Origin: Gammaproteobacteria bacterium
GTDB taxonomy: Bacteria; Pseudomonadota; Gammaproteobacteria; SZUA-229
Length of the DNA stretch: 64,000 nt
Direction of reading: 5' to 3'
Assembly: GCA_026195255.1 (NCBI GenBank)
Contig: JAPHSS010000014.1
Location: 62,001-126,000, forward strand
In this document: one piece after another, positions 1-64,000 of the stretch
Numbering within the stretch: position 1 is the first letter of the stretch
Layout of the letters: each line of letters opens with the position of its first letter
The notes under the pieces: model-generated
Seen by the model: only the letters and a program-made list of their open reading frames with translations
The model's database searches: none
Told to the model about the DNA's origin: nothing
Made by a program: the position numbers and the translations under genes

Positions 1-1
1 G

Positions 2-388
2 GAGCTGGTGTTGGCACAAAGTGCTAATGAGTCAGCCTGGGGACAGTCTCGTTTTGCTGCTATGGGGAGTAATTTTTTTGGTCAATGGTGTTATAAAAAA
101 GGTTGCGGCCTTGTGCCTAAAAAACGAGACAAGGGAACTAAACATGAGGTTGCAAAATTCACTAGTGTGAATAAATCTGTGCGTAGTTATATTAAAAATA
201 TCAATACCGGGCGTGTTTATGCGCCCTTAAGAAAGATTCGTAAGCAAAACCGGGCAGCGGGTAAAAAACCGGATGCTATTGCTCAGGCAGGAGGGTTAGT
301 TAGATATTCTCAACGTCGTGAGGCTTACGTAAAAGAGATTAGAGCCATGATTCGTTACAATAAAAAGCTCATGCTGGTATCTAATTGA
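2..388 (+). CDS. Bax-like peptidoglycan glucosaminidase, 5' end outside window
   Basis: Only the C-terminal ~128 residues are present; the frame is open to the first base, so the start lies upstream. Visible are A-N-E-S-A-W-G with R-F-A nearby, N-F-F-G-Q-W-C, the G-C-G-L-V-P segment and H-E-V-A-K-F, followed by an R-R-E-A-Y-V-K-E-I C-terminal helix. This is the signature of the Bax/mannosyl-glycoprotein endo-beta-N-acetylglucosaminidase family (GH73-like), which cleaves glycan strands of peptidoglycan in the envelope. The N-E-S segment carries the Glu expected of the catalytic region. It ends 7 bases before pncC, so the two may be co-transcribed. Substrate and signal peptide cannot be judged. 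Confidence 0.82.
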   Translation, partial: ELVLAQSANESAWGQSRFAAMGSNFFGQWCYKKGCGLVPKKRDKGTKHEVAKFTSVNKSVRSYIKNINTGRVYAPLRKIRKQNRAAGKKPDAIAQAGGLVRYSQRREAYVKEIRAMIRYNKKLMLVSN

Positions 389-395
389 TAGATTT

Positions 396-902
396 ATGAC
401 TGAAACTGAATTTTCGAAAAGTATAAAGCAGTTAATTTCAGCGATAGTGCCTGAGTTAATAAAGCAGAAGCGCATAGTTGCTTCTGCTGAATCCTGTAGT
501 GGAGGCTGGGTAGCCAAATCAGCAACCGATTTTGCTGGAAGTTCAGACTGGTTTGACAGTGCTATTGTAACGTATAGTAATAAATCTAAAGTTGAGTTGC
601 TTGGTGTTCAGCAATCTACTTTAGATGTTAATGGTGCAGTAAGTCAGCCAGTTGTTAAAGAAATGGTATTAGGTTTGCTTGATCGCTGTAATGCTAATAT
701 CGGTGTATCGATTAGTGGTATAGCGGGTCCCGGTGGTGGTAGTGATGACAAACCGGTGGGTACGGTCTGGCTTGCCTGGGCAACACCTGGTGTATTAATT
801 GAAGCAGCTCGCTTTAAGTTTAAAGGTGATCGTAATCAGGTTAGAATGCAGGCAGTTGTTGAAGCTTTTAAGGGTATTCAACGGATATTGAAAAATAAAT
901 GA
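396..902 (+). CDS. pncC: Nicotinamide-nucleotide amidohydrolase (CinA C-terminal domain)
   Basis: 168 residues, the normal size for stand-alone PncC/CinA-C proteins. It carries V-A-S-A-E-S-C-S-G-G near residues 28-37, V-T-Y-S-N, and S-G-I-A-G-P-G-G-G followed by K-P-V-G-T-V-W, the core motifs of the family. PncC deamidates NMN to nicotinic acid mononucleotide in the pyridine nucleotide salvage cycle, in the cytoplasm. In many gammaproteobacteria pncC lies just upstream of recA; here thpR, a PEP-CTERM gene, a CBS protein and a WYL regulator have come between. The ATG at 396 has no clear Shine-Dalgarno and follows the previous stop by 7 bases, suggesting coupling. Confidence 0.93.
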   Translation: MTETEFSKSIKQLISAIVPELIKQKRIVASAESCSGGWVAKSATDFAGSSDWFDSAIVTYSNKSKVELLGVQQSTLDVNGAVSQPVVKEMVLGLLDRCNANIGVSISGIAGPGGGSDDKPVGTVWLAWATPGVLIEAARFKFKGDRNQVRMQAVVEAFKGIQRILKNK

Positions 903-1093
903 AAATATAATGAAACGGTAGTTATGATTACATTAATTCAGTAATATTTTTCTAAGTCGGCAAAAAACCAAATAAAATTGCAGTCAGTTGTGATGAAGAT
1001 AGTGCAAGAATATAAATAAACGTAGACAGATGAATTTCCTCCACACACTAAACGGAAAGCGTATTAGAAAAACGAATCTAGATCTGGTTTATA

Positions 1094-1618
1094 ATGGCTG
1101 ATACAAAACGCCTATTCTTTGCTCTATGGCCTGATGATACAATCAGAAATGAAATATCTCAAACTTTTCTGTGCTCGGCCTATTCTAAAGCGGAAGGCCA
1201 GCGGTATAACTTTCAAAATTTGCATTTAACGTTGCATTTTTTAGGCAATGCTTCTGAAGAACAGTATTCGTGTTTTTTAGAGGCAGCTGAAAAAGTAAAA
1301 TTTACTGAGTTTACTTTGAGTTTAGATAAGTTCAGTGTTTTTGAAAAAGCCAAAGTTTTCTGGTTGGGTGTAAGTGATATACCAGCAGAATTAAAACAAT
1401 TGCATTATGAGCTTGGAGAGGTTCTAACTCACTGTGGTTACAAAGGTGATGATCGTATTTACACACCCCATGTAACATTGATGCGTAAAATAAAACATTT
1501 CGTGGTTGAAAAAAAAGCACGCGAGGTCAGTTGGCCGATTAGTCAGTTTGCGCTGGTTGAATCAGTTACTGAAAACGGTGCTATATTATATAAACCAGTT
1601 AAATTTTATAATACCTAA
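1094..1618 (+). CDS. thpR: RNA 2',3'-cyclic phosphodiesterase (LigT/2H family)
   Basis: 174 residues. The two tetrapeptides that define the 2H phosphoesterase superfamily are both intact: H-L-T-L at residues 44-47 and H-V-T-L at 126-129, spaced as in LigT/ThpR. The N-terminal R-L-F-F-A-L-W-P is also typical. The family hydrolyses 2',3'-cyclic phosphodiester ends of RNA, and some members ligate tRNA halves in vitro; the in vivo role is uncertain. About 190 bases separate it from pncC, so it probably has its own promoter, although I see no strong -35/-10 pair. It is followed by a bidirectional terminator. Confidence 0.9.
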   Translation: MADTKRLFFALWPDDTIRNEISQTFLCSAYSKAEGQRYNFQNLHLTLHFLGNASEEQYSCFLEAAEKVKFTEFTLSLDKFSVFEKAKVFWLGVSDIPAELKQLHYELGEVLTHCGYKGDDRIYTPHVTLMRKIKHFVVEKKAREVSWPISQFALVESVTENGAILYKPVKFYNT

Positions 1619-1778
1619 TATTTTTTGCAGGGGTTTACTTAAAGTGTTGAAAAGTTAAAAGCAAAAAGGGGGGGCGCTAAAGTTAATTAGCTGTACATCA
1701 AACAGCCTGAATAGTCAGAAACAGAAGAACCCGTAAATTAGTCTTAATAGTCTTTCTCGCAGATATTTACTACTGCAT

Positions 1779-1818
1779 AAAAAAGCCCCAACCTATACAG
1801 GAATGGGGCGTTCGTTTT
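1779..1818. terminator. Bidirectional intrinsic terminator
   Basis: GCCCCA (1785-1790) pairs with TGGGGC (1804-1809). An A-run stands on the left (1779-1784) and a T-rich stretch on the right, so it can end thpR (+) and the convergent PEP-CTERM gene (-). Confidence 0.75.
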
Positions 1819-1898
1819 CTCAAGGCATAACATCTACAGATTTAAGTTAATCTCTGGACTAAAACGTCGTCTTTAAATTGGAGGCATTGATTAACTTA

Positions 1899-2591
1899 TT
1901 AAGCTTTTTTACGTCTTGCTATTCCAGCTAAACCAATTAACCCTGAGCCGAATAACCAGACAGCTGCTGGCACTGGTATAACAGTAGTAACAGACATACC
2001 CAGACTAGATCCAGTCAGCGTTTGGTTTATTGTAGCTGTGCTTCCCGCATCAGGACTTGTGGCATATAACAAAGTACTTAATGTTAACTGAATGCTATTT
2101 GTACTGTCCCACATACCTGTGGTCATGTCATAACTTAACTCACCCTGCCAGCTGTTTTCACCCGGTATAGATAAATCAGTTATATTCAGGTAACTTGTTT
2201 GTTGTGTGAAAATATTATCTGAATCCATTACACGAATTGAACTTGAAACATCAACCGTACCATTACCTGTCGTGTTATATGTGCCACCTTCTATAATACC
2301 AACACTTGAAAAACTATAACCGTCTTTAGCAGTTACAAATACTGAGCCAGTATTTGAAAATAGAGTTGTTCCATCACCATTCAAGGCACTTGCTTCAAAT
2401 GTTGAGGGTGTTGCGAAAATGGTATCTCCACTTATCTGCATTGTGCCGTAGGCAAGAGTGCCTGTATCCGCGTCATCATAATAGAAATCAACAGTATTTC
2501 CCGAGCCAATATGAACAATTGCAGAATTAGCGATAGCTGGCGATAACATGGCAAGAATAAGTGATGTTTTTACAAAATATGAGCTTTTCAT
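1899..2591 (-). CDS. PEP-CTERM (VPxPAA-type) sorted surface protein
   Basis: 230 residues. An N-terminal signal peptide (K-S-S-Y-F-V-K-T then a hydrophobic run ending near I-A-N-S-A) is followed by a Gly/Ser/Thr-rich secreted body of no recognised family and a C-terminal sorting signal: V-P-V-P-A-A-V-W-L-F, a hydrophobic helix and the basic tail A-R-R-K-K-A. This tripartite tail is what exosortases recognise; the protein is expected to be processed at the inner membrane and released into or attached to the EPS matrix. It stands far from the EPS locus, as PEP-CTERM genes usually do. A sigma-54-like promoter lies about 60 bases upstream. Ligand or function is unknown. Confidence 0.87.
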   Translation of the reverse strand: MKSSYFVKTSLILAMLSPAIANSAIVHIGSGNTVDFYYDDADTGTLAYGTMQISGDTIFATPSTFEASALNGDGTTLFSNTGSVFVTAKDGYSFSSVGIIEGGTYNTTGNGTVDVSSSIRVMDSDNIFTQQTSYLNITDLSIPGENSWQGELSYDMTTGMWDSTNSIQLTLSTLLYATSPDAGSTATINQTLTGSSLGMSVTTVIPVPAAVWLFGSGLIGLAGIARRKKA

Positions 2592-2648
2592 TTGTTATGA
2601 ATCCCTTTAAGCCTGAATTTATCATTAATTTATTTATTAATTAACTTC

Positions 2649-2667
2649 AAGCAAAAAACACACCAAT
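2649..2667 (-). promoter_or_regulatory. Candidate sigma-54 (RpoN) promoter of the PEP-CTERM gene
   Basis: On the minus strand the sequence reads TTGGTGTGTTTTTTGCTT. It has the invariant GG-N10-GC geometry (GG at 2664-2663, GC at 2652-2651) and matches the consensus TTGGCACG-N4-TTGC at most informative positions. It sits about 60 bases before the ATG. RpoN control of PEP-CTERM genes through PrsK/PrsR is known in XrtA organisms; its use here is inferred. Confidence 0.68.
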
Positions 2668-2708
2668 AATTGTAACTATTTGATTTTAAATGATTTAATT
2701 TAACTTAA

Positions 2709-2724
2709 TCATCTGAATAGGTGA
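2709..2724. promoter_or_regulatory. Candidate enhancer-binding (UAS) site, TCATCTGAATAGGTGA
   Basis: Imperfect palindrome about 50 bases upstream of the -24/-12 element. It matches 13 of 16 bases of the palindrome upstream of the other PEP-CTERM gene (41549-41564). Shared geometry is TCAYC-N5-RGGTGA. It is a plausible binding site for a sigma-54 activator of the PrsR type. Confidence 0.5.
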
Positions 2725-3256
2725 TTGACTATACAAAGTGTATATTATCCCGACTATTGCCCTGTGTTTATATCAGGAATGAAGGATTATTTAAAATAAA
2801 ATCAAAAGGTTATTGTTTTTTGCGTTTTCATAAAAACACAATCGATTGTCGTTTTACCAGTGATATATCCCTTTAAACCTGACGGCTTTTGAAGAACTTG
2901 ATTTGCATGGTGGGGTTTATAGGCAAATTACATTTTACTATCTGAATTTTAGCATTAAAGCGTTGTATCGACCGATTAAGTGCCTGGACTAATGACAAGC
3001 TTCATACTTGATGTAGGTTGTTTTTATGGATGTGTAAGTTAATCCAACACTATTTGACTGTCTATTATGGGTAAGTTTACACTTTTCAAGCGAGAAATTC
3101 CGTTAACGGCTAACGGCTGGGAGGCCCACTCAATGTGTAATCAGACATTAGGCATACTGCTAGAGTGGTGAATTTCTTCTCATCTATGGTCGGTGTGTTT
3201 TCTGTGGGGTTTTTGATTCTGCTCCTGTAAGGCGATATGTTGGGGAAATTGAAATG
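2725..3256. other. Intergenic stretch without recognisable gene
   Basis: Between the UAS of the PEP-CTERM gene and the end of the CBS-domain gene I see no open frame with a family signature, no tRNA and no strong terminator. The short AACGGCTAACGGCT direct repeat near 3106-3120 is the only notable structure. Confidence 0.5.
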
Positions 3257-3679
3257 TTATGCCAGTTTGTTTATAGTTATAAAAAAATTTATTAGATCTT
3301 TCCGGCTAACAATGCCACACAGCTTATTATCAGCATCTACAATAACAATTCGACCTACACGTTTCCTGATTATAGTGAATAGAGCTTTTTTAACAGGCGT
3401 TTCAGGATTCAGTTTAATGACATCTTTTTCGACCTTAATAATCAGGGGTAATTCACCTAGTTTTAAATGTAGTTTACCTGCCGCAACCTCTGTAATTATA
3501 TCGAGTGTTGAAACAATGCCGATAACATTCTGTTCAAAATCAACCACGGGAAAGCCGGTTACATTTTTTTCTTTTGCCAGTTTCAATACTTTATTAACCG
3601 TTGTGTTTAACGTTACACTCATAACGGGTGAGGTCATAATGTCTTTAATTAGAGTTGATTGATCAACAGATTCTGTCAT
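3257..3679 (-). CDS. Tandem CBS-domain protein
   Basis: 140 residues comprising two CBS repeats: I-K-D-I-M-T-S-P-V with the following V-T-G-F-P-V-V-D and G-I-V-S-T-L-D-I, then a second block with G-R-I-V-I-V-D-A-D and G-I-V-S-R-K-D-L. CBS pairs bind adenine nucleotides such as AMP, ATP or c-di-AMP and act as energy or ligand sensors; no effector domain is fused here, so it probably acts on a partner. I chose the ATG at 3679 because a GGA-containing ribosome site lies about 9 bases before it; an ATG 7 codons further upstream is possible. It is monocistronic by its surroundings. Confidence 0.8.
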   Translation of the reverse strand: MTESVDQSTLIKDIMTSPVMSVTLNTTVNKVLKLAKEKNVTGFPVVDFEQNVIGIVSTLDIITEVAAGKLHLKLGELPLIIKVEKDVIKLNPETPVKKALFTIIRKRVGRIVIVDADNKLCGIVSRKDLINFFITINKLA

Positions 3680-4183
3680 TTTGATATCCGTGCATACCAT
3701 AAAAAATAGTTACAATTTGGTGATCAGAGAATGTGCCTAAAGCTTCTTCCTGGTTAGTACAGTCATATTGGAGCTCTTTAGCGTCACAAATTCCTGCGTC
3801 TAATAGTTAAAAACTACAGACTTTAGTTAGATATACAGCTTTATATTACATTCTTAAAATTAATCACTTTATGAATTATATAGTACAAAAGCACGTCACC
3901 AGACAAATTAGGTGCTGATCAGGTTTCTATTTAACGCATTTTACGCAACGCGAATATTCATAGATAATATTCTGAATGCCTGCTCAGGTCGTAAGTTGTC
4001 ATTGAATAAGTCTGAAAACTGTAAGATTGTCCTGACTACGTCCGTCTGTTGTCAGCGTGATAGAGCTGGCCTGGTCATTGATACCTGGTTATTCTGAAAT
4101 TGGCTATTGGCCAGTTTTTTGTGTTAGCTACATGGGGGTAATCTTAACTAGTGGTCAATTGTGGGTTGCAGTCACCTATGTAG
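3680..4183. other. Intergenic stretch with a weak terminator and an inverted repeat
   Basis: No convincing gene. At 4097-4120, AAATTGGC and GCCAGTTT form a stem (7 of 8 pairs) followed by a T-run, a possible plus-strand terminator. TAGCTACAT (4125-4133) and ATGTAGCTA (4178-4186) form a 9-bp inverted repeat whose right arm covers the stop codon of the WYL gene; it may end that minus-strand transcript, although it lacks a T-tail. Confidence 0.45.
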
Positions 4184-5077
4184 CTACATAAAAGCCCAGC
4201 CCGCGAAAGGCTCTATTTCATCTCTATTGCTTACAATTAACTGATATGCGTTCGGGTTTAATGAAAAATCTGAAGTCGTATCCACTTTCATCTGTTGTAA
4301 TAAGTAGCCGACTAACGAGCGCCTAACCTGTAGTTCTATAATGCCGTCTAACATATTGTAGTCATAACTCAGTGCCAGGTGTTGTTTGTCTGATAGTGCA
4401 GGGTGTGCTTGCAGTTTTAATGTGATTAACTCCATCCAGTCGTCATCATAGTTCTGGCTGGATTCTGCTTCCAGTTCGAGTTTTTCTGCTTCAGTAAAAC
4501 GCGATAATACGAAGTCTCTAAAATCATAATGCTCATGATCATAAGCGCGCACATGCCAGCGCAAACCATTATTGACCAGTGCATGGGGTTCTATAATTCT
4601 GCTTTGCTGTGTTATTTCTCGTTGACTTAATGAATGATAGTTAACTTTCAACTGGCTTTTGTTTTTCATTGCGCGAATGAGCTGGGCTAAAACGGCTTTT
4701 TTGGGCAGGCGAACCGGAAAGGGCATTTCTTCTACGCTTATGCCATAAATCGGCTCATTACCAGACGGGTTATCTATTGATAACAGGTTCTGGGCAAACA
4801 TTTTAAGAACGCTTTGTGGGCTTAAGTCTGCAAATACTTCATCAAATTTGTCGCTGGGTACAAAGCTAAACAGGCTAGGGTTGTATTCAAGGTTATGCGG
4901 TGCGAGATCGTTGTATAACTTAAGGTCTTTGGTAGCGGCCGGGTCAGAAATGCCATATGCCTTTGCCAGCATGCTGCGACTAATGTGGCCATTGTAATAA
5001 GCCATTATTTCTATGAATTGTAATCGCTGACGAGTCGCAAATTTAATCTCGTGCAGCATTTTTATATTATCAGCCAT
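4184..5077 (-). CDS. WYL-domain transcriptional regulator, BrxR/CapW-like
   Basis: 297 residues in the BrxR/CapW order: an N-terminal winged helix-turn-helix (about 10-70, with R-Q-R-L-Q-F-I-E and Y-G-I-S-D-P-A-A-T-K-D-L), a WYL domain (about 123-200, with V-N-Y and R-W-H-V-R-A-Y-D then F-R-D-F-V-L-S-R) and a C-terminal WCX-like extension. These dimeric repressors or activators sense nucleic acid ligands, apparently single-stranded DNA in characterised members, and control phage-defence operons (BREX, CBASS) or DNA-damage genes. No defence operon is here; instead it is divergent from recA, with one perfect palindrome between them. Autoregulation and control of recA are inferred from that layout. 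Function beyond this is unknown. Confidence 0.85.
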   Translation of the reverse strand: MADNIKMLHEIKFATRQRLQFIEIMAYYNGHISRSMLAKAYGISDPAATKDLKLYNDLAPHNLEYNPSLFSFVPSDKFDEVFADLSPQSVLKMFAQNLLSIDNPSGNEPIYGISVEEMPFPVRLPKKAVLAQLIRAMKNKSQLKVNYHSLSQREITQQSRIIEPHALVNNGLRWHVRAYDHEHYDFRDFVLSRFTEAEKLELEAESSQNYDDDWMELITLKLQAHPALSDKQHLALSYDYNMLDGIIELQVRRSLVGYLLQQMKVDTTSDFSLNPNAYQLIVSNRDEIEPFAGWAFM

Positions 5078-5091
5078 GATTCTCTCTTGAT

Positions 5092-5120
5092 TTTACAGCG
5101 CTACTGTTTGTTGCTGTAAA
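5092..5120. promoter_or_regulatory. Inverted repeat in the WYL gene leader
   Basis: TTTACAGC (5092-5099) and GCTGTAAA (5113-5120) are perfect 8-bp arms separated by 13 bases, just upstream of the WYL start codon. It could be a second operator or a leader stem-loop. It is not a LexA box: the arm order and spacing are wrong. Confidence 0.4.
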
Positions 5121-5141
5121 GGTAAATTCTTATTGATGGTA

Positions 5142-5170
5142 AATATAGTATACCTAATACTTTTTATCAA
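5142..5170 (-). promoter_or_regulatory. Sigma-70-type promoter for the WYL regulator
   Basis: On the minus strand TTGATA (5170-5165), a 17-base spacer and TATATT (5147-5142). The -35 lies inside the 31-bp palindrome, so a protein bound there would block it. Confidence 0.6.
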
Positions 5171-5186
5171 CATGATAAAAAGTATT
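5156..5186. promoter_or_regulatory. 31-bp perfect palindrome, candidate WYL operator between regulator and recA
   Basis: Arms AATACTTTTTATCA (5156-5169) and TGATAAAAAGTATT (5173-5186) are perfect 14-bp inverted repeats around the 3-base centre ACA. The palindrome covers the -35 of the WYL promoter and the first two bases of the recA -35. Long, nearly perfect palindromes upstream of their own gene are the rule for BrxR/CapW regulators. Confidence 0.8.
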
Positions 5187-5213
5187 GACATAATAAAATG
5201 TATCCACTAATCT
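5185..5213 (+). promoter_or_regulatory. Sigma-70 promoter of recA
   Basis: Consensus TTGACA (5185-5190), a 17-base spacer, TAATCT (5208-5213). The -35 abuts and overlaps the palindrome. No CTGT-N8-ACAG LexA site is found in the whole 5078-5287 interval. Confidence 0.72.
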
Positions 5214-5287
5214 ACAACTATACCGCAGCGCAATAACGCGTTATGCAAAGAATAGTGATAACTAAATTAACGATTAGGGGAATAAAA

Positions 5288-6370
5288 ATGGATGACAACA
5301 AGAAAAAAGCATTGAGTGCAGCATTAAGTCAGATCGAAAAGCAGTTTGGTAAAGGTTCTGTTATGCGCATGGGTGATGACGTGAATGTAAATATAGAGGC
5401 TATATCGACAGGTTCTATTGCACTGGATGTTGCGCTGGGCATAGGTGGTTTGCCTAAAGGGCGTGTTGTTGAAATCTATGGGCCTGAATCATCGGGTAAA
5501 ACAACTCTGACTTTGCAGGTTATTGCTGAGGCGCAAAAGGCGGGTGGTACCTGTGCGTTTGTTGATGCTGAGCATGCGCTTGATCCAAGTTATGCTGAAA
5601 AGCTGGGTGTTAATGTTGATGAGTTGCTGGTTTCTCAGCCTGATACAGGTGAGCAGGCGCTGGAAATTACAGACATGCTGGTTCGTTCTGGTGCGGTGAG
5701 TGTGCTGGTTATTGACTCGGTTGCTGCGTTAACACCTAAAGCTGAAATTGAAGGTGATATGGGTGACTCTCATATGGGGCTTCAGGCCCGTTTACTGAGT
5801 CAGGCATTGCGTAAGTTAACGGCTAATATAAAACGTTCTAATACGCTGGTTATTTTTATCAACCAGTTGCGTATGAAAATTGGTGTTATGTTTGGTAATC
5901 CTGAAACGACAACCGGTGGTAATGCGCTTAAATTCTATTCATCTGTACGTCTTGATATTCGTCGAATCGGTGCAATCAAACGAGGTGAGGAAATTATTGG
6001 TAACGAAACCAAGGTCAAGGTGGTGAAGAATAAAGTAGCGCCGCCGTTTAAAACCGTAAACTTCGAAATACTCTACGGTGAGGGTATATCCCATGAAGGT
6101 GAAATTATAGATATGGGGGTTAACTGTAAAATTATAGATAAGGCAGGCGCCTGGTATTCATATAATGGGGACCGCATTGGTCAGGGTAAGGACAAGGTGC
6201 GTAAGTTTATGAAGGATAACCCGGCGATAGCCGATGAGATTGAGGCTAAGATTCGTACGGAATTAATGCCAAGCAAAGAAGAGATTGCCGCAGCGGCTGT
6301 GCTGGCTGAGACGGCAGAGAAAAACGAGGAAGTAGAGGTGGATATGCCGGAGCTTGCTGAAGAGAAATAA
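5288..6370 (+). CDS. recA: Recombinase RecA
   Basis: 360 residues, full length. RecA forms filaments on single-stranded DNA, catalyses strand exchange and is the co-protease for LexA. The Walker [10 protein letters not shown] is at residues 65-73, Walker B is L-V-I-D-S-V-A-A-L, and the N-G-strand [14 protein letters not shown] loop region and an acidic C-terminal tail are all present. I place the start at the ATG at 5288, with AGGGG at 5277-5280, and not 15 codons upstream, because the protein then begins M-D-D-N-K-K-K-A-L like its relatives. Regulation appears unusual: no LexA box, but a WYL-type palindrome over the -35. Confidence 0.98.
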
Positions 6371-6375
6371 AAGCA

Positions 6376-6465
6376 TTTGACGCAGGGGCGCAGAGGCGCA
6401 GGGTTTTTATTGTATGGCTTCGCGCTTAACAGTATTTCTCTGTGCTTCTGTGTCTCTGTGTCAAA
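6376..6465 (+). promoter_or_regulatory. 28-bp RNA stem-loop between recA and recX
   Basis: Arms 6376-6403 and 6438-6465 pair over 28 consecutive positions in the plus-strand transcript, with a 34-base loop; seven pairs are G.U (always G in the left arm) and the rest Watson-Crick. The arms are built from CGCAGRG-like units. In E. coli a hairpin between recA and recX lowers recX expression by partial termination, and the same role is likely here. No T-run follows, so it may act by RNA stability or by masking the nearby recX ribosome site (AAGGG at 6469-6473). Confidence 0.75.
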
Positions 6466-6480
6466 ATTAAGGGTATAAAT

Positions 6481-6930
6481 ATGTCTCGTTCAATTAATGA
6501 AGTGGCCATTGCTGCATTATCGCGAAGGGAGCATTCGGTTCTGGAGATTCGTCGAAAATTAAAGTTAAAAAGCTTTGAAGAAGACGAAATCGGAATCTGT
6601 ATTGAAAAGTTAATTAATAATAATTTGCTCTCGGAAGAGCGTTTTACTGAAAGTTATATTAATATGCGCAAGCGGCGTGGTTATGGTCCCGGGCGAATCG
6701 CTCAGGAGTTGCGTGAAAGAGGTGTTGATGAATCCCTGTTTGGTGATTATCTGGATAAAAACAATCCGGACTGGCAGCAGGTTATGCTTCGTCAATACTG
6801 TAAAAAATATGGAAATAATCAGGCGGCTGATTATGCTGAAAAGGTAAAACGCGCCAAACATTTGCAATCCAGGGGTTTTCCTTTAGATTGGGTATTTAAA
6901 CTGGATTCTATGAGTTTAGATGAATATTAA
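6481..6930 (+). CDS. recX: Regulatory protein RecX
   Basis: 149 residues, normal for RecX, composed of three-helix repeats: A-L-S-R-R-E-H-S-V-L-E-I-R-R-K-L, then L-I-N-N-N-L-L-S-E-E-R-F-T-E-S-Y-I-N-M-R, G-Y-G-P-G-R-I-A-Q-E-L-R-E-R-G-V. RecX binds in the groove of the RecA filament and inhibits its recombinase and co-protease activity. The ATG at 6481 is preceded by AAGGG; the frame extends 13 codons upstream into the stem-loop, which is unlikely to be translated. It is in operon with recA. Confidence 0.95.
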   Translation: MSRSINEVAIAALSRREHSVLEIRRKLKLKSFEEDEIGICIEKLINNNLLSEERFTESYINMRKRRGYGPGRIAQELRERGVDESLFGDYLDKNNPDWQQVMLRQYCKKYGNNQAADYAEKVKRAKHLQSRGFPLDWVFKLDSMSLDEY

Positions 6931-6977
6931 ATTCATTTAAATCAATAATTTAATAATTAAAGTTAATGTAATTTAAT

Positions 6978-9602
6978 ATGATGACGACAGCAGAAATTAG
7001 ACAGCAGTTCCTTGAGTATTTCAGTAATAAAGGCCACGAGGTAGTTGCCTCCAGCTCCCTTGTGCCGGGTAATGACCCAACGCTGTTATTTACTAATGCA
7101 GGCATGGTGCAGTTTAAGGATGTGTTTCTAGGGCAAGATGAACGAAGTTATGTGAAGGCAACCAGTAGCCAGCGTTGTGTGCGAGCCGGTGGTAAACATA
7201 ATGATCTGGAGAATGTGGGTTATACCGCGCGTCATCATACGTTTTTTGAAATGCTCGGTAACTTCAGTTTTGGCGATTACTTTAAGCGTGATGCTATTAA
7301 ATATGCCTGGGAGTTTCTAACAGAGGTTTGTGGTTTGCCTAAAGAAAAACTCTGGGTGACGGTTTATGAAGATGACGATGAAGCGGCCAAAATCTGGTTA
7401 GAAGAAATTGGCATCGACAAAAATTGTTTTTCTCGCATTGGTGATAAACCCGGTGGTAAGAAAAACGAAAGTGATAACTTCTGGTCAATGGGTGATACCG
7501 GGCCCTGTGGGCCTTGCACAGAAATATTTTACGATCACGGTGAAGAAATTGCCGGTGGCCCACCGGGTACACCTGAAGAAGATGGTGATCGATATATAGA
7601 AATCTGGAATCTGGTGTTTATGCAGTTCAACCGGGATAAGTCTGGCAAGATGAATCCTTTGCCCAAACCCTCGGTTGATACGGGTATGGGGCTTGAGCGT
7701 CTGGCAGCAATACTGCAGAACGGCCATAGTAATTATGATATCGATTTATTTCAGGTATTAATAAACGCAGCGGCTAAAGAAACAGGTTTTAAAGACCTGA
7801 GTCATAGCTCATTAAAAGTCATTGCTGATCATATACGCTCCTGTTCGTTTTTGATTGTTGATGGCGTTTTGCCTTCAAATGAAGGTAGAGGTTATGTGTT
7901 GCGACGTATTATTCGTCGTGCATTAAGGCATGGTCATAATCTGGGGCAGAATGATTTGTTTTTCTATAAGCTCGTTCAACCTCTGGTTGATCAGATGGGT
8001 GATGCTTATCCAGAATTAGTAAAGGCTCAGAAAGATGTTGAGAGCGCTTTAAAGAAAGAGGAGCAGCGCTTCGCAGAGACGCTTGATCGAGGAATGAAAA
8101 TTCTGGAAGAGACTATTGCTGGAATCAAAGGTAAGCAAATTCCAGGTGAAACAGTCTTCAAGCTTTATGATACATATGGGTTTCCGGTTGACTTAACGGC
8201 TGATATCGCACGTGAAAGAGATTTGACTCTTGATATGACGGGTTATGAAAAGGCGATGGAAACTCAGCGTAAACTTGGCCAGCAAAGCAGTAAATTCGGT
8301 CTGGATTACAATGATAATATCGACACCAGCGCGGTGACTGATTTTACGGGTTATGATCATCTTGAAGACCAGTCTGAAGTTGAGGCCCTGTTTAAAGATG
8401 GCGTTGAAGTAGATTCGATTTCTGCTGGTGATGAAGCGATTGTGATTCTTAAAAACACGCCATTTTATGCAGAGTCAGGTGGTCAGGTAGGCGATACCGG
8501 ATTATTGAGAAATGAATCTGCCAGTTTTGAAGTAATGGATACTCGGAAACAGGCAAAAGCATTTATTCATATTGGTTCTGTTTCTAAGGGGAAGTTATCA
8601 GTAGGTGATTCACTGACAGCTGAAATTGATGCTGAGCGCAGAGATGCAACTATTAGAAACCACTCTGCTACGCATTTAATGCATGCTGCGTTACGCGAAG
8701 TTTTAGGCGAGCATGTACAGCAGAAAGGTTCGCTGGTAAATGATCAGCGCCTGAGATTTGATTTCTCTCATAACGAAGCGGTTAAACCTGAACAGCTGTT
8801 TGAAATTGAACGACTGGTGAATCTTCAAATTCGCAATAACCTTTCGACGGATGCTGAAGAAATGGCAATTGCAGATGCTAAAGAAAAAGGCGCAATGGCG
8901 TTATTTGGTGAAAAATATGGAGACCAGGTTCGAGTTGTTTCTATGGGTGATTTCTCAGTGGAGCTGTGCGGCGGTGTGCATGTAAAACGCAGTGGTGACA
9001 TTGGCTCATTTAAGATTGTTGCAGAAATGGGTATAGCTTCGGGCGTTAGGCGTATCGAAGCAGTTACGGGTGTAGCGGCGGTTGAATATTCAAACAATCA
9101 AGCCAATAAAATCAACAAGATATCGTCACTACTTAAAGTAAGTAATGATGAAGTTAAAGATAAGCTTTCTCAGGTTTTAAGTAAGCTTAAAACCCAGGAA
9201 AAAGAAATTGCACAATTAAAATCCAGAATGGCAACACAAACCGGAAAGGACTTAACGGCTGATGCTGTAGTGATTGACGGTGTTAAAGTACTCGCGGTAA
9301 ACCTTGAAGGTGTAGATAGTAAATCACTGCGTGACACAATGGATCAGCTGAAAAATAAGTTAGGTTCTGCGGTAATTATGCTGGCCACCAGTGATGGCAA
9401 AAAGGTGAGTTTGTGTGCAGGTGTAACTAAAGATCAGATTAAGCGAATTAAGGCGGGTGATCTGGTTAATATGGTTGCAGCTCAGGTTGGTGGCAAAGGT
9501 GGTGGGCGACCGGATATGGCAATGGCAGGTGGTAGTCAGCCAGAAAATATTAAATCAGCACTGGCTTCAGTTAATGCCTGGGTTGAGCAACAGCTAAGCT
9601 GA
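6978..9602 (+). CDS. alaS: Alanyl-tRNA synthetase
   Basis: 874 residues, full length. It charges tRNA-Ala and edits mischarged Ser/Gly. N-terminal class II catalytic core ([40 protein letters not shown]), tRNA-recognition region, editing domain with the zinc ligands H-S-A-T-H and C-G-G-V-H, and the C-terminal DHHA1 segment [11 protein letters not shown] are all seen. Translation may begin at either of two adjacent ATGs (6978, 6981). It follows recX by 47 AT-rich bases as in E. coli and probably shares part of its transcription with recA. Confidence 0.98.
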
Positions 9603-9728
9603 TGTTTATATGCGTTCCTTAATAAAGCGCAAGCCCATTTATACCAGGCTTGACGTATTCGCATTCTGTTTTCGCCTATGCCATAATTCGCCACCAAATT
9701 TAGATGGCTTTTAATAGATTAAATATCC

Positions 9729-10958
9729 ATGTCAATAATTGTACAAAAATATGGCGGTACATCCGTCGGCTCTATTGAACGTATACAGGCCGTAGCCGAT
9801 CGCGTTATCGCAACCCGTGATAAAGGCAACCAGGTTGTCGTTGTTGTTTCTGCTATGAGCGGTGAAACAAACAGGCTCATTAGTCTTGCTAATCAAATAG
9901 ATAAAAAGCTTTCTTCACGTGAAATGGATGTTCTGATATCCACTGGTGAGCAGGTTACTATTGCTTTGTTAACAATGGCCTTACAACAGAAAGGCGCGAC
10001 CGCCAAGTCATATACCGGTTCGCAAATTAAGATGTTAACGGATAACGTGCATAGCAAAGCTCGTATTATAGACATCCAGTGCGAGAACATTAAAACTGAC
10101 CTTGATGCCGGCAACATCATTGTTGTTGCCGGGTTTCAGGGTGTTGATGAGCTGGGAAATATCACTACGCTTGGTAGAGGCGGCTCAGATACTACGGCAG
10201 TAGCTATGGCCGCAGCATTAAATGCTAAAGAGTGCCAGATCTATACAGACGTTGATGGGGTTTATACAACTGACCCTAGAGTAGAGCCTAAAGCAAGAAA
10301 GCTGGACCAGATTACATTTGAAGAAATGCTGGAAATGGCCAGTCTGGGTTCGAAAGTGTTACAAATTCGTGCAGTAGAATTTGCAGGTAAATATAATGTT
10401 CCTTTACGTGTTTTATCTTCATTCGAAGAAGGCGAAGGGGCAGGTACATTAATAACAACAGAGGATGATGAAATGGAACAGGCCGTAATTTCCGGTATCG
10501 CGTTTAATCGGGACGAAGCACAGTTAACCATTTCAGGTGTTCCTGATCAGCCGGGTGTTGCGTCTGAAATTCTGGGTCCGATTACTAAGGCAAACATTGA
10601 AATTGATATGATCGTTCAGAACGTCGGTGAAGATGGTACAACTGACTTTACCTTTACTGTGCATCGTAATGATTATGCAGCAGCAATAGATTTGCTTGAA
10701 GCTACTGGTAAAAAGCTGGGAGCTAAAAAAGTTAAAGGTAATGACGCAATAGTGAAGATTTCTTTAGTTGGTGTGGGCATGCGATCTCATGCGGGTATCG
10801 CATCTAGCATGTTTGCAGCTTTAGCCAAAGAAGCTATTAATATATTGATGATTTCAACATCTGAGATAAAGATTTCTGTTGTGGTTGATGAGAAATACCT
10901 GGAATTAGGTGTAAGAGCGCTGCACAGTGAATTTGGTTTAGAACAAAAAACTACATAA
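9729..10958 (+). CDS. lysC: Aspartate kinase, monofunctional
   Basis: 409 residues. It phosphorylates aspartate, the first step to lysine, threonine and methionine. K-Y-G-G-T-S-V-G-S (7-15) is the kinase signature, followed by T-L-G-R-G-G-S-D-T-T-A-V and Y-T-D-V-D-G-V-Y-T-T-D-P. Two ACT domains occupy about residues 265-409 and give feedback control by lysine and/or threonine. The length and the arrangement match the alpha-chain type of most gammaproteobacteria outside the enterics. The 126-base leader is too short for a lysine riboswitch and I see none. It lies between alaS and csrA. Confidence 0.96.
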   Translation: MSIIVQKYGGTSVGSIERIQAVADRVIATRDKGNQVVVVVSAMSGETNRLISLANQIDKKLSSREMDVLISTGEQVTIALLTMALQQKGATAKSYTGSQIKMLTDNVHSKARIIDIQCENIKTDLDAGNIIVVAGFQGVDELGNITTLGRGGSDTTAVAMAAALNAKECQIYTDVDGVYTTDPRVEPKARKLDQITFEEMLEMASLGSKVLQIRAVEFAGKYNVPLRVLSSFEEGEGAGTLITTEDDEMEQAVISGIAFNRDEAQLTISGVPDQPGVASEILGPITKANIEIDMIVQNVGEDGTTDFTFTVHRNDYAAAIDLLEATGKKLGAKKVKGNDAIVKISLVGVGMRSHAGIASSMFAALAKEAINILMISTSEIKISVVVDEKYLELGVRALHSEFGLEQKTT

Positions 10959-11068
10959 AAAAGTGAACGCAGTCTCATTATAGCTGTGTTAATATTACAG
11001 TACGGTGACGGAGAACGAGGATTCAGGACTCTGGTTGCCTTTGGTGATTGAACTTAGGAGTAGTAAAA

Positions 11069-11266
11069 ATGTTAATTCTAACTCGCCGTGTTGGCGAAAC
11101 ATTGATGATTGGTGATGATGTATCAGTAACTGTGCTGGGTGTAAAAGGCAATCAGGTACGCATTGGTATTAACGCACCAAAAGAAGTTTCTGTACACCGT
11201 GAAGAAATTTACGAGCGTATTCAGAGAGAGCAGGAAGGCCAAAGCGCTGGAGATTCCGCAAGCTAA
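11069..11266 (+). CDS. csrA: Carbon storage regulator CsrA (RNA-binding protein)
   Basis: 65 residues beginning [11 protein letters not shown], followed by [16 protein letters not shown] and [10 protein letters not shown], the whole CsrA/RsmA fold with both RNA-contacting edges (L-T-R at the N-terminus, the conserved R of V-H-R-E-E). The dimer binds GGA motifs in mRNA leaders and controls translation and stability; in many species it governs EPS and biofilm genes. The ATG at 11069 is preceded by TAGGAG; seven upstream codons are excluded. A strong terminator follows. Confidence 0.97.
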
Positions 11267-11323
11267 ATTATTTAGCAATATGGGCTTTACCTGAGAGCAG
11301 ATCAAAGGTATTCTACGCCCCAT

Positions 11324-11352
11324 CAAAACCGCCGCAATTAGCGGCGGTTTTG
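11324..11352 (+). terminator. Intrinsic terminator of csrA
   Basis: CAAAACCGCCGC (11324-11335) and GCGGCGGTTTTG (11341-11352) are a perfect 12-bp stem with the loop AATTA; the T-run is within the right arm. Confidence 0.9.
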
Positions 11353-11373
11353 TTTGAATAAGATCAAAGAATA

Positions 11374-11395
11374 GGAGAGCTGGCCGAGTGGCTGA
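11374..11395 (+). pseudogene. 5' fragment of tRNA-Ser
   Basis: The first 22 bases of the neighbouring tRNA-Ser (acceptor strand and D-arm, GGAGAGCTGGCCGAGTGGCT then GA) recur here exactly 200 bases upstream of the complete gene, together with about 7 upstream bases with one mismatch. Similarity stops abruptly at 11395, so it cannot fold as tRNA. It is either a remnant of a second tRNA-Ser gene or the scar of an older insertion. Confidence 0.8.
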
Positions 11396-11444
11396 CTGAA
11401 TTGTCTGGAACAATTCAGAACATGGTGATGCCTTTTTCACCATG
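11396..11444 (+). repeat. Paired-hairpin element, copy A
   Basis: Hairpin 1: CTGAATTGT / ACAATTCAG (9 bp, loop CTGGA). Linker AA. Hairpin 2: CATGGTGA / TCACCATG (8 bp). The same layout with different stem bases is found at 20765-20814, a sign of RNA-level conservation. About 65 bases further, GGAC-AGGA-GTCC (11510-11521) is a short third hairpin with GGA in its loop. The element lies directly downstream of csrA and inside the space between two tRNA-Ser sequences. Confidence 0.65.
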
Positions 11445-11573
11445 GCCCTGAAAGGGGAAGCAGAGGCTGATATGAGAGATCAGGTTGTCTTTTGTGTAAA
11501 TACAGCTTGGGACAGGAGTCCGGAATAAGGCGCACATATAAGTTACAGTACTTAATGCTGATAACGAAGAATT

Positions 11574-11663
11574 GGAGAGCTGGCCGAGTGGCTGAAGGCG
11601 CACCCCTGCTAAGGGTGTATATTGGAAACAGTATCGAGGGTTCGAATCCCTCGCTCTCCGCCA
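11574..11663 (+). tRNA. tRNA-Ser(GCU)
   Basis: 90 bases with encoded CCA. Acceptor GGAGAGC pairs with GCTCTCC; the anticodon loop is CTGCTAA (anticodon GCT); a long variable arm follows, as in all serine tRNAs; the T-loop is TTCGAAT. Its 3' 60 bases are duplicated at 20621-20680, so the gene is the integration site of the element that follows and its 3' part was restored by the element. Confidence 0.97.
11604..11663 (+). repeat. attL: 60-bp direct repeat, tRNA-Ser 3' half
   Basis: From CCCTGCTAAG in the anticodon arm to the terminal CCA, identical over 60 bases to 20621-20680. Identity ends sharply on both sides. Confidence 0.92.
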
Positions 11664-11706
11664 TATATAGGCTTATTAGCCTTTTTGTGATTTTGCCTCT
11701 ATTTGA

Positions 11707-11728
11707 TTGTAAGTGCACCGTAAGTGCT
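11707..11728 (+). promoter_or_regulatory. Left arm-type site (tandem GTAAGTGC)
   Basis: Two tandem copies of GTAAGTGC spaced 10 bases apart, 44 bases inside attL. Nearly the same 22 bases occur inside attR at 20506-20527. Paired arm sites at both ends are what lambda-type integrases or AlpA-like directionality factors bind. Confidence 0.6.
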
Positions 11729-11751
11729 AATAACCAAATAAGAGGCCAGTC

Positions 11752-11895
11752 ATGGATAAATCAAATAATAACGTTATATATTTAAAAGATAGAAAAACAC
11801 GAGAACATGACGAAAAAGAACTGTCATATGGACAGAAATTGCTATTAGAGAAGCTACTTGAACGCTTTCAAGAAACGCACCCAAAAACAATCTAG
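11752..11895 (+). CDS. Small hypothetical protein (47 aa) next to attL
   Basis: ATG at 11752 with AGAGG at 11741-11745, six bases away, then 47 codons to TAG. The product is highly charged (starts M-D-K-S-N-N-N-V-I-Y-L-K-D-R-K, then Y-G-Q-K-L-L-L-E-K-L-L-E-R-F) and probably alpha-helical. It is the only plus-strand gene candidate of the element and lies just inside the left arm site, a usual position for small accessory or control genes. No family is recognised; it could be chance, as it is short. Confidence 0.45.
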   Translation: MDKSNNNVIYLKDRKTREHDEKELSYGQKLLLEKLLERFQETHPKTI

Positions 11896-11931
11896 AGTAC
11901 TAAAGATTTGTTTTTAAAGAATGCTGATCAC

Positions 11932-12270
11932 TTAATCAGCATCTAATAAATATAAACGATATTTCAGAAAAATTATCTCACACAGCATCGTAGCTCGTTC
12001 AACACGAATTCTTTTATTTAAAAAACCGATAATCGACCTTACTGTATTTTTTTTATCAACATCACTAATTTCATTTTGAAATTCCCACGTAAAGGGATGA
12101 TTATCCATCTCCATCTCCATCAAGCCAAATAAATAATCAAAATTTTTACGTTTAAACCCCTCCACATGCTCTGGTAGTACAACCCTATCAATTCCAATAT
12201 TGATAATATTCGTTTTTTGAATTTTTAACTTATCACTTTTAACTGTTGAAAAGCCCAATACATCCGACAC
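11932..12270 (-). CDS. Hypothetical protein of the element (112 aa)
   Basis: GTG start at 12270, two bases after the stop of the tape-measure-like gene, indicating translational coupling. The sequence has no recognised domain; it is mixed in charge, with R-V-V-L-P-E-H-V-E-G-F and a C-terminal segment R-V-E-R-A-T-M-L-C-E-I-I-F-L-K-Y-R-L. By position it could be a tail- or capsid-related accessory protein. Function unknown. Confidence 0.6.
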   Translation of the reverse strand: MSDVLGFSTVKSDKLKIQKTNIINIGIDRVVLPEHVEGFKRKNFDYLFGLMEMEMDNHPFTWEFQNEISDVDKKNTVRSIIGFLNKRIRVERATMLCEIIFLKYRLYLLDAD

Positions 12271-12272
12271 AA

Positions 12273-14165
12273 TTACCCCCTTATTATTTCGCTCGCATTT
12301 CGTGAGTCACCTTTAATTAAAATAACGTCACCAAAACTTACAGCATCTTGTAGCGCTGGTATTAAGGTATCTTGAATCATTCGTTCATCCATCATGCCGT
12401 TTATATTAACAGTAACAGAACCGCCAGTTGCACCAGGTTGCTGATTTTCCGAATCATTAACTGGATCAAAAGCACTCTGCGAAAAACTGGTTGGTGCGAT
12501 ACTCGATCCTGCCCCTGATCCACCCCCGCCACCTAAAAGAGCGGTACCGGCAATTAAACCTACAGATGCATAACCCACACCACGAACCCACGATGATAAC
12601 GCCCCCGTTTGATCAATCGTTAGCGCCTTCGCTGCAGCTACCTCAGTAGACACAACCGCTTGCGCAATAGCTAGCCCTTTTTCTATTGCAAATATAATTT
12701 TTGAAGCTTTCTTGTGCTCACCAGGTAACGCATTAATAAAATCAGAAGCCGCTCGCGTAAACGTGGACAAAGTACCTAAGATTAAACTGGATTTTTGTTG
12801 CTCAATTCTCAGCTGTTTATCAGCACTTTGTTGATGCAGTTTATCAAGCTCATCAAACTGTTTTTCAACTGCAATTAATTCCGCTTCCAGCTCATTCTCT
12901 GTTAAACCTAAAACACCAGGTATTTTTGTATCATCACTGGTTTCTTCAAAACTACCAGAAACTTCTGACTGAGCACTGGCCGCATCTTGATTAAATAATT
13001 CAGCTTTCGCATTATTCAACGCAATAATAGACATGGCCGCATTATTCAACGCAATAATAGACATGGCCGCATTATCAACAACCTCACGCTCCCTAATGAA
13101 TTTTTCTGCGATTTCATCAAGCTGCTCACCCAATGGCTGCAGTGATTCACTAGAGGCTTTTATAGCATCAGAAAATTGACGCATTGATAAAGCTTTTTCA
13201 TCAAGCCCTATTTTATCAAGCCCTGTCGCTAACGAACCTAGCAACGTTCCCCATAGACCTTCAATTGAAGAAATAGCGCTATCCCATGCAAACATAACCG
13301 TAGCGGCCGACGCTTCACCCATTTGCGCAACACCAGTCCAACCTTTATCAATAGCCGCAAAAAACGAAACAAAAATATTATTTGCATGTGTAACCGTATC
13401 ATTAACAATCACATCAAGACCGCCCGCACTTTTTGACATATTCAAAAACGCATCAGCCGCCGATTCAATATGAGGAGACAAACCAACTGCAATCTGCTGA
13501 CCAATACCTTTGCTTGAAGCTTTTACTTTTAATAACGCATTATTAGCACGCTCAATTTTAGCCGCATCAACACGATTAATAGCTATACCAAACTGTTCAG
13601 CTTCTAACGCCGCTGCATTTAATCCTTCTTTTCCTAAATCTAATGTGTTAACTAAATTAACACCTTCAGAATCGAATAATTTAAATGCCAGTCGTACTTT
13701 ATCAGACTGATTTTCGACATCTGTCATTGATTCAGCGATCGCTGAAAAAGCTTTATCAGGTGATGAATTAGCGAGCGCCCGGGCATCAAGACCCAACTCT
13801 TTTAATGCATCCTTTGCCTCACCCGTACCCCGCGCCGCTTCTGCGATTCTGCGCGTCATACGCTGCAATGCCATATCTAACGTATTAGAACTAACGCCCG
13901 TTTGTTCAGCTGCATGACGTAAAGCAGCTAGTTTTTCAGTTGTAATACCTAACTTATCAGATGTTTTAGCTAACGCATCAACCGTTTGCAGTGATGACTT
14001 AACAAGCAAACCAAAACCACCCGCACCAGCCAAACCAATAACCGCATTTTTAACTGAAAACAAAGATGAACCAACACCATTTAATGATGTTTTTGCTGAT
14101 TTCATGCCGCGTACAAATTTTCCAGCATCGGCTGTAATTTCTACTTTATATTGATTATTACTCAT
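12273..14165 (-). CDS. Phage tail tape-measure-like protein
   Basis: About 630 residues. The N-terminus (Y-K-V-E-I-T-A-D-A-G-K-F-V-R-G-M-K-S-A-K-T-S) and the following A-K-T-S-D-K-L-G-I-T-T-E-K-L-A-A-L and S-S-N-T-L-D-M-A-L-Q-R-M blocks are typical of TP901/lambda-type tape measure proteins, as are the long helical middle and Gly-rich C-terminal part. Tape measures set tail length and pass into the host cell; this is short for the family. I use the ATG at 14165; a TTG five codons upstream is less likely. A 30-bp tandem duplication lies near its middle. No tail tube, sheath, chaperone or tip gene accompanies it, which is odd. Confidence 0.75.
   Translation of the reverse strand: MSNNQYKVEITADAGKFVRGMKSAKTSLNGVGSSLFSVKNAVIGLAGAGGFGLLVKSSLQTVDALAKTSDKLGITTEKLAALRHAAEQTGVSSNTLDMALQRMTRRIAEAARGTGEAKDALKELGLDARALANSSPDKAFSAIAESMTDVENQSDKVRLAFKLFDSEGVNLVNTLDLGKEGLNAAALEAEQFGIAINRVDAAKIERANNALLKVKASSKGIGQQIAVGLSPHIESAADAFLNMSKSAGGLDVIVNDTVTHANNIFVSFFAAIDKGWTGVAQMGEASAATVMFAWDSAISSIEGLWGTLLGSLATGLDKIGLDEKALSMRQFSDAIKASSESLQPLGEQLDEIAEKFIREREVVDNAAMSIIALNNAAMSIIALNNAKAELFNQDAASAQSEVSGSFEETSDDTKIPGVLGLTENELEAELIAVEKQFDELDKLHQQSADKQLRIEQQKSSLILGTLSTFTRAASDFINALPGEHKKASKIIFAIEKGLAIAQAVVSTEVAAAKALTIDQTGALSSWVRGVGYASVGLIAGTALLGGGGGSGAGSSIAPTSFSQSAFDPVNDSENQQPGATGGSVTVNINGMMDERMIQDTLIPALQDAVSFGDVILIKGDSRNASEIIRG
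13011..13070 (-). repeat. 30-bp perfect tandem duplication inside the tape-measure gene
   Basis: Two identical 30-base units (13011-13040, 13041-13070) duplicate ten residues (A-A-M-S-I-I-A-L-N-N) in frame. The perfect identity indicates recent slippage. Confidence 0.92.
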
Positions 14166-14185
14166 ATGAATATCCGCCAATAAAA

Positions 14186-14273
14186 ACCCCGGGGGGTATT
14201 CCCCCCAGGGGTACCACTAATGCATGGTAGCGCAATCCCATGCATACTCTACACAGTGGAGGTTAAACACTGT
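14186..14273. terminator. Three consecutive hairpins between capsid and tape-measure genes
   Basis: ACCCC-GGGGGG / CCCCCC-a-GGGGT (14186-14212, loop TATT) is a strong GC stem; ATGCATGG / CCATGCAT (14220-14245) and ACAGTG / CACTGT (14253-14273) follow. The first is a likely transcription stop or attenuator for the minus-strand transcript leaving the capsid gene, although its T-tail is poor. The tandem arrangement within 90 bases is unusual. Confidence 0.6.
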
Positions 14274-14285
14274 ATGAAGTTCTAT

Positions 14286-16058
14286 TTATGCATTTCTACA
14301 AAATGCACCTGTATGTCGCAAACCAAAATCAACATCCATAATCACTCTAAGAGAAACAGAGCCCTTAGCAAAATTTGCTCCACCACCATCAGCTTCAATC
14401 TCAACTACCCCCCAAGTACCCATAATGAAATTATTCCATGAACCAAGCAGTATCGTATTTGCAGGAACATTTTTAGTTGCTTGAGCAGGCATTCCATTTA
14501 CCACACCATTTTCCCAAAGAAACTGAGCCGTACCTGCTGCTTTTTCTGTTGTTTTCAAATTGCCAGCAACTGATGGTGTCATTACATATGACATTGCAGT
14601 GTCAACGTTTGCATTTAATAAACTTGTTTCAAAGCCAACAAGCTCTGCAAATGTCGGTGAACCTGGTGCCAAAATTGTTTGAGTTAACACCCCTGTAGTA
14701 TTAAGAATACCCAGAGGAGTATTTCCAGTTCCGTCACCAGCTATTGCTTTTGCATCTATCTCAATACCAATTGTTTCAGCAATATCATTTGTTATTATAC
14801 TGTCAAGAACCAAGGAACTTTGTGTCAGCATTTTATGAGAAATAGTAACCAAGCCACCGACAGTTTTAGGGCTTAAACTAATTTTACCTAAGGTTGGCTC
14901 ACTTGAAGTTATTGAATCTGCATCATCACCAGCAATCCAATAGCCTGTCGATGAGGCTGATTTTAATGGTATATCCACATCACCAACCAAACCATTAAGT
15001 AACGTAATAGGCTTATTCATAAGCACCGATTTATTACGTAAAATATCAATGAAGCTTGCATGCTGAAGGTCGGTAGCAATCACATTATTCCCTGTGCCTC
15101 CTGCAGTTAATGAACGCTCACTTGGCGACCCTGTAGGCATAAAGAAACCACGAGTATCACGCCCCATCTTTTTAGCCAGGTCACGCGAAACTTCCATTTC
15201 GAAACCGGCATCTCTCAGAGCTTTAGGGTCAACCATTGCGCGAACAGCTTTAATAATACTAAAACCTTTATAGTCGCTATTATCAAAACCCTGCATTGAT
15301 CTTGCTGGAGACAAATCCAATGGCTCTGCATTACTAAGAAAATCTAAACATCGCAAATTAAAATCAGCTGTACTGGTTCCGGCTCGAATAGCTTCAACGC
15401 TTTCATCTAACAGTTGGGGATGATCAGCACCAAGCATAGCTGCAACGCTTCTAATTTCTTCTTGTCGTTCCGCCTCAGCTTCACGATCTAATGACAGATC
15501 TAACTTTTCACGCTGAATTCGTTTATTTTCTGATCTTGTTTTTTTCTTTTCCATAACTTTTACACCTTTATATTTTGATTGCTGCTGGCTTCTATTAATA
15601 CCAACGCTTGAATCTGCTGGGATTGATACAACTGATGCCTCTAATAATTCCCATCGTTTGGCTGTAACAACTGGCACTCCATCAAGCTCACCAGACTCTT
15701 CATTTTCATGAACGATATAACCAATACTCATATTTCGTATTATTCCGGCTAGAACATCTGCCCAAATTTCTTTAGCTTGCGCACTATTTCCAAAACGCAA
15801 ATCAGCATGCAAACGATCACCTTCAATACGAACATTTTCAGCTACGCCAATAATTGCCCCTCTTTCATGATCAAACAACAGTGGAAGCCCATCAGCCGCC
15901 CTAGTTAAATCAATTGCTTCAGACGAATGACTTAGTACTTCATAACCAAAATATCGTTCATACGGTTCTGTGCTTGATAAACTAGCAGGTACAATTTTTT
16001 CTTTTTCATTTGCTCTAACCCGATCCATCGTAAATTGTCGAAATAATTTTTCTTCCAT
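14286..16058 (-). CDS. HK97-type prohead protease fused to major capsid protein
   Basis: 590 residues with three parts. Residues 1-160: U35/S78 prohead protease, with D-H-E-R-G around His64, M-S-I-G-Y around Ser111 and L-L-E-A-S-V-V-S-I-P-A-D around Glu140 as likely triad. Residues 170-210: charged helix (delta/scaffold domain). Residues 300-590: HK97-fold capsid, with T-P-L-G-I-L-N-T-T-G and the L-Y/S-K-T-V-G-G-L-V-T-I-S block. In HK97 these are separate; fusions are known. The single chain could build a procapsid by itself. AGGTG precedes the ATG. It has no terminase or portal partner, so DNA packaging would need a helper phage. Confidence 0.9.
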   Translation of the reverse strand: MEEKLFRQFTMDRVRANEKEKIVPASLSSTEPYERYFGYEVLSHSSEAIDLTRAADGLPLLFDHERGAIIGVAENVRIEGDRLHADLRFGNSAQAKEIWADVLAGIIRNMSIGYIVHENEESGELDGVPVVTAKRWELLEASVVSIPADSSVGINRSQQQSKYKGVKVMEKKKTRSENKRIQREKLDLSLDREAEAERQEEIRSVAAMLGADHPQLLDESVEAIRAGTSTADFNLRCLDFLSNAEPLDLSPARSMQGFDNSDYKGFSIIKAVRAMVDPKALRDAGFEMEVSRDLAKKMGRDTRGFFMPTGSPSERSLTAGGTGNNVIATDLQHASFIDILRNKSVLMNKPITLLNGLVGDVDIPLKSASSTGYWIAGDDADSITSSEPTLGKISLSPKTVGGLVTISHKMLTQSSLVLDSIITNDIAETIGIEIDAKAIAGDGTGNTPLGILNTTGVLTQTILAPGSPTFAELVGFETSLLNANVDTAMSYVMTPSVAGNLKTTEKAAGTAQFLWENGVVNGMPAQATKNVPANTILLGSWNNFIMGTWGVVEIEADGGGANFAKGSVSLRVIMDVDFGLRHTGAFCRNA

Positions 16059-16650
16059 ATTTCACCTTTTTCTTAATACCTGAAACGCAAAAAGCGACTC
16101 CTGGTAAAATGTTATGCACAATGGCAATACACCTTCCAGAAGCCGCTTTTAGCTTCCTCGTTTTTTGCAGATAATATTTAAATTGATCAAGCGCGTAGCA
16201 ATTGAAATCAATTAAATACCCACATTGCAAAAACGTGGTAAAAATAAATCTTAAAATAAACTTAACACCTATTAAAAAATTAAACAATAAGAATTTAATT
16301 CTTAACATTATTATGTTTACAAAAATATATCGCCACTCCATTACCACCACAACCCCCTATAGACAAACAGATCTGTAAAGAAAACGCGCCTCGAATTACC
16401 CGCGTACAAATGACTAGAGAAGGACCCAATGACTACCCCTTTGCCTATACCTACTATCGTCATTTTTTTATTATCAATATCAATCATTTATATTTAATGC
16501 CTACAGTGCCTATACTTAAATCACATACTTTGTAACGCGCGCACATGCACACTCTCATCAATAACCTTAAGCACTATCGTCATAACCAATAACCCTATGT
16601 ATTTAAAAAGGTTTACTTGCCGACACCACCATAGGCATGGGCTAGGCACT
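16059..16650. other. 592-bp gene-free region of the element
   Basis: AT-rich and without credible genes. AAAAAGCG (16089-16096) and CGCTTTT (16144-16150), flanked inside by CCTGG and CCAG, make a long stem-loop upstream of the capsid gene. TGCCTATAC and CTATCGTCAT each occur twice between 16440 and 16585, in an iteron-like manner. The region separates replication genes from capsid genes and may contain the capsid promoter, a replication origin or a packaging site. These roles are inferred. Confidence 0.4.
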
Positions 16651-17970
16651 CTAAGCACCAAACACCTCAACCCAATCTTTCACCGCATCCTGGAATTCTT
16701 TCCTACATCTAGTAAGCCAGTCCACCTTACTCATACCATCAGGCTGTTCCGAATCTAAATGAAACACAAATGTACCTTTATACTCTCTCATACCAACACG
16801 ATATCTCTGGTTCTTTAGTTTTATTAATTGACAATCACATTTGCCAATGCGCGTGCCAAACTCAGTTAAGCTAACATGAAACTTCTCACCTTCACGCTTA
16901 CACCATTGTTGATAGTATTTGTATAGATCATCTGTTAAACATGGCTTTACCTGAACTGTCAATTCACCCGCCAGCCAACAACTAATAAATCGCTCATCAG
17001 ACTTCATTGAAAGCTGTATCAAGTCATTCTTTGCTCTGGTCATCACTGGCTCTGTAAACTCATTGAAGCTGCCTATATCAAGACTCATCAAGTAATAATA
17101 CAAAGCTGCTATTCCACCGTTATCACGCTCACGAGCAACTGAATCATAAAAATCTTTATCTTTTTTGGGAGGCGTCCATAAGACTTGATACCGACGATCA
17201 TCATGATCAGGTGCCACAGGTTGCAAGTGATTAGAAGTAAAAACAAAATTGGCGTAATTTTTTTCCTTTCGGACATTTATATTTTTTTCATTTATGTTCC
17301 ACTCAGGCTCCGTGATCATATTTTTCATGGGCCCAGATTGCTCATACATACCCCGGCGTGTACTAACCTCATTACCTATAACAAACAGCTTTCGACTAGC
17401 CCATCCATTGAAATCACTTTTTAAATCATTTTGAGTGATGATTGAAGAATACTCACCGTAAATACCTTCAATCGCACTTAATATCAGATTTTTTCCAACA
17501 CCCTCACCACCATGAATAACAATAGCTGTGCGCATTTTTGCACCAGGATTTTTTAATGGATAAGCAAACCACCTGAGAACCCACTCAAAGACAATATTGT
17601 TTTGTTCACACATCAACAACAATAACTCAAGTAATTTGGAACACTCTCCTTTGACGGGTTTAATTTTCAATCCATTGAATGTATTAAAGCCCCCATTTTC
17701 ATGTGCAGTACTAGTAGGATCAAATACAATATTATCTTTAGGTATGCGCGTTGTAACAGGATCATTAATATATTTGCGATAAATTTCATTACCAACAGTC
17801 GTTGAAAGATCGGTCGATGAAAGAAAAGTACGTGTATCTTTATCTAAGATGCATGCGCCTTTTCCGACAGCAACAGCGAATCGTTTTTGAACCCCCTCAT
17901 AACTAATATCAATACCAATAGAGTCACCTTTCTCACCTCTATTAATATCAAGAACCCCACCATTTAACAT
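16651..17970 (-). CDS. SF3-type replicative helicase (DUF5906/P4-like ATPase)
   Basis: 439 residues. Walker A is H-G-G-E-G-V-G-K-N; Walker B-like L-F-V-I-G-N-E-V and the sensor region N-F-V-F-T-S-N-H followed by D-D-R-R-Y are those of the D5/P4-alpha and NrS-1-polymerase-associated helicases (SF3). These unwind DNA at phage, plasmid or satellite origins. The protein begins only about 100 residues before the ATPase core and has no zinc-binding or AEP primase domain, so priming would need a host or helper enzyme. It overlaps the preceding gene by 7 bases. Confidence 0.82.
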   Translation of the reverse strand: MLNGGVLDINRGEKGDSIGIDISYEGVQKRFAVAVGKGACILDKDTRTFLSSTDLSTTVGNEIYRKYINDPVTTRIPKDNIVFDPTSTAHENGGFNTFNGLKIKPVKGECSKLLELLLLMCEQNNIVFEWVLRWFAYPLKNPGAKMRTAIVIHGGEGVGKNLILSAIEGIYGEYSSIITQNDLKSDFNGWASRKLFVIGNEVSTRRGMYEQSGPMKNMITEPEWNINEKNINVRKEKNYANFVFTSNHLQPVAPDHDDRRYQVLWTPPKKDKDFYDSVARERDNGGIAALYYYLMSLDIGSFNEFTEPVMTRAKNDLIQLSMKSDERFISCWLAGELTVQVKPCLTDDLYKYYQQWCKREGEKFHVSLTEFGTRIGKCDCQLIKLKNQRYRVGMREYKGTFVFHLDSEQPDGMSKVDWLTRCRKEFQDAVKDWVEVFGA

Positions 17971-18320
17971 GTAGACTCCCTTGCCTTATATTTGATAAAT
18001 AACTTAGAAGAGTACTGATCCCATATAACGACTGAATCTGCCCCCGACTTAAGGAGCTCAGTAACCAATGCAATTACATCGTGATCACTGGGCCCCGGGA
18101 ACCTTTCAATAATTATTCTGCAATTATTTACTGGCCATTTAAAACTGGCAGGAGATTTACCATCAGGTAATACTAAAGGTATAATATCGTTCGGTGATTT
18201 TTGCCATGACTTTGCACTTGTCCAAGCGCCTAAACCTAAACACACAATAACCAGATAGGGGAGGTTATTCCATTTTAGGCGTTGAGCAAGATTAGCCCCA
18301 TAAGCAGGTAGCCGCTTCAT
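17964..18320 (-). CDS. Hypothetical protein between AlpA and helicase (118 aa)
   Basis: Its ATG overlaps the AlpA stop codon by one base and its end overlaps the helicase start, so the three form a tightly coupled replication/control operon. It has a basic start (K-R-L-P-A-Y-G) with L-V-I-V-C-L-G-L-G-A-W in the middle and V-I-W-D-Q-Y near the end. Similar small proteins stand next to AlpA in other integrated elements as I recall, without a known role. Confidence 0.65.
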   Translation of the reverse strand: MKRLPAYGANLAQRLKWNNLPYLVIVCLGLGAWTSAKSWQKSPNDIIPLVLPDGKSPASFKWPVNNCRIIIERFPGPSDHDVIALVTELLKSGADSVVIWDQYSSKLFIKYKARESTC

Positions 18321-18535
18321 TACTGAGAAATTTTTGCTTCATATTCAATAACAGCAGCGACCGGTATTAATCGACGCGTTCTTATTTTCACGCTTGCCAA
18401 TTCACCATCATTCATAAGATCATAAATAGTGCTACGACCTAAGCCCCAGCGATCTTTTAACTCATCAATACCGTAGTAGATCTTTTCAGTGACATTATTT
18501 TGTTTTGTTGGCATAACCACATATCCCATATTCAA
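18320..18535 (-). CDS. AlpA-like helix-turn-helix regulator/excisionase
   Basis: 71 residues, MerR-like HTH: Y-Y-G-I-D-E-L-K-D-R-W-G-L-G-R-S-T-I-Y-D-L-M then R-R-L-I-P-V-A-A-V-I-E-Y-E. AlpA proteins activate integrase or satellite operons and assist excision; in Gram-negative phage-inducible islands AlpA is the master activator induced by the helper. Translation may begin at the first ATG or seven codons later. It is upstream of the helicase operon. Confidence 0.8.
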   Translation of the reverse strand: MNMGYVVMPTKQNNVTEKIYYGIDELKDRWGLGRSTIYDLMNDGELASVKIRTRRLIPVAAVIEYEAKISQ

Positions 18536-18613
18536 ATTTGAACGTGTAGCTCAATCACGTATGAGCTTGTATGTGGTTATTATGAATTGATAAAAAAGAT
18601 AAGTAATAAGTGG

Positions 18614-19303
18614 TTACAATGTTTTTTTATTATTAACCCTGCTCTTTATTGATTCGAACCCCGAGTTAAAACGATCTATCCCTGATTTAACCTGGTCTCT
18701 TGTTATATCAATATCTAAAAATTCTCCGGTTTTTCTTATAAATTTATAGAAAGGGCTGTTATAACTTGCGGCAGGTCGTTTATTAAATATCCTAAAATAT
18801 AGAGGGAAGAGCGAATATGATAATTCTTCATTATATTCATTTCTTGGTGCTGTTCTAATCTTTATTCTTTTTGCCTCATCTTCAGATGAAATATTTATAG
18901 AATCTAAAATAGATTCAAGAACCTTCCATAGTCTTTCATCATAATCAGAAATGGAATAACCCGGGTTATTCACATTTATTTCATTAGCCAAATCTAAAGC
19001 ATTGTATTTATCACCATGACGAATAGAGTCGTTTAAATTTAAAGCCAGGCTCATCAATACGCTAGGGTGAGCATTAGTCAAATTAGTTTTAAGCGTATTA
19101 CACGCATTTTTAATATTAAGTATTTGACGTTTTTTTTCAGCTAGTGTTAAGACAAATTCACGTTGTTCTTGCCAATATTGGATATAAGTTTCTGACTCAT
19201 TTATAAAGCTATCCCTTAATTTATTGAATTTATTGGATTTTTTCCCCCATACCTCGACCTTTAATTCATTTATTTGAATTTCTGTGAATAAATTATGTTT
19301 CAT
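18614..19303 (-). CDS. Hypothetical protein downstream of integrase (229 aa)
   Basis: Start taken at the ATG at 19303, which overlaps the integrase end by 11 bases; the frame runs ten codons further upstream. The product is rich in Lys, Asn and Glu and largely helical (R-E-F-V-L-T-L-A-E-K-K-R-Q-I-L-N-I-K), with no domain I recognise. The lower GC and position just after int suggest a cargo gene of the element. Function unknown; defence is possible but there is no motif to support it. Confidence 0.65.
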   Translation of the reverse strand: MKHNLFTEIQINELKVEVWGKKSNKFNKLRDSFINESETYIQYWQEQREFVLTLAEKKRQILNIKNACNTLKTNLTNAHPSVLMSLALNLNDSIRHGDKYNALDLANEINVNNPGYSISDYDERLWKVLESILDSINISSEDEAKRIKIRTAPRNEYNEELSYSLFPLYFRIFNKRPAASYNSPFYKFIRKTGEFLDIDITRDQVKSGIDRFNSGFESIKSRVNNKKTL

Positions 19304-20459
19304 ATTCAATGCCTTTAAGTTTCTCAACAGCATCAGCTTTATGACTAGATGCTAAGTGTGAATACCTTAATGTCATGGTTAAATCAGCATGCCCGAGCAG
19401 TTCTTGGACAGTTTTAAGGTCAACACCTGCCATAACCAGCTTTGATGCAAAATCATGCCTTAAATCATGAAATCTAAAATCACTTATTCCAGAGCTCTCA
19501 ATTAGCTTATTCCAGACCCCTTGGATTGAACCTATATTAAATACCCGCTCATTTACTGATTGTTTGTACCACTTCTTTAACATGGTATATGCTGCTTTGT
19601 TTAATGGAATATGACGTGTTTTACTGCTTTTTGCAGTTTCACCTCTGATAGTGACCTGGGCAGTCTGAAAATTAATGTCTTTCCATGTTAAGCTTAGAAT
19701 CTCACCTTTTCTCATTCCTGTGTTTTTTGCCAGTATGACCATAGGCTTTAAATAATCGGTATAAGCCACCAAGTTTAAGTCTGCTAATAAATCATTCTTT
19801 TTACGCATTAAAGACTCACGATAGTTAAGGGCCTCAAATAATGATTTTTCTTCTTCAGCATTAAGAAACCTGATTCGTCCAAGATCATCTGTTTTTATGG
19901 GTTTTAGACCGACTAACGGACTTTTTTCAATAACACCCCATTCAACAGCCTTATTTAGAACGGCTTTTAATGTATTTAAGTAGCGCTTTATTGTACTGTC
20001 CGCTTTTCCCTCATCCTTTTGTTTTGCGCTCCAACGCTCAATAAGACGGATTGATATATCTGTCATATCTTTATCATGAAGAAACCTAAAGGCAGCTAAA
20101 TTATCTAAATTCCTGTATGGAGGCTTACGAGTTGATTTAAACCAGGGCTTATATTCTTTATCAAGAAACTCAATTAAGGTATTTATAGATGTATCTCCTC
20201 GTTTTTTCTTTGGTATGTAACCGTTTTTTTCTTCTTCAGCATGTATATCAATCACTAATTGACGCGCCCGGCCTAATGTCATTTTTGATACAAAACCGAG
20301 TCGTTCTCGCTTGCCACGGCGATATTCGCAATAGTAAGACATTGAACCAGAAGGCTGTACCCGCAAAATAAAGCCCTTTAATCCGGTGTCTCGTACTTCA
20401 TAAGGCTTTGGTTTTGGCTTAAGTTTTTTAATTAATGGATCTGAAATTTTTTTTTGCAT
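19293..20459 (-). CDS. int: Tyrosine integrase of the element
   Basis: 388 residues, P4/lambda-type with an N-terminal arm-binding DUF4102-like region (D-P-L-I-K-K-L-K-P-K-P, Y-E-V-R-D-T-G-L-K-G-F), a SAM-like core-binding domain and the catalytic domain. Catalytic residues are visible: R in N-T-G-M-R-K-G-E, H-x-x-R in F-H-D-L-R-H, L-G-H-A and the nucleophile Y in L-R-Y-S-H-L. I chose the ATG at 20459 behind AGGAGG rather than a start 32 codons upstream in the arm-site region. It lies 160 bases from attR, the normal position for int, and recombines within the tRNA-Ser anticodon-to-CCA segment. Confidence 0.95.
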   Translation of the reverse strand: MQKKISDPLIKKLKPKPKPYEVRDTGLKGFILRVQPSGSMSYYCEYRRGKRERLGFVSKMTLGRARQLVIDIHAEEEKNGYIPKKKRGDTSINTLIEFLDKEYKPWFKSTRKPPYRNLDNLAAFRFLHDKDMTDISIRLIERWSAKQKDEGKADSTIKRYLNTLKAVLNKAVEWGVIEKSPLVGLKPIKTDDLGRIRFLNAEEEKSLFEALNYRESLMRKKNDLLADLNLVAYTDYLKPMVILAKNTGMRKGEILSLTWKDINFQTAQVTIRGETAKSSKTRHIPLNKAAYTMLKKWYKQSVNERVFNIGSIQGVWNKLIESSGISDFRFHDLRHDFASKLVMAGVDLKTVQELLGHADLTMTLRYSHLASSHKADAVEKLKGIEYET

Positions 20460-20505
20460 ACCTAAAGCTTCCTCCTTTGCATAAAAAAGAAGGAGATAAT
20501 CTCTC

Positions 20506-20527
20506 TTGTAAGTGCACTGTAAGTGCA
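20506..20527 (+). promoter_or_regulatory. Right arm-type site (tandem GTAAGTGC)
   Basis: Same tandem pair as at 11707-11728, with one internal base change, between the integrase start and attR. Position overlapping the int leader suggests that bound integrase or AlpA could also regulate int transcription. Confidence 0.6.
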
Positions 20528-20620
20528 ATATACTATATTCGAGCGTTACGAGCAAGCACGTACAAGATGTAACTTGTTGATTTTATTCGTAACTATATGA
20601 ATTGAATAGAGGCGCAATCT

Positions 20621-20680
20621 CCCTGCTAAGGGTGTATATTGGAAACAGTATCGAGGGTTCGAATCCCTCGCTCTCCGCCA
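20621..20680 (+). repeat. attR: 60-bp copy of the tRNA-Ser 3' half
   Basis: Identical to 11604-11663. The bases before it do not complete a tRNA, so it is a tRNA fragment left by integration. Confidence 0.92.
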
Positions 20681-20741
20681 AACATAAAAAAGCCCCCCCT
20701 GTTTTTCAGGGGGGGCTTTTTTATGTTTGGCGGAGAGCGAG
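20667..20741. terminator. 35-bp perfect palindrome joining the attR tRNA end to a strong terminator
   Basis: Arms 20667-20701 and 20707-20741 are perfectly complementary with the loop TTTTT. The core AAAAAAGCCCCCCCTG / CAGGGGGGGCTTTTTT is a strong bidirectional terminator, and the outer 15 bp are the tRNA acceptor/T-arm 3' end and its inverted copy. It would end transcription of the original tRNA and of anything entering from the right. Confidence 0.85.
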
Positions 20742-20803
20742 TATTTGATAAGAACCACTTTCGAAAAAATCGCCCGGAGCGATTTTTAACAGGGTGAGTG
20801 CTT
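20695..20803 (+). repeat. 109-bp direct repeat, copy 1 (contains paired-hairpin copy B)
   Basis: Identical to 20889-20997 except for five transitions. It contains the terminator right arm, the inverted tRNA end and the paired hairpins: AAAAATCGC / GCGATTTTT (20765-20787, loop CCGGA), linker AA, CAGGGTGAG / CTCACCCTG (20790-20814). Further right GGGC-AGGGATA-GCCC recalls the third hairpin of copy A. Confidence 0.85.
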
Positions 20804-20888
20804 TTCTCACCCTGGCCACGCAGTGGTGAGGGCAGGGATAGCCCGAATAATCCCCGGACCAGACCACCAGTAAGTTATTAAGTTTAGA

Positions 20889-20997
20889 CCCCCTGTTTTT
20901 CAGGGGGGGCTTTTTTATGTTTGACGGAAAGCGAGTATTTGATAAGAACCACTTTCGAAAAAATCGCCTGGAGTGATTTTTAACAGGGTGAGCGCTT
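20889..20997 (+). repeat. 109-bp direct repeat, copy 2 (truncated paired hairpin, copy C)
   Basis: Hairpin 1 (20959-20981, loop CTGGA) is kept with one G.U pair in place of a Watson-Crick pair; hairpin 2 is broken after its left arm. A terminator CCCCCTG / CAGGGGG with a T6 tail opens the copy (20889-20916). Confidence 0.85.
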
Positions 20998-21122
20998 AAT
21001 TATATTCACACCAATAAAACAAAAATAAGTGTATTTAAAAACACGGAATATTAAATCTATCACCTGTATGGGGGGTAGTGAAATACAGATGGATCTGTTT
21101 TATAGGATTTTGCGAAATCAAT

Positions 21123-21156
21123 AAAAAAGCCCATCTATAAATAGAAGGGCTTTTTT
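21123..21156 (-). terminator. Terminator downstream of tRNA-Arg
   Basis: AAAAAAGCCC (21123-21132) and GGGCTTTTTT (21147-21156) with an inner TCTAT/ATAGA stem. On the minus strand it directly follows the tRNA-Arg 3' end; it is symmetrical, so it works in both directions. Confidence 0.85.
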
Positions 21157-21161
21157 GTTTA

Positions 21162-21238
21162 TGGCGCGCCTGGAAGGATTCGAACCTCCGACCGCTCGGT
21201 TCGTAGCCGAGTACTCTATCCAGCTGAGCTACAGGCGC
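21162..21238 (-). tRNA. tRNA-Arg(ACG)
   Basis: 77 bases with encoded CCA. Acceptor GCGCCTG pairs with CAGGCGC; the anticodon stem CTCGG encloses CTACGAA (anticodon ACG, to be read as ICG after TadA deamination); the T-loop TTCGAAT is intact. It is transcribed away from the EPS operon. Confidence 0.97.
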
Positions 21239-21368
21239 TGATCATTGAGGACGTGGATTATGAGGAAAAACAGGGTCTACGTCAATCTCAATTTAATATT
21301 TTTTTATGAAGTCGATATTTGCGAATGCTTTTTATAAATAATATATAGGTTTGCAAAAAAACAGCTAA

Positions 21369-21397
21369 TTACACAAACGTGATCTATAGTGTAGAAT
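21369..21397 (+). promoter_or_regulatory. Possible promoter of the EPS operon
   Basis: TTACAC (21369-21374), 17 bases, TAGAAT (21392-21397), about 37 bases before the first EPS start codon. The -35 is weak, so an activator may be needed. Confidence 0.35.
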
Positions 21398-21433
21398 CTC
21401 GGTATAAACATACACAGATTTAAAGGAGTGAGA

Positions 21434-22711
21434 GTGGTCCAGTTATCGGAAACTAAGTTAGCAATTATCGGCCTTGGATATGTAGGTCTGCCATTAGCCG
21501 TAGAATTTGGGAAAAAAATGGAAGTGATGGGTTTTGATATAAACTCAGATCGTGTAAATGAGCTTAAAAATGGTAAAGACGGGACGTTAGAATGTAGTGA
21601 AGAGGAACTGGCTGAATCTACTTATCTTAAATATTCTGCTCAAGTGGATGATTTAAAAGAATCTAATGTTTATATAGTTACTGTACCAACACCTATTGAT
21701 AAAAATAAAAATCCAGATTTAACGCCATTAATAAGCGCAAGTCGTATGCTAGGAAAAGTCATTAGTAAAGGAGATGTTGTTATATATGAGTCTACAGTCT
21801 ATCCAGGTGCTACTGAAGAAGACTGTATACCTGTAATTGAAAAAGAATCGGGGTTAAAGTTTAACAGTGACTTTTATGCTGGTTACAGTCCTGAGCGTAT
21901 TAATCCAGGTGATAAAGAGCATCGTGTTACAACGATTAAGAAAGTAACCGCTGGATCAACACCAGAAATAGCTGATTATGTAGATTCCTTATATCAGACT
22001 ATTATCACAGCCGGTACTCATAAAGCTTCATCTATCAAAGTTGCAGAAGCCGCTAAGGTTATTGAAAATACTCAACGTGATGTAAATATCGCTTTAATTA
22101 ATGAGCTTGCTCTAATTTTTAATCGACTGGGTATTGATACAGAAGAAGTATTAATAGCTGCCGGTACTAAATGGAACTTTTTACCGTTTCGGCCAGGCCT
22201 GGTTGGTGGTCATTGTATCGGTGTTGATCCATATTATTTAACACATAAAGCTCAGGAGATTGGCTACAACCCTGAAATGATTCTTGCGGGTCGTCGTCTT
22301 AATGACAATATGGGCAGTTATGTTGTATCTGAAATTGTTAAAATCATGCTCCGTAAGCGTATCCATATTAGTGATTCTAATATTTTAATGATGGGCTTAA
22401 CGTTTAAAGAAAACTGTCCTGATTTACGAAATACTCGTGTTACTGACATGATTAAGGAATTCAATGATTATGGTGCAAACATCGACGTTTATGATCCCTG
22501 GGTTGATAAGGATGAAACCGAAAAAGAATACGGGTTTCGTCCAGTAGATAAAATGGAATCAAATAAATATGACGCTATCGTGCTTGCTGTATCTCACAAT
22601 GAATTTGTAGAAATGGGTGCAGAAGCAATACATAAGCTTGGTAAGAAAAACCATGTTTTATACGATATTAAATACATACTTGAGACTGATGAAGTTGATG
22701 GGCGTCTATAG
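21434..22711 (+). CDS. UDP-N-acetylhexosamine 6-dehydrogenase (TviB/WbpO-like)
   Basis: 425 residues. N-terminal Rossmann motif [12 protein letters not shown], the T-V-P-T-P-I-D segment, [10 protein letters not shown] and the catalytic-cysteine loop [12 protein letters not shown] are those of the UDP-glucose/UDP-HexNAc dehydrogenases. The next gene is the matching 4-epimerase, so the likely product is UDP-GalNAcA, as in the Vi antigen (TviB/TviC) and Pseudomonas O6 (WbpO/WbpP). I choose GTG 21434, five bases after AAAGGAG; a GTG two codons earlier overlaps the ribosome site. First gene of the EPS locus. Confidence 0.92.
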
Positions 22712-22720
22712 GAAATTATT

Positions 22721-23755
22721 GTGACTAAATACGAAAAGGTTTTACAGGCACTTAAAGAAAAACAGGAATTATGGTTAGTAACTGGAGTTGCAGGTTTTAT
22801 TGGCTCAAACTTGTTAGAAACTTTACTTAAACATAACCAGAAAGTTGTTGGTCTGGATAATTTTGAAACTGGTCATCAACATAATCTTGATAAAGTTAAG
22901 GCAATAGTTGGTGAAGAGAACTGGGCTAATTTTGCTTTAATCGAAGGCGATATACGTAATCTTGATGACTGTAAAAAAGCCTGTGATGGTGTTCAGTATG
23001 TTCTTCATCAGGCTGCTTTAGGCTCTGTACCAAGATCTGTAGTAGACCCTATTACTACAAATAGCACCAATACTGACGGTTTTTTGAATATGCTTGTCGC
23101 AGCACGTGATGCAAATATTAAACAATTCGTATACGCGGCTTCCAGCTCTACATACGGAGATCATCCTGACTTACCCAAAGTTGAGGATAAAATTGGAAAT
23201 CCATTATCCCCTTATGCGGTTACTAAATTAGTTAATGAACTTTACTCAAAAGTGTTTGCGCGTACTTATGGTTTTAAAACTATAGGTTTAAGGTATTTCA
23301 ATATATTTGGTTACCGTCAGGATCCTGATGGTGCATACGCAGCTGTAATACCCAAATGGGTTGCAGCAATGTTACATAATGAAGAAGTGTTTATAAATGG
23401 TGATGGTGAAACAAGTAGAGATTTTTGTTTTATTGATAATACAGTTCAGGCAAATATTCTGTCTGCCATGGCAGATAACCCGGACGCGACTGATCAGGTC
23501 TATAATGTTGCAGTAAATGAGCAAACGTCTTTGAATGAGTTGTTTAATTCTTTACGTAATGAATTAATAGCACGTATTCCTGATCTTAAAATAGCTGATC
23601 CTGTGTATAAGGATTTTCGAGCAGGCGATGTAAGGCATTCGCTAGCTGATATATCTAAAGCTAAAGAACTTCTTGGTTATGACCCTGAATATAGAATAAA
23701 TGAAGGAATAAAGCTATCAATGGACTGGTACATAAAGGATCTATCTACAACATAA
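22721..23755 (+). CDS. UDP-N-acetylglucosamine 4-epimerase (TviC/WbpP-like)
   Basis: 344 residues, extended [14 protein letters not shown] (NAD binding), A-A-S-S-S-T-Y-G-D and Y-A-V-T-K (catalytic Ser/Tyr/Lys) are intact; the N-terminal extension before the Rossmann fold ([11 protein letters not shown]) is characteristic of WbpP/TviC. It interconverts UDP-GlcNAc/UDP-GalNAc or their uronic acids, supplying the dehydrogenase or following it. GTG start, nine bases after the dehydrogenase stop, hence same operon. Confidence 0.92.
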
Positions 23756-23846
23756 ATAATCATAATTTATTATTCTTTAGATAGCTCATGGGGTCATGAT
23801 GTATGGTCTTATTGCTCAATATTAAATGCATGGATTTTAATTAATA

Positions 23847-25247
23847 ATGTTAAGAGTTTTTAATCATTATATTCCTACCACTCTGGTGCTTCTGGTTCTG
23901 GTAGAAAGCATCATATTATACTCGTCCCTCTATCTAGGGATTGAAATTCGTTTTTTTTCTGTTGATGATAAAGCAGCTTCAATTGAATTGTTAGAGCCTC
24001 TGAATATAAAGGCAATTATCTTTACGCTGTTGATGTTAATCTCCATGACTGCAATGGGCTTACATACTAGAAATGTTGTTGATGATTTTTCTAGCATGAT
24101 GATACGGTTGTTTCTCAGTTTTCTGTTAGGGCTTGGCTTAATTATAATTATTTACTACATATATCCACGGGCATTTCTCGGTCGAGGGGTCTTCGCATTA
24201 GCTCTTATAATTTCTTTCTTTGGCGTTTTATTTGCACGTACAGCTTTTATGCGAATAGATAATAATACGATATTTAAGCGCCGTTTACTTGTGTTAGGTG
24301 TCGGTCTTAAAGGTAAATTATTAGAAGATCAAGCTGCTTATGCTAAAAAACGAGGTTATGAAATAGTAGGTTTTGTTGATGTTGATCAGAGAGAGGTGCA
24401 CGTTAATAAAGAAAATACACTACGAATTCAGTCAACTTTGCTCGATTTGTGTGTCGATAATGATATTGATGAAGTCGTTCTTGCAATGGATGATCGTCGT
24501 GTTGGATTTCCTCTGTCAGGCCTGCTAGAAATTAAAATGAAAGGTATAGTGGTGCGAGATATTCTCGATTCATTAGAGCGTATTACAGGGCATATTGAGC
24601 TGAGTGCACTGCATCCGAGTGATGTAATATTTTCTGACGGTTTTACAAATGCAGTTTCAGTTAGTTACGTTAAGAGGTTGTTTGATATAATTACAAGTTT
24701 AATAATATTGTTAATTACAAGTCCATTAATTATATTAACGACTATTTCGATATGGTTAAGTTCTTTTGGGCGCGACCCTGTTTTCTATAGACAAACGCGA
24801 CTTGGGCTTTCTAATGCGCCATTTGGTGTTATTAAGTTTCGTAGTATGAAAACTAATGCAGAAAAAGATGGGGCTCAATTTGCAAAACAAAATGATTCTC
24901 GTGTAACTACGATAGGCGCATTTATTCGAAAAACACGAATCGATGAGTTGCCACAATTGTTTAATGTGTTTAAAGGTGATATGAGTTTTATTGGGCCTCG
25001 GCCTGAACGACCACAATTTGTGCTCGGTTTTGAACAGACAATTCCTCATTACTCTCTTAGGCATTCGGTAAAACCAGGTATTACTGGCTGGGCGCAAATA
25101 TGTTATCCCTATGGTGAGACTGAAGAAGATACGAAAAACAAATTACAATATGATTTGTACTATATTAAAAACTATAGCTTATTTTTAGATATGACAATAC
25201 TCTTTCAAACGGTTCAGGTGGTTTTATTTGGTCAGGGTGCCAGATGA
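23847..25247 (+). CDS. Polyprenyl-phosphate sugar-1-phosphate transferase (EpsB-type, XrtA EPS)
   Basis: 466 residues. Four to five membrane segments and a CoA-binding-like cytoplasmic domain (R-L-L-V-L-G-V-G, E-I-V-G-F-V-D-V-D) lead to the C-terminal bacterial sugar-transferase domain: V-K-R-L-F-D-I-I, D-P-V-F-Y-R-Q-T-R-L-G, K-F-R-S-M, T-R-I-D-E-L-P-Q-L-F-N-V and F-I-G-P-R-P-E-R-P. It primes EPS synthesis by moving a sugar-1-phosphate to undecaprenyl phosphate. The arrangement matches the sugar transferase of PEP-CTERM/XrtA loci. Confidence 0.92.
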   Translation: MLRVFNHYIPTTLVLLVLVESIILYSSLYLGIEIRFFSVDDKAASIELLEPLNIKAIIFTLLMLISMTAMGLHTRNVVDDFSSMMIRLFLSFLLGLGLIIIIYYIYPRAFLGRGVFALALIISFFGVLFARTAFMRIDNNTIFKRRLLVLGVGLKGKLLEDQAAYAKKRGYEIVGFVDVDQREVHVNKENTLRIQSTLLDLCVDNDIDEVVLAMDDRRVGFPLSGLLEIKMKGIVVRDILDSLERITGHIELSALHPSDVIFSDGFTNAVSVSYVKRLFDIITSLIILLITSPLIILTTISIWLSSFGRDPVFYRQTRLGLSNAPFGVIKFRSMKTNAEKDGAQFAKQNDSRVTTIGAFIRKTRIDELPQLFNVFKGDMSFIGPRPERPQFVLGFEQTIPHYSLRHSVKPGITGWAQICYPYGETEEDTKNKLQYDLYYIKNYSLFLDMTILFQTVQVVLFGQGAR

Positions 25248-25395
25248 TAATATAATGTTAACCTTACCCATAATCAAATTTCGTTTTTTCAAGCTGAAGA
25301 GTCAATGTTGCCAATATATAAATCACACATGTTGATTGATTTGATTGTCTTTATTTAACAGCAGCTAACAGTGCTTGTAACTGAGAAATTAGCAA

Positions 25396-26142
25396 TTAAT
25401 TTTTTGCATTTTTGTTGTTAATAATTATAGCTAACTGCTTGATAAATGCATCAGCTACAATTTTCCTGCCTTTATCGTTGAGATGTCCATTGTCATTTGT
25501 GTATTCTGCGATTAATCCATAATACGTTTCAGAATTTTTATATTTAAATGTTTCTCTTGTCCCATCAGGGTGTGTTGATTCCGCGGCTGCTAAATCAAAT
25601 ATTGGTTGAGATTTGTAATAACTGTGTAATAATTTATTAAATTGATTGCGTTTAATATTGGATAACTTGCTTATATTAGGCCGACCTATTAATTCACGAA
25701 ACCATATGCTGAAGCCTGAGTCGATATGGCGTAGTGGTGTCGTTACATGTATAAATGTAATGTCAGGAAATTTCAAAATTAATTCATTCATTACAGCTTT
25801 ATATTCGTTAAATAACTGTGAAATATTTGTATTATTATTGATGTCTATATAACAAAACTTTAATAATGCTATGTCGATGTAGTCGCCAATCTCTGATTCA
25901 ATTATACTTTTGAAGGCGTGGCACTTTTGAACAGGATCGGTGTTGTTGCCGATATGTGAATGCATTATAAAGTTCTTTCTATTTATATGTTTTTCATGTT
26001 TTTTTAGTATGTTCAAATTTTTATAATCATCAGTATTAAAGATTTCGCTGACACCTTGAATTATGTTGTCACCAACAGACATATGAGCAAAATATATACG
26101 TGAAGTAAGTAATGCTTTTAAATAGTCTTTTTTATTGTTCAT
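25396..26142 (-). CDS. SGNH-hydrolase-like protein, cytoplasmic by sequence
   Basis: 248 residues, no signal peptide. I-Y-F-A-H-M-S-V-G at residues 16-24 stands where GDSL proteins have block I but lacks the usual G-D-S; the C-terminal H-L-N-D-K-G-R-K-I-V matches block V with its catalytic His. It probably belongs to a divergent SGNH esterase or acyltransferase family that edits acyl groups on sugars. It is on the opposite strand to the EPS genes, with its own leader. Substrate unknown. Confidence 0.6.
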   Translation of the reverse strand: MNNKKDYLKALLTSRIYFAHMSVGDNIIQGVSEIFNTDDYKNLNILKKHEKHINRKNFIMHSHIGNNTDPVQKCHAFKSIIESEIGDYIDIALLKFCYIDINNNTNISQLFNEYKAVMNELILKFPDITFIHVTTPLRHIDSGFSIWFRELIGRPNISKLSNIKRNQFNKLLHSYYKSQPIFDLAAAESTHPDGTRETFKYKNSETYYGLIAEYTNDNGHLNDKGRKIVADAFIKQLAIIINNKNAKN

Positions 26143-26450
26143 CTCAGGTTCTTCCTGGTGATTCAGCTTTATTATATAAGGGGTAATTATTTATGGTTTT
26201 ATACTGATATCAAGTAGAATATCAGTGATATCTAATTAAATGTTCTGGTTTTTGTTTGACTAGTTCAAACGGGTGATTATTTATGCATAAGTGTTTTTTT
26301 GATAATGATTTCACCCGTGCTAATGTTGAAGTATATTGATAATAATTGATCTTCCCAGTACAATTCAACCATATATTGAGTGGTCAATGTAGCAGTATTG
26401 ATGTAGTTTTAACTAACAAAAAGGGAATATTGTGGTATTAAAAAATCTTC
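26143..26450. other. Divergent intergenic region with ACGGGTGA / TCACCCGT arms
   Basis: ACGGGTGA (26269-26276) and TCACCCGT (26311-26318) are perfect 8-bp arms 34 bases apart, between the divergent SGNH and GT2 genes. They carry the same GGGTGA half-site as the candidate PEP-CTERM UAS sites. No sigma-54 promoter is visible here. No gene except a possible 19-codon leader beginning at GTG 26432. Confidence 0.45.
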
Positions 26451-27635
26451 TTGCTCTTACAAACAGCCTGGAGTGCCACAGATATATATAATCTTATGAT
26501 TACACTTTTCTGGGTTTCTCTAGCAGCTATTTTTTACGCATATTTCGGTTATCCTTTAATTCTTGTAATTCTAGGAAAACTGAAGGATATATTTTCACCT
26601 GAAGTTCATGAAACATACCCTGAAGATTCTGCACCCGATATTACTATTATTATTCCAGCACATAATGAAGAGCAGGTAATAGAGGCAAAAATACGCAATA
26701 CTTTATCATTGTATTATCCAGGAAAAATTCAGGTTCTGGTTGTTTCAGATGGGTCGAGTGATAATACGGTTAGTATAACTAACAAATTCATAGATGATAA
26801 AAGGCTTTTCTTACTAGAGCTTACTGAAAGAAGCGGTAAAGCACAGGCATTAAATAGAGCCCTTAAAGAAGTCACTGGTGATATCGTTATCTTTTCAGAT
26901 GCTTCAATTCTCCTTGAGGAGAAGTCAGTATGGGAAATAGTTCAGCCGTTTACAGATAAGAACATAGGATGTGTATCTGGTGAAGATATTATTGAAGAGG
27001 CTGGTGGGGAAGGTTTATATGGTCTATATGAGCTATTCTTACGAAACCAGGAATCAAAAATTGGCTCAATTGTAGGAGCCAGTGGTTCGTTTTATGCGCA
27101 GAGAACACATCTTATTGATCCTTTCCTTGAAGGCCTGGCACCTGATTTCTTATCTGTAATGAATACCGTAGAGAAAGGCTATCGAGTAATTTCTTATTCT
27201 CCAGCTCGAGGGACAATGACGGCTGTACAATCAAGTAAAGATGAATTCCAGCGAAAGGTCAGAACTCTTATTCGAGGAATGACGGCATTATTTAAAAAGA
27301 CAAATTTACTAAATCCGTTCAATAATCCGTTATTTTCATTGTTTCTCTGGTCACATAAAATAATGCGATGGTTGGTACCATTTTTTCTTCTCTTTACATT
27401 ATTGAGCAGTGTTGTTTTGATTGATAATTTATTCTATGAAATTATGCTGTATTTGCAATTAGCATTTTATTTAATAGCGTTAATGGGTGCGTTAGGTGTA
27501 GAAAAAGTTCTTGATACGATACCTGGTAAAATTGCTCTTTATTTTACAAGTGTTAACGTGGCTATAGCCATAGCCTGGTTTAAATATTTCACTGGCGTTA
27601 GACAAGAGCTCTGGATACCGTCAAAGAGAAAATAA
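26451..27635 (+). CDS. Family 2 glycosyltransferase, membrane-bound
   Basis: About 394 residues. One N-terminal membrane segment (F-W-V-S-L-A-A-I-F-Y-A-Y-F-G-Y-P), a GT-A domain with I-T-I-I-I-P-A-H-N-E-E, V-S-D-G-S-S-D-N-T, F-S-D-A-S and a G-A-S-G-S-F-Y-A acceptor-site region, then three or four C-terminal membrane helices. This is the processive-like GT2 layout used for EPS backbone or branch sugars. The frame opens with TTG at 26451; ATG 26496 is an equally good start. A good ribosome site (AAGGGA) instead fits a GTG at 26432 in another frame. It is followed 1 base later by the hydrolase gene. Confidence 0.87.
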   Translation: MLLQTAWSATDIYNLMITLFWVSLAAIFYAYFGYPLILVILGKLKDIFSPEVHETYPEDSAPDITIIIPAHNEEQVIEAKIRNTLSLYYPGKIQVLVVSDGSSDNTVSITNKFIDDKRLFLLELTERSGKAQALNRALKEVTGDIVIFSDASILLEEKSVWEIVQPFTDKNIGCVSGEDIIEEAGGEGLYGLYELFLRNQESKIGSIVGASGSFYAQRTHLIDPFLEGLAPDFLSVMNTVEKGYRVISYSPARGTMTAVQSSKDEFQRKVRTLIRGMTALFKKTNLLNPFNNPLFSLFLWSHKIMRWLVPFFLLFTLLSSVVLIDNLFYEIMLYLQLAFYLIALMGALGVEKVLDTIPGKIALYFTSVNVAIAIAWFKYFTGVRQELWIPSKRK

Positions 27636-27636
27636 A

Positions 27637-28455
27637 ATGTTAGATGAAACTCCACTTTTTTTTGAGAATTCTGGGCAGAAATTATTTGGCGTCATACATA
27701 AACCAGATAACTTGAACATCAATAAGGCTATAGTCTTTTGTCATGCTTTTGCCGAAGAAAAGCTCTGGTCTCATAGGGTGTATGTTAGCCTTGCCCGAAG
27801 TTTAGTAAAGCTGGGTTATCTTGTAATGAGATTTGATTATCGCGGTTATGGTGATAGTGAAGGTGATTTTTCTAGCTGCAGTATCACATCATATAAAAGT
27901 GATATTCAATGTGCGGTAGAATACTTACGTAATGAGTATTCAGGGTTAACTGAAATAGGATTATTTGGTCATAGACTCGGTGCGAGTATCGCCGTAAATA
28001 TTAAAGATGAGATAAATATCAATGGACCAATCATCTTATGGGACCCCATTACTGATGGTGATCGATATATGCAGGAGTTTCTTAGATCACACTTATCTAC
28101 ACAACTGGCTATATATAATGAAATAAGAGAAACACGTGACCAACTTGTAGAGAAACTAGAGCAGGGAGAGATGATAAACGTAGAAGGTTATGATTTATCA
28201 ATTCAACAGTTCGAGTCGATTACAAATTTTAATCTAATCAACATTACCAGTACATTGTCTTCAAAATGTCTTATAGTTCAAACAGGTCGAAATGAAAAAC
28301 CTAAAAAAGACATTAAGTTATTATCTGATTCACTTGGCGCAGAATTACTAGTAGTAAAAGAGGAGCCGTTCTGGAGAGAAATAAAGCAATTTTATTTTGA
28401 AGCTAAAAATATGAATTCAGTAACACTAGAATGGATAAGCGAGAATTATGGATAA
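27637..28455 (+). CDS. Alpha/beta-hydrolase-fold protein, XrtA-associated (hydrolase 2-like)
   Basis: 272 residues. Fold markers are clear: F-C-H-A-F-A-E-E-K (oxyanion region), R-F-D-Y-R-G-Y-G-D-S-E-G, and the nucleophile elbow at 111-116. But the elbow reads G-H-R-L-G-A: Arg113 replaces the catalytic Ser. XrtA loci regularly contain two adjacent hydrolase-fold proteins (TIGR03100/TIGR03101 types), and as I recall the second type often has Arg there. It may thus be non-catalytic or use another chemistry, perhaps acting with its neighbour, whose start it overlaps by 8 bases. Confidence 0.8.
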   Translation: MLDETPLFFENSGQKLFGVIHKPDNLNINKAIVFCHAFAEEKLWSHRVYVSLARSLVKLGYLVMRFDYRGYGDSEGDFSSCSITSYKSDIQCAVEYLRNEYSGLTEIGLFGHRLGASIAVNIKDEININGPIILWDPITDGDRYMQEFLRSHLSTQLAIYNEIRETRDQLVEKLEQGEMINVEGYDLSIQQFESITNFNLINITSTLSSKCLIVQTGRNEKPKKDIKLLSDSLGAELLVVKEEPFWREIKQFYFEAKNMNSVTLEWISENYG

Positions 28456-29425
28456 TATTATGACTGACAGTGTTAGTGCAATTCGCTTTGAAAATAAAGA
28501 TGGTAATATGCTTTTTGGTATCCTGGAAAAACCAGATAAAGCCATTGATCGTTCGATAGGTGTTTTATTGCTTTCTCCCGGTATTAAGATGCGAGTAGCT
28601 CCTCATCAGCTGTATAATAAAATGAGCAAGAAACTTACTAGTCTTGGTTTTACCGTATTTCGTTTTGACTTTTACGGACTCGGAGATTCTGAAGGAATAG
28701 TCGACGAAAAATTATTGGCTGACTTATATGGCAGTATACAAATAGGCCGTTATGTTGATGATACGAAATGTGCTATCGACTGGTTATCTAGTCAGTGTTA
28801 TTTAGAAAAATTTATACTAGCTGGTCTTTGTGGTGGCGCAGTAACGGGTTTATTAGAAGCGCGGACTGATGATCGAGTTATAGGCTTATTAGGTTTAGGT
28901 ATACCTGTTATTCTAGACGGTTCTAACGTTGATTCGTCTAAATATTTAACAACGGGACAAATGGATCGACTTCATCAGGGTTATATTAATCGATTATTCT
29001 CTATCAAGTCCTGGTTAAGATTATTATCTTTCCAGAGCGACTTTAAAGTTATTTTCAAAATATTAAAGAGCAAGCTATATAAACAAAATGAAAGTAAGAC
29101 TGAAAAGGTTAAAAATGCTCCAGTAGATAATACGAATCCATTTTTTGCTGAGGCGATGTTTGATTGCATGGATAGACAATGCAAAGTTTTATATATCTTT
29201 AGTGGATCTGACAGATTAGCCTGGGAATATGAAGAGAAGTTTGAAAAAATTTACCAGGAGAGGTTGAACGGTTATGGAAATATCTATAAGTCAGTAACTA
29301 TTGATGAGGCCAATCATATTTTAACAATGCCTAAGTGGCAAAATGAAATGTTAGATTTATCCGAGCAATGGTTGAATTTACATTTTAATACAATACCATC
29401 AGTTAATAATGACGAAGTGGCTTAA
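28448..29425 (+). CDS. Alpha/beta hydrolase, XrtA-associated (hydrolase 1-like)
   Basis: 325 residues. F-R-F-D-F-Y-G-L-G-D-S-E-G matches the hydrolase core; the nucleophile elbow G-L-C-G-G-A (126-131) has Cys128 in place of Ser, a feature of the exosortase-associated hydrolase 1 family as I recall. An E-A-N-H-I-L near the C-terminus supplies the catalytic His. A role in transferring or removing an acyl group during EPS assembly is possible but unproven. It overlaps the previous gene and precedes the polymerase-like gene by 16 bases. Confidence 0.8.
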   Translation: MDNIMTDSVSAIRFENKDGNMLFGILEKPDKAIDRSIGVLLLSPGIKMRVAPHQLYNKMSKKLTSLGFTVFRFDFYGLGDSEGIVDEKLLADLYGSIQIGRYVDDTKCAIDWLSSQCYLEKFILAGLCGGAVTGLLEARTDDRVIGLLGLGIPVILDGSNVDSSKYLTTGQMDRLHQGYINRLFSIKSWLRLLSFQSDFKVIFKILKSKLYKQNESKTEKVKNAPVDNTNPFFAEAMFDCMDRQCKVLYIFSGSDRLAWEYEEKFEKIYQERLNGYGNIYKSVTIDEANHILTMPKWQNEMLDLSEQWLNLHFNTIPSVNNDEVA

Positions 29426-29441
29426 CTTAAGTGTTAGTTAA

Positions 29442-30707
29442 ATGACTCTACCAAGTTTAATTTTTGTTTTTTTGATTGTAGCTGAATATATAGGTTTAGG
29501 CTCTTATATACCTATTTATAAAGCGCTCCCCATACCTCTGTTATTGTCATTCATGATGCTTCTTTATGTAATTATGAATTATCCTATTATGGATAGTTTT
29601 AAATACAAACAAACTAAGTATTTTTCTTTCTTCGTTTTTATGACAGCAGCTTCTTTATTGCACGGTCTCATACAGCGTGAAGCAATTGACCCAACTAAAA
29701 CTCAGGTTGGGTATCTGATACTACTTTTAATCACCTGTTTCATAATCAGTGACAGGAAAAAATTACTATTATATGTACATGGTTTTGTTTATGCACATGT
29801 CATGATGGTTATTATAAATATTGAAAAATTAGGACAGGCAAGACTGGGGGCTTTTAAAGCGAGTTATTTTTTAGGTGATGGAAACGATTTCGCCTGGTCT
29901 GTTAATATTGCGCTGCCCTTGTGCTTATATCTATTATTTACTTCAAAATCAAATGTTCTTAAGGCCGTTTATGCAGTTAGTTCTGCGGTTCTTCTTTTGG
30001 GGATTATCGGGACTCAATCGCGCGGTGCCACATTGGCTTTAGGGGCTGGATTTATTTATTATTTCTTTTTCATTACTAAAAACAAATCTAAAGGTTTAGT
30101 TATTTTGATGATTGCTGCCATGGGGGTTGTAATGGTCGCGCCTAGTAATTACTTTTCCAGAATGGAGACAATAAGTAGTTATGAAGAAGATACTTCAGCT
30201 ATGGGTAGAATTCGTGCATGGAGAACTGCAGCTGAAATGGCTACAGATCACCCCATTCTTGGGGTTGGTGCAGGTAGTTTTAACTCTGCTTACGGTCGTT
30301 TCTATCGTAGACCGGATGACCCTGTTCGTTGGATATCAACACATAGTGTTTATTTTAAAATATTAGCTGAATATAGTTTTCTAGGTGTTTTTGTATACCT
30401 AATGATAATTTTTCATAATCTTAAAACTAATCACAAGACATCTCGTATATTAGAAAGTAGGCCGGATAATCCTGATAATGACGCTCTGTGGCCATTATAC
30501 TTGAACTGGGCCATTATTAGCTGTTCTGTCTCTGCTATGTTTTTAAGTGGAGTCGATTATCCTCATTTATTTTTATTAACTGGACTAACTGTTGCTGCTA
30601 GCATGAATGTTGGTCGTATGTCTGATGATCCACGTCAGGAACAGGTTAATACTTTAACCCCATGGGAAGAATTTTGTAATGAATCAGATGAGAAAAAATC
30701 ATCATGA
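29442..30707 (+). CDS. O-antigen ligase/polymerase-family membrane protein (Wzy_C)
   Basis: 421 residues with about 10-12 hydrophobic segments. G-T-Q-S-R-G-A-T-L-A-L (a conserved Arg loop) and H-P-I-L-G-V-G-A-G-S-F with the later S-T-H-S-V-Y-F-K-I-L-A-E-Y-S-F-L-G are the Wzy_C/WaaL signature with its periplasmic His. It polymerises lipid-linked repeat units or ligates them to protein. XrtA loci contain a member proposed as O-glycosylation ligase. Inner membrane. Confidence 0.85.
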   Translation: MTLPSLIFVFLIVAEYIGLGSYIPIYKALPIPLLLSFMMLLYVIMNYPIMDSFKYKQTKYFSFFVFMTAASLLHGLIQREAIDPTKTQVGYLILLLITCFIISDRKKLLLYVHGFVYAHVMMVIINIEKLGQARLGAFKASYFLGDGNDFAWSVNIALPLCLYLLFTSKSNVLKAVYAVSSAVLLLGIIGTQSRGATLALGAGFIYYFFFITKNKSKGLVILMIAAMGVVMVAPSNYFSRMETISSYEEDTSAMGRIRAWRTAAEMATDHPILGVGAGSFNSAYGRFYRRPDDPVRWISTHSVYFKILAEYSFLGVFVYLMIIFHNLKTNHKTSRILESRPDNPDNDALWPLYLNWAIISCSVSAMFLSGVDYPHLFLLTGLTVAASMNVGRMSDDPRQEQVNTLTPWEEFCNESDEKKSS

Positions 30708-30725
30708 TATTAAAGGTGTTTATAC

Positions 30726-31847
30726 ATGTCTGGTAAAGTAAAAGTTCTTCAAGTTATTGGGGGAATGTATTTAGGCGGCGCTGAACGTGTTGTACATAAT
30801 ATTGTAAAGAAAAAAGATGACTCAAAGTTTGATATCTCAATATATTGTACTCATGGTATTGGTGAACTGGGCGATGATCTTATTAATGATGGTTATACTG
30901 TTGATCTATTAGGTAGAGGTACAGGCATTTTAAAAACTCTTCGCAAAGTTAAACAATATGTAACAAAAACTAAACCTGATGTAATACATACTCATTCTAT
31001 TTCAGCATTTCTGGCTATTGCTCCTTTAGTTGTATTCACAAAAATGCCACCATGGGTTCATACTTTTCATTTTGGTAATTACCCTCATATTAAAAAGCAG
31101 TACTTATACGCTAAACGTTTATTTGGACGTTTTGCAACTAAACTGGTGGCTGTATCTGAGAGTCAAAGAAACGCAGTTATAAGTCATTTAAGTGTGAAAC
31201 CAGATAAAATTATGACTATTTTTAATGGTGTTACTAGTAACCCTTTTCTAGGGAGTCTTGAGAGTCGAGCACAAATTCGAAATGAATTTGCTTATACTGA
31301 TGATGATATTGTTTTATCATGCATTGTCGTTTTGACCGAGCAGAAAGGGATCCCTTATTTGCTAAATTCAATTGATAAAATTGTCGATGCAAACCCTAAC
31401 GTTAAGCTTTTAATCGTTGGTGGCGGACCTTTAGAGGATGAATTGCAGCGCCAGGTATCAAAACTGAGACATAAAGAATGTGTCAAATTTGCCGGTTGGC
31501 GTAGTGATGTTCACCAAATCATGACAGGAATTGATGTTTTTGTATTGCCTTCTCTATGGGAAGGGCTGCCAATGGTATTATTAGAAGCTATGGCAACAGC
31601 TTTGCCTGTTTTGGTCACCAATGTTGCAGATAACCTGAACGTTGTCGGTCAAGGTGAATCAGGCTACGTTGTACCATCAGCTGATTCAGACGCATTAACA
31701 GAATCGGCCATTAAACTGGTTTCTGATATGGATAAAGCTAAAGCTATGGGTCAGCTAGCCTTACAACGCTACCAGTCAAAATATACTGTTAATAAAATGG
31801 TATCAGCCTATGAGAAACTGTATCTTGATGTACAGTCAACTAAATAA
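30726..31847 (+). CDS. Family 4 glycosyltransferase
   Basis: 373 residues, GT-B fold. N-terminal Q-V-I-G-G-M-Y-L-G-G-A-E-R-V-V, D-V-I-H-T-H-S in the acceptor domain, then donor-domain L-I-V-G-G-G-P-L-E and D-V-F-V-L-P-S-L-W-E-G-L-P-M-V-L-L-E-A-M-A with the E-x7-E-type pair. It adds a hexose-type sugar from a nucleotide donor to the lipid-linked EPS unit, on the cytoplasmic face. Donor and linkage cannot be told. It lies 18 bases after the polymerase-like gene, in operon. Confidence 0.9.
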   Translation: MSGKVKVLQVIGGMYLGGAERVVHNIVKKKDDSKFDISIYCTHGIGELGDDLINDGYTVDLLGRGTGILKTLRKVKQYVTKTKPDVIHTHSISAFLAIAPLVVFTKMPPWVHTFHFGNYPHIKKQYLYAKRLFGRFATKLVAVSESQRNAVISHLSVKPDKIMTIFNGVTSNPFLGSLESRAQIRNEFAYTDDDIVLSCIVVLTEQKGIPYLLNSIDKIVDANPNVKLLIVGGGPLEDELQRQVSKLRHKECVKFAGWRSDVHQIMTGIDVFVLPSLWEGLPMVLLEAMATALPVLVTNVADNLNVVGQGESGYVVPSADSDALTESAIKLVSDMDKAKAMGQLALQRYQSKYTVNKMVSAYEKLYLDVQSTK

Positions 31848-31859
31848 AGTGATTAAACA

Positions 31860-32858
31860 ATGATTAAAAATAATATGGATAATATAATCAGGCACTTAGA
31901 TGGTAGCAGTATCACATTGCTTGATATAGGTGCACGTAATGGTATTCACGGAAGATGGGCAGAAATTCCCAAATTACTAAATGTATTTGGCTTTGAGCCT
32001 GATACTGATGAGTGTGACAAAATTAATGAAAATGCACATAAACTTGACTACCCGTTAAAATGCCTTCCATTTGCATTAGGTAATAAACAAGGTGAAAGTG
32101 CGACACTAAATTTATGCAAAGACCTTGGGTGTTCTAGTTTATATCAGCCTAATATGCCGCTTGTTGAGCAATTTTATTATGGTCATAATATGGAAATAAT
32201 GCGGACTCTTGATGTCACTATAAACAGACTAGACGATATTAGTGTAGAAAATGATATACAGGCCGATGCGATCAAAATTGATACGCAGGGTTATGAATTA
32301 GAAATACTTAAAGGTTCTACCGATTTATTAAAGAACACAAAACTGGTTGAGTTAGAAGTTGAATTCAATGAACAGTACAAAGATCAACCTCTCTTTTCAG
32401 ATATTGATTTATTTATGCGTAGTCAGGGTTATGCATTGCTTGGTTTGAGGCGTACATACTGGCGTAGAAAATCTAATAATTTTGATTTAGAATCACCGTT
32501 TGGTGGTCAGATAATGCATGGCGATGCAATTTATTATAATGAAAAACTTCTTAATGAAACAGAGTCTAAAATAGATGTTATAAAATTTTGTTCAATTTTT
32601 TCTTTATATCAACAAGATGATTTTATTAGTTATTTACTAACTATGCCTCATAAAGCATTAGAGAGTATGCCACTAGATGAACGTATACAGTTAATAGACG
32701 ACTTACTAAATAAACAGACAGGATTGTCTTTATTTCTTAGTAAGACAATCGATCTAATTCGTAAGAAAATATGGTTACCACATACTGCTTTACGACGAAT
32801 GTTAGATAAGTTACAAAGTAAAAGTGCAGAGGACTGGCACGATCCAGATTTTTATTAA
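31860..32858 (+). CDS. FkbM-family methyltransferase
   Basis: 332 residues. The SAM-binding start L-L-D-I-G-A-R-N-G, F-G-F-E-P-D-T, and D-A-I-K-I-D-T-Q-G-Y-E-L-E-I-L-K-G are the FkbM signature (about residues 18-170); a 150-residue C-terminal extension has no recognised fold. FkbM enzymes O-methylate sugars or small molecules; here a sugar methylation of the EPS is likely. Twelve bases separate it from the GT4 gene. Confidence 0.88.
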   Translation: MIKNNMDNIIRHLDGSSITLLDIGARNGIHGRWAEIPKLLNVFGFEPDTDECDKINENAHKLDYPLKCLPFALGNKQGESATLNLCKDLGCSSLYQPNMPLVEQFYYGHNMEIMRTLDVTINRLDDISVENDIQADAIKIDTQGYELEILKGSTDLLKNTKLVELEVEFNEQYKDQPLFSDIDLFMRSQGYALLGLRRTYWRRKSNNFDLESPFGGQIMHGDAIYYNEKLLNETESKIDVIKFCSIFSLYQQDDFISYLLTMPHKALESMPLDERIQLIDDLLNKQTGLSLFLSKTIDLIRKKIWLPHTALRRMLDKLQSKSAEDWHDPDFY

Positions 32859-32889
32859 TAGATGAAATAGTTCTTGTAGGAGGAACAAT

Positions 32890-33636
32890 ATGGCTATTAA
32901 GCCTCGTTATCTAATTAAGATATTGCCAATTTTTTTATCATTATTTGTAAGTACTGTTTACTCAAATAGCAGTATTGATGAAGAAACAACAGCTGAAAAA
33001 ATTGAAGTGAAAGATATGTCGATGATTATAATAGGTGCCTCGTATGCACGAGGATGGCAAGTCAAAGAAATATCCTGTCTAGAAGTCATAAATAAAGGTA
33101 TTGGCGGTGAGCAATCGTTTGAAACCTTGGCTCGATTTGAAAAGGACGCAATACAACCGAGGCCTGATGCTATTTTAATATGGGGGTTTATCAATGACTT
33201 ACATCGAAACCCTAAAGAAGATATAGATAATACAAAACAAAGAGCAATAGACAGTATAACTAAAATGGTAGAAATTAGTATAACTCAGGGAATTACACCA
33301 ATATTGGCTACCGAAGTCACTATGGGTGTATCCAGGAGTTTAAAATGGAAAATCATGTCTTATATTGGTGAGCTTAGAGGTAAGCAAAGCTATCAGGGAT
33401 TTATTAATAGCAATGTATTAGACGTTAATAACCACTTACGCAAATTAGCTAAAGAAAAAAATATACTATTAATTGATATCGAAAAAGTCATGACAAATGA
33501 AGCTGGTGAACGAAAAGAAGGCTTCGCACAGGTTGATGGAAGTCACATTACTGAACATGCGTATAATGAATTAAGCGCATATGCATTGCCTATTCTTGAA
33601 CGTGCGTTAGTATCGTCAAAACAACTATGTAATTAA
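32890..33636 (+). CDS. Secreted SGNH/GDSL hydrolase
   Basis: 248 residues with a signal peptide (residues 1-25, ending F-V-S-T-V-Y-S). Block I reads I-I-G-A-S-Y-A-R-G-W, block III has W-G-F-I-N-D-L with its Asn, and block V D-G-S-H-I-T-E-H-A-Y has Asp and His. It is likely a periplasmic esterase that removes or transfers acetyl groups on the EPS. AGGAGG lies 7 bases before the ATG. Confidence 0.82.
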   Translation: MAIKPRYLIKILPIFLSLFVSTVYSNSSIDEETTAEKIEVKDMSMIIIGASYARGWQVKEISCLEVINKGIGGEQSFETLARFEKDAIQPRPDAILIWGFINDLHRNPKEDIDNTKQRAIDSITKMVEISITQGITPILATEVTMGVSRSLKWKIMSYIGELRGKQSYQGFINSNVLDVNNHLRKLAKEKNILLIDIEKVMTNEAGERKEGFAQVDGSHITEHAYNELSAYALPILERALVSSKQLCN

Positions 33637-33678
33637 TGATATGGTACTATGAGACCAGGCAAATTCAGGGAGTAAAAT

Positions 33679-34485
33679 ATGTTTACTAATCGTTATAAAT
33701 ATATCTTATTAGTTTTATTTGTAGGCACTATACCTCTTACAGTTCAATCGGCTGCTAGATTACCATTCTCCAGTTCATTTGAAGCAAATAATTTCTCCGA
33801 GTGGAATGGAGGGGCTGATGCGAGCCTTACAGTCACAAATGAAGATTCAAGTAATGGGCAATATTCGGCCAGAGCACAAATGAGCTCAGGATCTACGGCT
33901 GATAATTACAAAGACTTTTATTTTGGTGATCATGCTTCTGTAAATGGTGCTCCAGCTACTAACGGGCTTTGGCTTGAACTAGATTCAAAATTCGATGCTG
34001 GATTTGACTTCGGTACTGAACGAATCCATAAAATTGCCATTATTAATTTTGAAGATGAAAATCGGAGACGAAGATATCAGGTTATTATTAATGTAAGGTT
34101 ACCAGAAGAAATTTATTTCATAGAAAATCTTGCCTGGAACGCTGATCGTAGTTTCGATAAAACAGTTGATGCTTATAGTCAGAATATTGGGCAAACCTTA
34201 ACAATGAATCGTGGGCAATGGGATAAGCTAAAACTTTATATTCAACTTAATACACCAGGAAGCCGTAATGGTATTGTTAAATTCTGGCAGAATGACCAGT
34301 TGATTATGGATTTCACTGATACGTATTTAAGAGAAAATACGAACTTTAATCCAAACAAACTTATTTTATCAAACTACACACGTAATACTGATATTATTGG
34401 TATACAACGTTGGGATAATTTTTATTTAGGAATTGATCCTCCTGCTAGTGTTGTTAGACCTAATCCGCCACAGTTATTAGAGTAA
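33679..34485 (+). CDS. Secreted lectin/lyase-like beta-sandwich protein
   Basis: 268 residues, signal peptide to about residue 24 (L-T-V-Q-S-A). The pattern F-S-S-S-F-E-A-N-N-F-S-E-W, later W-L-E-L-D-S-K-F, R-G-Q-W-D-K-L-K-L-Y-I-Q and I-V-K-F-W-Q-N-D-Q-L, resembles the jelly-roll of polysaccharide lyase family 20/heparin-lyase-like and concanavalin-like proteins. It could bind or trim the EPS in the periplasm. Its end (P-P-A-S-V-V-R-P, then P-P-Q-L) resembles that of the protein at 35984. Enzyme activity cannot be claimed. Confidence 0.65.
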   Translation: MFTNRYKYILLVLFVGTIPLTVQSAARLPFSSSFEANNFSEWNGGADASLTVTNEDSSNGQYSARAQMSSGSTADNYKDFYFGDHASVNGAPATNGLWLELDSKFDAGFDFGTERIHKIAIINFEDENRRRRYQVIINVRLPEEIYFIENLAWNADRSFDKTVDAYSQNIGQTLTMNRGQWDKLKLYIQLNTPGSRNGIVKFWQNDQLIMDFTDTYLRENTNFNPNKLILSNYTRNTDIIGIQRWDNFYLGIDPPASVVRPNPPQLLE

Positions 34486-34488
34486 GAT

Positions 34489-35613
34489 CTATTTTTTTAT
34501 TATGATTTTTTCATATAAGCGTTCAATCTTCTTTACTCTAGCTGAAAACTCGTAACATTCCATTATTTTTAGCTTTCCAGACTTAGTCATTTCTTTTGCT
34601 TTGTCTGGATTGTCTAATAAATAATTTAATCCCTTAGCAATTTCATCAGGGGAGCCAGAAGGAATTAGTATGCCGGTTTTTTTATTATCAACAATATCTC
34701 CTGTCCCACCTACATCCGTAGCTAACACTGGAACATCCATACATAATGATTCTAGAACAACATTTGGAAAGCCTTCCGTATATGAGGTTAAAGCAAATAA
34801 ATTAAGATCTTTTAACACAGGTCGTACATCTTGTTCATGACCGGTAAAGTGAACATGTTTTTCAATTTCCAGATCTACTGCAAGCTGTTGCATGGCTTTT
34901 TTATCTGGTCCGTCCCCTATGAGAACAAATGCTAAATCCTGTCTTTCGTTTAATATTTTCTTTGCTGCAAGAATAAAATCTTTCTGACCTTTTTCTGGGC
35001 TGATTCTTCCTATGTTTCCAATAATGCTAACACTTTCAGGTATATTAAATTTTTCACGTAAATAACCGGCTTCAAATTTATCAGGCTGGTAGTTATCAGC
35101 TACTATCGCATTATAAATTAAATTAAGTCGTTTCTCAGATGTTCCAAATCGGGCTATTTCACTATAAATTTTCGGTGATACAGCAATTACCTGATCAAAA
35201 AATCTAAAACAATGCTTACCCAACCAAACATAAATTTTGCTTTTTAGTGAGTTTGTAATCCAGCCATGTGCAGTTGTTACAATCGGGATTTTAATTTTTT
35301 TACTAACAATTGTTGTTAAAATATCAGATTTATAATCATGCGCGTGAATGATGTCGATCTTATGTTCTTTGACAGCTGAAATAATTGTATTAATTACTGA
35401 TGGGCTGAATTGTGACTCAGCTATTAACGGAATGAATTTCACGCCGCGTTTTTGTAGCGTGTCCCGATAGAGATTGGTATGTTCAGATGTTTTTAGAAAC
35501 AATCCAACCGAAAGTTCAAATCTGCTTTGATCAATTCGACAGGCGGTTTCCATTATTGTTTTGCCAGGCCCGCATACCTTGTCGGTATCCCTGAGGTGTA
35601 ACACTCTAATCAT
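34489..35613 (-). CDS. Family 4 glycosyltransferase
   Basis: 374 residues, GT-B. C-G-P-G-K-T-I-M-E-T near the N-terminus, I-D-I-I-H-A-H-D-Y-K, then G-N-I-G-R-I-S-P-E-K-G-Q-K-D, V-L-I-G-D-G-P and L-T-S-Y-T-E-G-F-P-N-V-V-L-E-S-L are the usual GT4 features. It lies on the minus strand against the trend of the locus and converges with the lectin-like gene with only 3 bases between stops. Donor unknown. Confidence 0.9.
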   Translation of the reverse strand: MIRVLHLRDTDKVCGPGKTIMETACRIDQSRFELSVGLFLKTSEHTNLYRDTLQKRGVKFIPLIAESQFSPSVINTIISAVKEHKIDIIHAHDYKSDILTTIVSKKIKIPIVTTAHGWITNSLKSKIYVWLGKHCFRFFDQVIAVSPKIYSEIARFGTSEKRLNLIYNAIVADNYQPDKFEAGYLREKFNIPESVSIIGNIGRISPEKGQKDFILAAKKILNERQDLAFVLIGDGPDKKAMQQLAVDLEIEKHVHFTGHEQDVRPVLKDLNLFALTSYTEGFPNVVLESLCMDVPVLATDVGGTGDIVDNKKTGILIPSGSPDEIAKGLNYLLDNPDKAKEMTKSGKLKIMECYEFSARVKKIERLYEKIIIKK

Positions 35614-35983
35614 TTAATTGTACTTACTAGTTATATGTCGATAGTGTAATATGCGACTGATTATTATAAATTATTGATTTTTAAAGCAATGAGTTATAGC
35701 TCAAGAGTCAACTGTTAATACTGTCTGCCATTAGGTTAACATTTTATCCAATAATTGAGCGTAATTTATATATTTAAATTTAGCTTTTTCTATAAAACCA
35801 CCCATTCGGGTGATCAGAATGGGATGCTGGTCACAGACGACAGGCGCTTGTTAATATTATTATAATACACAGTCAATGTAGTGCTTTATTACTTGACCAG
35901 TTAGAGCATGCAAGTATTAAGTAGGCATGCTTATTCTCAGCAAAAGCTCATTGCTACAGCGTTTGAGATTATAGAGGTAAGAT
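35614..35983. other. Divergent intergenic region with CACCC-N4-GGGTG palindrome
   Basis: CACCC (35799-35803) and GGGTG (35808-35812) form a short palindrome; the 16 bases 35798-35813 match 11 of 16 positions of the candidate UAS motif. No GG-N10-GC promoter follows within reach. TTGTTAATATTATTATAAT near 35849-35867 contains a good -10 but an ill-spaced -35. No gene seen. Confidence 0.4.
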
Positions 35984-36856
35984 ATGAAGTTCCATAACAT
36001 TTTAGCACTGTGTACCAGGTTTACTCCGTTAGTCGTGATTTTTACCCTTTTTATACCATTACAGGCTCATGCGGGCCGTGGTATTACATCATTACCACAT
36101 TACGAAAATTTCAATCAAAATGATTATGGCGATATAGTATGGGTCTCTCAGGGCGCCACTCATAACTGGATAAGTAATGAAGGCTTTGAAGGTAGTGGGG
36201 TAGCTAGATTCACACCACCAATTAACAATGGTGGTGAAGGATACTCAGGTTTAGGACAATTTACAGGCTTACACAATTTGAATACAACTGGCCCGCGTCA
36301 GTTGAACGTTCGAATTTTAATTAAACATGGTCCGACCTACCATAACTTTTCACGTACAAATAAGTTAATGATCTTCAATAGAGATAATGCTCAAACACGC
36401 CCAATGATTATGAATCGATTATATTCAAATTATGACTGGCGCACATTAAGAGCCTGTCATGGGACGTGGTGTCAACCGAATGATGCACTAGCCAGTGACG
36501 ACTTTAAAATTGGCTCAACCTCTTCAAATGATCTACAAAGCCGATTTGATGAGTGGGTCTCTGTCGAGCTAGAAGCTAATTTAGACCAGGGTGTTATCAA
36601 CCTGTATATTTATACAGCAGATGGCCAGGTAGGCGGTCTATATTCTACTAATCCATTCATAGATGCTAATGATCCACGAACAGGTGTGTTTTCTTTTGTC
36701 GATATTATAGGCGGATATTTCAATGCGCATAACAGGCCTGCTGATGATGGCGCCTGGTTTTTAATAGATGAACTGGTTATTGACGATAATTATATTGGCC
36801 CACCAGCTAGTTTTGTTGTAATACCACGCGCAGCAGAGCAGCTAGATTCAAATTAA
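35984..36856 (+). CDS. Secreted concanavalin-like protein
   Basis: 290 residues, signal peptide ending near L-Q-A-H-A. Beta-strand-rich body with R-Q-L-N-V-R-I-L-I-K-H-G, D-E-W-V-S-V-E-L-E-A-N-L and D-G-A-W-F-L-I-D-E-L-V-I-D-D, typical of jelly-roll polysaccharide-binding or -cleaving proteins. A pair of Cys (R-A-C-H-G-T-W-C) may form a disulphide. The C-terminal G-P-P-A-S-F-V-V-I-P parallels the protein at 33679, so the two are probably distant paralogues acting on the same polymer. No enzymatic residues identified. Confidence 0.6.
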   Translation: MKFHNILALCTRFTPLVVIFTLFIPLQAHAGRGITSLPHYENFNQNDYGDIVWVSQGATHNWISNEGFEGSGVARFTPPINNGGEGYSGLGQFTGLHNLNTTGPRQLNVRILIKHGPTYHNFSRTNKLMIFNRDNAQTRPMIMNRLYSNYDWRTLRACHGTWCQPNDALASDDFKIGSTSSNDLQSRFDEWVSVELEANLDQGVINLYIYTADGQVGGLYSTNPFIDANDPRTGVFSFVDIIGGYFNAHNRPADDGAWFLIDELVIDDNYIGPPASFVVIPRAAEQLDSN

Positions 36857-36917
36857 TGTTAGCGAATTAGGGCTAAATTGTTTAATATTAATTTTTTATC
36901 TCTAAATTATAATAAAA

Positions 36918-37886
36918 ATGAAAAATGCAGTTTGGGTCACGTGGGAAGACCAGAGACGTAATAAGTCTTTAAGTAAAGAATTAGGCGTTGAGCTACACCA
37001 GCTCAACCTTAATGCTCATCGATTGGTCCGTTACCCTTTATTATTTATCAAAACTATCTCAATCTTTCTAAAAAGACGTCCTGAGATCATATTTTCTCAA
37101 AATCCATCCATCATTCTGTCTCTGATAAGCGTAATTTACGGGCAGATAACGGGTAAGAAAGTCATTGTTGATGCTCATAATGCGGGTGTATATCCATTCG
37201 AAGGGAGTAAGCCCTGGGCGACAAAAATGGCTCATTTTCTCTTTCGCAAAGCCTTTTTAACCATAGTTACCAATAATTCACTTAAATTATATGTTGAGGA
37301 ATGTGGTGGGCAGGCATTCATTTTACCAGACCCATTTCCAATAATTACCTCATCACGAAGTAAAGTCAGTCTACAAGGTAAAACAAATTATCTTTTAATA
37401 TGTACATGGGCTATAGATGAGCCATATGAAGAAGTAATTAAAGCTTTTAGTCAACTACCGAGTGATATGCATCTTTATATTACGGGTAATAGTCGTGGTA
37501 AAGAATCAAACCTTTCAGTTCAAATGCCTGATAATATAACGTTGACTGGGTTTATATCAAATGATGAATTTGATAGCCTGTTGACTAGTTGTGATGTGGT
37601 TATCGATTTAACCACACGTGAAGACTGTCTTGTATGTGGTGCATATGAGGCTATAGCTGCCGGAAAACCACTCATTCTTTCAGAGACCAAAGCGCTAAGA
37701 GAATATTTTACTAATTCTGCGATATATACTAAAAATTATTCAGAGGATATTGCAGAAGCTATAAAAATGATTGATGCGAATCTTGGTGAAGCAGAAAACA
37801 ACGTAAAAGACTACTATAGAAATCAAGTGAATTCCTGGAATGAAATGAAAAATCAATTAATTGATAATATAGGATTGGCTAAATAA
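36918..37886 (+). CDS. GT-B glycosyltransferase (GT4-like)
   Basis: 322 residues, shorter than the neighbouring GT4 enzymes. I-I-F-S-Q-N-P-S and V-I-V-D-A-H-N-A-G in the acceptor domain, H-L-Y-I-T-G-N-S-R-G and A-Y-E-A-I-A-A-G-K-P-L-I-L-S in the donor domain support GT-B. The S-C-D-V-V-I-D-L-T-T-R-E-D-C segment replaces the usual S-x-x-E-G-F. A sugar transfer in EPS assembly is inferred. Confidence 0.82.
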   Translation: MKNAVWVTWEDQRRNKSLSKELGVELHQLNLNAHRLVRYPLLFIKTISIFLKRRPEIIFSQNPSIILSLISVIYGQITGKKVIVDAHNAGVYPFEGSKPWATKMAHFLFRKAFLTIVTNNSLKLYVEECGGQAFILPDPFPIITSSRSKVSLQGKTNYLLICTWAIDEPYEEVIKAFSQLPSDMHLYITGNSRGKESNLSVQMPDNITLTGFISNDEFDSLLTSCDVVIDLTTREDCLVCGAYEAIAAGKPLILSETKALREYFTNSAIYTKNYSEDIAEAIKMIDANLGEAENNVKDYYRNQVNSWNEMKNQLIDNIGLAK

Positions 37887-37983
37887 TCATTTTAACTGAT
37901 TATAATGATCTATATTAAGCATATTCACTAAGTAAGCACTTATTCAAATTTCACATAAAAAACTTTAACGGCAATATAAATAT

Positions 37984-39531
37984 ATGTCACTTAAAAATAA
38001 AGTCATTAAAAATTTATTTTCAAACTGGGCTGGCTTGATTGTTACAATTGTTATTTCGTTTTTTATGGCCCCATATATAGTCCATAAACTGGGTAATACA
38101 TTTTATGGTATTTGGTCAATAATTAATCAATTTACTGCTTATTTATATATATTTGACTTTGGGATTCGCGAATCTGTTATTCGTTATACCGCAAAATATC
38201 TCGCTAATAAAAAAATACGTAAACTCGAAGATGTATTGCAGGCGTCTTTTTATATTTATCTAGGTGTTTCACTAATAAGTATACTGTTTACATTGATACT
38301 TGCATTAGTATTTGAAGATGTATTTGATGTCGATAAGGAATATGCGACTGAAGCTAGTGTAGCAATATTATTAATCGGTGGCACGATAACTCAGCTATTT
38401 GTTTTTAATATGTTCAATGGTTTTCTAATGGGTGTTCAAAGATATGATATTTTCAATATTGTACAAATTTGTGGAACACTCGTAAAAACGGCCTTATTCG
38501 TTTTAGTATTAGAAGCGGATTACGGAATTGTGGCTTTAGCAGCTGTCCAGTTTACTGTTTTTCTTTTTACCGGGCTAATAATGACAAAAGTGTGCTTGAA
38601 TATTGCCTCCAGTAATGAAGTCAAAATTAATTTAAAACCTCCTGCCTGGGATCATATTAAAGCGACATATCATAAAGTATTTAATTATAGCCTGTACGTG
38701 TTTATAAATAACATTGGTCAGAAAATCATATTTATGACCGATGCAATAATCATTGGTATTTTTATGCCAGTAGCATCGGTTACTTTCTATGCTATAGCCG
38801 GAATGTTAGTAGAGTATTTGCGTAAGCTTGTTACAACATCAACTAGTATTCTAAACCCTTTGGTAAGTCATTATAGTGCGAGTAATGAAAATGATAAAAT
38901 ACAATATGCACTAGTAAGTGGAACCAAATTAACTCTATTTATAGCCCTACCTGTTGTAACAGTGCTAGTCCTGCTAGGTGAAATATTTATAGATTTATGG
39001 ATGGGGGAAGAATTTGCTGCGATATCAGGGGAAATTTTAGTAATACTTGCTGTGGCGCAAGCTTTTTCAGCTCCACACTTTTCTATTGTTAATGTTTTAT
39101 ATGGAATGAATAAGCATAAAACTCTAGCTCATTTTAGAATTGTAGAAGCAATATGCAACTTAGTGCTTAGTATAGTTTTAATTAATTATTATGGCCTGGT
39201 CGGTGTTGCCCTGGGCACTGCAATACCACATATAATACTGACCTCTATGATATTACCCTGGTATGCAACTAAACAAATTAATATGAGTTTAAGCAATTAC
39301 ATGATTTCTGGATATCTTAGGCCAATGATTGCCATCTTACCTTTTATATTTTCTGTTTTTTATCTAAAAAATGCTTTCCCACCTGAATCATTACTTGAGT
39401 TTTTCGTTTCTGTTTTCATTGTTTGTTTGTTGTATTTGTTTGTTTCATATCTGGTTGTATTTACCAGTAAGGAACGCTCCTCAATTAATACGAGCATACT
39501 GAGTTTTTATAATAAAAGGGTTTCTCGATGA
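37984..39531 (+). CDS. Wzx-type oligosaccharide flippase (MOP superfamily)
   Basis: 515 residues, about 12-14 membrane helices, beginning L-K-N-K-V-I-K-N-L-F-S-N-W. The N-terminal F-G-I-R-E-S-V-I-R-Y motif in the second helix region is the usual Wzx/PST signature. It moves lipid-linked repeat units from the cytoplasmic to the periplasmic side, for the polymerase at 29442. Its end overlaps the next gene by 4 bases (ATGA). Confidence 0.9.
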   Translation: MSLKNKVIKNLFSNWAGLIVTIVISFFMAPYIVHKLGNTFYGIWSIINQFTAYLYIFDFGIRESVIRYTAKYLANKKIRKLEDVLQASFYIYLGVSLISILFTLILALVFEDVFDVDKEYATEASVAILLIGGTITQLFVFNMFNGFLMGVQRYDIFNIVQICGTLVKTALFVLVLEADYGIVALAAVQFTVFLFTGLIMTKVCLNIASSNEVKINLKPPAWDHIKATYHKVFNYSLYVFINNIGQKIIFMTDAIIIGIFMPVASVTFYAIAGMLVEYLRKLVTTSTSILNPLVSHYSASNENDKIQYALVSGTKLTLFIALPVVTVLVLLGEIFIDLWMGEEFAAISGEILVILAVAQAFSAPHFSIVNVLYGMNKHKTLAHFRIVEAICNLVLSIVLINYYGLVGVALGTAIPHIILTSMILPWYATKQINMSLSNYMISGYLRPMIAILPFIFSVFYLKNAFPPESLLEFFVSVFIVCLLYLFVSYLVVFTSKERSSINTSILSFYNKRVSR

Positions 39532-40733
39532 AAAAAAATATTTTGTATTGTGAAAGTAATACAGATGGCACAATTGGTGGTTCATTTTTCAGCTTGCTTT
39601 TTTTGGTGCAAAATATTGATAAATCTAAATATAATCCTGTTGTTGTTTTTTACTCAGAAAATAGTTTGATACCGAAATATAGAGAATCAGGCATTGAAAC
39701 AATTGTCATAACTTTGCCAAAACCTGTGCATTTCAGAAAGATCAGTAGTTCAAACCCAGTTTTCAAACTACTTAATTTATTTATCAGTATAGTTCAGAGC
39801 GGTGTGAATTTTTTTAAATTTTTCATATTTCAATCTTTTAGATATGCGTATTTTTTAAAAAAACGTAACATATCATTAGTTCATTTAAATAACTCTATCA
39901 TACGAAATCATGACTGGATGATGGCTTCCTGGATTACTGGTATAAAATGTATAACCCATGAAAGAGGCATAAATACCAGGTACTCTAAATTATCTCGGTT
40001 TTTCGCAAAGAAACTTAAAGCAGTGGTTAGTATTTCAAATGCTGTTAGAGAGAATATGCTCGATAAAGGTTTAAACACGTTAAATTATGTAACGATTTAT
40101 AACGGTCTTGATCCTGATCAAATTCATACTGAAGGGCGCTCTGTTGAACTAGCTAATGAATTTGGTTTAAAAAAATCTAATCAGGTCATTGGTGTTGTCG
40201 GAAACATTAAAGAATGGAAAGGGCAGGAATCTGTAATTCGGGCTACGAAAATTATTAAGGAAAAATATCCTGATATCAAGTGCCTTATAGTTGGCGATAT
40301 ATCAAAAAATGATGAGTACTATGCTAATAAATTATACCGGCTAGTTGAAGAATTTGACCTGAGCGAGAATGTTATTTTTACCGGATACCAGAATAACGTA
40401 GCTAACTTTCTGGAGTTAATGGATGTTGTGATTCATTCATCGATACACCCTGAGCCATTTGGGCGTGTCATACTCGAAGCGATGGCTATGCGAAAACCAA
40501 TTGTCGGCACACGTTATGGTGCTATCCCTGAAATAATTGTTGAGGGTCAAACTGGTTTTATGTTTACCCCAGATGATGAAAATGATCTAGCAAATGGTGT
40601 CTTAAAGTGCCTTAATGATCCTGAATTGGCTGAAAAATTAGGTCAACAAGGCTATGATCGTCTGGTTTCAAATTTTCATATAAAGTTTAATGTTAGTAAA
40701 ACAGAGCAGCTGTATAAAGAATTAATAGGATAA
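39528..40733 (+). CDS. Family 4 glycosyltransferase
   Basis: 401 residues, GT-B. Y-C-E-S-N-T-D-G-T-I-G-G-S near the start, L-V-H-L-N-N-S, V-S-I-S-N-A-V, then G-V-V-G-N-I-K-E-W-K-G-Q, L-I-V-G-D-I and H-P-E-P-F-G-R-V-I-L-E-A-M-A with the E-x7-E pattern. It is translationally coupled to the flippase. Donor unknown. Confidence 0.9.
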   Translation: MKKNILYCESNTDGTIGGSFFSLLFLVQNIDKSKYNPVVVFYSENSLIPKYRESGIETIVITLPKPVHFRKISSSNPVFKLLNLFISIVQSGVNFFKFFIFQSFRYAYFLKKRNISLVHLNNSIIRNHDWMMASWITGIKCITHERGINTRYSKLSRFFAKKLKAVVSISNAVRENMLDKGLNTLNYVTIYNGLDPDQIHTEGRSVELANEFGLKKSNQVIGVVGNIKEWKGQESVIRATKIIKEKYPDIKCLIVGDISKNDEYYANKLYRLVEEFDLSENVIFTGYQNNVANFLELMDVVIHSSIHPEPFGRVILEAMAMRKPIVGTRYGAIPEIIVEGQTGFMFTPDDENDLANGVLKCLNDPELAEKLGQQGYDRLVSNFHIKFNVSKTEQLYKELIG

Positions 40734-40749
40734 TCAGGAATTTTGAAGC

Positions 40750-41496
40750 ATGATTGAAAACATCTTTCGTTATTTTTTAATGCCTTCAAATCTAATTACA
40801 ATATTATTTTTAATCAGTTTTCTTGCTATATTAACCAAGAGACTTCTAAAAGTAGCTAAAATATCATTATTTATCGGTATGTTTCTTTATTTTATTTTTG
40901 GAAGTGGCCCCGTCTCATTCTGGTTAATGAAACAACTGGAATATCAATACCCGTCTCTATCACAGGCTAATATATCGAGTGAAGTAAAACATATTGTTGT
41001 TCTTGCCGGCTTTGCAGAAAATATCAGCAGTCGGTCTATAACAGCAAATATTTATCCAGCATCTGCCTACCGGGTTCTTGAAGCGGCCCGACTGTATAAT
41101 AGCTCTCCAGAAACCTTAAAAATTATAATCACAGGTGAAGGCGAGGCTGTGCAATTAATGTCTCAAGTTTTAGTATCATTAGGTGTCTCTACTAGCAAAA
41201 TACTGATTGATAATAACTCAAAAAATACTGCGGACAGTGCCGTCTACATTAGCGAACTGCTTAATCAGCAATCATTTTACCTCGTAACATCAGCGGGTCA
41301 TATGCCACGTGCAGTAGCCGCATTTGATCGAATGAAGTTAAGTTATATACCGTCTCCTACCCACTACATGAGTAAAGAAAATATACTCGCAACAGCATAT
41401 TTACCCACTCCACGTCATTTATACATTTCTGATATGGCTATTTCTGAATATTTAGCGCGCTTTAATGATTATTTGACCTACCATTTTAACAACTAG
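40750..41496 (+). CDS. YdcF/ElyC-family (DUF218) membrane protein
   Basis: 248 residues. Two N-terminal membrane helices, then the DUF218 domain: I-V-V-L-A-G-F, R-V-L-E-A-A-R-L-Y, I-I-I-T-G-E-G-E, N-S-K-N-T-A-D-S-A and L-V-T-S-A-G-H-M-P-R-A-V. ElyC-type proteins affect undecaprenyl-phosphate-dependent envelope synthesis, and members are often found in EPS loci. It closes the Wzx-GT operon, followed by the PEP-CTERM regulatory region. Confidence 0.85.
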   Translation: MIENIFRYFLMPSNLITILFLISFLAILTKRLLKVAKISLFIGMFLYFIFGSGPVSFWLMKQLEYQYPSLSQANISSEVKHIVVLAGFAENISSRSITANIYPASAYRVLEAARLYNSSPETLKIIITGEGEAVQLMSQVLVSLGVSTSKILIDNNSKNTADSAVYISELLNQQSFYLVTSAGHMPRAVAAFDRMKLSYIPSPTHYMSKENILATAYLPTPRHLYISDMAISEYLARFNDYLTYHFNN

Positions 41497-41548
41497 TATA
41501 TTAGTGAAAATATATGTATAGCCTAAATATCTCCTTTTGATATAATTT

Positions 41549-41564
41549 TCACCTGTATGGGTGA
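41549..41564. promoter_or_regulatory. Candidate enhancer-binding (UAS) site, TCACCTGTATGGGTGA
   Basis: TCACC / GGTGA arms around TGTATG, about 165 bases upstream of the -12 of a sigma-54 promoter, a normal distance for an enhancer. It matches 13 of 16 bases of 2709-2724 (other PEP-CTERM gene) and 14 of 16 of 21060-21075. Confidence 0.55.
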
Positions 41565-41711
41565 TGACATGATTCAGCTCTCTAAGTATGATCACAATAA
41601 CAAAATTTTATCTGAATCTAGAAAATATTTTCTTATTCGGAAAACCTTACAGTTTGTGAGCTGGTTAAATAATATTATTTCTAACTCATTGATAATATTA
41701 CATAAATAATA

Positions 41712-41729
41712 CTGGCCTGCAATTTGCTT
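41712..41729 (+). promoter_or_regulatory. Sigma-54 (RpoN) promoter of the second PEP-CTERM gene
   Basis: CTGGCCTGCAATTTGCTT: -24 TGGC (41713-41716), -12 TTGC (41724-41727), GG-N10-GC exact. It is about 50 bases before the start codon. Confidence 0.75.
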
Positions 41730-41779
41730 GATATTAGTGTTGTAAGGTAAAAACTAAATGACTTTGGAAAATTGACGAA

Positions 41780-43333
41780 ATGGAAAAATGTATGAAAGTC
41801 CCTTCATTGACTACACGAAAACTGGGTGTTGCTTCTCTGGCAATATCTTCACTTCTTGTTATCCCTCAGGTACAAGCTGCAGACTGGCTTTGTGCAGGTT
41901 CTAATACATGGGGTACAAGTAGCTGCTGGACGTCTAATGCTGAGCCAGCTTTAGGTGATGATGCTCGAATTACTGTTTCAGATACTTCTGATGTGACAGT
42001 CGATTATATCGGTAGTGTTTACGCAGGAACAGGTCATTGGTATAGCGACCTGATTGTTAATAATTCATCAACCGGTGATGCAATATTTAATCAATTTGTG
42101 AACAATGAACTGAATGTCAATTTGGCCATATTTGGTACTGATGGAAAGGCGACTGTTAACCACAGCGCAGGCTTTTCTAATATTAGTTATGCCATACTAG
42201 GCAGCAATTACACTGCTCAATCAACTTATAATCTATCTGGTACAGCTGAGATTGAATCTGCTGGTTTTTATGTAGGTAGTCGCGGACAAGCTGTGATGAC
42301 TCAATCAGGTGGCGCTCTAAGCGTTGCTAATGAATTCTCGATTGGTCATGAAAACGGTGGCAATGGTGAATATAATCTTTCTTCTGGTAACCTTAATGTT
42401 GCAGGCACTGAATATGTTGGATACTTTGGAAATGGTGTATTCAATCAGACAGGTGGAACTCATACAGTAAATGAATTATTTGTTGGCCGTAAAAATGTGA
42501 ATGGCACTTATAACATGAATGGTGGTGACCTGAATGTTACAAGTTCACTAGAAATTGGCACAATACCTGGCGAACCTGGTTCAGGTGTTCAAAATGCAAG
42601 CTTTGTACAAAATTCAGGTAATGTAACGCTAGCTCAGCCCGATTCAACTGTAACAATTTCGTCATCTGGTATGGCTAATGCTCAATATGACCTAAATGGC
42701 GGGAATCTGACTGCAGGTACAATTGTTAATAATGATACATTTAATTATCAGGGCGGTAACTTGAATGCGAATGTTGATAATCGAGATCAATTTAATATAA
42801 GTGGTGGCGGTACTCGTGTTGTAGCCGGTGACTTTGTTAGTCGCGGCAATACTGATTTTCAGCATACTTTTGGCACAGGTACTCCAGGGGAATATACAAT
42901 TAGCAGAACTGCAAGCGGTTTTACTAGTTTGCAAGATGCAACACTATTCAGCATTGAAGGTGATGCTACCTTCGAATCTGATAGCACTTTAGCTATCAAC
43001 TTAACTAATGACTATCTGGACATGACATCACCCTTTATCACGGTCACGGGTGATGCGTATGTAGGTGGTTTACTAGACCTGACTGGTGTTTTCGACAGTG
43101 CGTTACTAGAGAATGATTATGTTTTGACACTATTAACAGCTAGCACTGTTTACGGTGAATTCGATAGTGTTATTTTACCTGGCATAGATAACTGGACATG
43201 GGCTCTTACGTACAACATTGATAATATTCAGCTTTCAGCTATATCGTCCGTTCCTGTACCTGCTGCTGCATGGCTTTTCGCTAGTGGATTAATTGGTTTA
43301 GTCGGCGTTTCTCGTAGAAACCAGAAATCATAA
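41780..43333 (+). CDS. PEP-CTERM protein with autotransporter-like beta-helix repeats
   Basis: 517 residues (505 if the ATG at 41792 is used). Signal peptide to about residue 34 (P-Q-V-Q-A). About twelve imperfect repeats rich in Gly/Asn (Q-S-G-G-x-L-x-V-x-N-E-F-x-I-G, N-L-S-S-G-N-L-N-V, N-M-N-G-G-D-L-N-V) resemble the passenger repeats of autotransporters, that is, a right-handed beta-helix. The end V-P-V-P-A-A-A-W-L-F, hydrophobic helix and S-R-R-N-Q-K-S is the exosortase sorting signal. It has no beta-barrel, so export is by Sec and exosortase. A structural matrix protein is likely. Confidence 0.88.
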   Translation: MEKCMKVPSLTTRKLGVASLAISSLLVIPQVQAADWLCAGSNTWGTSSCWTSNAEPALGDDARITVSDTSDVTVDYIGSVYAGTGHWYSDLIVNNSSTGDAIFNQFVNNELNVNLAIFGTDGKATVNHSAGFSNISYAILGSNYTAQSTYNLSGTAEIESAGFYVGSRGQAVMTQSGGALSVANEFSIGHENGGNGEYNLSSGNLNVAGTEYVGYFGNGVFNQTGGTHTVNELFVGRKNVNGTYNMNGGDLNVTSSLEIGTIPGEPGSGVQNASFVQNSGNVTLAQPDSTVTISSSGMANAQYDLNGGNLTAGTIVNNDTFNYQGGNLNANVDNRDQFNISGGGTRVVAGDFVSRGNTDFQHTFGTGTPGEYTISRTASGFTSLQDATLFSIEGDATFESDSTLAINLTNDYLDMTSPFITVTGDAYVGGLLDLTGVFDSALLENDYVLTLLTASTVYGEFDSVILPGIDNWTWALTYNIDNIQLSAISSVPVPAAAWLFASGLIGLVGVSRRNQKS

Positions 43334-43359
43334 TTATTTAACTTAACGACACAGCAATT

Positions 43360-43397
43360 AAAGCTTTTCTGCTTGAAAGAGTAGAAGAGCTTTTTTT
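43360..43397 (+). terminator. Terminator of the PEP-CTERM gene
   Basis: AAAGCTTTTCTGCT (43360-43373) pairs with AGTAGAAGAGCTTT (43380-43393) with a few wobble pairs, followed by a T-run to 43397. Confidence 0.75.
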
Positions 43398-43453
43398 ATT
43401 TCTGTTACTTTCTAGTTTTAATTATCTTTTGGTTTTGTTATTGTGCCCTTATT

Positions 43454-44440
43454 ATGATTTCTGTTGTTATCCCCACATATAACTGCGCAAACTATTTGTT
43501 GCAGGCAATAAGTTCAGTGATTAATCAGTCATATACTGATTTTGAAATAATTGTTGTCGATGATGGATCTACTGACAATACGAAGTCTATTATCCATTCA
43601 ATCTCTGATAAAAGACTACAGTATGTAATTCAGAACAACCAGGGTGCTTCAGCTGCACGAAATCATGGGCTTGAGTTAGCGAAAGGTGAGTTTATTGCGT
43701 TTTTGGACGCAGATGACACCTGGTTCCCCGATAAGTTAAAAACTCAAATACAAGTTTTTGATGAGTTTCCAGATGCTACAGCCGTTTTCTCTAATTTTCA
43801 TATCACGACTACGGATGGAGAGATTCTATCCGACAATGGTATTTATCAGGATTATGCTATTTTTAAAAATGAGCGTAAATCATTAGAAGATTTATTTAGT
43901 TTTCATGAAAATAATATATATACAGGCAATATTTTTGATTCTTTATTTTTAGGTAATTTTATTAAAACATCATCGTTTATGGTTCGAAGATCTGCTATTG
44001 AAACAACAGGTTTTTTTGATATTAACTTAATAACTCAGGAAGACTATGATTTGTGGTTAAGGCTCGCTCTCACAGGACCATTTGCTTATATAAACAAGCC
44101 ACTGCTAAATAGAAGTAAACGTCTCGGCCAATTAACAGGCGCATCTAATAAATTACGTATCGCTAAGGATGTTGTAACTGTTGTGGAAAAATTTGCCTCC
44201 TCGGATGAACTAAGCCTCAGCAAAGTAATTATTAAAAAAAGATTAAGACAGAAATACCGTGATCTTAGTTTAAACTTTTTAAGTCAGAATGAATCTAACA
44301 AGGCCAGGTCTATTTTAATTCGCAGTATTAAGCAAACTGGTTTTTCCCCATCCACAGTTGCATTGCTAGGCTGGAGTTTGATTCCTGACACACTTAGTCT
44401 GTTCTTACGGAAACGTATTTTACCGATAATACGATCTTAG
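43454..44440 (+). CDS. Family 2 glycosyltransferase
   Basis: 328 residues, soluble GT-A. I-S-V-V-I-P-T-Y-N-C-A, V-V-D-D-G-S-T-D-N-T, G-A-S-A-A-R-N-H-G-L and F-L-D-A-D-D-T-W (DXD) are intact, and the T-Q-E-D-Y-D-L-W-L-R-L-A acceptor loop is that of the EpsJ/WcaA-like enzymes. It transfers a sugar to the growing repeat unit. It stands between the PEP-CTERM terminator and a convergent acyltransferase gene. Confidence 0.92.
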   Translation: MISVVIPTYNCANYLLQAISSVINQSYTDFEIIVVDDGSTDNTKSIIHSISDKRLQYVIQNNQGASAARNHGLELAKGEFIAFLDADDTWFPDKLKTQIQVFDEFPDATAVFSNFHITTTDGEILSDNGIYQDYAIFKNERKSLEDLFSFHENNIYTGNIFDSLFLGNFIKTSSFMVRRSAIETTGFFDINLITQEDYDLWLRLALTGPFAYINKPLLNRSKRLGQLTGASNKLRIAKDVVTVVEKFASSDELSLSKVIIKKRLRQKYRDLSLNFLSQNESNKARSILIRSIKQTGFSPSTVALLGWSLIPDTLSLFLRKRILPIIRS

Positions 44441-44459
44441 TTGGTCTAAAGGGCTTTGC

Positions 44460-45881
44460 TTAGAACTGAAAATATATAAATACCTGGTTTGTCAGAGGAG
44501 GGAATACCCAAAGCATTACTGCAAAATAGCTATAAATACTTGCTCTAACCAACCAGTGACTATTTACGACTTTTAATAGATCACCAGACTTTTCTATCCA
44601 GTACTCTAAGGCTACTAATGGCGCAGCAAAGAAAATCAACATGCCTGATGCGTAATAAACAAAATTTGTTATTTCAAAGTTTGTAACGAGTACACCCATC
44701 ATCGCCCAAACCTGATCTATTGAATCGGCCCTGAATAACAGCCAGCTAAAGCAGATCAGGTGAAAGAAAAAGATAATTCTCAGGCCTTTACCCACTCTAT
44801 GTTCCATGAGTTTTCTTGCTACACCCTGTTGTTTAAACTCAAATACACGATAAGCGATTAGTAGTAATCCATGATAGAAGCCCCAGGCAATAAATGTCCA
44901 GCCAGCGCCATGCCATAGGCCGCCTAGTAACATTGTTAACATTAGATTACGTAATGTTAATAATTTCCCCAGCCGGTTTCCGCCGAGAGGTACATATAGA
45001 TAATCTCTCAACCAGGCTGAAAGTGTGATATGCCAGCGTTGCCAGAAATCACTTGGATTAGATGCGAAATAGGGCATCTTGAAGTTCCAGGACAAGTTGA
45101 AACCCATCAATTTTGCAATGCCCTGAGCTATAGATGAATATCCAGAGAAATCACCATAAATCTGAAACGCAAAAGCATAGATGCCAACCATGATTTCTGG
45201 ACCTGATAGATCAGAAACGGGTCTTGAGAAAACACTATTAACAATTGGCGCCATATTGTCGGCAATAACAACCTTCTTAAACATACCTATACAAATATGG
45301 TAAATGCCTTCGACAAGGTTTTCTTTAAGCTGAGGCCTTTTCTCGAGAATCTGTGGTAGTAAATTGTAGGAACGTTCAATGGGGCCAGCAACTAGTTGGG
45401 GAAAAAATGAAACGTATAGAGCGAAATCAAGAAAACGGGAAGTAGGTACTGTTTTTCCTCTATATACATCAATGGTATAACTCATAGTCTGAAATGTATA
45501 AAACGAGATACCAACAGGTAGAACGATATTTAATGTTTTTATAGGTACAGGTAAACCAATTAAAAGCAATAATTCAGACATTTCAACCGCAAAAAAATTG
45601 TAATACTTAAAAAAACCTAACATACCAAGGTTGGCACATATGGAGATCAGTAGAATGCGTTTTTTTTGCTGTTGTTCAGAGCTATTATAAATGCCTGTTG
45701 CGACAAAATAGTCGATTATTGTTGATATAAAAATAAGACTTAAGTATCGATAATCCCAATATCCATAAAAAATATAGCTGCCAGCTAATAATAATCGGTT
45801 TTGTCCTTGATGCGGCAGATAACGGTACGCCACTATTATGATCAGGAAAAATATCCAGAAAATAAAGCTATTAAACAACAT
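44460..45881 (-). CDS. MBOAT O-acyltransferase (AlgI-like)
   Basis: 473 residues with 10-12 membrane segments. Motifs of the family: G-I-S-F-Y-T-F-Q-T-M-S-Y-T-I-D-V-Y, F-P-Q-L-V-A-G-P-I-E-R, Q-I-Y-G-D-F-S-G-Y-S, and G-G-L-W-H-G-A-G-W-T-F-I-A-W-G with the invariant catalytic His. These proteins move acetyl groups from the cytoplasm for O-acetylation of polysaccharides outside. The gene upstream encodes an SGNH-like partner, as AlgX/AlgJ do for AlgI, so the pair probably O-acetylates the EPS. Confidence 0.93.
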   Translation of the reverse strand: MLFNSFIFWIFFLIIIVAYRYLPHQGQNRLLLAGSYIFYGYWDYRYLSLIFISTIIDYFVATGIYNSSEQQQKKRILLISICANLGMLGFFKYYNFFAVEMSELLLLIGLPVPIKTLNIVLPVGISFYTFQTMSYTIDVYRGKTVPTSRFLDFALYVSFFPQLVAGPIERSYNLLPQILEKRPQLKENLVEGIYHICIGMFKKVVIADNMAPIVNSVFSRPVSDLSGPEIMVGIYAFAFQIYGDFSGYSSIAQGIAKLMGFNLSWNFKMPYFASNPSDFWQRWHITLSAWLRDYLYVPLGGNRLGKLLTLRNLMLTMLLGGLWHGAGWTFIAWGFYHGLLLIAYRVFEFKQQGVARKLMEHRVGKGLRIIFFFHLICFSWLLFRADSIDQVWAMMGVLVTNFEITNFVYYASGMLIFFAAPLVALEYWIEKSGDLLKVVNSHWLVRASIYSYFAVMLWVFPPLTNQVFIYFQF

Positions 45882-45922
45882 AATTTCTAATCTTTATAAA
45901 TGTGTATTGTTACTTCAGAGGG

Positions 45923-46879
45923 CTAATTTAGAGTATTTAACCTATCATTTGAAATGTATGGCTGAAGCTTTTCTACCAGTGCTTCGGTGAATATTCTACT
46001 ACCTTCAGCATTTAAATGAATGGAATCTAAAAACATGTTTTTTTCTATTTTTTCTACGTTTCGTAAATCGAGTAATGGAATACCTAATGATGTAAATGTA
46101 TCGAGTAATTCAGCGTCAATTGAATAATTGTCTATCACAGGCATAGCCATTACAACTAATTGCCTGTTAGAGCTTTTTATAGACTGATTTAAATTGGTGA
46201 ATGATGTGTAAGTGGACATGGATTTCCCTCTACCATCCATTTCAGTGTTATTTTGAGGGGATCTGTTCAGAACTTGAGTTGTTTCTTTATAGTAGGGTAC
46301 TACAGTATCTAAGACACGATTTCTGATTGCCTCACGATTCACGTAGACGTGTGAGACACTACCGGCCAGGAATCTTAAAAATTGCTGGTGTCGAGTTAAT
46401 CCAGTTGCCTCAAGGGCGTCTATATCCTCAATTTGGCAAAAAAAACCACCAAGCCTGGTCGGATTGATAGGAAACTGATCGCTGAGTTGCCCCCAGGCAA
46501 AACCAATTATCACAAACGAAGAGGTATTTGTTGTTTCGAGGAAGTATTGATTATAAATGCAGTACCAATCTGAAATCGCGGTACCATCTGGAGTGATTTT
46601 AAAAGCCTTAATACTGTTTTTAGAGCTGTTTAAGGTTTCAATATGTGGTTTATCGATAGCATTATTGGTAAGTGAGTTGCCCAGGAAGATCAAATTAGCA
46701 TCACTTGTGGTATCTGAAGCCTGTCTAGCGATCTCAGGAATTGTATATATATGCGATATATTACCCGACAGGCGATCTTCGTTTAATCTGATAGCAATTT
46801 CTAGCAGGACAAGTACACTTAGAACAAGAAGTATAACGAGTTTCTCTTCCCTGGTGCTCACTACCTTTGGTGCACTCAT
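45923..46879 (-). CDS. SGNH-like membrane-anchored acyltransferase partner
   Basis: 318 residues with one N-terminal membrane anchor (L-V-I-L-L-V-L-S-V-L-V-L-L-E-I-A-I). L-I-F-L-G-N-S-L-T-N-N-A is a block-I-like nucleophile region and D-S-I-H-L-N-A-E-G-S-R-I-F near the end supplies Asp/His. This corresponds to the periplasmic transferase half of MBOAT/SGNH systems. Its stop is 42 bases upstream of the MBOAT start on the same strand. Confidence 0.75.
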   Translation of the reverse strand: MSAPKVVSTREEKLVILLVLSVLVLLEIAIRLNEDRLSGNISHIYTIPEIARQASDTTSDANLIFLGNSLTNNAIDKPHIETLNSSKNSIKAFKITPDGTAISDWYCIYNQYFLETTNTSSFVIIGFAWGQLSDQFPINPTRLGGFFCQIEDIDALEATGLTRHQQFLRFLAGSVSHVYVNREAIRNRVLDTVVPYYKETTQVLNRSPQNNTEMDGRGKSMSTYTSFTNLNQSIKSSNRQLVVMAMPVIDNYSIDAELLDTFTSLGIPLLDLRNVEKIEKNMFLDSIHLNAEGSRIFTEALVEKLQPYISNDRLNTLN

Positions 46880-47355
46880 AAACGTTAATAATCCAGATTA
46901 AAGTTGAGATAATATTAAATATTTATGGCTTTATGCCAAAATACACTTTTATTAGACCAAGATTGGGCCTTAGGTACAAGAAAAAATTGTTAATTAGGTG
47001 TTATTTAAAAGAGTATCTAAATGACATTTTTACATTATATAACTAGATTGATTAGTTAACACTAATGGGTGATTAAATGTAAACGTGATATGGTTATAAT
47101 CATAATGGTTGCAGTTGTAAGTTATAGTGATGTGGGCCCGATTTTAAGGCTTGATTACGATGCTCGCATTATTATAATCCTCGCTTGAAGTAACATAAGA
47201 TGTGTCGGGTTAATAGATTCAGCTATCTACATAACTACATCTAAGAAGGTAGAGAAAGAAATTGGCGTTTTCATGAATTCAAAGTGAATATTTAAAGCTA
47301 GTTATATTATAATACGCCAATTACAAAGAATATGGATCTTCGGAGTTATATATAA
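46880..47355. other. Divergent intergenic region upstream of the export operon
   Basis: No gene seen. AATTGGCGT (47260-47268) and ACGCCAATT (47314-47322) are perfect 9-bp arms 45 bases apart, just upstream of the wza-like start; TATTATAAT at 47305-47313 lies between them. A GGGTGA half-site (16-mer 47057-47072, 11 of 16 to the UAS motif) is about 290 bases upstream. No sigma-54 promoter found. Confidence 0.4.
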
Positions 47356-47976
47356 ATGTTAAATGTTAGTATTCTATTAAGTTTATGTCTGTTTATGCTG
47401 GCATGCTCTTCAACTGCCTCAAAAAATTCTGTATTACCAAAAATAGATCACAGTACCTCGTTGACCGTTAATGAATATCGCATTGGTATTGAAGATCAGC
47501 TTCAAATTAACGTTTGGCGAAATCCTGAACTTTCAATCACTATGCCTGTTCGGCCAGACGGTAAAATTTCTATGCCTCTCATTGGGGATGTTCTAGCCGG
47601 TGGTAGAACGCCTGAGGAAGTTGCCAGGGAAATTACTAAAGGCCTTGAAAAATATGTACGAAAACCAAATGTAACGGTTATCTTGACTGAATTACGTAAT
47701 TTTGAATATATTTCACGTATCAGGGTAACGGGTGCGGTACAAACTCCAACTTCATTTGCATATAGACAGGGAATGACCGTACTTGATGCAGTTCTAGAAG
47801 CAGGTGGTGTGACTGAATTTGCCGCAGCTGATAGAGCAAAACTCTATCGTCAGGGAAGTGAAAAAACGATGGTATATGATATACGACTAGGTGGCATTTT
47901 ACATCAAGGTGAATTAGCCACAAACTTTCCATTAAAACCTGGTGATATCATCACTGTACCTGAAAGATTTTTTTAA
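47356..47976 (+). CDS. Wza-type polysaccharide export lipoprotein, XrtA-associated
   Basis: 206 residues. Lipoprotein signal with lipobox L-M-L-A-C at Cys16 or so; Poly_export domain Y-R-I-G-I-E-D-Q-L-Q-I-N-V-W-R and V-R-P-D-G-K-I-S-M-P-L-I-G-D-V, then the SLBB part I-R-V-T-G-A-V-Q-T-P with L-K-P-G-D-I-I-T-V-P. It forms the outer-membrane/periplasmic export channel. It is shorter than E. coli Wza, as in XrtA loci, where a separate beta-barrel exists (50395 here). First gene of the export operon. Confidence 0.92.
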   Translation: MLNVSILLSLCLFMLACSSTASKNSVLPKIDHSTSLTVNEYRIGIEDQLQINVWRNPELSITMPVRPDGKISMPLIGDVLAGGRTPEEVAREITKGLEKYVRKPNVTVILTELRNFEYISRIRVTGAVQTPTSFAYRQGMTVLDAVLEAGGVTEFAAADRAKLYRQGSEKTMVYDIRLGGILHQGELATNFPLKPGDIITVPERFF

Positions 47977-47995
47977 GTAGTAAGGACTTAATATA

Positions 47996-49528
47996 ATGGA
48001 AAATGCATCAAAATTTGATTTTAATTTACTGTTTAAAGAAATTATAGTTAACAGAATTTTCGTAGTAGTTGCATTTGCTTTAATAACTATTTTATTGATA
48101 AGCCTCGGCTCAAAATGGCCTAAACAATTTTCTTCATACACTACAATTTTTGTAGAAGAGGAAAATATTTTAGGTCCGTTAATGGCTGGTGCGGCAGTAC
48201 AGACTGTAGTAATAGACAGGGCTGCAATTGCTCGTGAAATCATCTTTGGGCGTAGCATCATGTACGAGCTCATAAAACAGGAAGAGCTTGTTGACGAGGA
48301 TACAACTCCAGCCGAACAGGAAAGAGTTGTTAATAATATTAAAGGCAGGCTCAATATTTCTAATGTCCGTCATAATTTGATCAAAATTGAATTTAAAGAT
48401 AGTGATGCTGATAGGGTTTTTAATATAACAAATACTATTGCCAAATTATTTATAGAAGAAAGCCTTGCTGATAAAGCCCATCAAAGTACAGAAGCATTTG
48501 AATTTATAGATAAACAGGCAAGTGAATATAAAGATAAATTACAACATGCTGAATTGGAATTAAAAATATTTAGAACAGAAAATATTGATGCACAGCCAGG
48601 TATGTCTCAGGGTATTGGTAGACGCAGTGGTGAATTACAAACCCGCAAAGAGCAAATTATTCAGGAACTTAACGAAGCGAAAATACGTAAAGCATCTTTA
48701 CAGAAACAACTTTCCGGCGAAGCCCAGGCATCTACTGCTTTTTCTCGAACCGAACAATATAAAACGCGTATCGCTGAATTACAGACACAATTAGATACTT
48801 TAAGAATGAGTTATCATGAATCATATCCCGATATTATACATGTAAAAGAACAAATTAATGATTTAAGGGAAGCCGTAAAATTAACAGACGAGCAAGTTGC
48901 TAGCGGTGTGTATGATAGTAATGTTGATGAGAGGGTTCATAGTAATCCTGTTTACCAGCAGTTACAGCGTGACTTATATGATACGAATACAAATATAGAA
49001 ACTTTGAATGCTCGTTTAGAGCATACTGAATCAAGTATTCTCAAGCAATTAGAACGAGCACGTAAAGTTAGTGAGTTTGATGCTAAGTTACAGGAATTGA
49101 CTCGTGATTATGATGTTAATAATGAAAGTTATTCAGATTTAATGCGCCGTAGAGAACAAGCACGTGTATCAATGAATTTAGATATTGAACAGAAAGGGCT
49201 TTCATTGCGTATAGATGAACCTGCATTTAAACCGCATAGCCCTAGTGGGATTAGATTTCTTCATTTTTTATTAGCCGGGCCAATTATTGGCCTGTTAATA
49301 CCAGTAGGATTAATATTTCTTAACTTACAAATTAATCAAAAAGTTAGAAGTGGTGTAGTTATGATGAATACAACAGGAATACCTTTATTAGGTGAAACGC
49401 CTCATATGTCTATACCACGAGAAGTTAAAAAAGAGACCATAAGTTTGGTTTTAATTTCTATAGTATTTTTAGGTACACTTGCTTTTGTCCTGGTTATGGG
49501 TGTGATGCGCTTACAAGGGAATGTTTAG
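47996..49528 (+). CDS. Wzz-type chain-length determinant, XrtA-associated
   Basis: 510 residues. Membrane helix at about residues 19-38, a long periplasmic coiled-coil (about 150-410: A-S-E-Y-K-D-K-L-Q-H-A-E-L-E-L-K, then Q-T-Q-L-D-T-L-R-M-S-Y-H-E-S-Y-P-D-I), the P-H-S-P-S-G-I-R segment before the second helix, and an additional C-terminal helix (L-V-L-I-S-I-V-F-L-G-T). It controls EPS chain length and joins the polymerase to the export channel. 19 bases after the lipoprotein gene. Confidence 0.92.
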   Translation: MENASKFDFNLLFKEIIVNRIFVVVAFALITILLISLGSKWPKQFSSYTTIFVEEENILGPLMAGAAVQTVVIDRAAIAREIIFGRSIMYELIKQEELVDEDTTPAEQERVVNNIKGRLNISNVRHNLIKIEFKDSDADRVFNITNTIAKLFIEESLADKAHQSTEAFEFIDKQASEYKDKLQHAELELKIFRTENIDAQPGMSQGIGRRSGELQTRKEQIIQELNEAKIRKASLQKQLSGEAQASTAFSRTEQYKTRIAELQTQLDTLRMSYHESYPDIIHVKEQINDLREAVKLTDEQVASGVYDSNVDERVHSNPVYQQLQRDLYDTNTNIETLNARLEHTESSILKQLERARKVSEFDAKLQELTRDYDVNNESYSDLMRRREQARVSMNLDIEQKGLSLRIDEPAFKPHSPSGIRFLHFLLAGPIIGLLIPVGLIFLNLQINQKVRSGVVMMNTTGIPLLGETPHMSIPREVKKETISLVLISIVFLGTLAFVLVMGVMRLQGNV

Positions 49529-49530
49529 TT

Positions 49531-50367
49531 ATGAGTAAAATATATGATGCTCTTGAGAAACTTAAATTAGAAAAGGCAAATGAACAGCCTTCTGAAGTTA
49601 AGCCTGAAGAAAACAATAATAATATTGATGAAATAATACCTGACGATGCGCTTATTATGAAAGCGGCAATATCAGACATGAGCCAGCCGGATCTTCTAAC
49701 TGATCGGGAACGTGCTGAGATGCGAATTATCGGCCCTCAAATGAGTGATCGTCGTGTTTTTAACGCGTTCCGTGACTTAAGAACAACGGTTATACAAAAC
49801 GTTAAAACATCTAGCCCGATAATAATGGTCACATCATCTACTTATGGTAGTGGTAGTAGTTTCGTTGCAACAAATCTTGCTGCTGCCATTGCTATGGATG
49901 GAACTAAAACATCACTACTGGTTGATTGTAATTTAGATAATCCTCAAAGCTGTAAGTTGTCCAAGTCTGAAAACCCTCTTGGTCTAATTGATTATCTCGA
50001 AGATAGTGAGCGCTCTATAGAAGAAATAATCTCACCTACAGGTATACCAAGAATGCGTCTTATAACAGCAGGTGAAAAAGATGCTAATAAATCAGAGTTT
50101 TTTACAAGTAAACGATTACACTTTCTTTTTGAAAAAATAAAAGAGCGTTATGATCAACGCTTCATTATTGTCGATGCTCCACCGATAAATGAAAATGCAG
50201 ATGCACGCATACTATCTGAAGTATGTGATTACGTGATACTGGTTGTTCCATACGGTAAAGTTAATAACGAAGCTGTATTAAATACAGCCAGAGTTATAGG
50301 AAAAGAAAAGTTATTAGGAGCAGTGTTTAATAATGAACCACGTACTCCTGCAATGTCATGGCAATAA
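49531..50367 (+). CDS. BY-kinase-like ATPase with degenerate Walker A (XrtA-associated)
   Basis: 278 residues, CpsD/CapB/MinD-related. N-terminal S-K-I-Y-D-A-L-E-K-L is the XrtA autokinase start. The Walker A loop reads T-Y-G-S-G-S-S (104-110): Ser109 replaces the invariant Lys. Walker A' is L-L-V-D-C-N-L-D-N-P and Walker B I-I-V-D-A-P-P at about 212-218, both with their Asp. The C-terminus lacks the Tyr cluster used for autophosphorylation. It probably cannot act as a tyrosine kinase and may be a structural partner of Wzz. Two bases separate it from the Wzz gene. Confidence 0.85.
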   Translation: MSKIYDALEKLKLEKANEQPSEVKPEENNNNIDEIIPDDALIMKAAISDMSQPDLLTDRERAEMRIIGPQMSDRRVFNAFRDLRTTVIQNVKTSSPIIMVTSSTYGSGSSFVATNLAAAIAMDGTKTSLLVDCNLDNPQSCKLSKSENPLGLIDYLEDSERSIEEIISPTGIPRMRLITAGEKDANKSEFFTSKRLHFLFEKIKERYDQRFIIVDAPPINENADARILSEVCDYVILVVPYGKVNNEAVLNTARVIGKEKLLGAVFNNEPRTPAMSWQ

Positions 50368-50394
50368 CTAAACACTCAACTAGATACGGATATT

Positions 50395-51726
50395 ATGTCG
50401 AATATTACATTGTGTTATCGAATGATGCCTATTATAAAGAATGTTTTACTGATTTATATTATGATCGCATATCAAACATGTAATGCAGTTACTGCCGAAT
50501 ATTCTACCGGTGTAGAATTAGAATACTCAGATAATTCGTTATTAACTAATGATAATGAATTAGATGATGTCAGACAGGTTATTATGCTTGGCTTCTCTCT
50601 AGAAGAGAAAAGTTCCTACATTGATACCGAAATAAGCTCGCTCATTGAATATGATGATTATCGTAATGATACATTTGATGATGAATTTCTAGGTTACCTG
50701 AATGCCGAGTCAACATTTACAATAAGGCCATCTAGCTTTTACTGGGTTATTGAAGATTACTATTCACAAGTTCAGAGAGATAGTTTACTGCCAACCACCC
50801 CGGATAATCGTATAAATACTAACGTTTTTTCCACTGGACCTAATTTTAAATTTAATGTTGGCCCAGCCAATTATATAGATACAGAAATTAGATATGCTGA
50901 TTATAAATTTGATGATAGAAATGCAGCAGATACAGCTGATAATGACAGTGACAGAACTTCTGTGCTTTTTTCCTGGGTTTATGGTTTAAATTCAACTACT
51001 GATATATCACTTAATTCAGAATATCAGGACGTAGACTTTAAAGAATTTACTGATTCTGACTTTATACGTAATGATCTATATATACGTTATAAAAAAACAC
51101 TCGGACGCTCTTATTATCAAATTGATTTAGGCGGCTCTAATTTCAAAAAAGAAGTTGGAGAAAGTCTGGATGGATTCTTAGGTCGTATTGTTTTGAGAAA
51201 TCAGTTCCGTCAACAATCATATTTTCAGTTAGATGCTTCATCGCAGTATACGGATACTTCGCAGGATTTAATAAATCAGGCTCAACAAAATCAACAGCTT
51301 GAGCTGGTTGAGAACAGGCTAAGTGGTGAATTGTTCTACGACGTTAGAATAGAACCTGTTTATCATCTAGGTACAAGCGTTAACTCATATGAGATACAAG
51401 GTCTTTATCGTGAAGAAGACTATGATGTGATTTTGCAGGATAGACGCTCAAAAGGATTAAGATTAAACTATGGATATACACATTCAGCTGACTTTAGTTT
51501 AAACAGTTATTTACAATATAGAGAATACAACTATACAGATATTTTACAAATCGACAAAGAAACAGTATTTAGTATCTCATCGAATAAAAGAATTTCTAGA
51601 GATTTCTCTTTTATACTTGAATATAGTTATGTTGAACAAGACAGTAATGTCGAAACAGCTAAATACGATAATAATCGTATTTTATTTAGCTTTTTTTATG
51701 GAAGAAGCCCCAGGTCATATAGGTAG
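50395..51726 (+). CDS. Outer-membrane beta-barrel of the PEP-CTERM/EPS system
   Basis: 443 residues. Signal peptide to about residue 35 (C-N-A-V-T-A), then alternating polar/hydrophobic strands throughout (Y-S-T-G-V-E-L-E-Y-S-D-N-S, Y-I-D-T-E-I-R-Y-A-D-Y-K-F, S-Y-F-Q-L-D-A-S-S-Q-Y) ending with aromatic residues. The start and position between autokinase-like and ATPase genes match the TIGR03016-type barrel of XrtA loci. It is expected to be the outer-membrane porin for EPS export. Confidence 0.85.
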   Translation: MSNITLCYRMMPIIKNVLLIYIMIAYQTCNAVTAEYSTGVELEYSDNSLLTNDNELDDVRQVIMLGFSLEEKSSYIDTEISSLIEYDDYRNDTFDDEFLGYLNAESTFTIRPSSFYWVIEDYYSQVQRDSLLPTTPDNRINTNVFSTGPNFKFNVGPANYIDTEIRYADYKFDDRNAADTADNDSDRTSVLFSWVYGLNSTTDISLNSEYQDVDFKEFTDSDFIRNDLYIRYKKTLGRSYYQIDLGGSNFKKEVGESLDGFLGRIVLRNQFRQQSYFQLDASSQYTDTSQDLINQAQQNQQLELVENRLSGELFYDVRIEPVYHLGTSVNSYEIQGLYREEDYDVILQDRRSKGLRLNYGYTHSADFSLNSYLQYREYNYTDILQIDKETVFSISSNKRISRDFSFILEYSYVEQDSNVETAKYDNNRILFSFFYGRSPRSYR

Positions 51727-51734
51727 TATTTATT

Positions 51735-52817
51735 ATGTATTTCGAAACTTTTGGTTTAACTGAAGCGCCGTTTCAATTAACCCCGGACTCTAGATACCTG
51801 TTTTTTAGTAAGGCTCATAAACGTGCAAAAGCATATATGGATTATGCTGTATGGAAACGGGACGGGTTTATTGTTATTACGGGTGAAATAGGCTCAGGCA
51901 AGACGACATTAATAAATAAACTGTTATCTGAAATCGAAGATAATGTTGAAGTAATTCGTATATTTCAGACACAACTTAATGAGTTGGAATTTTTGCAGGC
52001 AATGTTATATGAACTCGGATATGAAGATGATGAGTTAATAGGCATGGGAAAAGTTCAATTGTTACATAAGTTGAATCATTATTTACTAGATGCATACTCT
52101 AAAAACAAGCATGTGGTGTTGATTGTTGATGAAGGACAGAATTTATCAACAAAAGTTTTAGAAGAAATTCGCATGTTATCTGGTTTGGAGGTTGAGCAGG
52201 AAAAACTTCTAAATACAATATTGGTAGGTCAGCCAGAAATGAATGAGGTATTAGACCAACCAAGAATGACTCAGCTGGTGCAACGTATAAGATTAAGGTT
52301 TCATGTTGGAGCACTTAAAGCCGAAGAAACTTATGATTATATTGATCACAGGTTAATGGTTGCAGGGTTAAAACCACCTAAAAAAGTATTCCATGATGAT
52401 ACTTATCCATTAATTCAAAAGTACACTGGAGGTATCCCTCGTAAAATTAATGTTTTATGTGATACAGCAATGGTATGTGCCTACGCAGATGATAAAGTAA
52501 CGGTTGGTTTAAAAGAGTTAAATGATGCTTTAACTGAATTACAGTGGTTGAGTTCGAAAAATAAGAAAAAAGCAGAAACAAAACTACAAACACATAATAT
52601 TAACAAAGGCCTGGATTTCAGTGATAGCCCAGCAGATACATTTGTTAACCATGAATTAAATGAAGTTTTGCTGACTATGGTTAAGTATATTGGTGATCTA
52701 AGCGAACGAATGACATCTATTGACAAGCAGTTAAAGAAAATTAATAAAAGTCTAACTGAAGATAAATCAGGCAAAGATGAAGAAACGTCTACAAAAAAAA
52801 GTAACTGGAGTAAATAA
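51735..52817 (+). CDS. XrtA-associated secretion ATPase (ExeA-like AAA)
   Basis: 360 residues. Y-F-G-L-x-E-x-P-F-x-L-T-P-D start typical of ExeA/GspA-like ATPases, Walker A G-E-I-G-S-G-K-T-T (50-58), Walker B V-V-L-I-V-D-E-G-Q-N, sensor L-V-G-Q-P-E-M and Y-T-G-G-I-P-R-K-I-N. The C-terminal 80 residues are charged and coiled-coil-like. This ATPase is a constant gene of XrtA EPS loci (TIGR03015 type), presumably energising export or assembly. Stop and next start overlap (TAATG). Confidence 0.93.
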   Translation: MYFETFGLTEAPFQLTPDSRYLFFSKAHKRAKAYMDYAVWKRDGFIVITGEIGSGKTTLINKLLSEIEDNVEVIRIFQTQLNELEFLQAMLYELGYEDDELIGMGKVQLLHKLNHYLLDAYSKNKHVVLIVDEGQNLSTKVLEEIRMLSGLEVEQEKLLNTILVGQPEMNEVLDQPRMTQLVQRIRLRFHVGALKAEETYDYIDHRLMVAGLKPPKKVFHDDTYPLIQKYTGGIPRKINVLCDTAMVCAYADDKVTVGLKELNDALTELQWLSSKNKKKAETKLQTHNINKGLDFSDSPADTFVNHELNEVLLTMVKYIGDLSERMTSIDKQLKKINKSLTEDKSGKDEETSTKKSNWSK

Positions 52818-53704
52818 TGATCTCCAATGCTTTAACTGTTGACGTAGAAGATTATTTTCATGTGGCTGCGTTTTCTAATGAAATTTCACCTGAAAACTGG
52901 GGTCAGTTCGAGTCACGAGTTGAAAAAAATACACATGCTATATTAGAGTTATTTGGTCGTAATAATGTAACAGCAACATTTTTCATATTAGGCTGGGTGG
53001 CAGAAAAAATACCATCATTAGTGAAGGAAATTGCACAGCAGGGCCATGAAATTGCTTGTCACGGATTTAGTCACCAATTGATATATAAACAGGAAAAGAG
53101 TGTTTTTGCTGAAGAAACAAAAAAAGCAAAATATCTATTGGAAGATTTATCAGGTAAATCTGTAATGGGGTACAGGGCCGCAAGCTATTCAATAACTAAA
53201 AAATCGTTATGGGCTTTAGATGTATTAACAGACCTGGGTTTTGTATACGATTCAAGTATAGTGCCTGTACATCATGATTTATACGGAATACCAGGTACAC
53301 CAAGATTTCCGTATGTATTAAAGGCTCCAAATGATAAGCATATAATTGAATTTCCTCCTACTACATTATCACTAGCAGGTGTGAATATTCCTATCGCTGG
53401 AGGAGGGTATTTTCGCCTGTATCCGTTCTGGTTTAGCAATGCGGCACTGAAATGGATTAATTATTATGATAAAAAACCATTTAACTTCTATTTTCATCCA
53501 TGGGAAATTGATGAAGACCAGCCGCGTATGGATGGTAAATGGTTCTCAAAATTCAGACATTACAATAATATATCGAAATGTTATTTACGTTTAGAGAAGT
53601 TACTTAAAAGTCATAAGTTCACTACAGTTAGTGACGTGTTAAACAATGAAGACTTATTAGCAAATAATCAAATAAACGCTACACATTCATTAATTGAAGT
53701 ATAA
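52817..53704 (+). CDS. Polysaccharide deacetylase, XrtA-associated (DUF3473)
   Basis: 295 residues. NodB motifs: T-V-D-V-E-D-Y-F-H-V at the start (metal Asp), H-G-F-S-H (metal His pair), G-Y-R-A-A-S-Y-S and F-H-P-W-E-I-D, the last being the mark of the DUF3473 branch in exosortase systems. It removes N- or O-acetyl groups from EPS sugars. No signal peptide, so it acts in the cytoplasm or is exported unconventionally. Confidence 0.93.
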   Translation: MISNALTVDVEDYFHVAAFSNEISPENWGQFESRVEKNTHAILELFGRNNVTATFFILGWVAEKIPSLVKEIAQQGHEIACHGFSHQLIYKQEKSVFAEETKKAKYLLEDLSGKSVMGYRAASYSITKKSLWALDVLTDLGFVYDSSIVPVHHDLYGIPGTPRFPYVLKAPNDKHIIEFPPTTLSLAGVNIPIAGGGYFRLYPFWFSNAALKWINYYDKKPFNFYFHPWEIDEDQPRMDGKWFSKFRHYNNISKCYLRLEKLLKSHKFTTVSDVLNNEDLLANNQINATHSLIEV

Positions 53705-53718
53705 ACAGGAATTATATA

Positions 53719-55680
53719 ATGTGTGGCATTGCTGGAATTTTGAATTTAAACTCAACTGATAAGATTAGTGAAGAACTGGTCTTATCAATGGTGCAGATGC
53801 TCAATCATAGAGGCCCAGATGGTCAAGGGTGTATTAGTAAGGACAATGTAGGCCTCGGCCATGCTCGTTTAAGCATCATTGATATAGAGGGAGGCCAGCA
53901 ACCTATACATAATGAAGATAAATCAATTTGGGTTGTATTTAATGGTGAAATATTTAACTTCATTGAATTACGTAAAGATTTAGAAAAAAGCGGTCATGTT
54001 TTTTATACTGAAACTGATACAGAAGTAATCGTTCATTTATATGAAAAGTATGGAGATCAATTTGTTCAATATTTAAATGGACAATTTTCAATAGCGCTCT
54101 GGGACTCAAATAAAAAGCGATTAATGCTGGTGCGCGATCGTCCTGGAATACACCCGTTGTTTTATTCCGTAAGGAATAATAAAATTTATTTTGGTTCTGA
54201 AATAAAAGCAATACTAAAGGGTATTGGTGAACCTCCGTCATTAAATAAAAATGCACTTGATGAGCTAATGACTTTCTGGTCTCCGGTTGGAGAAAATACT
54301 GTTTTTGAGGGTATAAAGTCTTTAGAGCCCGGGAATATGCTTGTAATAGAAAATGGCAATATTTCTAAGAAAGAATACTGGCAGTGGTCATTTCCAACTG
54401 ATGATAATTATCGAAAAGGAACTGATTCTGAATTAGCAGAGGAATTACTTGAGCTACTTATTGATTCAACAAAGCTAAGACTAAGGTCCGACGTGCCGGT
54501 TGGTGCGTATCTTTCTGGAGGTTTAGATTCCTCAGCGCTTGTATCAATGATACATAAACATGGCAATGTTCCATTAAGAACGTTCTCAATCGGTTTTGAA
54601 GACAGAGGTCTGGACGAGAGCCCTTATCAGAGAGAAATGGTTGAATATGTTAATTCAGATCACAGTGAAATATTATGCCATCGCTATGATATAGCTAATC
54701 AATTTAAGAGAACTATCTGGCATACAGAAACACCTATACTAAGAACTGCGCCAATTCCAATGGGTATTTTATCTTCACTTGTTCACGAAAAAAATTATAA
54801 AGTAGTGTTAACAGGTGAGGGTGCCGACGAAGTTCTTGGTGGTTATGACATTTTTAAAGAAACAAAGCTAAGACGGTTTTGGTCAAAAAATCCAGATTCT
54901 GAAATTCGACCGCTTTTATTAACACGGCTATATCCTTATCTAAATATGGGGCAGGGTAAAGCTCGTTCATTTATTCAGAATTTTTTTGGTGTTGCAATAG
55001 ATACACCTGAACTTAATTATTTTTCTCATATACCTCGTTGGGATACAACAAGAAGATGTAAAGACTTCTTTTCTGATGATATGAAAAATCAAATTGATAA
55101 AGATATATATAAACACATTGAACAAATATTTCCAGAAGACACCGGTAAATGGAATTACTTTAACCGTGCTCAGTTCCTTGAAAGTAAATCATTAATGTCA
55201 GGCTATTTACTATCTTCACAGGGAGATAGAATGTTGATGATGAATTCAGTAGAAGGCCGCTTTCCATTTTTAGATCATAGAGTAATCGAATTTGCTAATT
55301 CATTAGACCCTCGACTAAAAATGAAAGTGCTTAATGAAAAGTTTTTACTTAAAAAAGCTATGAAGAACTATGTTCCGGATAGTATTATTAATCGTTACAA
55401 ACAACCATATAGAGCGCCCGATATTCCCAGCTTTATAAATGATAAAACACCTGAATATGTCGATTATTTGTTGAGCGATGAAGTTATACAGGAATTTGGT
55501 TACTTTGACACAAAACGCGTTTCTCTTTTGATGAAAAAAATTAAACGTGGGTTAGCGATAGGATATAAAGATAATATGGCATTTGTTGGCATTTTATCAA
55601 CCCAGATGTGGCATCAGTTATTTATAAAAGAATTTCATATGAATATTATGCAGAATAAATCTGGATATAATTCAAACTAA
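53719..55680 (+). CDS. Asparagine-synthase-like amidotransferase, XrtA-associated
   Basis: 653 residues. N-terminal Ntn glutaminase with Cys2 (M-C-G-I-A-G-I-L), N-H-R-G-P-D-G, and a C-terminal synthetase domain with the ATP loop L-S-G-G-L-D-S-S (265-272) and G-E-G-A-D-E-V-L-G-G-Y-D. XrtA loci contain such a gene (amidotransferase 1 type). It probably forms an amide on a uronic acid or acyl substituent of the EPS rather than free asparagine; with UDP-GalNAcA made by the locus, GalNAcA-amide is an attractive product. That is inference. Confidence 0.9.
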   Translation: MCGIAGILNLNSTDKISEELVLSMVQMLNHRGPDGQGCISKDNVGLGHARLSIIDIEGGQQPIHNEDKSIWVVFNGEIFNFIELRKDLEKSGHVFYTETDTEVIVHLYEKYGDQFVQYLNGQFSIALWDSNKKRLMLVRDRPGIHPLFYSVRNNKIYFGSEIKAILKGIGEPPSLNKNALDELMTFWSPVGENTVFEGIKSLEPGNMLVIENGNISKKEYWQWSFPTDDNYRKGTDSELAEELLELLIDSTKLRLRSDVPVGAYLSGGLDSSALVSMIHKHGNVPLRTFSIGFEDRGLDESPYQREMVEYVNSDHSEILCHRYDIANQFKRTIWHTETPILRTAPIPMGILSSLVHEKNYKVVLTGEGADEVLGGYDIFKETKLRRFWSKNPDSEIRPLLLTRLYPYLNMGQGKARSFIQNFFGVAIDTPELNYFSHIPRWDTTRRCKDFFSDDMKNQIDKDIYKHIEQIFPEDTGKWNYFNRAQFLESKSLMSGYLLSSQGDRMLMMNSVEGRFPFLDHRVIEFANSLDPRLKMKVLNEKFLLKKAMKNYVPDSIINRYKQPYRAPDIPSFINDKTPEYVDYLLSDEVIQEFGYFDTKRVSLLMKKIKRGLAIGYKDNMAFVGILSTQMWHQLFIKEFHMNIMQNKSGYNSN

Positions 55681-55700
55681 AAACGTAATAGAGGTTAAAC

Positions 55701-55946
55701 ATGTCAGTTGAAAAACAGGTGAGAGAGTATATTCTGGAAAATTATCTATTTACAGAAGATGATTCAGAACTGAATAATGAAGATTCATTCCTTGAAAAAG
55801 GTATTTTAGATTCTACTGGAATTTTAGAAGTTATCTTTTTTCTAGAAGAGGAATTTGATCTTAAAGTTGAAGATACTGAAATGGTTCCAGAAAACCTTGA
55901 TTCAGTTAATAACATTGTTGCTTTTGTTGATAAAAAAAGCTCATAG
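55701..55946 (+). CDS. Acyl carrier protein
   Basis: 81 residues, acidic, four-helix ACP fold with the phosphopantetheine Ser38 in G-I-L-D-S-T-G-I-L-E. It carries an acyl or aminoacyl thioester, most likely loaded by the ligase encoded 6 bases downstream. XrtA loci commonly pair an ACP with an acyl-CoA-ligase-like protein. Confidence 0.9.
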   Translation: MSVEKQVREYILENYLFTEDDSELNNEDSFLEKGILDSTGILEVIFFLEEEFDLKVEDTEMVPENLDSVNNIVAFVDKKSS

Positions 55947-55952
55947 TTCATT

Positions 55953-57464
55953 ATGAATAATACGCTTATACAGATGTTATCTAATTCTGTTCAGCAGTTT
56001 CCCGATAAAGTAGCTGTCATTCATGGTGAGTCACGAGTCACGTATAGTGAATTGTGGGAAAAATCATGTGGTCTAGCGAAATATTTATTAGATAATGGGC
56101 TGAATTCAGAAGATAGAGTGTCTCTGTTAATAGATAATTCACCTGAGTATGTTATTGCCTACTATGGTGTGTTAATGGCAGGTGGGGCTGTTGTAGGGCT
56201 AAATACAGCTGCTAAATCGAGAGATTTACTGAACTGGATTGAACATAGTGATTCTTCAGTTTTAATTGCACATGTACAACATGCAGAATTTAAATCTATA
56301 TATGCGCAGCTGAATAATGGCAGTATTAATATTATAACCGTTGATGATTCTGATAATGAATTTAACAATAAAAAACTAGAAGAAGTTGATTTATCTTCAC
56401 AAAGACCAGAAATTGATATACAGGCGGAACATCATCTTGCGTCATTAATTTATACATCTGGAACAACGGGTAAACCAAAAGGAGTGATGCTAAGCCATTT
56501 GAATCTTTCTGATAATATTAGCTCTATTCTTGAGTATCTGAAGCTTAATAATACAGATAGTATTGTTAATATACTTCCCTTCTATTATTCTTATGGTAAT
56601 TCAGTATTACATACTCACCTGGCGGTCGGAGGAACAATAATCCTTGAAAATAGTCTGTTATATCCTCAAAAAATACTCGGGTTAATGCAGAATGAAAAAG
56701 TGACAGGATTTTCCGGGGTGCCTTCCACGTACAGTTTATTACTAAATCGGACAAACTTATGTGACTTTGATCTATCGTCTATAAGATATATGACACAGGC
56801 AGGTGGAGCTATGGCTCCAACAAATATCGAAAAACTAAATCAAAAATTACCAAATATTGATTTTTTTGTTATGTATGGACAAACAGAAGCCAGTGCCAGG
56901 TTAAGTTATATGCCTGCTGAAATGTTAAATAAAAAAATTGGCTCAATTGGAATTTCTATACCAAACGTAACTTTAGATATTAGAGACCAGCAGCATAAAT
57001 CAGTGAATCAAGGCGAAGTTGGTGAAATTTATGCCAGTGGTAAAAATATCATGCTGGGTTACTGGAAAGATGATGAAGCGAGTTCTAAAGTCTTTTACGG
57101 TGACTGGCTATTGACCGGAGATTTGGCTTATAAAGATGAAGATGGCTACATTTATATAGTAGGGCGCTCTTCTGAAATGATTAAAAGTGGGGCACATAGA
57201 ATTAGCCCTAAAGATATTGAAGAAGTTATTATGGAGCTGGATGGGGTTGAAGAAGTTGTTGTTATTGGAATAGATAACGAATTACTAGGTCAGGCAATAA
57301 AAGCCTTTATAGTACTTAGTTCAGGCTCCAACCTTGATAAGAAGCAAATAATGAGACACTGCAAGATGAATCTTGCTAATTATAAATTACCAAAACAAAT
57401 AGAATTAACAGATGATATACCACGAACCGCCTCAGGCAAAGTTCGTAGGTTCATGCTGAAATAA
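55953..57464 (+). CDS. AMP-dependent acyl ligase (ANL family), XrtA-associated
   Basis: 503 residues. P-loop-like L-I-Y-T-S-G-T-T-G-K-P-K-G, the adenylate motif Y-G-Q-T-E-A, L-L-T-G-D-L-A and the hinge/C-terminal K-S-G-A-H-R-I-S-P-K-D-I-E-E with catalytic Lys in A-S-G-K-V-R-R (A10 motif). All ANL core motifs are intact. It activates a carboxylic acid and passes it to the adjacent ACP. A fatty or short acyl substituent on the EPS or a precursor is likely. Acid specificity cannot be read. Confidence 0.9.
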   Translation: MNNTLIQMLSNSVQQFPDKVAVIHGESRVTYSELWEKSCGLAKYLLDNGLNSEDRVSLLIDNSPEYVIAYYGVLMAGGAVVGLNTAAKSRDLLNWIEHSDSSVLIAHVQHAEFKSIYAQLNNGSINIITVDDSDNEFNNKKLEEVDLSSQRPEIDIQAEHHLASLIYTSGTTGKPKGVMLSHLNLSDNISSILEYLKLNNTDSIVNILPFYYSYGNSVLHTHLAVGGTIILENSLLYPQKILGLMQNEKVTGFSGVPSTYSLLLNRTNLCDFDLSSIRYMTQAGGAMAPTNIEKLNQKLPNIDFFVMYGQTEASARLSYMPAEMLNKKIGSIGISIPNVTLDIRDQQHKSVNQGEVGEIYASGKNIMLGYWKDDEASSKVFYGDWLLTGDLAYKDEDGYIYIVGRSSEMIKSGAHRISPKDIEEVIMELDGVEEVVVIGIDNELLGQAIKAFIVLSSGSNLDKKQIMRHCKMNLANYKLPKQIELTDDIPRTASGKVRRFMLK

Positions 57465-57480
57465 TTATACGGAGAAAATT

Positions 57481-58470
57481 ATGTCAACTAATAAACTTAC
57501 TTCAGATGTGCTTAATCTGGATATGGATGCAGAAGTCGAAAAAATTTCTGCGCGATTTAAATCTATTCTTAGAACTGATTTAAATCGTCGTGGTTTAATA
57601 ATAGCGATGTCTGGTGGTATCGATAGTTCAGTAAGTGCAGCTCTAGCTGTTAAGGCTTTAGGCAAGAAAAAAGTATTTGGACTATTGCTACCTGAGAAAG
57701 ACTCTTCAGACTTTAGTACTGATCGCGGTAAAATTCTCGCTGAACATCTTGGTATAGAATATATTAAGAAGAATATCGCATCCACTCTTGAAGCTATAGG
57801 TTGTTATGAATGGCGTGATGAAGCAATAGTACAAACATTTCCTGAGTATACAGAAGGATGGAAAAATAAAATTGTCATTACAGGCGGTGCAGAAGGTAAA
57901 ATTAATCACTTTAATTTAGTAGTGCAATCTCCGGATGGAGAGCTAAAAGAAAAACGTCTTGATTTAAAGCAATATTTACAGATTGTTGCAGCAACTAATT
58001 ATAAACAACGAATTCGTAAGTCAATAGAATATTTTCATGCAGATAGACTAAATTATGCGGTTATAGGTACACCGAATCGTGTTGAGTATGATCAAGGTTT
58101 CTTCGTTAAAAATGGTGATGGATCTGCTGATGTAAAACCAATTGCTCATTTATACAAATCACAGGTTTATGCACTCGCGCGTCATTTAGGTCTACCTGAT
58201 GAAATATGTAATGCTACACCAACAACTGATACATATAGTTTGCCTCAGGGCCAGGATGAGTTTTATTTCGCGCTGCCATATGAAAAAATGGATATAGCTT
58301 TATGGTCTTTGAATCATAATATACCAGCAAGTGAATTAGGTGAATACTTAGGCATTACAGAAGAGCAGGCACAATGGGTTTATAATGATATAGAATCTAA
58401 ACGTAAAGCTACTTACTACATGCATGCGCCTGCAGTATTGATTGAACCTGTGCCTGAAATAAAGCTCTAA
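57481..58470 (+). CDS. NAD+ synthase-like N-type ATP pyrophosphatase
   Basis: 329 residues. S-G-G-I-D-S-S (44-50), G-T-P-N-R-V-E-Y, N-G-D-G-S-A-D-V-K-P-I-A-H-L-Y-K and Q-G-Q-D-E-F-Y-F are the motifs of ammonia-dependent NadE. It has no nitrilase domain. Inside an EPS locus, between an acyl ligase and a phosphatase, it probably amidates an EPS-related substrate rather than serving general NAD synthesis, but sequence alone does not exclude a true NadE. 16 bases after the ligase. Confidence 0.8.
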   Translation: MSTNKLTSDVLNLDMDAEVEKISARFKSILRTDLNRRGLIIAMSGGIDSSVSAALAVKALGKKKVFGLLLPEKDSSDFSTDRGKILAEHLGIEYIKKNIASTLEAIGCYEWRDEAIVQTFPEYTEGWKNKIVITGGAEGKINHFNLVVQSPDGELKEKRLDLKQYLQIVAATNYKQRIRKSIEYFHADRLNYAVIGTPNRVEYDQGFFVKNGDGSADVKPIAHLYKSQVYALARHLGLPDEICNATPTTDTYSLPQGQDEFYFALPYEKMDIALWSLNHNIPASELGEYLGITEEQAQWVYNDIESKRKATYYMHAPAVLIEPVPEIKL

Positions 58471-58477
58471 TAAGCTT

Positions 58478-59044
58478 ATGCTGAAATTTATTAATCAGCA
58501 ATACAATCGTATTTGCTGGTTTATTAAATATAAATTGGCTAAAAAAAATGCTATCAATAGTAGTCTAACTGTTATTAGGTCTTCACAGGCTAAAAATGTA
58601 CTTGTTATGTGTTACGGTAATATATATCGAAGCCCATTTGTTGAAGCATATTTAAAATCAAGGCTCTCTGATGATTATAATATTAAATCAGCAGGTTTTT
58701 TTAAGAAATCTGGCCGAACAGTCGCGCAAGATTATATTGAACTTACTAAAGAGTTCGGTGTTGATCTGTCAACGCATCTTTCAAATTGCGTATATGCAGC
58801 TCAATTTAACTGGGCTGACCATATATTAATAATGGATGGTAAAAATTATAAATTAGCTATGCAAATAAATAGTGACATTAAGAAAAAGTTAGTTTGGTTA
58901 GGTGCTCTTGATTCTTTTACTGATATTGAAATTGATGATCCGTATGCTAAATCTGAAAATGAACAGCTTAATATTGTCAAACGACTAGTTAATTCAAGTG
59001 ATTCTTATATCTCATTAGTTAATGCTTCAGAAGAGGCAGCTTAA
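58478..59044 (+). CDS. Low-molecular-weight protein-tyrosine-phosphatase-like protein
   Basis: 188 residues; the LMW-PTP fold starts at about residue 40. The P-loop V-M-C-Y-G-N-I-Y-R-S-P has C45-x5-R51, and the general acid lies in I-D-D-P-Y-A. The 40-residue basic N-terminal extension (W-F-I-K-Y-K-L-A-K-K) is unusual and may bind membrane. Such phosphatases normally oppose BY-kinases; here the kinase-like protein has lost its catalytic Lys, so another substrate is possible. Convergent with the ATP-grasp gene. Confidence 0.85.
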   Translation: MLKFINQQYNRICWFIKYKLAKKNAINSSLTVIRSSQAKNVLVMCYGNIYRSPFVEAYLKSRLSDDYNIKSAGFFKKSGRTVAQDYIELTKEFGVDLSTHLSNCVYAAQFNWADHILIMDGKNYKLAMQINSDIKKKLVWLGALDSFTDIEIDDPYAKSENEQLNIVKRLVNSSDSYISLVNASEEAA

Positions 59045-59049
59045 GCTTG

Positions 59050-60234
59050 TCAGATTAATCGTTTAAACCATTGTACTGTTTCAAATAGCCAGGGACGAAT
59101 GTCACTAAGTCTCAGTACGTCATAGTGTAATTTTGGCTCCCATAGTTTCAAAAACTTAATCGTATAAATTAATTTTGAATCAGAGTCTTTAGGTAGTAAC
59201 TGACTTTTGGTGCTCTTTAGTAATCTTATTAATAAAGCATCAATGTCACCCCATAACCAGCGGGTTTTAACACCATAATTATATGTTTTAACAGGTTCAA
59301 TAATTCGATTATCAAGGCTATCTACTAATAGTTTAGGGAAATCAACACCTGCATGTATTGCGAGTTGTAATGAGCCCCAGAATCGGCCATTAATCTCCAT
59401 TAACTTGGGTCTATTATCACGGTTGTCAATTTTATACTCGACCATGGCGATACCTTGCCAGTTTATTTCTGATAGTAAGTTTTCAGAAAAGCTTAAAGCC
59501 AATGGATCAAGAGGTACGCTCATTCGTAGCACACTAACACCACCTGAAGGTGGTTTTTCGCGTAGTCTTTTATGACTAAAAGCAGCTATAGATTTACCTT
59601 TGTCAAAACACATAAAAATGCCAAGTCCTGGACCAACTATTTTTTCCTGTAAGATTACAGGAAAAATTTTATCCGGATATTTTGATAGTTGATTATCTAA
59701 ATCTTCAGGATCATTCGCATAAGTTACCGTTGTAAAAAGCCAGCCTTGATCTGTTAATACTCTAGAACGTGCGGGTTTTATAACAAGAGGAAAGGGGATT
59801 GTTATTTTACGCTCTTTTAACTGTTTGTAGTTATCAATAATAATAGATTCAGGTATGTCTATATTTAGTTTTCTAGCGGTTTCTATTATTGATGCTTTAT
59901 TGGCTGCAGTGTCAACCACATCATAGTTAGCAAAAGGAATTTTACAATTATTTAACAGGTGTTTATTTTTAGTAATGGGTAAGGTAGTTATATCAGTTAC
60001 CGGGATTACCGCTTCAATCTCATTTAGTTCAACAAAATCAGCTATAAATTGTATAAAAGAATTAGTATTTTTGATTGGGCTTGGATAGATGCACTGAGAA
60101 CTGCAGTATTTTGAATAACCAGCTAAACACTTTTTCTCTTGATAACCTACAATTACTTCATGACCAGCTTTTCCAAGAGATCTTGTTATTGCTAACCCTG
60201 GTAACGTATTTCCATCTGTGACGAGTATTTTCAT
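59050..60234 (-). CDS. ATP-grasp carboxylate-amine ligase
   Basis: 394 residues. N-terminal pre-ATP-grasp Rossmann part (K-I-L-V-T-D-G-N-T-L-P-G-L-A), ATP-binding P-L-V-I-K-P-A-R-S-R, and metal-binding E-I-N-G-R-F-W-G-S-L-Q-L. It is related to carbamoyl-phosphate-synthase-like and D-Ala-D-Ala-type ligases that form amide or peptide bonds. It heads the end of a minus-strand operon with deacetylase, GNAT-like and aminotransferase genes, so it may attach an amino acid to an amino sugar. Confidence 0.85.
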   Translation of the reverse strand: MKILVTDGNTLPGLAITRSLGKAGHEVIVGYQEKKCLAGYSKYCSSQCIYPSPIKNTNSFIQFIADFVELNEIEAVIPVTDITTLPITKNKHLLNNCKIPFANYDVVDTAANKASIIETARKLNIDIPESIIIDNYKQLKERKITIPFPLVIKPARSRVLTDQGWLFTTVTYANDPEDLDNQLSKYPDKIFPVILQEKIVGPGLGIFMCFDKGKSIAAFSHKRLREKPPSGGVSVLRMSVPLDPLALSFSENLLSEINWQGIAMVEYKIDNRDNRPKLMEINGRFWGSLQLAIHAGVDFPKLLVDSLDNRIIEPVKTYNYGVKTRWLWGDIDALLIRLLKSTKSQLLPKDSDSKLIYTIKFLKLWEPKLHYDVLRLSDIRPWLFETVQWFKRLI

Positions 60235-60257
60235 TTTATTTTTTTATTATATTAGTC

Positions 60258-61295
60258 TTAAAATATTCCAAGTAATGACATAAAAAATAACGGAACATTG
60301 GAGGATTTATTTTCATGTATATTTATACGTTTAATGTCGAAATAATTATCATCACTTGATGTGGTGCCAGGTTTCGTGCCAAATCCTAGCAAATAACCTG
60401 TGTTTTTTGCAAGTTTTTGAATTTCGCTATTAGAATTACCATTAGGGTAAGCTATGTATTTAACTTTATGATCAACTCTTTCAGAAATTGTTTTCAGTGA
60501 TGATTCTAATTCAAATGCAGCCTCATCTAAGTCTAAACGAGTTAGTATCTTATGCGAATGAGCGTGTGATTCAAAATTAATGTTATTATTTGATAGTTCT
60601 TTGACCTGGCTCCAGTTCATATACCTGTCGATGTTTTCTTCAGAATGTATATTTCCTGTCAGAAGTGAGATTGAATTATACATTTCATCTACTTCCTCGT
60701 AAGGATGTGATTTTAATTCATTGACATGATTTATTATTAATGAGCGTAATGTGTTTCCGTGGTGATTTAATAATGCATCAAGATTATATTGTGTTATTAG
60801 ATTTTTTGCTTCTGGGCTGGTGTTTTTTAGAAGAATAGAAATTGATCTTGATAATTTTTCCTGCCAAAACAATTCGTTTTTTTCTATATAACCTGTAGGA
60901 ATAAATATTGTTGCTGGTAGCTTGTGTTTTTTAAGTAATGGGAATGCATATAAATAATTATCAATCCAGCCATCATCAAAAGTTATTAAACAGTTATTTT
61001 TTTCTGATATTGTTTTATTCAAAAGCGCACTGTAGAAAGCATCAATATTAGTGACATTGAAATGTTTGGATAAAAAATCTAACTGCTTTGAAAAACTTTC
61101 TGGTCGAACTATAATTCCATCATTTGAAAATGAAGTGGATTTAAGTTCTTCAGGTAATATTCTATGATATGTAACTACAATGTGCTTATTTTTGAATTTG
61201 ACATTCTTTATCAGAAATAAAATGCCAGAGTAAAATAGCGTATATGCAATTGATAGTTTAATTGAGTATTTTATATAATGTAAATATTTGTCCAT
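60258..61295 (-). CDS. Polysaccharide deacetylase (NodB domain), membrane-anchored
   Basis: 345 residues. An N-terminal hydrophobic segment (I-A-Y-T-L-F-Y-S-G-I-L-F-L-I) then V-T-Y-H-R, the metal motif T-F-D-D-G-W, F-E-S-H-A-H-S-H (His pair) and Y-I-A-Y-P-N-G. It deacetylates sugars at the membrane surface. It differs from the DUF3473 enzyme at 52817 and is like the deacetylases found with FemAB-type genes in EPS loci. Confidence 0.9.
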   Translation of the reverse strand: MDKYLHYIKYSIKLSIAYTLFYSGILFLIKNVKFKNKHIVVTYHRILPEELKSTSFSNDGIIVRPESFSKQLDFLSKHFNVTNIDAFYSALLNKTISEKNNCLITFDDGWIDNYLYAFPLLKKHKLPATIFIPTGYIEKNELFWQEKLSRSISILLKNTSPEAKNLITQYNLDALLNHHGNTLRSLIINHVNELKSHPYEEVDEMYNSISLLTGNIHSEENIDRYMNWSQVKELSNNNINFESHAHSHKILTRLDLDEAAFELESSLKTISERVDHKVKYIAYPNGNSNSEIQKLAKNTGYLLGFGTKPGTTSSDDNYFDIKRINIHENKSSNVPLFFMSLLGIF

Positions 61296-61300
61296 AAATT

Positions 61301-62365
61301 CTACCCTAAACTCTTTAGCGTCCTGCGAATCTTGCCTCTAACAACTTCGAGGAAATCAATAACAATGGCCTTCAAGCCGCTATATGATACTGGATAGTAT
61401 AAAAATGTCATGTATTTTCTTTCGTTTGGTCGCCATAATTCAATCCAGCGCTCTTTGCTGCCCAGAAATTCAATGTTTGTGATATTGTTTTCACAGCAAT
61501 AACGTATCATTTCATGTGTTAATAAAGTGCCAGGCGAGCAACGTTTATATTCCTCAATATAGCCAATTTTGATTATCCATAGGGTTTCAGCATATGTGAA
61601 TGAGAGATTACAGGCAATTGCAGCATTATTAGAATAAAGTAAACCAACTGTTGAGACTCCATTTGAGAATTTCTTGAAAATCTCCATTATAAATTGTTTC
61701 ATATGTTTGTTAGATAATATAGTGCTGTTATTACGTTGTTTCCATCCTGAATTTTCAATTTTAAATGCTATATCTAATACATTTTCAATTTCAGAAGTCG
61801 ATGGGTTCCATATTTTGTAACTACTATCACCTAATTCATTAAGTCGTTTACGGCTTCGTCTTAAATCAGATTTTCTCCTGGAGCTCATAGTGCTTTCAAA
61901 ACTATGCATATCAGTAATGTTAGTCAAAAACTGTGATCCGTTTGTGATCAAGTTGTGAGTTAGAGTGCGCTTATTTTTCGATGACTTAATAATGTGCTTA
62001 AATTTTATAGGTAGTCGATTAAACTCTAATGCTAATTGGTGTGATGTGATGAAATCGAATAATTTTATTAAAGCAGCTTCATTCTTAAATATAAGAGATG
62101 TCGGTTCTGCTATATGAAGATTGCCTATAATATATAATTTTCCGTGTTTACCATCCTTGTTTTTTTGGTATAGAGGGGCGGCAGAAACTAGCTCGTTGCC
62201 TTCAGTGACGCAGAAAATAAATAACTTGTCTTCATTATTAAAAGCATCGAAAGCAGACTTAAACCAATCATAACACAACATAGGGTTAGCAGAATTTAAT
62301 GCTATTGCATTCCAGTCTTTTTTGAACCTATAAACATCATCAAATGAATTAAATATCTGATTCAT
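61301..62365 (-). CDS. FemAB/BioF2-like GNAT acyltransferase
   Basis: 354 residues. W-F-K-S-A-F-D-A-F near the N-terminus and the double-GNAT pattern (A-I-A-C-N-L-S-F-T-Y, S-P-G-T-L-L-T-H-E-M-I-R-Y) are those of GNAT_acetyltr_6/CelD-like proteins common in EPS loci. These transfer acyl or aminoacyl groups to sugars. It is paralogous in layout to the next upstream gene (both have S-P-G-T-x-L and a Y-x-E-F final helix). 5 bases from the deacetylase. Confidence 0.82.
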   Translation of the reverse strand: MNQIFNSFDDVYRFKKDWNAIALNSANPMLCYDWFKSAFDAFNNEDKLFIFCVTEGNELVSAAPLYQKNKDGKHGKLYIIGNLHIAEPTSLIFKNEAALIKLFDFITSHQLALEFNRLPIKFKHIIKSSKNKRTLTHNLITNGSQFLTNITDMHSFESTMSSRRKSDLRRSRKRLNELGDSSYKIWNPSTSEIENVLDIAFKIENSGWKQRNNSTILSNKHMKQFIMEIFKKFSNGVSTVGLLYSNNAAIACNLSFTYAETLWIIKIGYIEEYKRCSPGTLLTHEMIRYCCENNITNIEFLGSKERWIELWRPNERKYMTFLYYPVSYSGLKAIVIDFLEVVRGKIRRTLKSLG

Positions 62366-62367
62366 GA

Positions 62368-63447
62368 TTACTTGACTAGTTTTATTTTAATGCGATTAAA
62401 AATATAGCCTAATAAGTGCCTTATTGAGCAGGCATTATATAATGCTTTTGATTTATAAATAGAAAGATTATAATTTTCTCCTTTGAAATTGCTAAATCTA
62501 GATTTAAATACTTCATCTCCGATTGTAAAATCAAATTCATCCATTGATTCTTTAATAGAGTATTCTATGAGGTTTTTAAGTAAAACTGTGCCTGGAGAAT
62601 ACGTTCGATATTTTATGTCGAATGATGGTTTATACCAGATAAAAGATTTATTGTAAGTAAAGCCTAAATGATATGCTATTGGTTCTTCATCAAGATATAA
62701 AATTGAAAAAAGAAGCCAGTTTGTATTATCTAGTTTATTGATAATGTTTAAGTAAAATTCTCTATTGTTGTTTGATTTAAATAAGCTTTTAGTGCCTTTT
62801 AAGTTATAGCGATTTATATGTTGATCAAAAAAATCATTAATTCTGAGTTTAATTGATTCTTTATCTGTTAAATGATCGAAAGTAACGTTACCAGCTTTAT
62901 TTAATTTATTGACATGCCTTGTTACACTATATTTTTTAGTAAGTTTTTTAACGTCCTCAATATTTTTATTTAATATAAGTGTGGGTGTAGGTGTTGAGTT
63001 CCTGATTTTAACGTGTAAATTATTATTAATACAGAATGATTCTATGCAAGCGCGAGATGTGGAGTTTGATGGGATATTGTTTAATTCAAATGATGTCCAT
63101 TTAATATTGCTCGTATCAAGATATGATAGGAAGGCATTTATTGCTTTATTTCTATTTCCCTTTATAACGAAATCACAGTAGTCAGAATTTCCATCACCAA
63201 CAAATTTAATTGTGCTGGATCCAAGTGTGCTATTAGATAGCATAAGTGGAGCAAATGCATTGATACTGTTGTTTTCATATGCAACTAAAAAAATTAGATC
63301 ATTGTCATTTTCAAAACATTCCCACCAACTTATAAACCACTCATATGTCTGGAAAATGCTATTAGTTGCGTTTGTGCTAACAAGTTTATTCCATGTTTCT
63401 TTATCTAATGGAATATCAGCGATATTTCTACTTATTTCAATGCGCAT
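62368..63447 (-). CDS. FemAB/BioF2-like GNAT acyltransferase
   Basis: 359 residues. T-Y-E-W-F-I-S-W-W-E-C-F near residues 37-48, P-I-A-Y-H-L-G-F-T-Y and Y-S-P-G-T-V-L-L-K-N-L-I-E-Y, with F-D-F-T-I-G-D-E near the end. Same family as the following gene, with low residue identity, so an old duplication. Its start overlaps the aminotransferase end by 11 bases. Likely attaches an acyl or amino acid to an EPS sugar. Confidence 0.82.
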   Translation of the reverse strand: MRIEISRNIADIPLDKETWNKLVSTNATNSIFQTYEWFISWWECFENDNDLIFLVAYENNSINAFAPLMLSNSTLGSSTIKFVGDGNSDYCDFVIKGNRNKAINAFLSYLDTSNIKWTSFELNNIPSNSTSRACIESFCINNNLHVKIRNSTPTPTLILNKNIEDVKKLTKKYSVTRHVNKLNKAGNVTFDHLTDKESIKLRINDFFDQHINRYNLKGTKSLFKSNNNREFYLNIINKLDNTNWLLFSILYLDEEPIAYHLGFTYNKSFIWYKPSFDIKYRTYSPGTVLLKNLIEYSIKESMDEFDFTIGDEVFKSRFSNFKGENYNLSIYKSKALYNACSIRHLLGYIFNRIKIKLVK

Positions 63448-64000
63448 AATCAGTATGGGTGTTAATGATGTTCTTTATTTTTTTAACATCTGGATCTGAC
63501 AAAAAAGTAATATTTGGTAAGGTTAGAATATGTTCAGCCACATACTGTCCACCAGAACTAATATTGTTATGAATGATTGAAAATGTTTTAACTTCATCTA
63601 GATTTGCAATGGATTTAGGGTATGATGCTGTTGCACCAATTCCATTTTCATTTAAATCTCTGATTATATTATCTCTAGTGTCCGTATCTTTTATAAATAT
63701 TATAGTTCGAAGAAATGCTGGCTGCGTGTTATCATCAATTTTACTTAGAAATTTAATGTTTCTGTTTTCTTTAAGTGCATTATATATTTTTAGATATTTT
63801 GATTTTCTATCTTCAGTTATCTCATCAATTCGATTGAACAGTGCATAACTAAGGTTAGACAAATGCTTGCTATACTTACTGTATAGATAGTCTGTTGTAT
63901 AAATTGTTTTACCCAACCCTAAAAAGGGCGCTCTAGCAGGCATCCAGTATAAAGCTGGATTGATTAGTAGGCTGTATATTGATAACTTAAGTATATCTGA
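63437..64000 (-). CDS. DegT/DnrJ/EryC1-type sugar aminotransferase, 5' end outside window
   Basis: The last 188 residues are present; the frame is open to the window edge. N-P-A-L-Y-W-M-P-A-R-A-P-F-L-G-L-G-K-T-I-Y and the later G-I-G-A-T-A-S-Y-P-K-S-I-A with L-T-L-P-N-I-T-F-L-S-D match the C-terminal domain of PLP-dependent sugar aminotransferases; the PLP-binding Lys lies outside. It would make an amino sugar for the EPS, a possible acceptor for the GNAT and ATP-grasp proteins downstream. Confidence 0.72.
   Translation of the reverse strand, partial: SDILKLSIYSLLINPALYWMPARAPFLGLGKTIYTTDYLYSKYSKHLSNLSYALFNRIDEITEDRKSKYLKIYNALKENRNIKFLSKIDDNTQPAFLRTIIFIKDTDTRDNIIRDLNENGIGATASYPKSIANLDEVKTFSIIHNNISSGGQYVAEHILTLPNITFLSDPDVKKIKNIINTHTDYAH

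Follow-up and report, generated by a model that had tools for sequence, protein, structure and literature searches.

The window, which is the whole 64,000-nucleotide stretch of DNA that was analyzed, carries an element of 9,017 bp (measured start-to-start between identical 60-bp repeats) that is inserted in a tRNA-Ser gene. All of the main genes of the element are open and lie on the minus strand. The features are as follows, in window coordinates.

11574..11663, plus strand: tRNA-Ser(GCT) gene, the integration target (ARAGORN, Rfam)
11604-11663, plus strand: att copy 1, the 3' 60 bp of tRNA-Ser(GCT) (repeat search)
11708..11729, no strand: candidate arm-type site at the left end, tandem TGTAAGTGCAC / CGTAAGTGCTA (repeat family D3; role inferred)
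11932..12270, minus strand: 112-aa protein of unknown function, the final operon gene, 2 bp past the tape measure protein (TMP) gene (ORF call)
12273..14180, minus strand: TMP, 635 aa (phrog_9483, 1.3e-81)
13008..13067, minus strand: perfect tandem duplication of 30 bp (10 residues, reading frame kept), central in the TMP gene (repeat family D4)
14286..16058, minus strand: fusion of prohead protease, helical (delta/scaffold-like) linker, and HK97-fold major capsid protein, 590 aa (phrog_617, 2.1e-119)
16059..16650, no strand: 592-bp stretch without a recognized gene, 3' of the helicase gene (role inferred)
16651..17970, minus strand: DUF5906/D5-like SF3 replicative helicase, 439 aa (PHROGs, Pfam, NCBIfam)
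17964..18320, minus strand: 118-aa protein of unknown function whose gene overlaps the start of the helicase gene (ORF call)
18320..18535, minus strand: HTH_17 excisionase/AlpA-type regulator, 71 aa (Pfam and NCBIfam, above cut-offs)
18614..19333, minus strand: 239-aa protein of unknown function, between the integrase and AlpA-like genes (ORF call)
19293..20555, minus strand: tyrosine integrase, 420 aa (phrog_1, 2.9e-72; Pfam Phage_integrase, 4.4e-33)
20507..20528, no strand: candidate arm-type site at the right end, tandem TGTAAGTGCAC / TGTAAGTGCAA (repeats; role inferred)
20621..20680, plus strand: att copy 2, 60 bp, identical to 11604-11663 (repeat search)

Element ends and gene content

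An earlier sequence-only reading had reported intact 60-bp att repeats at tRNA-Ser. This held with a slight refinement, the repeats being identical over 60 bp and 97% identical over 66 bp. Tandem 11-bp repeats of the TGTAAGTGCAC type are present inside both element ends (11708-11729 and 20507-20528) and are possible integrase arm sites, a role inferred from position. Three congeners of the window genome have tRNA-Ser without the element, and G052 shows the junction itself. No close relative of the element was found in 54 genomes of the host family, and selection on its genes therefore could not be measured.

The same reading had described an integrase, an AlpA-like gene, an SF3 helicase, a protease-capsid protein, and a TMP-like gene, with no packaging or lysis genes, and this anatomy also held. 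Portal, terminase, connector, tail-tube, and lysis families had no match within the element in PHROGs, Pfam, or NCBIfam. The two stretches without an assigned gene (11670-11930 and 16059-16650) are too small to encode a portal or large terminase. The second of these contains short direct repeats (TGCCTATAC[CT]TA, twice, and ACTATCGTCAT, twice) and may be an origin, a late promoter, or a packaging region, although its role is only inferred. The Phage_AlpA match of the 71-aa regulator was weak and below the cut-off of that family. The 112-, 118-, and 239-aa proteins had no family match in PHROGs, Pfam, NCBIfam, or PADLOC, and the 112-aa protein had no homolog among the relatives' loci compared.

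Capsid fusion and TMP

The 590-aa fusion matched Pfam Phage_capsid (4e-34) and Peptidase_S78 (9e-12). The candidate catalytic residues of its protease, His64 and Ser111, were invariant in a 25-row alignment, and model prediction gave the HK97 fold for the capsid part. The best identity of this capsid among 50,697 phage records was only ~36%, so that no close phage relative was identified, and single-protein scans found no relative in genome contigs, IMG/VR, or the family or order of the host. Scanning IMG/VR with a capsid alignment yielded 80 loci, of which those with upstream DNA available were nearly all ordinary phages with portal and terminase. A scan using an alignment of the two satellite capsids yielded one weak locus. 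In the capsid tree, the capsids of the window and of the related element L008 (described below) were separate and both on very long branches, and the tree therefore leaves undecided whether satellite capsids had a single origin or multiple origins.

The window TMP matched phrog_9483 at both ends (profile positions 8-281 and 415-649) but not in the middle. The TMP of L220, another related element, was compared with TMPs of full prophages: residues 1-250 were ~75-98% identical and residues 650-765 were ~56-78% identical, whereas the middle was mostly 14-38% identical. Conserved ends and a variable middle are what would be expected of a ruler obliged to suit helper tails. The L220 TMP was also 94% identical to that of LR881103.1, a 16.5-kb genome that resembles a cf-PICI and was deposited as an induced prophage. 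The TMPs of L008 (415 aa) and L112 (363 aa) are short and matched chiefly over the N-terminal half, and a full ruler is therefore not necessarily made by every member of the group. Scanning of genome contigs with the TMP identified ordinary phages or prophages, where these were readable.

Related elements in other genomes

A capsid gene with a TMP gene directly after it, without a portal or large terminase (TerL), was found in five other elements and probably in a sixth.

L008: at tRNA-Arg, 8,953 bp, with 47-bp perfect att
L112: at tRNA-Pro, ~9.7 kb excluding a 3.4-kb insertion
L153: beside tRNA-Ser, ~9.6 kb, small terminase present
L196: at tRNA-Thr, 9,416 bp
L220: at fis, 9,774 bp
L211: probable member on a short contig, capsid-TMP gap of 1,013 bp

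These elements occur in unrelated Gammaproteobacteria and have integrases and replication genes that differ from one another, and element sizes are similar (about 9.0-9.8 kb). The window element, L008, L112, L153, and L220 each encode a helicase and an integrase without a portal or TerL, and have 79-344 bp between capsid and TMP genes. In the phage loci compared, this gap was at least 1,836 bp. The position of the 239-aa gene is occupied in L008, L112, L153, L196, and L220 by an unrelated or unmatched gene encoding 155-237 aa. A clean empty site for L008 was found in the congener G254.

The sequence-only reading had proposed a satellite and a search for the same gene set at tRNA-Ser. The satellite proposal was supported and extended by this recurrence of synteny without terminase. 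The capsid-TMP pair did recur, but at other sites, mostly other tRNA genes, and none of the relatives was in the window's own tRNA-Ser site. That reading had missed the small terminase of some relatives (L153 and L154). It had also missed that the TMP is now the more informative gene, because later work showed that TMPs encoded by satellites become part of virions (PMC12987554).

L150 and L154 have a TMP gene but no recognized capsid gene. Several further loci were set aside: L104, L105, and L106 have a capsid gene without a detected portal but have contig ends or unclear context, and L227 (integrase, TMP, S49 protease) is probably a piece of a prophage.

A proposed shell-plus-tape satellite

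The window element is likely a phage satellite that integrates into the chromosome, follows a reduced and recurrent "shell plus tape" design, and takes the rest of its particle from a helper. It meets the general criterion for a satellite, in that genes for an integrase, a regulator, and replication are flanked by specific att sites and the virion set is incomplete. The anatomy, the intact ends, the empty sites in sister species, and the repeated occurrence of the capsid-TMP pair with no portal or TerL among unrelated elements of matching size are shown. Helper dependence, a small capsid, TMP incorporation, and an altered tail are inferred, and there are no excision, induction, or packaging data. 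The small shell and the effect on tail length suggested by the sequence-only reading thus remain inference.

As inferred from gene families, the element would rely on its own integrase and its AlpA-like factor for excision and integration and on its own SF3 helicase for replication. On entry of a helper phage into the cell, it would express its maturation protease-capsid fusion to form a shell, probably sized for ~9-10 kb. It would also make its own TMP, around which helper-encoded tail proteins would assemble. Portal, terminase, connectors, tail tube, tail tip, and lysis would come from the helper, and the resulting particle would be chimeric in both head and tail. The host assembly contains no HK97-type or lambda-type portal (PF04860/PF05136) and no GpA-type terminase (PF05876); no helper of these families is thus resident, and one would have to arrive from outside or belong to another type.

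A bolder reading, which may equally well prove right or wrong, is that this design was reached several times in Gammaproteobacteria from different phage sources, is held near 9-10 kb, and replaces exactly the shell and tail ruler of the helper. The satellite would then determine how large the head and how long the tail is (or how DNA is delivered) and borrow nearly all other parts.

Alternative explanations

One alternative is that deletions in a full prophage left this element as a remnant, with integrase, helicase, capsid, and TMP retained by chance. Both this type of capsid and this type of TMP do occur in full phages (the Pseudoalteromonas prophage-like L246), and a capsid-to-TMP deletion could therefore in principle create the junction. 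Three separate deletions would be required, however (before the capsid gene, between the capsid and TMP genes, and after the TMP gene), and after all three the genes would still have to be open and the two att copies identical. The recurrence of the arrangement in unrelated elements whose integrases and replication genes differ, the lack of a close phage relative, and the long capsid branches of the window and L008 also argue against a remnant, as does the neck-type gene, which follows the TMP gene in L008 but lies between capsid and TMP genes in L246. Neither broken genes nor, in 54 genomes of the host family, full relatives at the same site, the criterion for a degraded prophage, were found; such relatives in full prophages were the case that the sequence-only reading had named as refuting. 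A remnant was already disfavored and is unlikely.

It is also improbable that capsid and TMP serve mainly to poison helper or rival phages through co-assembly, with the satellite's own DNA carried in helper-type particles. In favor of interference, SaPIbov5 Ccm forms no capsids alone and acts by co-assembly (PMC8569155), tail assembly is a known defense target (PMC11364771, PMC12987554), and some member TMPs match in the N-terminal part only. Against it, the window capsid, unlike Ccm, is a complete fusion of protease, helical linker, and capsid, the window TMP retains both conserved ends, and the TMPs of PLEs, the sole tested case, become part of virions (PMC12987554).

That the window element is a cf-PICI stripped of portal, connectors, and terminase is very unlikely: LR881103.1 and the L220 element share a TMP and the same fis site, and cf-PICI-like and shell-plus-tape elements therefore exchange genes, but the window capsid is a protease fusion of phrog_617, whereas the cf-PICI-like capsid is of phrog_10 with a separate protease, and the window element and L008 have no cf-PICI-like genes other than general families.

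Comparison with known satellites

A satellite with only capsid and TMP was not found described in the open-access literature searched; subscription papers and preprints were mostly outside the scope of this search. Several known satellites share parts of the shell-plus-tape design. PICMIs are small marine satellites with an AlpA regulator, and DUF5906-type primases are among their search markers (PMC10803314). They lack capsid-remodeling genes and insert at fis (PMC10803314), a criterion not met by the window element, which is in tRNA-Ser and has a capsid gene.

SaPIbov5 and PmCI172 resemble the window element in encoding a capsid homolog while taking portal and packaging functions from the helper (PMC8569155, PMC6092414). 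The SaPIbov5 homolog, Ccm, redirects capsid form (PMC8569155). Ccm has no fused protease and forms no shells alone, and no TMP is reported for these satellites in the relevant sections of PMC8569155 and PMC6092414. The Ccm-type criterion (no own protease, co-assembly) is not met by the window element, in which the protease is fused and its candidate catalytic His and Ser are conserved, although there are no data on co-assembly itself.

The cf-PICIs (Alqurainy et al. 2023, as described in PMC10690885 and PMC10803314) have the order integrase, HTH/AlpA, primase/helicase, and own capsid, which is common to the window element, and some have a putative tmp gene (PMC12987554 Extended Data Fig. 10; LR881103.1). 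They differ in encoding portal, connectors, HNH, TerS, and TerL and in averaging 14 kb (PMC10803314), whereas the window element has none of these genes and is 9 kb. It thus meets the cf-PICI criteria of own capsid and protease but not those of own portal, connectors, TerS, and TerL.

The PLE satellites of Vibrio cholerae, like the window element, encode their own TMP, which they put into virions to form chimeric tails (PMC12987554; Nature 2026). PLEs are ~18 kb, also encode a tail chaperone and a hub protein, and use a helper capsid remodeled by TcaP (PMC12987554), whereas the window element supplies its own capsid protein. The own-TMP criterion is met by the window element, and the PLE-type gene set is not (no tail-chaperone or hub match, 9,017 bp; TcaP was outside the search). 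The first report of tail control by a satellite dates from 2026 and concerns PLEs alone, with cf-PICIs giving a hint (PMC12987554). Side-by-side capsid and TMP genes in small elements of many Gammaproteobacteria suggest that satellites commonly reset head and tail together as a strategy, and these elements offer a compact system for asking why a satellite needs its own TMP, be it for tail length, small-head fit, DNA delivery, or escape from tail-targeting defenses.

The element and its tRNA-Ser site

The element has its main genes all on the minus strand and lies between two identical 60-bp att copies whose starts are 9,017 bp apart. Its landmarks are as follows.
11574-11663, tRNA-Ser(GCT) gene, the last 60 bp of which form one att copy
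11604-20680, the element, main genes on the minus strand
13008-13067, in-frame, perfect tandem duplication of 30 bp within the central part of the tape measure protein (TMP) gene
20621-20680, second att copy, identical to the copy at the tRNA end

The minus-strand gene order is integrase, an unknown protein of 239 aa, an HTH_17/AlpA-type regulator, an unknown protein of 118 aa, a DUF5906/D5-type SF3 helicase, 592 bp without a recognized gene, a protease-capsid fusion, the TMP, and an unknown protein of 112 aa. GC skew reverses over this stretch alone. The same tRNA-Ser lacks the element in three congeners: in G052, the left and right flanks are joined via the tRNA end across ~100 bp, and in G050 and G051, the match on the right side is limited to the core.

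Tandem 11-bp repeats of the TGTAAGTGCAC type lie directly inside both element ends, positioned as integrase arm sites would be, a role that is inferred and only possible. Because the single motif, with one mismatch allowed, is not more frequent in the window than expected by chance, this proposal rests on the tandem pairs and not on motif counts.

Two repeat structures (20667-20741 and 20695-20997) adjoin the right att copy on its outer side: a 35-bp perfect inverted repeat, which takes in the tRNA 3' end together with a terminator-like stem, and a direct repeat of 109 bp (95%). G052 has similar pieces near its tRNA. A 29-nt copy of the tRNA-Ser gene 5' end (11367-11395) precedes the intact gene by 200 bp, and resembling pieces are present in congeners (loci L164 and L165).

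Capsid and tape measure proteins

The capsid protein is a complete fusion. Its AlphaFold model (mean pLDDT, 76) predicts a protease domain (residues ~1-144), a disordered linker, helices at ~188-300 that would occupy the place expected of a delta/scaffold region, and an HK97-fold shell domain; the closest PDB match is the capsid of marine siphophage R4C. His64 and Ser111, invariant across a 25-row alignment, are likely the protease residues. The nearest relatives among 50,697 phage records share ~36% identity at best, and the longest branches in a tree of 78 capsids are those of this protein and its counterpart in locus L008, which argues against a recent origin in any phage sampled.

Both ends of the 635-aa TMP match phrog_9483 (profile positions 8-281 and 415-649), and the middle does not. 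Its closest relatives occur in marine phages and prophages (Alteromonas phage PB15, Glaciecola, and Pseudoalteromonas), where the gene sits well downstream of portal and capsid. The 30-bp duplication is read, as an inference from sequence alone, as a recent 10-residue change in ruler length.

Other elements with capsid and TMP

Related elements were sought by a capsid scan of 370 Gammaproteobacteria genomes and by TMP-family scans of the class and phylum, after which gene contexts were examined. These surveys, of 370 and 397 genomes with some overlap, are samples and make no claim to be exhaustive. All capsid-TMP elements found were within the class of the window genome.

The capsid scan yielded L008 (genome G148), which is flanked at tRNA-Arg by 47-bp att repeats without a mismatch, 8,953 bp apart, and has the order integrase, 191-aa protein, AlpA, HTH protein, RepA-like ATPase, protease-capsid fusion, TMP, and neck-type protein, with no portal or terminase within the element. 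Its exact empty site is present in the congener G254. The window element is thus not a one-off, and L008 is an independent element; the capsid tree does not resolve single from multiple origin.

L112, at tRNA-Pro, measures 13.1 kb, or ~9.7 kb once a 3.4-kb recombinase transposon inside its integrase is subtracted. That insertion (about 2350-5772) carries three tyrosine recombinases and breaks the integrase. L153 (~9.6 kb) adjoins tRNA-Ser, has a weak 15-bp repeat, and encodes a small terminase (TerS), capsid, and TMP. L220 (9,774 bp) lies in the fis region, and L196 (9,416 bp) at tRNA-Thr has a weak capsid call (phrog_6538 plus a match to L211). On the short contig that holds L211, capsid and TMP are present but the sequence ends before reaching any integrase. 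L150 and L154 have a TMP and a primase without a recognized capsid, and L154 (G316:C43) also has TerS and an S49 protease. L150 (G266:C1) and L154 each encode a 'HEAGHA' peptidase-like protein, together with a ~200-aa protein of coiled-coil appearance, immediately ahead of the TMP. Since the TMPs of some members are short and N-terminal only, an interference role remains possible.

Spacing was compared over all fetched loci with both proteins recognized; L196 was left out because its capsid fell below the recognition threshold used. Capsid and TMP are 79-344 bp apart in the window element, L008, L112, L153, and L220, each of which has a helicase and an integrase and none a portal or large terminase (TerL). 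The distance is 1,013 bp in L211 and at least 1,836 bp in all other loci, where portal and/or TerL are nearly always in the same stretch.

A tape measure gene in a cf-PICI-like genome

LR881103.1 (L234, 1-16548) encodes a TMP with which that of L220 shares 94% identity; its record, of 16,548 bp, bears the name 'Escherichia phage vB_KppS-Ant' and gives 'induced prophage' as the source. The gene order in LR881103.1 is integrase, primase, capsid, portal, connectors, TerS, TerL, and then TMP, the sole annotated tail gene. In gene content LR881103.1, though deposited as a phage, resembles the cf-PICI satellites, which carry their own capsid, portal, connectors, TerS, and TerL.

In none of three related E. 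coli fis-site elements examined was TerL followed by a TMP; in one of them (L238, E. coli 21AR0133), the slot (19570-20148) is filled by a 'tail assembly protein'. The slot varies among fis-site cf-PICI-like elements, with a TMP in LR881103.1 and DUF3892 or a small hypothetical protein in others.

Alignment with TMPs from complete E. coli prophages puts the satellite TMP at ~75-98% identity across residues 1-250 and ~56-78% across its final 115 residues; identity between these parts is mostly 14-38%, and the satellite protein is 46-79 residues shorter. A need for the ends to match the tail proteins of a helper, with the ruler able to vary, would be expected to leave such a pattern, a possible but inferred explanation.

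Proposed working and published precedents

The element likely integrates and replicates by its own genes and would probably contribute its own shell and tape measure, small heads and TMP incorporation being inferred. The remaining parts, namely portal, terminase, connectors, tail tube, tip, and lysis functions, would most likely be provided by a helper, itself inferred. The host assembly lacks portals of the HK97 and lambda types as well as GpA-type terminases, which means that a helper of one of these types would need to enter from elsewhere.

Each half of this scheme has a published precedent. The PLE satellites of Vibrio cholerae build their own TMP into virions, whose tails are ~10 nm shorter (PMC12987554); SaPIbov5 redirects heads using a capsid homologue (PMC8569155). 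What is new is that small elements combine capsid and TMP and add hardly anything, if anything, to the pair.
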